A DNA stretch of 15,235 nt from positions 1 through 15,235 of the forward strand of contig SKVS01000143.1 in assembly GCA_007129335.1 (NCBI GenBank). Direction: 5' to 3'. The notes under the pieces were generated by a model, which was not told the DNA's origin, did no database searches, and saw only the letters and a list, made by a program, of their open reading frames with translations. The DNA is from Spirochaetaceae bacterium (lineage in GTDB: Bacteria > Spirochaetota > Spirochaetia > DSM-27196 > Salinispiraceae). Shown one piece after another: positions 1 through 15,235 of the stretch. The translations under genes and the position numbers were made by a program. Position 1 is the first letter of the stretch; each line of letters opens with the position of its first letter.

Positions 1-120
1 AGATAGTGTGGTCATAACTATAACTACCAGCAGAAAATGGGTTTCCGATTGAGGATTCTGACAAATAATTATGTTTTACCACAAGGTTTGATGCACTAAT
101 AAAGAGTTGGTAGAAAACGA

Positions 121-138
121 CCGGGGCTGATGCCCCGG
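121..138 (-). terminator. Intrinsic terminator after leuS
   Basis: A perfect 7-bp GC stem (CCGGGGC/GCCCCGG) with a 4-base loop lies 12 bases beyond the leuS stop codon. Read on the minus strand, the stem is followed by TCGTTTTC, a short and imperfect U tract, so termination is plausible but perhaps incomplete. Bases 1-120 beyond it hold nothing I can assign. A 16-codon plus-strand open frame ends at 50-52, but it is too short to call a gene end. Confidence 0.75.
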
Positions 139-150
139 TTTAAATGAGGG

Positions 151-2706
151 TCACTTTGAGGGGGTTATGACGAAGTTAACCAGGCGATCGGGTACCGCTA
201 CAACTTTGACAATGGTTCCCTGGGCAAGATACTCCTGGATTCTTGTGTTTTCCCGGGCAAGGCGTTCGAGTTCATCTTTACCGGTGCCCCGGACCACCAT
301 GATCTTACTCCTTACCTTGCCGTTTACCTGAAGTACCACTTCCAGCTCGTCGTCTATGGTCAGGGCGGGATCGTAGTCAGGAAATGGTTCGTAAGCCAGG
401 GTGGAGGTATGGCCGGTCATTTCCCATAGTTCTTCGGCCAGGTGGGGAGCATAGGGGGCAAGACAGAGAATAAAAGATTCCCATATATCCCGGTGAAGAA
501 CCTCTAGCTTGTTCATTTCGTTTGTACAGATCATCATTTGGCTAATTGCGGTATTAAAATCCAGGTTTTCAGTGTCCTGGCCAACTTTTTTTATTGTTTT
601 ATGAAGGACTCTTTGCAGTTCCAGAGGAGCTTTCTGCTCAGAAAGAGGTTTTTGGGCAATTCTCCAGACCTTGTCCAGGAACCGGTGAATACCAATGAGC
701 CCCTGGGTATTCCACGGCTTGCTCTGCCGGAGGGGGCCCATGAACATTTCATACAGCCTCATGGAATCAGCACCGAATTCCTCAATAATATCATCGGGGT
801 TAATGACGTTTTTCAGGCTCTTTGACATCTTTGCAATAACCTGTTGAACTTCCAGGCCTGTTGAGATTTCTATCCAATGTCCCGGCGCTGTTTCCCGTAC
901 CTCATCTATTGGTACCAAGGTTCCATCGGTTCGTTGGTAGGCGTAAGAGGTTATCATGCCCTGGTTAACCAGTCGGAGATAGGGTTCGGTGGTATTCACC
1001 ACGCCGATGTCATACAGTACCTTGTGCCAGAACCGGGAGTACAGAAGATGGAGAACCGCATGTTCCTGACCTCCCACGTAAAGATCCACGGGCATCCAGT
1101 AATCAATTTTATCCCGGGAGGCGAATTCTTTATCGTTGTGAGGATCCAGATAACGAAGGTAGTACCAGCAACTACCGGCCCATTGAGGCATGGTGTTGGT
1201 TTCCCGTTTACCAGATCTTCCGTCTGGGAGGGTGGTATTTACCCAATCGGTTACGGTAGCAAGGGGACTTTCTCCTGTTCCTGCAGGTTTGTATGACTCG
1301 ACTGCAGGAAGGGTCAGGGGAAGCTCGGACTCGGGTATTGGGTGGATTTCACCGTCTTCATCGATTACCAGAGGAATAGGTTCTCCCCAATACCGTTGAC
1401 GGCTGAAGATCCAGTCTCGCAGTTTGTAATTGATTGCTTTCTTTCCCAGTCCCTGCTGCTCAAGCCAGAGAGTAATTTTTTCCTTACACTCGGCTGTGGT
1501 TAATCCATCGAACTGGCCGGAATTGACGACCCAACCTTCATCGGCAAAGGCTTCTTCCAGAGGTTCTGCAGGATCCTGATCCTTGTGGGATGCAACTACC
1601 CGGATAATATCCAAACCAAACTGTGTCGCAAAGGCATAGTCCCTCTCATCGTGGCCGGGAACCGCCATAATTGCGCCGGTACCATAAGAGATGAGGATAT
1701 AGTCGCTTATCCAAACGGGAATCTCCTGTCCGTTCACCGGATTAATAGCAAAAGCTCCGGTAAAAGCTCCAGTTTTGTCCTTTGCCAGATCGGTACGTTC
1801 CAAATCGCTTTTCAGGGCAGCTTTCTGAATATAGGATTGAACCTCATTCCGTTGTTCGTCTGTGGTAATGTGTGCAACCAGGGGATGCTCGGGAGCGAGA
1901 ACCATATAGGTTGCTCCGAACAGGGTATCAGGTCGGGTTGTGTAAACCTCTATTGTGCTGTTGTGATGGGCAACTTGAAATACTACATTTGCACCTACAC
2001 TTTTCCCGATCCAGTTTCTTTGCATGGCCTTAATGCTTTCGGGCCAATCAAGATCCTCCAGATCATCCAGGAGTCTTTCTGCGTATTCGGTTATTTTGAG
2101 CATCCATTGACGCAAGGGTTTTCGAACCACAGGATGGCCGCCAATTTCGCTCCGAGGGCCTTCGCTGGTTTGGATGATTTCTTCATTGGCGAGAACCGTT
2201 CCCAGGGCTTCACAATACCATACGGGAATTTCAGCAACGTAAGCTAGATCTTTTTTATATAACTGGAGGAAAATCCACTGGGTCCATTTGTAGTAGTCAG
2301 CTTCATGGGTAGATATTTCCCTGTCCCAATCGTAGGAAAAGCCAAGACGCTTTATTTGCTGACGGAATTTTACGATGTTTTGCTTTGTGGTAATTTCCGG
2401 ATGGGTGCCGGTTTTAATCGCGTAGGTCTCAGCAGGGAGGCCGAAGCTGTCGAAACCCATGGGATGAAGAACCTGATGACCCTTCATTCGTAAGAACCGA
2501 CAGTAAATATCGGTTGCGGTATACCCTTCCGGGTGACCCACGTGTAGTCCTGCCCCGCTTGGGTAGGGGAACATGTCCAGGACATAGGTACGTTTTTCTT
2601 TTGGCACAGAGGGGTCTTCGGTGACCCGGAAGGTACTGTTGGTTTCCCAGTACCTCTGCCATTTCGTTTCAATTTCATGGAATGGATATTTCTTCATGGC
2701 GCTCAT
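151..2706 (-). CDS. leuS: Leucyl-tRNA synthetase
   Basis: Class I aminoacyl-tRNA synthetase that charges tRNA-Leu with leucine in the cytoplasm. The product is 851 aa with the chosen start, a normal length for bacterial LeuS. Visible signatures are the HIGH-type motif HVGH at residues 55-58, the CP1 editing domain with the threonine-rich [10 protein letters not shown] segment and the GHDERD motif, the KMSKS loop at 626-630, and a C-terminal anticodon-binding region ending in a QVNGKVR stretch typical of LeuS. The frame stays open to a TTG at 2733. ATG at 2706 is preferred because a GGGAG Shine-Dalgarno sits 10 bases upstream; ATG at 2697 (MKKYPF) is also possible. The gene is downstream of a candidate small RNA and has its own weak promoter at 2801-2829. 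Nothing is missing or broken. Confidence 0.98.
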
Positions 2707-2800
2707 AGTAGCCCAGCTCCCAGTGATGGTCAATCTGAATTACCGGGAACAGCAGGAAATGGGTGGAATTGGATCCCGATTCTTCCGTTGGAATAAAATG

Positions 2801-2829
2801 CCTATAAAGTCCCTTTTGCAAAGCCTCAA
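2801..2829 (-). promoter_or_regulatory. Candidate leuS promoter
   Basis: On the minus strand there is TTGAGG (2824-2829), a 17-base spacer and TATAGG (2801-2806), each matching 4 of 6 consensus positions. It lies between the upstream terminator and leuS and would give a 5' UTR of about 85-90 bases. Spacing is ideal but the hexamers are only fair. Without it, leuS would depend on readthrough of the 2849-2877 terminator. Confidence 0.4.
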
Positions 2830-2840
2830 GTAAAAAAGAC

Positions 2841-2877
2841 AAAAAAAACCCCCGGGAAAGGAGGTAAAACCCGGGGG
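2841..2877 (-). terminator. Strong intrinsic terminator of the small RNA
   Basis: An 8-bp perfect GC stem (CCCCCGGG at 2870-2877 on the minus strand, CCCGGGGG at 2849-2856) closes a 13-base loop and is followed by eight U residues (2841-2848) and further U-rich sequence. The loop contains ACCTCCTTT, the sequence of the 16S rRNA 3' tail. The orientation is clearly minus strand. It ends whatever starts at the 3066-3095 promoter, and also any readthrough from the upstream CBS gene. Confidence 0.9.
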
Positions 2878-3059
2878 ATCGCCGAAATCAACGTACTTTC
2901 CACTGATCTTAGAAAGTAGGTTTTTATAAAAAAAGGAGGTTAGCGCTGCCGAATGGCGACTCTCGCAGCCGCTCTGTTCACGCTCAAAAAACAACAAACG
3001 GATTATTACGTTACAATAGGCTGAACAGTTTTTACATAAAAAATGAAGAAGTCCTAACG
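2841..3059 (-). ncRNA. Candidate structured small RNA with two anti-SD motifs
   Basis: This accounts for most of the 403-base gap between leuS and the CBS gene. A strong promoter (3066-3095) and a strong terminator (2841-2877) bracket about 215 nt with no convincing ORF; the longest minus frame starts at TTG and runs through the terminator. Pairings read by eye: CTGTTCA (3022-3028) with TGAACAG (2974-2980) over a 41-base loop; an 8-bp stem with one bulged G (2965-2973 with 2942-2949); an 8-bp stem including one G-U pair (2911-2918 with 2894-2901); and the terminator hairpin. ACCTCCTTT, identical to the anti-Shine-Dalgarno tail of 16S rRNA, occurs in the unpaired linker (complement of 2932-2940) and again in the terminator loop. 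I do not recognise a known family: no T-box motif, no SRP-type tetraloop stem, no RNase P or tmRNA features. It could instead be a long leuS leader with an attenuator. Function by pairing to ribosome-binding sites is inference. Confidence 0.6.
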
Positions 3060-3065
3060 GCCGGA

Positions 3066-3095
3066 AATATAGTAGATATAAGGCTTTTTTGTCAA
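3066..3095 (-). promoter_or_regulatory. Sigma70-type promoter of the small RNA
   Basis: On the minus strand there is a perfect TTGACA (3090-3095), an 18-base spacer and TATATT (3066-3071, 5 of 6). The predicted start is near 3058-3060. It lies about 40 bases past the stop codon of the upstream CBS gene in AT-rich DNA. This is the best promoter match in the window, and it points at a stretch without a coding gene. Confidence 0.75.
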
Positions 3096-3136
3096 CGCTA
3101 TATAGAGAAAAATTTATTGAAAAGTTTCCTGCTCTG

Positions 3137-4411
3137 TCAGCTCATCCGGGGATCTGATTCATGGGGGAGAAACAGTACCTGGAGTATTTGTTTCCGGGAT
3201 ATCTGTTGAATGGTAAAGGTTCCAAAGTCTGTTGGAATAGAGTCTCCCTGTGCGGGGAAGGATTCAGTGAGACTCGACAGGAACCCTCCAACAGTTTCTA
3301 TTGATTTATCGTGGGGTATTTCGTGGCCAAGGACATCTTCAAGGACGTGAATCGGGGTATCCCCCTGGATGGAATAGCCTGCTTCGTCTTTTACAATTTT
3401 CTTAGCCTGCTTTTCTTCATTCTCATCGTACAGTTCTCCAATAATCTCCTCCACCAGGTCTTCCATGGTTACAATGCCCGCAAGCCCGCCGTATTCATCA
3501 AGAACAATAGCCATGTTCAACCGCTCGCTTTTCAGCTTTCCAAAGACCCGGTGAATTTTCCAGCTTTCGGGAACCACAACCGGAGGTAGCAAGAGATCCT
3601 TCAGGGTAAGATCCTGATCTTCCTTTCCCTGATATTTGGGTGAATACAAATGCTTAATAACATCCTTTTCCAGAATGACTCCCACGATATGTTCGGGATC
3701 CTTGTGAAAAACCGGTACCCGGGAATATCCTGCATGGGTTATGAGCTGAAGCGCTTCGTCTAAGGGCATGGTTTGTGGCAGGCTGAATACCTTGGTTCGA
3801 TGAGTCATAATTGCATGGACGCTTACATCGTTGAAACGAAATATGCTTTTTACCATGCGGGTGCGATAGTTTTCCAGTATACCGATGTTTTCTGCGTGCT
3901 TGACCATATGGAGGATTCCGTCCAGGGTCAAATGGGTTCTGGGGTTTTTCTTGCTCAGGGTTTGAATAGCCCGACTCAGAGAGGCAAGAATCCAGATCAG
4001 TGGTGCAAAGATAAAAGATAACAGGGATATAATTCGGGCAGTATGGGTTACAATGAACACATTGTGGAGAATGGCCAGCTGCTTGGGCATGATTTCTCCA
4101 AAAACCAGTATGAGCAGGGTAAGTATTCCGGTAGTTATTCCCAGGGCGGCACTGCCGAAGAGTCTAATAGTAAGGTCGGTAGAGAGAACCGATATACCAA
4201 TATTCACCAGGTTGTTTCCAATGAGGACCGTGGCAAGCAGTATGTCCGGCCTGGAGTGGAGTTTTTCAACCCTCTTTCCTTGTTTTGGGTGATGTTTTTT
4301 TATTGTTTCAATATCCATGATGGAAAGACTGGTGAATGCTGTCTCGGTACCAGAAAAAAAAGAGGAAAGTATGAGGAGAAAAAAAAGAATAAAGAGGTGG
4401 CTGCTCAGCAT
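3137..4411 (-). CDS. CNNM/CorC-type membrane protein (DUF21, CBS pair, CorC_HlyC)
   Basis: A 424-aa inner-membrane protein of the family annotated as hemolysin C or CorC-like. Known members are linked to magnesium or cobalt efflux and divalent-metal homeostasis; the substrate here is not known. Residues 1-150 form the DUF21 membrane domain, with hydrophobic segments near 4-20, 57-80, 88-104 and 122-147 and the GEIMPK motif at 105-110. A CBS pair follows at about 200-325, with the diagnostic DEYGG at 305-309. The C-terminal CorC_HlyC domain covers about 340-415. Length and order are normal. It lies 57 bases downstream of the thioredoxin stop on the same strand and is probably co-transcribed with it. 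A weak AGGG Shine-Dalgarno 7 bases before ATG is sequestered, together with the start codon, in an 8-bp hairpin (4399-4420), which suggests translational control. Confidence 0.93.
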   Translation of the reverse strand: MLSSHLFILFFLLILSSFFSGTETAFTSLSIMDIETIKKHHPKQGKRVEKLHSRPDILLATVLIGNNLVNIGISVLSTDLTIRLFGSAALGITTGILTLLILVFGEIMPKQLAILHNVFIVTHTARIISLLSFIFAPLIWILASLSRAIQTLSKKNPRTHLTLDGILHMVKHAENIGILENYRTRMVKSIFRFNDVSVHAIMTHRTKVFSLPQTMPLDEALQLITHAGYSRVPVFHKDPEHIVGVILEKDVIKHLYSPKYQGKEDQDLTLKDLLLPPVVVPESWKIHRVFGKLKSERLNMAIVLDEYGGLAGIVTMEDLVEEIIGELYDENEEKQAKKIVKDEAGYSIQGDTPIHVLEDVLGHEIPHDKSIETVGGFLSSLTESFPAQGDSIPTDFGTFTIQQISRKQILQVLFLPHESDPRMS

Positions 4412-4420
4412 GGAGCAGCC
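4399..4420 (-). promoter_or_regulatory. Hairpin enclosing the CBS-gene start codon
   Basis: On the mRNA strand a perfect 8-bp stem, GGCTGCTC/GAGCAGCC, closes the hexaloop CATGCT, which contains the ATG of the CBS gene (4409-4411). The weak Shine-Dalgarno AGGG (4419-4422) is half inside the 5' arm. The stem would therefore hide the ribosome-binding site and display the start codon in a loop. There is no U tract, so it is not a terminator. Confidence 0.55.
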
Positions 4421-4429
4421 CTGAACGAA

Positions 4430-4451
4430 GGAGGATCCTCCCCGCAGGGAG
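4430..4451 (-). promoter_or_regulatory. Two overlapping, mutually exclusive hairpins between trxA and the CBS gene
   Basis: In the trxA-CBS spacer the transcript contains CTCCC-TGCG-GGGAG (4438-4451), directly overlapping the 12-base palindrome GGAGGATCCTCC (4430-4441). The central GGAG can pair upstream or downstream but not both ways. No U run follows, so this is not an intrinsic terminator. It may be an mRNA processing or stability element, or part of a switch with the start-codon hairpin next to it. Confidence 0.4.
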
Positions 4452-4468
4452 AATCTTGGGAAATGATA

Positions 4469-4825
4469 CTACTCAACCTTTAGTACTTCCTTAATGGCTT
4501 TCACCAGACTATCTTTTGGGAGAGCTCCTGCTGCCATTTGTGGTTTGTCATTCATAGGAATGAAAAGGAGACTGGGAATGCTTTGTATGCCAAAAGCTGC
4601 GGATAATTCTTGCTCCTGGTCGGTGTTGATCTTGTACACGTGCATTTTCTCACCGTATTCATTGCTTATTTCTTCCAGAATAGGAGCTACCATTTTGCAG
4701 GGGCCGCACCAGTCAGCATAGAAATCTATGAGTGCAGGTTTATCTCCCTGATATTCCCACTCTTGTTTATTTTCATAATCGAATACCTTAGTGAGAAAGG
4801 TTTCTTTTGTCAGCATTTCGGTCAT
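4469..4825 (-). CDS. trxA: Thioredoxin
   Basis: A 118-aa cytoplasmic thioredoxin that reduces protein disulfides, itself reduced by thioredoxin reductase. The redox site WCGPC is at residues 39-43, preceded by the family's FYADWCGPCK context. The cis-proline in SIPSLLF is at residue 84. The N-terminal extension of about 25 residues before the first strand is slightly longer than in E. coli TrxA, as in many Bacteroidetes and spirochaete thioredoxins. The frame is open to a TTG at 4864, but that codon lies inside the promoter -10 element. ATG at 4825, with AAGGA 10 bases upstream, is therefore the start. There is no signal peptide. The gene has its own promoter (4863-4891) and is followed by the CBS gene. 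Confidence 0.93.
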   Translation of the reverse strand: MTEMLTKETFLTKVFDYENKQEWEYQGDKPALIDFYADWCGPCKMVAPILEEISNEYGEKMHVYKINTDQEQELSAAFGIQSIPSLLFIPMNDKPQMAAGALPKDSLVKAIKEVLKVE

Positions 4826-4862
4826 TGGTCTACCATCCTTATATATTAAAAAATCTATATAC

Positions 4863-4891
4863 AATATATCGAAAACCGGAAGAAATGTAAA
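4863..4891 (-). promoter_or_regulatory. trxA promoter
   Basis: On the minus strand there is TTTACA (4886-4891, 5 of 6), a 17-base spacer and TATATT (4863-4868, 5 of 6). The predicted start is near 4856, giving a 5' UTR of about 30 bases. It overlaps the alternative upstream TTG codon and so settles the trxA start at 4825. It begins four bases past the stop of the preceding gene, so trxA need not rely on readthrough. Confidence 0.7.
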
Positions 4892-4894
4892 CCC

Positions 4895-5686
4895 CTAATG
4901 AGAAAATTCTATTCGGGGATTAGTGCTGCCGGTGGCCCTCAGGAGGCTGGAAAAGAACTGTCTTGCCTGGTTCCGGGCATTTTCCCTGGCAAGAGGTAGA
5001 TCAGGATTGACGAGAGCCTGGTCCAGAATGAAATCTGCAATTTTCCGCCAATTATCCGGACTCAGACGAACATCCGGATAGGGATAGGTTTCCCGTCGGG
5101 GATCTTCAATCCTTACTCCAAGGATCTGGGGAGATTCTACCAAGAGATGATCAGGATCATCAAGGGGGCGATAAAAGGGTGTCCGGTCTGTTCCAAGGGT
5201 GTAGCCGAATTCATAGAGCAAGGTAATAACCAAAAAGGGGTTTCCCGGAGCGTTGGGGTCAAATCCGGTTGATCTGGCAAGGTTGTAAGCCTGGAACGTC
5301 TGGTATCGGTCCGGTCCGAGGATTTCTGCAAAAGATCGGCCTGTGGTATCTTCCTGGATAATCCGAATAAGGGATGTCATATTGGTATTCGGGTCAATGT
5401 AATCAAAAGGAAAAACGGTCTTGTGGACATACTCCAGGAGTTTCAATTGATCACCGGGTCTCATGTCAATGAGAAGTCCCGATGCATCCATGACCCGGGA
5501 ACTTTGGACAAGCAGGGCAGGGAGGAACTGTCCGCTGAACAGCGGGGATCCGAGGAAGGGAGTAAAAAGAATAAGAAACCCCAGAATGAGGGCCAGGATA
5601 ACCGCAAGGAAGAAACTCAATTTGAGAGAAAAGAGTAAGGGAAAAGAAGGGGGAGTTTTTCTTTTTACCTGTTTCTTTTTAGCCAT
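4895..5686 (-). CDS. Membrane-anchored protein, distant DUF4230-like sister of the upstream gene
   Basis: A 263-aa protein with a very basic N-terminus (residues 2-11), one long hydrophobic segment (about 17-47) and a soluble extracytoplasmic part. It is not recognised with confidence as a named family. By eye, its second half lines up with the protein encoded just upstream. A hydrophobic strand near FLVITLLYEFGYTLG corresponds to FLFRVDFLVSAGVDLQ, LLVESPQ to ILLELPQ, and the C-terminal amphipathic helix with AR..A...FF.SL plus a final RIEF strand to AR.EA..IRSFFASLG and RIAW. I infer a diverged duplicate. Its ATG overlaps the upstream stop by 8 bases, so translation is probably coupled. Function is unknown; an envelope role is inferred from the anchor. 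Confidence 0.8.
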   Translation of the reverse strand: MAKKKQVKRKTPPSFPLLFSLKLSFFLAVILALILGFLILFTPFLGSPLFSGQFLPALLVQSSRVMDASGLLIDMRPGDQLKLLEYVHKTVFPFDYIDPNTNMTSLIRIIQEDTTGRSFAEILGPDRYQTFQAYNLARSTGFDPNAPGNPFLVITLLYEFGYTLGTDRTPFYRPLDDPDHLLVESPQILGVRIEDPRRETYPYPDVRLSPDNWRKIADFILDQALVNPDLPLARENARNQARQFFSSLLRATGSTNPRIEFSH

Positions 5687-6305
5687 TGGCAGTACCCCAT
5701 GCTATTCGAACATTTCTGTATCCCAGGGAGGCAAAAAACGAACGAATCAGTATTTCTGCTTCGGCCCGAGCCTGGTCGAGGATGCCCCTTCGCAAGGCAT
5801 CTGCTTCGATACTTTGGGCTGCAAGGGTCAGGAGGTCACTCATTTCCAGGAAACGTAACTCCCCCCCGAAGGTCTGGTTAACATATTGGTGAATAGTATG
5901 TTCCAGTGCATCTACGGTGAAAATTCGTGGTTGGGGAAGTTCCAGCAGGATTACTGGATCTGTGGTTGTACCGGTTCGTTCCAGGGAGAAGCCTTCGTCC
6001 TGGAGATCCACCCCTGCACTAACCAGAAAATCAACCCGGAAGAGAAACTGCCGGTCCCTTGTGGGAATGAATCCAAGGAGGGTTTGCCTGTCCCCGAGAT
6101 ACAGGATTTCCCGGTATAAATATTCGTAACTATGAAGGCGCATGAGTGCAGTCATTTGTGACCGGAGGGCTGTAGTAGACAGGTCAGATGACTGAGAACA
6201 GGATAGAACTATCCCAGGAATCAGGATTAAAAGTCCAGAAAGGAAAATCCCGCTGAAGTGAGTCATAAATGTGCCGAAACTAAGGAAAGACCTCTTTTTT
6301 CTCAT
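5679..6305 (-). CDS. DUF4230-like putative lipoprotein
   Basis: A 208-aa protein with a basic N-terminus (RKKR), a hydrophobic stretch (about 17-35) and a VLSC sequence ending in Cys36. This fits a lipoprotein signal in the relaxed spirochaetal style; a plain membrane anchor is the alternative. The rest resembles the DUF4230 family: an EYLYREILYLGDR region, a long beta strand with VDFLVSAGVDL, a VILLELPQPRIFTVD segment, and a C-terminal alanine-rich amphipathic helix leading to a last strand. The molecular function of DUF4230 is unknown. No Shine-Dalgarno precedes ATG 6305, and a candidate -10 box lies only 8 bases upstream, so the mRNA may be leaderless. An internal ATG at 6266 would give a 22-residue signal but lacks positive charge and a ribosome-binding site. 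It forms an overlapping pair with the next gene. Confidence 0.82.
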   Translation of the reverse strand: MRKKRSFLSFGTFMTHFSGIFLSGLLILIPGIVLSCSQSSDLSTTALRSQMTALMRLHSYEYLYREILYLGDRQTLLGFIPTRDRQFLFRVDFLVSAGVDLQDEGFSLERTGTTTDPVILLELPQPRIFTVDALEHTIHQYVNQTFGGELRFLEMSDLLTLAAQSIEADALRRGILDQARAEAEILIRSFFASLGYRNVRIAWGTANG

Positions 6306-6313
6306 TGCTTTAT

Positions 6314-6342
6314 AGTATGAGCCAAGGAGAGAGCTGGGGCAA
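6314..6342 (-). promoter_or_regulatory. Candidate promoter of the DUF4230-like pair
   Basis: On the minus strand there is TTGCCC (6337-6342), a 17-base spacer and CATACT (6314-6319), each 4 of 6. It sits in the 78-base divergent gap with the 6384 gene. The start point would fall at or within two bases of the ATG at 6303-6305. A shifted TATAAA just downstream of the -10 is an alternative that would place the start inside the gene. Confidence 0.35.
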
Positions 6343-6383
6343 GTCTATGAATGCCTATCATTTACTGAGAACGGAGAAAATTC

Positions 6384-7481
6384 ATGTCTGAAAACAAATG
6401 TTCCGGTGGAACGAAGTGGGCACAGGAACATCGACAGGTTATGGTTCTCCTGCTGGTCCTGCTTGTCATGGTAGGTATTGTGAGTCCGGTGTTTATGGGG
6501 CAGCACGACTACCCTGGAGACAGGAATATCTATGAGCCGGACCAGGCTGAAGCCCTGCCCCGGGCGGTGGAGGGAAGTCTTGATCCGGATGTCGAGGATT
6601 TAGGGGATGATGTTGCAGATGATTCTGGGGATGTAAACCCGGAGCATGAACTGGCGGCTTTTCAGATGCCTGTTGTGCCTGAACCGGATATTCATTCCAT
6701 GAGAATTCCAGGGATACTCGATCATTACACGGTTGTCGGTTATTATGGAAATCCGAATTCCACCCGTATGGGTATACTGGGTGAACATTCCATTGAAAGA
6801 CTTGCTGAACTTTTGGATGAGCGGGCACAGGAGTTTATCGGGGTAAACGGCGACCGGGGAGTAAAGCGGGCATTTCACCTTATTTTTGGTACTGTTTGGC
6901 CCGATGCCAATATTGGAAGGCTATCCCGGGATCTCATAATGGATTACATTACCTTTGCCCGGGAAAATGACATGATTGTTATTCTTGACCACCAGATAGG
7001 TCGATTTTCCGTGGAACAGAGCATTCGGGAAATGCTGCCCTATCTTATCGAGGGGCCGGTACACCTGGCAATAGATCCTGAATGGAGAACTTCCCGCCCA
7101 GGAGAGGAAATTGGGTGGGTATACGCCCGGGAAGTGAACAATATTCAGCAGATAATTCAGGATTACCTGGTGGAACACGGAATATTCGAAAGAAGGATGC
7201 TCATTGTACACCAGTTTCATCCCAAAATGATTCAAAACAGAGATGATGTACAATCTCATTTTCCCCTGGTTGATCTGGTACTCAATGCTGATGGGTTTGG
7301 ACCACCGGCTTTAAAAATTGCCAGCTGGAGTCATAATGCGGGGGCTGAAAATATTCCCCTTCAGGGTTTTAAACTTTTCTATCCCAAAGCCTGGAAATCC
7401 GTGGGTTTTGATTTTCCCCTTATGACTCCTGAAGAGGTTATGGCTCTGAAACCTCAACCGGTGTACATTAACTACCAATGA
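6384..7481 (+). CDS. Membrane-anchored conserved protein of unknown function (actinobacterial-type family)
   Basis: A 365-aa protein with one N-terminal transmembrane or uncleaved signal segment (about 19-38), an acidic low-complexity linker (about 43-110) and a globular extracytoplasmic domain. The domain matches, from memory, a conserved family frequent in Actinobacteria and Chloroflexi and annotated only as hypothetical or lipoprotein. Family-like motifs in order are DHYTVVGYYGNP (113-124), LDHQIGR (201-207), HLAIDPEW (227-234), VHQF (275-278), NADGFGPP (301-308), and an ending in a short YINYQ tail. The alternating strand-helix pattern with acidic residues at strand ends suggests a TIM-barrel hydrolase-like fold, but I cannot name a reaction. 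GGAG stands 7 bases before the ATG. argA follows 20 bases after the stop, so the two are probably co-transcribed. Confidence 0.85.
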   Translation: MSENKCSGGTKWAQEHRQVMVLLLVLLVMVGIVSPVFMGQHDYPGDRNIYEPDQAEALPRAVEGSLDPDVEDLGDDVADDSGDVNPEHELAAFQMPVVPEPDIHSMRIPGILDHYTVVGYYGNPNSTRMGILGEHSIERLAELLDERAQEFIGVNGDRGVKRAFHLIFGTVWPDANIGRLSRDLIMDYITFARENDMIVILDHQIGRFSVEQSIREMLPYLIEGPVHLAIDPEWRTSRPGEEIGWVYAREVNNIQQIIQDYLVEHGIFERRMLIVHQFHPKMIQNRDDVQSHFPLVDLVLNADGFGPPALKIASWSHNAGAENIPLQGFKLFYPKAWKSVGFDFPLMTPEEVMALKPQPVYINYQ

Positions 7482-7501
7482 CATTGAGGAAGGATGGTTC
7501 T

Positions 7502-8932
7502 ATGGATGATCAAATACTCCAGGGTCAGGTCGACCTTATTCGTGAAGTGTTCATGTATGCCCAGCGTTTTCACGGTAAGCGGTTTGTAATCATGATATCT
7601 GCGGGGATTATTGAGGATCCCCGTTTTCCTTCCTTGGTCAGGGATTTGGCAATCCTTCATAAAAGCGGTATCCAGGTTCTTCTAGTTCCAGGTGCGGCGA
7701 AACGGATTGATGATGTTCTGGCCGCTTATGGTCTGGAGAGTCCCAAACACCGGGGTATCCGAATTAGTCCGGAAAATCACATGCCATTCATTAAAATGGC
7801 TGCCTTCGATGTGGCGAACAAGCTTATGAGTCAACTATCGAGCCTCCATGTTGATTCGGTTATTGGCAGCTGGGTCAGAGCCAGGGGAATTGGGGTGGTA
7901 AACGGGATCGATTACCAGGAAACCGGCGTGGTGAGCCGGGTTGACGGGCGCCTTCTGGATAAGGTTTTGGAGGACGGGATGATTCCTATTCTGCCTTGTA
8001 TTGGCTGGAGCTCCACAGGAAACCCCTACAACATATCATCCCTGGAGCTGGCAACCTACCTGGCAGAAACCCTTGAGGCTGAAAAACTGTTTTTCCTTAC
8101 GGATGCAATTGAGCTGGGAACCGATCGATTTCTGGTCCCCTCAGAAGGAGTGGAGGTTCATAAGGCCCAAATTATTCGACTCTCGGTACAGGCTGCCAGG
8201 GAATTTCTGGAAATGAACCAGATTCATGCCGGGGATCTGGAGTATTCCTTTGTGGAACTTGCTGCCAGGGCAGCGAGTAAGAATGTGGAACGGGTTCATA
8301 TTGTGAACGGCAGAATCGAAGGGGTGGTTCTGAAGGAAATATTCTCGTCTCTGGGATTTGGTACCATGGTGCATTCCGACCCCTTTGAATCTATTCGGGA
8401 TATGCAGGCCGATGACATTCCCGAAGTCCTCGATATTATGGAACCTAATATTCAGTCGGGAGTTCTTGTCCGTCGGGATCAGCAGGATCTGGAAAGACAA
8501 TTTCAGGATTTTGTGGTGTACGAGGCCGATGGAGCTGTCCGGGCCTGTGGTGCCCTTCACCGGTTTCCCAACGGAAGCGGTGAAATTGCGGGTATTGCGG
8601 TAGATCCCCATTTTGCCACCCTGGGTTTGGGACAGAAGATTCTCGGTTACCTTATTGGCAAAGCCCGTAGGCTCAGGCTGAAACAATTGTTCATTCTCAC
8701 AACCAAGGCAGGGGACTGGTTTGAAACCATGGGATTTGTCAGAGCCAACCCCGAAGACCTTCCGGATGAGAGGAGGAGTGAGTACAATCCACTTCGAAAA
8801 AGCCGGGTAATGATTTATTCTCTCGAAGAATCTGCTGCCCCCTCCCCTGACCCGGTCATACCCGAATTACGCTACCAGATTCATACGGGAGTAGAAGAGG
8901 TGGATCCCAGTCCCCCCTTGGGACCCGAATAG
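7502..8932 (+). CDS. argA: N-acetylglutamate synthase (amino-acid kinase fold plus GNAT)
   Basis: Acetylates glutamate with acetyl-CoA, the first step of arginine synthesis, in the cytoplasm. The product is 476 aa. Residues about 10-285 form the amino-acid-kinase-like domain that binds arginine in classical ArgA, with the LLVPGAAKRID motif at about 60-70 and a SLELATYLAETLEAEKLFFL segment near 180-199. Residues about 296-445 form the GNAT domain, with the acetyl-CoA loop LGLGQK at 374-379. A proline-rich tail of about 30 residues after the GNAT domain is unusual. The frame is open from an ATG at 7478 that overlaps the previous stop, but ATG 7502 has an AGGAAGG Shine-Dalgarno 8 bases upstream and is preferred. 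No other arginine gene is in the window. A small hairpin (8931-8943) without a good U tract follows, so it is not a convincing terminator. Confidence 0.93.
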   Translation: MDDQILQGQVDLIREVFMYAQRFHGKRFVIMISAGIIEDPRFPSLVRDLAILHKSGIQVLLVPGAAKRIDDVLAAYGLESPKHRGIRISPENHMPFIKMAAFDVANKLMSQLSSLHVDSVIGSWVRARGIGVVNGIDYQETGVVSRVDGRLLDKVLEDGMIPILPCIGWSSTGNPYNISSLELATYLAETLEAEKLFFLTDAIELGTDRFLVPSEGVEVHKAQIIRLSVQAAREFLEMNQIHAGDLEYSFVELAARAASKNVERVHIVNGRIEGVVLKEIFSSLGFGTMVHSDPFESIRDMQADDIPEVLDIMEPNIQSGVLVRRDQQDLERQFQDFVVYEADGAVRACGALHRFPNGSGEIAGIAVDPHFATLGLGQKILGYLIGKARRLRLKQLFILTTKAGDWFETMGFVRANPEDLPDERRSEYNPLRKSRVMIYSLEESAAPSPDPVIPELRYQIHTGVEEVDPSPPLGPE

Positions 8933-9036
8933 AGGTTCCCTCTGGTGAAGGAAGATTTTCAATTTTTATCAAAGAATATTCGGAAAAGATACATTAGGTG
9001 TAACCGAACAGACATTCTTGTGTTACTTTATGAGCT

Positions 9037-10524
9037 ATGAATATGAAAAAAAATCATGTTGAATTCCGTTCTACGGTTGTTATTGCTTTTTTTATTCTGG
9101 CCCTGGTATTCCTTGGCTCTTCTCAGGTTCTGGCCCAGGTTATCCGTCCCCAGACCTCCAGCGAAGAGGACCGCTTTGTGGAAACCTTCCGCCAGGTTTT
9201 CCGTTTCATTCAATCCAGCTATGTAGATGAAATAGATCCCCAGGTATTGTTAGATGGTGCATTGAAGGGACTTTTCGAGAGCCTGGATGATCCGTATTCC
9301 ACTTTTCTTACTGCAACAGACATGCGGGGTTTAACCGATACGACCCAGGGACAGTTTGGGGGTGTGGGGCTATATATTAACAAGGTTGTACCCGATCCCA
9401 AGGTTCCTGAGATTAAAGCCTGGGTTGAAATCGTTTCCCCAATAGAGGATACCCCAGCCTTTCATGCCGGGTTGGCATCGGGGGACTACATTACCCATAT
9501 TAATGGGGAATCGGTTGAGGAGATTACTATTGACGAGGTTGTTTCCCGACTCCGGGGTACTCCGGGGACCACGGTAGAAGTAACCATTCGCCGGGGCAGG
9601 GCTGCGAACTTCAATGTAGACCTTGTCAGGGCTATTATTGAAATTCCCACAGTGAAATACGATGTCATCGGTACAACAGGGTTTTTACGCATAATTCAGT
9701 TCACTCCCCGCACCACCGATCGGGTGGCTGAAGCCCTGAGAGCCCTCGGGCAACAGGGTATAGATTCCCTCATTATTGATGTCCGGTCGAACCCTGGAGG
9801 ATTGCTTGCTGCAGTTGTTGATACGGGAGATTTGTTCTTTAACGATGGGCTCATTGTAGGGACCCGGGGAAGGGTTGCCAGGGAGAACCAGATTTTTAAT
9901 GCCCGTCCCGGTACCGCCCTTTCGGATGACATACCGATGGTTGTACTCATTGACAGGGGGTCAGCCTCAGCAGCAGAAATACTTGCGGGGGCATTGGGCA
10001 ACCGGGGCAGAGCCGTCCTTGTAGGTTCTACCACATTCGGCAAAGGATCGGTTCAACAAATTCGCCAACTGGGAGAGACTGGATTCCGACTGACCATGAG
10101 CCGGTACTATACACCGGGAAATGTTTTTATCGACAAGGTTGGGGTTTCTCCTGATGTGGAGGTAGCCCTTCCGGTACTCAGTGAAGAAGAGGAAAAATCT
10201 CTAGTTGCAATCCGGGATGACCGTATGGTTCAGACCTTCCTGGATAGGTACCCTGACCCAAGCGACAGGGAACTGGGGGATTTCAAGGCTGGACTCAGAT
10301 CTCAGGGACTGATCATTCCCGATAGAATGATCAACCGTTTAATACGCCTGGAACAGGAACGGAGACAGAACATTTCTTCGGTTTATGATCTGGAATATGA
10401 TCTTATTCTTCAGGAAGCTCTGACTATAATCAGGGAAGGACGGGTTCAGTCGATTATCGACAGTCGTCCTCCCTTAGTACCGGATTTTGCCCGGGCTGGT
10501 CTTCCACTTCCGAATGCTCCATAA
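9037..10524 (+). CDS. ctpA: S41 C-terminal processing protease (CtpA/Prc type)
   Basis: A periplasmic serine endoprotease with a Ser-Lys dyad that trims the C-termini of envelope proteins. The 495-aa product has a signal peptide (hydrophobic 12-28, likely cut after VLA at 31-33), an N-terminal helical region with the DDPYSTF motif (84-90), a PDZ domain (about 100-190) and the S41 core. The nucleophile is Ser311 in the SASAAE motif and the base is Lys336 in FGKGS. Their 25-residue spacing equals that in E. coli Prc and B. subtilis CtpB. About 110 residues follow the core, predicted mostly helical. ATG 9037 is used; ATG 9043 is possible, and neither has a strong Shine-Dalgarno. A 104-base gap separates it from argA and holds only a weak TTATCA-18-TACATT promoter candidate. 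It heads a tight operon with rsmE and the GT26 gene. Confidence 0.94.
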   Translation: MNMKKNHVEFRSTVVIAFFILALVFLGSSQVLAQVIRPQTSSEEDRFVETFRQVFRFIQSSYVDEIDPQVLLDGALKGLFESLDDPYSTFLTATDMRGLTDTTQGQFGGVGLYINKVVPDPKVPEIKAWVEIVSPIEDTPAFHAGLASGDYITHINGESVEEITIDEVVSRLRGTPGTTVEVTIRRGRAANFNVDLVRAIIEIPTVKYDVIGTTGFLRIIQFTPRTTDRVAEALRALGQQGIDSLIIDVRSNPGGLLAAVVDTGDLFFNDGLIVGTRGRVARENQIFNARPGTALSDDIPMVVLIDRGSASAAEILAGALGNRGRAVLVGSTTFGKGSVQQIRQLGETGFRLTMSRYYTPGNVFIDKVGVSPDVEVALPVLSEEEEKSLVAIRDDRMVQTFLDRYPDPSDRELGDFKAGLRSQGLIIPDRMINRLIRLEQERRQNISSVYDLEYDLILQEALTIIREGRVQSIIDSRPPLVPDFARAGLPLPNAP

Positions 10525-10527
10525 TGT

Positions 10528-11328
10528 ATGAAACAGTTTGTCATCCCCCAGTCTCCAAAAGACGGGGGAATTTACCGTCTTGATGCGCGAGATTTTCATT
10601 ACCTCATTAGAGTGCGACGAATGGGTATTGGGGATGAGGTTCCGGTGCTTTTTGCCACCGGCCTGTCAGGCCTTGGGTCCATTGTTGCAATCGGAGATCA
10701 ATGGCTGGACCTGGAAGTAAGCATTCCCAAGATGCATGATCCCGATATAATCGATACATTCCATAGGCAAGTTCCTATCCGCCTATTGCTTGGGTATCCT
10801 AAGGGTAAGAAGCTGGAACAATCCATTCGTCAATCGGTTGAGCTGGGTGTTATGGAAATTGTGCCTATTCTATGCGATCATAGCGTACCCGAGGTTAATC
10901 AATTCGATTGGAACAGGAAGTCCCAACGCCTGGGAGGTATAATTGGAGAAGCGGTTCAGCAGAGCGGGGGAAGGGTTATTCCCAGTCTTCATCCACCCAT
11001 GAGTCTGGATGATTACCTGGAATCCTGCCCCTTACAGCAGGATGAAATTGGTATTTTTTTCCACGAAAAGCCCCTTGATCAAAAACTCCTTCGGGAATAC
11101 CTTATACCCACTCCCAAGCTCATCTGTGTATTTGTCGGTCCAGAGGGGGGCATTTCTCCCCGGGAAGTAGAATTACTGGGTTTGGGCCGTTTTGTTCCCG
11201 GGTATCTGGGACCGAGAGTGCTTCGTTGCGAGACCGCGGTGGTTGCGGCCCTTGCGGCGGTAACTATACTTTCCCTGGAGGGCTCCATTGATACTCGACA
11301 AGACCATTCCTCATCCCTTTCATCTTAG
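10528..11328 (+). CDS. rsmE: 16S rRNA (uracil-1498-N3)-methyltransferase
   Basis: A SPOUT-class, S-adenosylmethionine-dependent enzyme that methylates U1498 of 16S rRNA in the 30S subunit. The product is 266 aa, close to the family norm. The N-terminal PUA-like part has the DFHYLIRVRR signature (22-31). The C-terminal knotted SPOUT part has KLEQSIRQSVELGV (95-108), GPEGG (204-208) and LGPRVLRCETA (227-237), the AdoMet-binding trefoil-knot loops. It starts three bases after the ctpA stop with no visible Shine-Dalgarno, so it is likely translated by coupling. Its last 13 codons overlap the GT26 gene by 41 bases; this serine-rich tail lies beyond the conserved fold. Confidence 0.95.
   Translation: MKQFVIPQSPKDGGIYRLDARDFHYLIRVRRMGIGDEVPVLFATGLSGLGSIVAIGDQWLDLEVSIPKMHDPDIIDTFHRQVPIRLLLGYPKGKKLEQSIRQSVELGVMEIVPILCDHSVPEVNQFDWNRKSQRLGGIIGEAVQQSGGRVIPSLHPPMSLDDYLESCPLQQDEIGIFFHEKPLDQKLLREYLIPTPKLICVFVGPEGGISPREVELLGLGRFVPGYLGPRVLRCETAVVAALAAVTILSLEGSIDTRQDHSSSLSS
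11277..11282 (+). promoter_or_regulatory. Shine-Dalgarno for the TTG start of the GT26 gene
   Basis: GGAGGG, five bases before TTG 11288, lies inside the rsmE coding region. It is the strongest ribosome-binding site on the plus strand here. It supports the unusual start, since no ATG, GTG or other TTG occurs in frame before the conserved part of the downstream protein. Confidence 0.75.
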
Positions 11329-12094
11329 CAAGGTCGTTCGCACTCACGTTTTAGATATACCGGTTGACTGTGTAGTTCCCGATGAGCTGGAACAGGCTCT
11401 CGATGAACTTGCTGACGCAGCACAAGAGGGGAAGCCGGCGCAAATAATTTTTCTACGCACCCGGGACATTTTTCGGGCTCGAAGGGATCGTTCTTTCCGT
11501 TCGGCATTGATGGATGCCGGCCTCATCCTTCCGGTAAGCAAGGAAATTACCCGGGCATTACGACAGTTTCGCCGACCGGTTCCCCACCGTTTTTTCCCAA
11601 CAGATACCATGGTAAGAATTCTTGGGTGGCTTGAAGGCCGGCAGGGGGGACTATACCTCTTAGGTGCAAAGGGCTTGGAAATTACCACTGTGGAACAACG
11701 CTTGCGGCAAACCTTTCCGGGTTGCAGAATCGTTGGTCGATACATGGGTTTCTTTTCCCGTTCCAATGAACAACGGGTATGCATGGCTATTAAGAAATCC
11801 AACCCTGTTCTTCTTTTAGCTGGTCCAGGATTGGTTGGGACCAACAAGTGGCTTCACCGAAGGAAAGCCTGCCTCAATTTGGGACTTTCGGTTTGGACCG
11901 ATGATTTTTTCTCTTACATATTGGGAAAGAGCAGACGGGTAAACAAGGTCAGTTTTCGTCGTGGTAGGGAATTTCTTGGGGGAGTAAACCTGGCTCCCTG
12001 GAAAATGCTTGAAGTTTTCACCCTCATGGGATTCCGTCTGAGGGTTTTACTTCAAAGGACCTTTGGTCGACGCCGAAGAAGAGTTGAATCCTGA
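11288..12094 (+). CDS. WecG/TagA/CpsF-family (GT26) protein with altered active site
   Basis: The 268-aa product has the overall pattern of GT26 glycosyltransferases, which transfer ManNAc or ManNAcA-type sugars to lipid carriers in envelope glycan synthesis. Recognisable parts are the IIFLRTRDIFRARRD segment (53-67), ALMDAGLILP (73-82), YLLGAK (123-128), FPGCRIVG (143-150) and the PVLLLAGPGL strand (173-182). The canonical catalytic Asp-Gly after that LILP is replaced by Val83-Ser84, the usual QE of the P-x-QE-x-W motif is replaced by TN before Trp188, and the glycine-rich GVGG-type loop is WTDDFF. The C-terminus is strongly basic (about 250-265), as expected for membrane contact. It starts at TTG within rsmE. 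It could be a spirochaete subfamily with different chemistry or a non-catalytic relative, so I give no gene symbol. Confidence 0.82.
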   Translation: MILDKTIPHPFHLSKVVRTHVLDIPVDCVVPDELEQALDELADAAQEGKPAQIIFLRTRDIFRARRDRSFRSALMDAGLILPVSKEITRALRQFRRPVPHRFFPTDTMVRILGWLEGRQGGLYLLGAKGLEITTVEQRLRQTFPGCRIVGRYMGFFSRSNEQRVCMAIKKSNPVLLLAGPGLVGTNKWLHRRKACLNLGLSVWTDDFFSYILGKSRRVNKVSFRRGREFLGGVNLAPWKMLEVFTLMGFRLRVLLQRTFGRRRRRVES

Positions 12095-12106
12095 ATCTGT
12101 TTTTCA

Positions 12107-12583
12107 TCATGTTGACGAAGGTGACCTTTTCATTTTCCCTGACTCCTGAACCCCATAGAGGTAGGTTCCAATAAAGAAACCGGTAATGGTCAGAATGCTG
12201 CCAAGCTTCCCCTCTCCCAGCATTGCCAGGGCAGTGCCGGGGCACGCTCCTGCTAAACCCCAACCAAGACCAAAAATGACCGATCCGGGAACCAGGGTTT
12301 TCGTATAGGGTTTCCCGGTAAAATCCAGGGTTTCCTGGGTAAGAATGCTTGCCATAGGTTTCGTGCTGTGTTTTCTGCGTGCAAGGGTGTTAACCACAGC
12401 TCCTAGTCCTGCTGCTACTCCAATTACCCAAACAAGCTGGAAGTTTTGGAAAAGGAAGAGCTGGGCATAAAAATCATAGGTGGTTGCTCCGGCGCGGGAA
12501 AGAAGAAAGCCAAAAAGTCCACCAAGGACCAGAAATACCGGTCCGGTAAATTTCGATTGTACTGTTTTTTTTGCTGTTTTCAT
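12107..12583 (-). CDS. YeeE/YedE-type transporter, second half (TsuA-like C-terminal half)
   Basis: A 158-aa integral membrane protein with about four hydrophobic segments (about 14-30, 50-68, 98-118, 127-144). The hallmark GLGWGLAGACPGTA contains Cys114. In single-chain YeeE/TsuA thiosulfate transporters, conserved cysteines in such reentrant loops pass the ion along the pore. This protein corresponds to the second of the two pseudo-repeats. It starts 13 bases after the stop of its partner, with AGGTG as Shine-Dalgarno 5 bases before the ATG. Its 3' end faces the GT26 gene with only 12 bases between them and no clear terminator. The exact substrate (thiosulfate or another sulfur species) is inferred from the family. 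Confidence 0.88.
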   Translation of the reverse strand: MKTAKKTVQSKFTGPVFLVLGGLFGFLLSRAGATTYDFYAQLFLFQNFQLVWVIGVAAGLGAVVNTLARRKHSTKPMASILTQETLDFTGKPYTKTLVPGSVIFGLGWGLAGACPGTALAMLGEGKLGSILTITGFFIGTYLYGVQESGKMKRSPSST

Positions 12584-12596
12584 AAGAACACCTGGA

Positions 12597-13088
12597 TTAA
12601 AGAATGTTGAAGAGAAACTGAACCATCAGTATTCCCCCACTGAAGAATCCAATGGATGCCAGAAGACTCGGAGGATTCAGGAGTCCCAAGCCGCTTATGG
12701 AGTGTCCACTGGTACACCCCCCTGCCATGCGGGAACCGTATCCTAAAAGAATACCTCCAAGCCCCAGAACTGCCCCTTTTGCAACCGGATCACCGGGGAG
12801 AACCGAATCGTATAGCGGGCCCAGACTCAGGCTGGCAATCCATGGACCCGGGCTGGTTGCTGTTGCCAAAAAGCTTCCCAGAGGTATTCCCAGAATGAAC
12901 CAAATTCGCCAGGACAAGCCCCTTGACCGGTGGTGCTGAAAGAAAGGGAGTCTGGAGAACAGGGAACAGGTGTCAGTAAAAGCACTGGATACTCCGAGAG
13001 GTTTGCCGGTGAGAAAAAATTGGAATAGGGCGTAGGTACCTATGGCAAGGCCTCCAATCCATCCGCTCCAATAGATTACTTCTGTCAT
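12597..13088 (-). CDS. YeeE/YedE-type transporter, first half (TsuA-like N-terminal half)
   Basis: A 163-aa integral membrane protein with hydrophobic segments at about 6-26, 62-78, 104-120 and 141-160. It carries the family signature GGCTSGHSISG (123-133) with Cys125, plus Cys41 in a second conserved-looking spot. It is probably the partner of the following gene, the two halves together forming one sulfur-compound channel as in the two-gene PmpA/PmpB arrangement. A full AGGAGG Shine-Dalgarno stands 8 bases before ATG 13088. No rhodanese, TusA, BigR-type repressor or persulfide dioxygenase is adjacent in the window, so context does not settle the substrate. Confidence 0.88.
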   Translation of the reverse strand: MTEVIYWSGWIGGLAIGTYALFQFFLTGKPLGVSSAFTDTCSLFSRLPFFQHHRSRGLSWRIWFILGIPLGSFLATATSPGPWIASLSLGPLYDSVLPGDPVAKGAVLGLGGILLGYGSRMAGGCTSGHSISGLGLLNPPSLLASIGFFSGGILMVQFLFNIL

Positions 13089-13117
13089 GATACTTGCCTC
13101 CTGATACGTTCTTCCTA

Positions 13118-13146
13118 AACCTAACCAAAACGATCAACAAAGTCAA
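13118..13146 (-). promoter_or_regulatory. Candidate promoter of the transporter pair
   Basis: On the minus strand there is TTGACT (13141-13146, 5 of 6), a 17-base spacer and TAGGTT (13118-13123, 3 of 6). It is in the right place, about 30 bases before the start codon, in the 224-base divergent gap with the AEC gene. The poor -10 could mean an activator is needed. The rest of that gap (13147-13312) shows only a 6-bp GGCTAA/TTAGCC inverted repeat (13168-13203) and no clear plus-strand promoter. Confidence 0.35.
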
Positions 13147-13312
13147 GTATCCCGGACACGGGCAAATGGCTAAGTAGTTCAGCGATGTGATTCGTTTTTA
13201 GCCCCGAACCAGGTGATTATGTACCTTGGCGACCCCTTGAAGCAGGTTTTTGTTTTCATATGCGTTTGCCCTGACATAGACTTGTTCATCCATTCAGAGG
13301 TACCCTTTCCCT

Positions 13313-14284
13313 ATGGATACTCAACAGGTTTTTCTTGCAATATCCCGACTATATGGATTGGTGTTCCTGGGTTTTTTGCTGTTTCAGAATCAGTTTTTGC
13401 AAACCCGGGTATTGAATATCCTACTAAGGGGGCTTATTGGTTTTGGGTTTCCTCTGTATTCCATCAGCAGGATCCATGGAGGATGGCGGCAGGCCCTGGG
13501 ATTTGGATGGCAGGGTATGCTTGGGTTTTTCCTTTTGGGCCTTGGGATGGTGGGATTTCAGTTTTGGTTGGGGCGAATCATAATAAAAAAGGTTCCTGCC
13601 TTACAGACCCGCCATCCCCGAGAACTCCTAATGCTGTTTGCCCTGCATAATGCGGGTTATTTGCCCCTTGCTTTTCTGGGCTTGGTGGTAGTCGAAGGAG
13701 TCATGGTCTATGTGTTTTACTATGTCATGGCTTTTAATGTCATATTCTGGACCTTTTCTGTTCCCCTCCTAGAGGAAGGGAAGCCCCGGTTTGTCTTTCG
13801 CATTACTCCTCCCCTGGCTGGAATACTTATTGGATTATTCCTGGCTATAACCGATTGGTATGTCTTTTTGCCAGAGTGGATCCGTAATAGCGTGTGGCAG
13901 GCAGGAGGGATCTCCCTGGATCTTATTCTTATAGTCCTGGGGGGAAGTCTTTCGGTCATACCTTTTCGTGCCTGGCGGGGATTAACCGAATTGAGGTGGC
14001 TGATAGGGGTCAAACTCCTGGCTTATCCTCTCGCTGTTCTCCTTCTTGTCCTGATGGTCAGCCGGATTGCCGGGCGATGGATGGCACCGGAAATAGTTTG
14101 GGGCAGTGCAATGGTCATTGTAGTCCAGGCATCCATGCCCCCTGCTACGAATTTAATGATTGTCACCCGGCGTTACGGAAATCCTGAACAGGTCGGAGTA
14201 ATTGGTGGGGGAATGCTCATGAGTTACGGTGTGAGTCTGATTACCTTGCCGTTCTTTCTGCTCCTGGCCAACCTGGTTCTGTAA
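13313..14284 (+). CDS. AEC-family permease
   Basis: A 323-aa integral membrane protein of the auxin efflux carrier (AEC) family, whose bacterial members move organic or amino acids; the substrate here cannot be told. About ten hydrophobic segments run through it. The first half has the HNAGYLPLAF motif (112-121), matching the family's unwound-helix N-x-G-x-P-type crossover. The second half has SMPPATNLMIV (274-284) followed by a helix ending in ITLPFF, both typical of the family. Length is normal. A GAGG lies 12 bases before ATG 13313, rather far for a Shine-Dalgarno. It is divergent from the sulfur transporter pair and convergent with the anti-sigma kinase gene. Confidence 0.88.
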   Translation: MDTQQVFLAISRLYGLVFLGFLLFQNQFLQTRVLNILLRGLIGFGFPLYSISRIHGGWRQALGFGWQGMLGFFLLGLGMVGFQFWLGRIIIKKVPALQTRHPRELLMLFALHNAGYLPLAFLGLVVVEGVMVYVFYYVMAFNVIFWTFSVPLLEEGKPRFVFRITPPLAGILIGLFLAITDWYVFLPEWIRNSVWQAGGISLDLILIVLGGSLSVIPFRAWRGLTELRWLIGVKLLAYPLAVLLLVLMVSRIAGRWMAPEIVWGSAMVIVVQASMPPATNLMIVTRRYGNPEQVGVIGGGMLMSYGVSLITLPFFLLLANLVL

Positions 14285-14350
14285 CCAATGGTGTGTTTTA
14301 CAAGCTTTCGTGCACTGTCTTTACATTGCCTTGACTTTACCGTTTGTATC

Positions 14351-14379
14351 AAAAAAAAAAGCACCCCACGGGTGCTTTT
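14351..14379. terminator. Bidirectional intrinsic terminator
   Basis: GCACCC-CAC-GGGTGC, extended by four A-T pairs to a 10-bp stem (14357-14379), is flanked by ten A's on the left. On the minus strand this gives a strong U10 tract, so it is the terminator of the anti-sigma kinase operon. On the plus strand only TTTT follows the stem, so it can serve the AEC gene less efficiently. Bases 14285-14350 hold nothing else. Confidence 0.9.
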
Positions 14380-14400
14380 GGGTGAGTCTTGGCTCGCTTG

Positions 14401-14934
14401 TCATACTTCCAGGCGTTTTTTGGGAAATTTTTTGGCAACAGCTACACCATTTCTTTTCTCGTTGTAGTACATACCCGATTCCCAGTATTCCAGAGCAGCA
14501 AAGAGGGCGTTACTTCCGTCGTGCTCATCGGATTTAGGGGTACGGAAGCTGACGTAGTTATCCAGCTCATCGAAGTTTCTCTCTTGCAGGCATTGTACCC
14601 GTTTCCGGTTAAACTCATTCCAATTTTCCAGATCCTGAAAACCATCACCCTCATCTTCTACAATGAGACGGGCTTCATCGCTGGAAAAAGAATACCAAAC
14701 ATGTACTGACTTGCTTGGATCATTCCGGTTTCCGTGTTTGACTGCGTTTTTCAGGAGTTCTGAAATTTGCTGTTCCAGGAGGTTTATTTCCTGAATTTCC
14801 GGCGGGGCTTTTTGCACGATAACCAGGGCAAAGTAACGAATTTGCCGCTGATCCGACGGAAATTTCTTATAGAATAGATTCGTTTTGTCAAAAAGGGGGC
14901 TTCCATCATTTACTGTTAATTCTTTGAGTACCAT
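14401..14934 (-). CDS. RsbW-like anti-sigma factor kinase (HATPase_c), divergent
   Basis: A 177-aa cytoplasmic protein with the GHKL ATPase fold. The N box ISELLKNAVKHGN (57-69) contains Asn63. The G1 box is VEDEGDGF (92-99). The usual glycine-rich G2 lid followed by GL is not seen; a charged segment of about 40 residues (100-140) leads to DGSNALFAALEYW instead. The last strand pair, GMYYNEK..GVAVAKKF, is normal for RsbW and SpoIIAB. Such proteins bind a sigma factor and phosphorylate a STAS antagonist, and the gene immediately upstream encodes a STAS protein. AAGGA is 7 bases before ATG 14934, and the gap to the upstream stop is 15 bases. No sigma factor is in view. The target is unknown, and a non-sigma signalling partner switch is also possible. 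Confidence 0.85.
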   Translation of the reverse strand: MVLKELTVNDGSPLFDKTNLFYKKFPSDQRQIRYFALVIVQKAPPEIQEINLLEQQISELLKNAVKHGNRNDPSKSVHVWYSFSSDEARLIVEDEGDGFQDLENWNEFNRKRVQCLQERNFDELDNYVSFRTPKSDEHDGSNALFAALEYWESGMYYNEKRNGVAVAKKFPKKRLEV

Positions 14935-14949
14935 CTGTGCTTCCTTTTG

Positions 14950-15235
14950 CTATTCCAGAGATTGGAGCTGCTCAATTGCCTCGTCCTCTGTCCGAAGAAT
15001 CGGGAAGTAGTCGTCCAATTTTGTCAGCTCAATAACTTTTTTAACCGAACCATGGATGTTTGTAAAATAAATGCGGATATCCCGTTTCTTTGTTTCCTTG
15101 AATATGTTCAAGAGGGCTCCGATTCCCGAGCTGTCAATATAGGTCACTTCCTGAAAATTGAGGACAATCTTCTTGTGCGCCGACTCAAATATTTTATTAA
15201 AATAAAGTTTGAGTTTGTTGGCGTGGAATAGATCG
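14950..15235 (-). CDS. STAS-domain anti-sigma factor antagonist (5' end beyond the window)
   Basis: This is a partial gene with 94 C-terminal residues visible; the frame stays open to the window edge at 15235. A GTG at 15147 is internal and should not be taken as the start, because the upstream residues (a KIFES helix and KKIVLNF strand) continue the STAS fold. The phosphorylation-site motif is YIDSSGIGALL, with the Ser pair in DSSG; the first or second Ser is the expected target of the kinase. In RsbV and SpoIIAA-type switches the unphosphorylated form sequesters the anti-sigma factor. Perhaps 15-20 N-terminal residues are missing. It is followed after 15 bases by its likely kinase. Confidence 0.9.
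   Translation of the reverse strand, partial: DLFHANKLKLYFNKIFESAHKKIVLNFQEVTYIDSSGIGALLNIFKETKKRDIRIYFTNIHGSVKKVIELTKLDDYFPILRTEDEAIEQLQSLE

Follow-up and report, generated by a model that had tools for sequence, protein, structure and literature searches.

A small RNA of spirochaetes with loops resembling the 16S rRNA tail and an apparent link to an ECF sigma factor

Introduction

In the stretch of DNA analysed here (the window; 15,235 nucleotides, contig SKVS01000143.1 of a Spirochaetaceae bacterium), a 260-base stretch lies between a minus-strand gene for a CorC/CNNM-type CBS-domain protein (4411-3137) and, 3' of the stretch on the same strand, leuS (2733/2694-151; NCBIfam leuS_bact match). 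What does this stretch encode, what switches it on and what does it act upon? A first-pass annotation had proposed a small RNA with two copies of the anti-Shine-Dalgarno (anti-SD) tail of 16S rRNA. This was borne out: the minus strand at 2841-3095 encodes a small RNA whose two sites are kept in close relatives and recur elsewhere. Judged from its sequence, it is an unnamed small RNA of many spirochaetes whose loops copy the mRNA-recognising tip of the ribosome. In this organism a membrane-stress sigma factor appears to turn the RNA on, probably so that the production of exported proteins is shut down. No publication on the RNA was found in a literature search that mostly excluded subscription journals.

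Results

The promoter TTGACA-18-TATATT claimed earlier was found at 3095-3066 on the minus strand (11 of 12 matches). This sigma-70-like box is also present in the relative G002 and weakly in G003, and it was not seen in G001. The first-pass annotation overlooked a second promoter, of ECF type, which was detected by motif search at 2989-3015 of the same strand (TGTAAC, 3015-3010, and GTTGTTT, 2995-2989, separated by 14 nt; the core motif TGTAAC-N14-GTTGTT spans 3015-2990). The sigma-70-like promoter would give a transcript of about 215-220 nt, while the ECF-type promoter predicts a start near 2983 and an RNA of about 140 nt contained in the 215-nt one. Both promoters may be in use in the window. 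The element GTTAGGACTTCTTCATTT, located just 3' of the sigma-70-like promoter (3060-3038, minus strand), is common to the window and G002; part of it is kept in G003 as GGGACTTCTTCATG, and it was not seen in G001 (L003, L004). The longer transcript would have this element at its 5' end. An inverted repeat, CTGTTC (3028-3023)/GAACAG (2979-2974), flanks the ECF promoter in the window as well as in G001 and G002. Its two arms could pair as a stem in the longer RNA, or they could serve as an operator.

The transcript contains ACCUCCUUU twice on the minus strand, in an unpaired linker of the predicted fold (site 1, 2932-2940) and in the terminator loop (site 2, 2857-2865), which is the most conserved piece of the RNA. 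The window holds exactly two copies of ACCTCCTTT (2940-2932 and 2865-2857). The two sites are separated by a 9-bp hairpin with an apical GAUCAG (2894-2918, minus strand) and by a small 5-bp hairpin before the terminator (2880-2893, minus strand; from prediction only). The 9-bp hairpin comes from the predicted fold and from comparison with G001 and G002, in which the hairpins at the same place have another stem sequence and a GAGCAGT apex. The intrinsic terminator (2841-2877, minus strand) is the 8-bp GC terminator with U8 described earlier, with its stem at 2877-2870/2856-2849, a 13-nt loop at 2869-2857 and U8 at 2848-2841. The several hairpins ascribed to the transcript are present in the sequence, according to the folding model. 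The placement of the sites in an unpaired linker and in the 13-base terminator loop agrees with the predicted fold of the 143-nt form, where site 1 is unpaired and site 2 lies in the terminator loop. The absence of a convincing ORF also held, as the sole minus-strand ORF listed here is a TTG-started frame of 85 aa that runs through the terminator. Folding energy was only modestly unusual (z -1.8); this is weak evidence, and consequently the case for the RNA rests on conservation.

Comparison with Rfam, 6S RNA included, matched no family: cmscan against Rfam 15 gave 0 matches in the window at the gathering score, and nothing over the cut-off for this element in 2700-3200 at E <= 10. In 18 related loci, only bacterial SRP RNA was matched at the gathering score, beside two of the loci.

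The 260 bases were used as a blastn query against 41 genomes (the window's own included) from eight families of one order. A match with E < 0.2 covering part of the terminator (query 224-260) was present in 37 of the 41 genomes. The matches in G031 and G034 (E > 0.6) look like chance, and there were none in G023 and G036; G031 and G036 do hold the RNA, which was found there via its promoter. The BLASTN comparison with relatives that had been proposed as a check thus found the terminator segment conserved, and both sites survive in the nearest relatives (G001 and G002), together with the intervening hairpin, whose stem sequences are changed. A third relative in the family (G003) kept only the terminator-loop site. 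Of the refuting outcomes named earlier, those open to sequence comparison, such as loss of the two sites in relatives or a match to a known family, thus did not come about.

A pattern scan for the terminator loop, using one genome per species, returned at least 118 loci, at least 107 of them in Spirochaetota. Among the matches listed, in 106 of the 107 Spirochaetota loci the hairpin was followed by at least four consecutive T, and 11 loci outside the phylum were set aside (10 without a T-run and one Cloacimonadota bin with it). The locus L177, in a record titled Candidatus Cloacimonadota, has the hairpin, the T-run and a second site, is Sphaerochaeta-like, and is either a binning error or a transfer. 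The constant core is the loop ACCTCCTT(T), while the letters of the stem vary with pairing kept (compensatory changes); the loop is more constant than the stem. ACCTCCTT was invariant in 67 unlike hairpins; as the pattern search required ACCTCCTT, only L209, L210 and the blastn set count as independent. Likewise, the pair counts come from hairpins picked partly for their pairing, and therefore illustrate covariation and do not prove it. The part conserved across the class is generic (UUU ... ACCUCCUUU), with letters in between that vary by lineage. Conservation is poor in the RNA's 5' half, and for several lineages nothing but the hairpin is clearly shared.

In 31 of the 107 Spirochaetota loci among the matches listed, a second CCTCCTT stands no more than 70 nt upstream, whereas an equally sized control window gave 0. 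This second site occurs in three layouts: an open linker, as in the window; a small hairpin (CATC-GACCUCCUUUU-GATG, 13 aligned loci); and a tandem full-size hairpin, with two complete anti-SD-loop hairpins in L448 (G046) and L450 (G181). For a structure-based model, RNAalifold gave no consensus pair, MAFFT having shifted the stems; consequently, the model (R1) is sequence-only. With R1, 40 of the 392 genomes sampled from the phylum gave a terminator match at E <= 0.001, which is a lower bound because stricter filters were applied. Taken together, there is very little doubt that this is a real, conserved and unannotated small RNA.

The motif TGTAAC-N14-GTTGTT had 42 matches, in 34 of the 41 genomes (6 for the reversed pattern). 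All 42 were classified: 18 precede the RNA, 16 directly precede an ECF sigma gene (with the ATG 5-16 nt past the motif), 3 precede one kind of exported protein, 1 another exported protein, and 4 are unclear. At three loci (L047, L208 and L072, three genomes) the motif lies before a large exported protein with an (S/P)xNxDGxQD-like N-terminal motif, a further member of the presumed regulon. The RNAs at L209 and L210 were found by their promoter alone and both have the loop, so the promoter link is free of circularity. L209 (G031) is minimal, consisting of the ECF-type promoter, about 30 nt and the anti-SD terminator hairpin; G031 also holds another copy, L050. At some loci the promoter lies 24-60 nt upstream of the hairpin, with little room for anything besides hairpins.

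The window's own genome, which is 58% complete, contains an ECF gene (G000:C330; 64% identical to the first query) with TGTAAC-N15-ATTGTTT just upstream, and its product passes the score cut-off for the sigma70-ECF family. A site of this kind also precedes the sigma gene in G001, G002, G003 and G007. The operon order is the ECF sigma gene, a protein with one hydrophobic segment and an exported protein. The protein with one hydrophobic segment, which had no Pfam or NCBIfam match, is read by its position as an anti-sigma factor. The exported protein at the operon end (L195 in the window's own genome, L062-L067, L073 and L074) has a shared ...TFTPY...QGQTW... motif, and the scanned copies matched nothing in Pfam or NCBIfam; it is a candidate envelope sensor or effector. 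From this operon make-up, we infer that the sigma factor responds to envelope stress.

A relaxed form of the motif was present within 320 nt upstream in 34 of the 107 Spirochaetota loci among the matches listed, while the controls over the same 107 loci gave 0 (reversed), 0 (downstream) and 0 (reversed downstream). In the 392 genomes of the phylum, the ECF gene (E <= 1e-30) was present in 38 of the 40 RNA-bearing genomes vs. 134 of the 352 others, an association that is confounded by shared ancestry and in which absence of the RNA was called by the sequence-only model. Many genomes of family f10 have an ECF ortholog (E <= 1e-30) and no RNA by that model; the RNA there was either lost, diverged or missed.

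The ECF motif was absent at 73 of the 107 Spirochaetota loci among the matches listed. The RNAs of Sphaerochaeta and of termite-gut treponemes lack it and often have a TTGAC-type box instead. Among 20 regions upstream of sigma genes, the motif was present in 6, all from the window's order, and in none of the other 14; 12 of the 13 or more ECF genes examined in termite-gut treponemes lacked it. Within the order, RNA copies without the motif include the one beside leuS in G003, that in G007 and one each in G021 and G026. Motif-linked RNAs do occur in other lineages (e.g. L103, L128, L131, L141, L150, L437, L438 and L453). The cultured relative Alkalispirochaeta alkalica also has a copy with the motif (L121). 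As the motif is missing in some lineages, the ECF wiring is borne out by motif for the window's order and a few others, not for the whole class. A promoter motif common to the RNA and the autoregulated ECF gene, as expected of ECF-dependent envelope-stress sRNAs as a functional class, was found across several families, in this order and in some other lineages. From these sequence comparisons, the RNA is very probably under the control of an autoregulated ECF factor in this lineage.

The loop equals the 16S tail of the relative G002, GGATCACCTCCTTTCT, and would thus pair with AAAGGAGGU; this G002 tail agrees with the earlier remark that the second copy continues with C like the rRNA. The 16S-tail pattern GGATCACCTCCTTT-CTA had no match in 6 genomes, and a shorter pattern matched a true 16S end only in G002, the match in G003 being inside a coding gene. 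The search for complementary gene starts (AAAGGAGGT-N3-8-ATG) gave 147 matches in 45 genomes, a modest excess over the 107 of the reversed control. With the full 9-nt complement at this number of starts, the action as a global repressor suggested earlier is doubtful.

We fetched 127 of the 147 matches; ORFs shorter than 120 aa were dropped, as were entries whose first 40 residues duplicated those of another. An ORF reaching 120 aa begins at 82 of the 127, and 50 of these 82 had a strongly hydrophobic N-terminus, compared to 15 of 72 ORFs with another GGAGG site (Fisher p 6e-7) and to 52 of 262 ORFs that had an SD of any kind; as the hydrophobicity score is crude and the background imperfectly matched (ORFs of at least 120 aa vs. 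200 aa, partly different genomes), this target bias is support, not proof. Alternatively, the bias may arise because exported proteins that are abundant simply possess good ribosome sites. The hydrophobic share was alike in the order (33/54) and in the wider class (17/28). The exported targets scanned were all ABC solute-binding proteins (6 of 6). Another control, GGAGGTGAT-N0-5-ATG, was intended to have equal strength and less match to the RNA, and gave 70 loci, 22 ORFs of at least 120 aa and 3 hydrophobic N-termini. Most of its matches are not gene starts, which makes it a poor control, and the second background was used for this reason.

Hfq (PF17209) was found in 0 of the 41 genomes by a search that, as a control, detects it in E. 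coli and B. subtilis; over 14 named genomes this control gave Hfq rings in 5. The 41 genomes thus give no support to an Hfq-dependent trans-acting sRNA, and pairing would consequently have to manage without Hfq. The high C content of the loop would permit such Hfq-free pairing.

Discussion

On balance, we consider it probable that the whole chain is that of an Hfq-independent, ECF-controlled RNA which blocks the ribosome sites of envelope-protein mRNAs. The RNA would be a trans-acting sRNA, the non-coding arm of an ECF sigma-factor (envelope-stress) regulon. Once released, the sigma factor would transcribe its own operon and the RNA, whose 16S-tail-like loops would pair with complete Shine-Dalgarno sequences and block initiation, working without Hfq. 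The mRNAs of solute-binding and membrane proteins would be hit hardest, and the envelope load would fall as a result of their repression. The sigma-70-like promoter of the window may supply a basal level.

A broader reading, to which we would give somewhat less than an even chance, is that of an ancient Hfq-independent RNA arm of the envelope-stress response governed by ECF factors in Spirochaetota, in which mimicry of the 16S tail provides a seed without gene-by-gene evolution. Complete SDs would be rare and located mostly before exported or membrane proteins, so that a generic anti-SD loop would automatically be envelope-selective. As part of this same tentative reading, lineages would have re-wired the promoter (ECF or sigma-70-like) and rebuilt the second site in at least three ways, while the loop was kept.

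The generic nature of the part conserved across the class (the UUU and the anti-SD site), together with the recurrence of two or more loops per RNA in three layouts, would also suit a broad decoy, in which the 16S-tail mimic competes for SD sequences generally and damps all translation under stress. We consider this unlikely, since full complements at gene starts are rare, only modestly exceed the reversed control and are biased to envelope proteins, and since the sRNA would need numbers like those of 16S rRNA to affect everything. The loops might instead titrate a protein that binds the 16S 3' end, as CsrB-type RNAs do with CsrA. Era, a ribosomal protein and an initiation factor are candidate binders of this end. 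In this family the loop matches the 16S tail up to and including the C that follows, and one lineage (L448, L450) has two complete hairpins in tandem, as a protein decoy could have. But conservation ends at the anti-SD and does not reach the preceding GAUCA (GGATCACC in 16S), the loop letters vary, and the envelope bias of the complementary starts would be a coincidence; the chance that this is the right explanation is small.

Two further explanations deny the RNA a role in trans, and both are highly improbable. In one, the RNA would act in cis as a leader or attenuator of leuS, the next gene downstream on its strand: across most of the window's order the CorC-type gene and leuS flank the element, and its terminator lies about 110 bases upstream of the leuS reading frame of the window. 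However, leuS is nearby at only 26 of the 107 loci of the class among the matches listed, copies in family f8 adjoin unrelated genes and have the same promoter, and no T-box or other leader family was matched. A T-box/leuS leader was rejected since the element is found at other places in other lineages and in family f8. In the other, which we rate lowest of all, only a terminator is conserved: a favoured hairpin would serve repeatedly to end transcripts that are unrelated, and would itself regulate nothing. The hairpin is indeed the sole clearly shared part in several lineages, and G003 has a single site. Yet termination does not need the loop, which is more constant than the stem; a number of loci (e.g. 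L209) have a dedicated promoter 24-60 nt upstream; and second copies of the loop motif are enriched upstream (31 of 107 vs. 0, among the matches listed).

If the favoured account of an ECF-controlled RNA acting on envelope-protein mRNAs is true, spirochaetes possess an RNA arm of sigma-E type, a counterpart of the enterobacterial and fusobacterial ones, within a clade where no Hfq was detected. A generic anti-SD seed would let one RNA regulate a physiological class of genes. The promoter motif and the loop would be a conserved handle for ECF regulons and regulatory RNAs in a phylum poor in RNA annotation.

The enterobacterial sigma-E sRNAs (MicA, RybB and others) repress outer-membrane proteins, need Hfq and have 5' seeds. 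The spirochaete RNA resembles them in being the RNA arm of a presumed sigma-E-type regulon, and differs in the lack of Hfq in the 41 genomes and in its seed, located in the terminator loop. Alphaproteobacterial cuckoo RNAs (CcsR type) have anti-SD motifs in more than one loop and are under stress sigma control. Anti-SD motifs in several loops are common to these and to the spirochaete RNA, whereas motif, layout and phylum are other, and there is no Rfam match at the gathering score. RepG of Helicobacter reportedly uses a C/U-rich terminator loop as its pairing site. RepG is reported to pair with a variable G-repeat in one leader (PMC8295292); the spirochaete RNA shares the C/U-rich terminator loop, which unlike that of RepG fits the SD consensus and often occurs twice. 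The analogies drawn earlier with RepG and the cuckoo RNAs thus stand as a resemblance of the pairing motif, and they fail as kinship.

FoxI and FoxJ of Fusobacterium (PMC11005410) depend for their transcription on an autoregulated ECF (sigma-E) factor; their C-stretch represses abundant envelope proteins such as FomA and, in the case of FoxI, also the solute-binding protein MglB. The spirochaete RNA is likewise very probably ECF-driven, with a C-rich seed and envelope targets, these last being predicted; it belongs to another phylum, and the Rfam comparison pointed to no kinship (no match at the gathering score). LhrC1-5 of Listeria are induced by cell-envelope stress under the control of the two-component system LisRK, and several CU-rich sites with a UCCC motif (loop, linker and terminator loop) pair with the G-rich ribosome site of envelope-protein mRNAs (PMC4132741). 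Multiple CU-rich sites, the ribosome sites of envelope proteins and envelope stress, the latter two predicted here, recur in the spirochaete RNA, which differs from LhrC in its probable ECF instead of LisRK control and in a full 16S-tail ACCUCCUUU instead of UCCC. Membership in the LhrC family (RF00616) was rejected (17.9 bits vs. a gathering score of 110, E 4.2). The best reading is that the spirochaete RNA works like LhrC and FoxI, yet forms a separate family.
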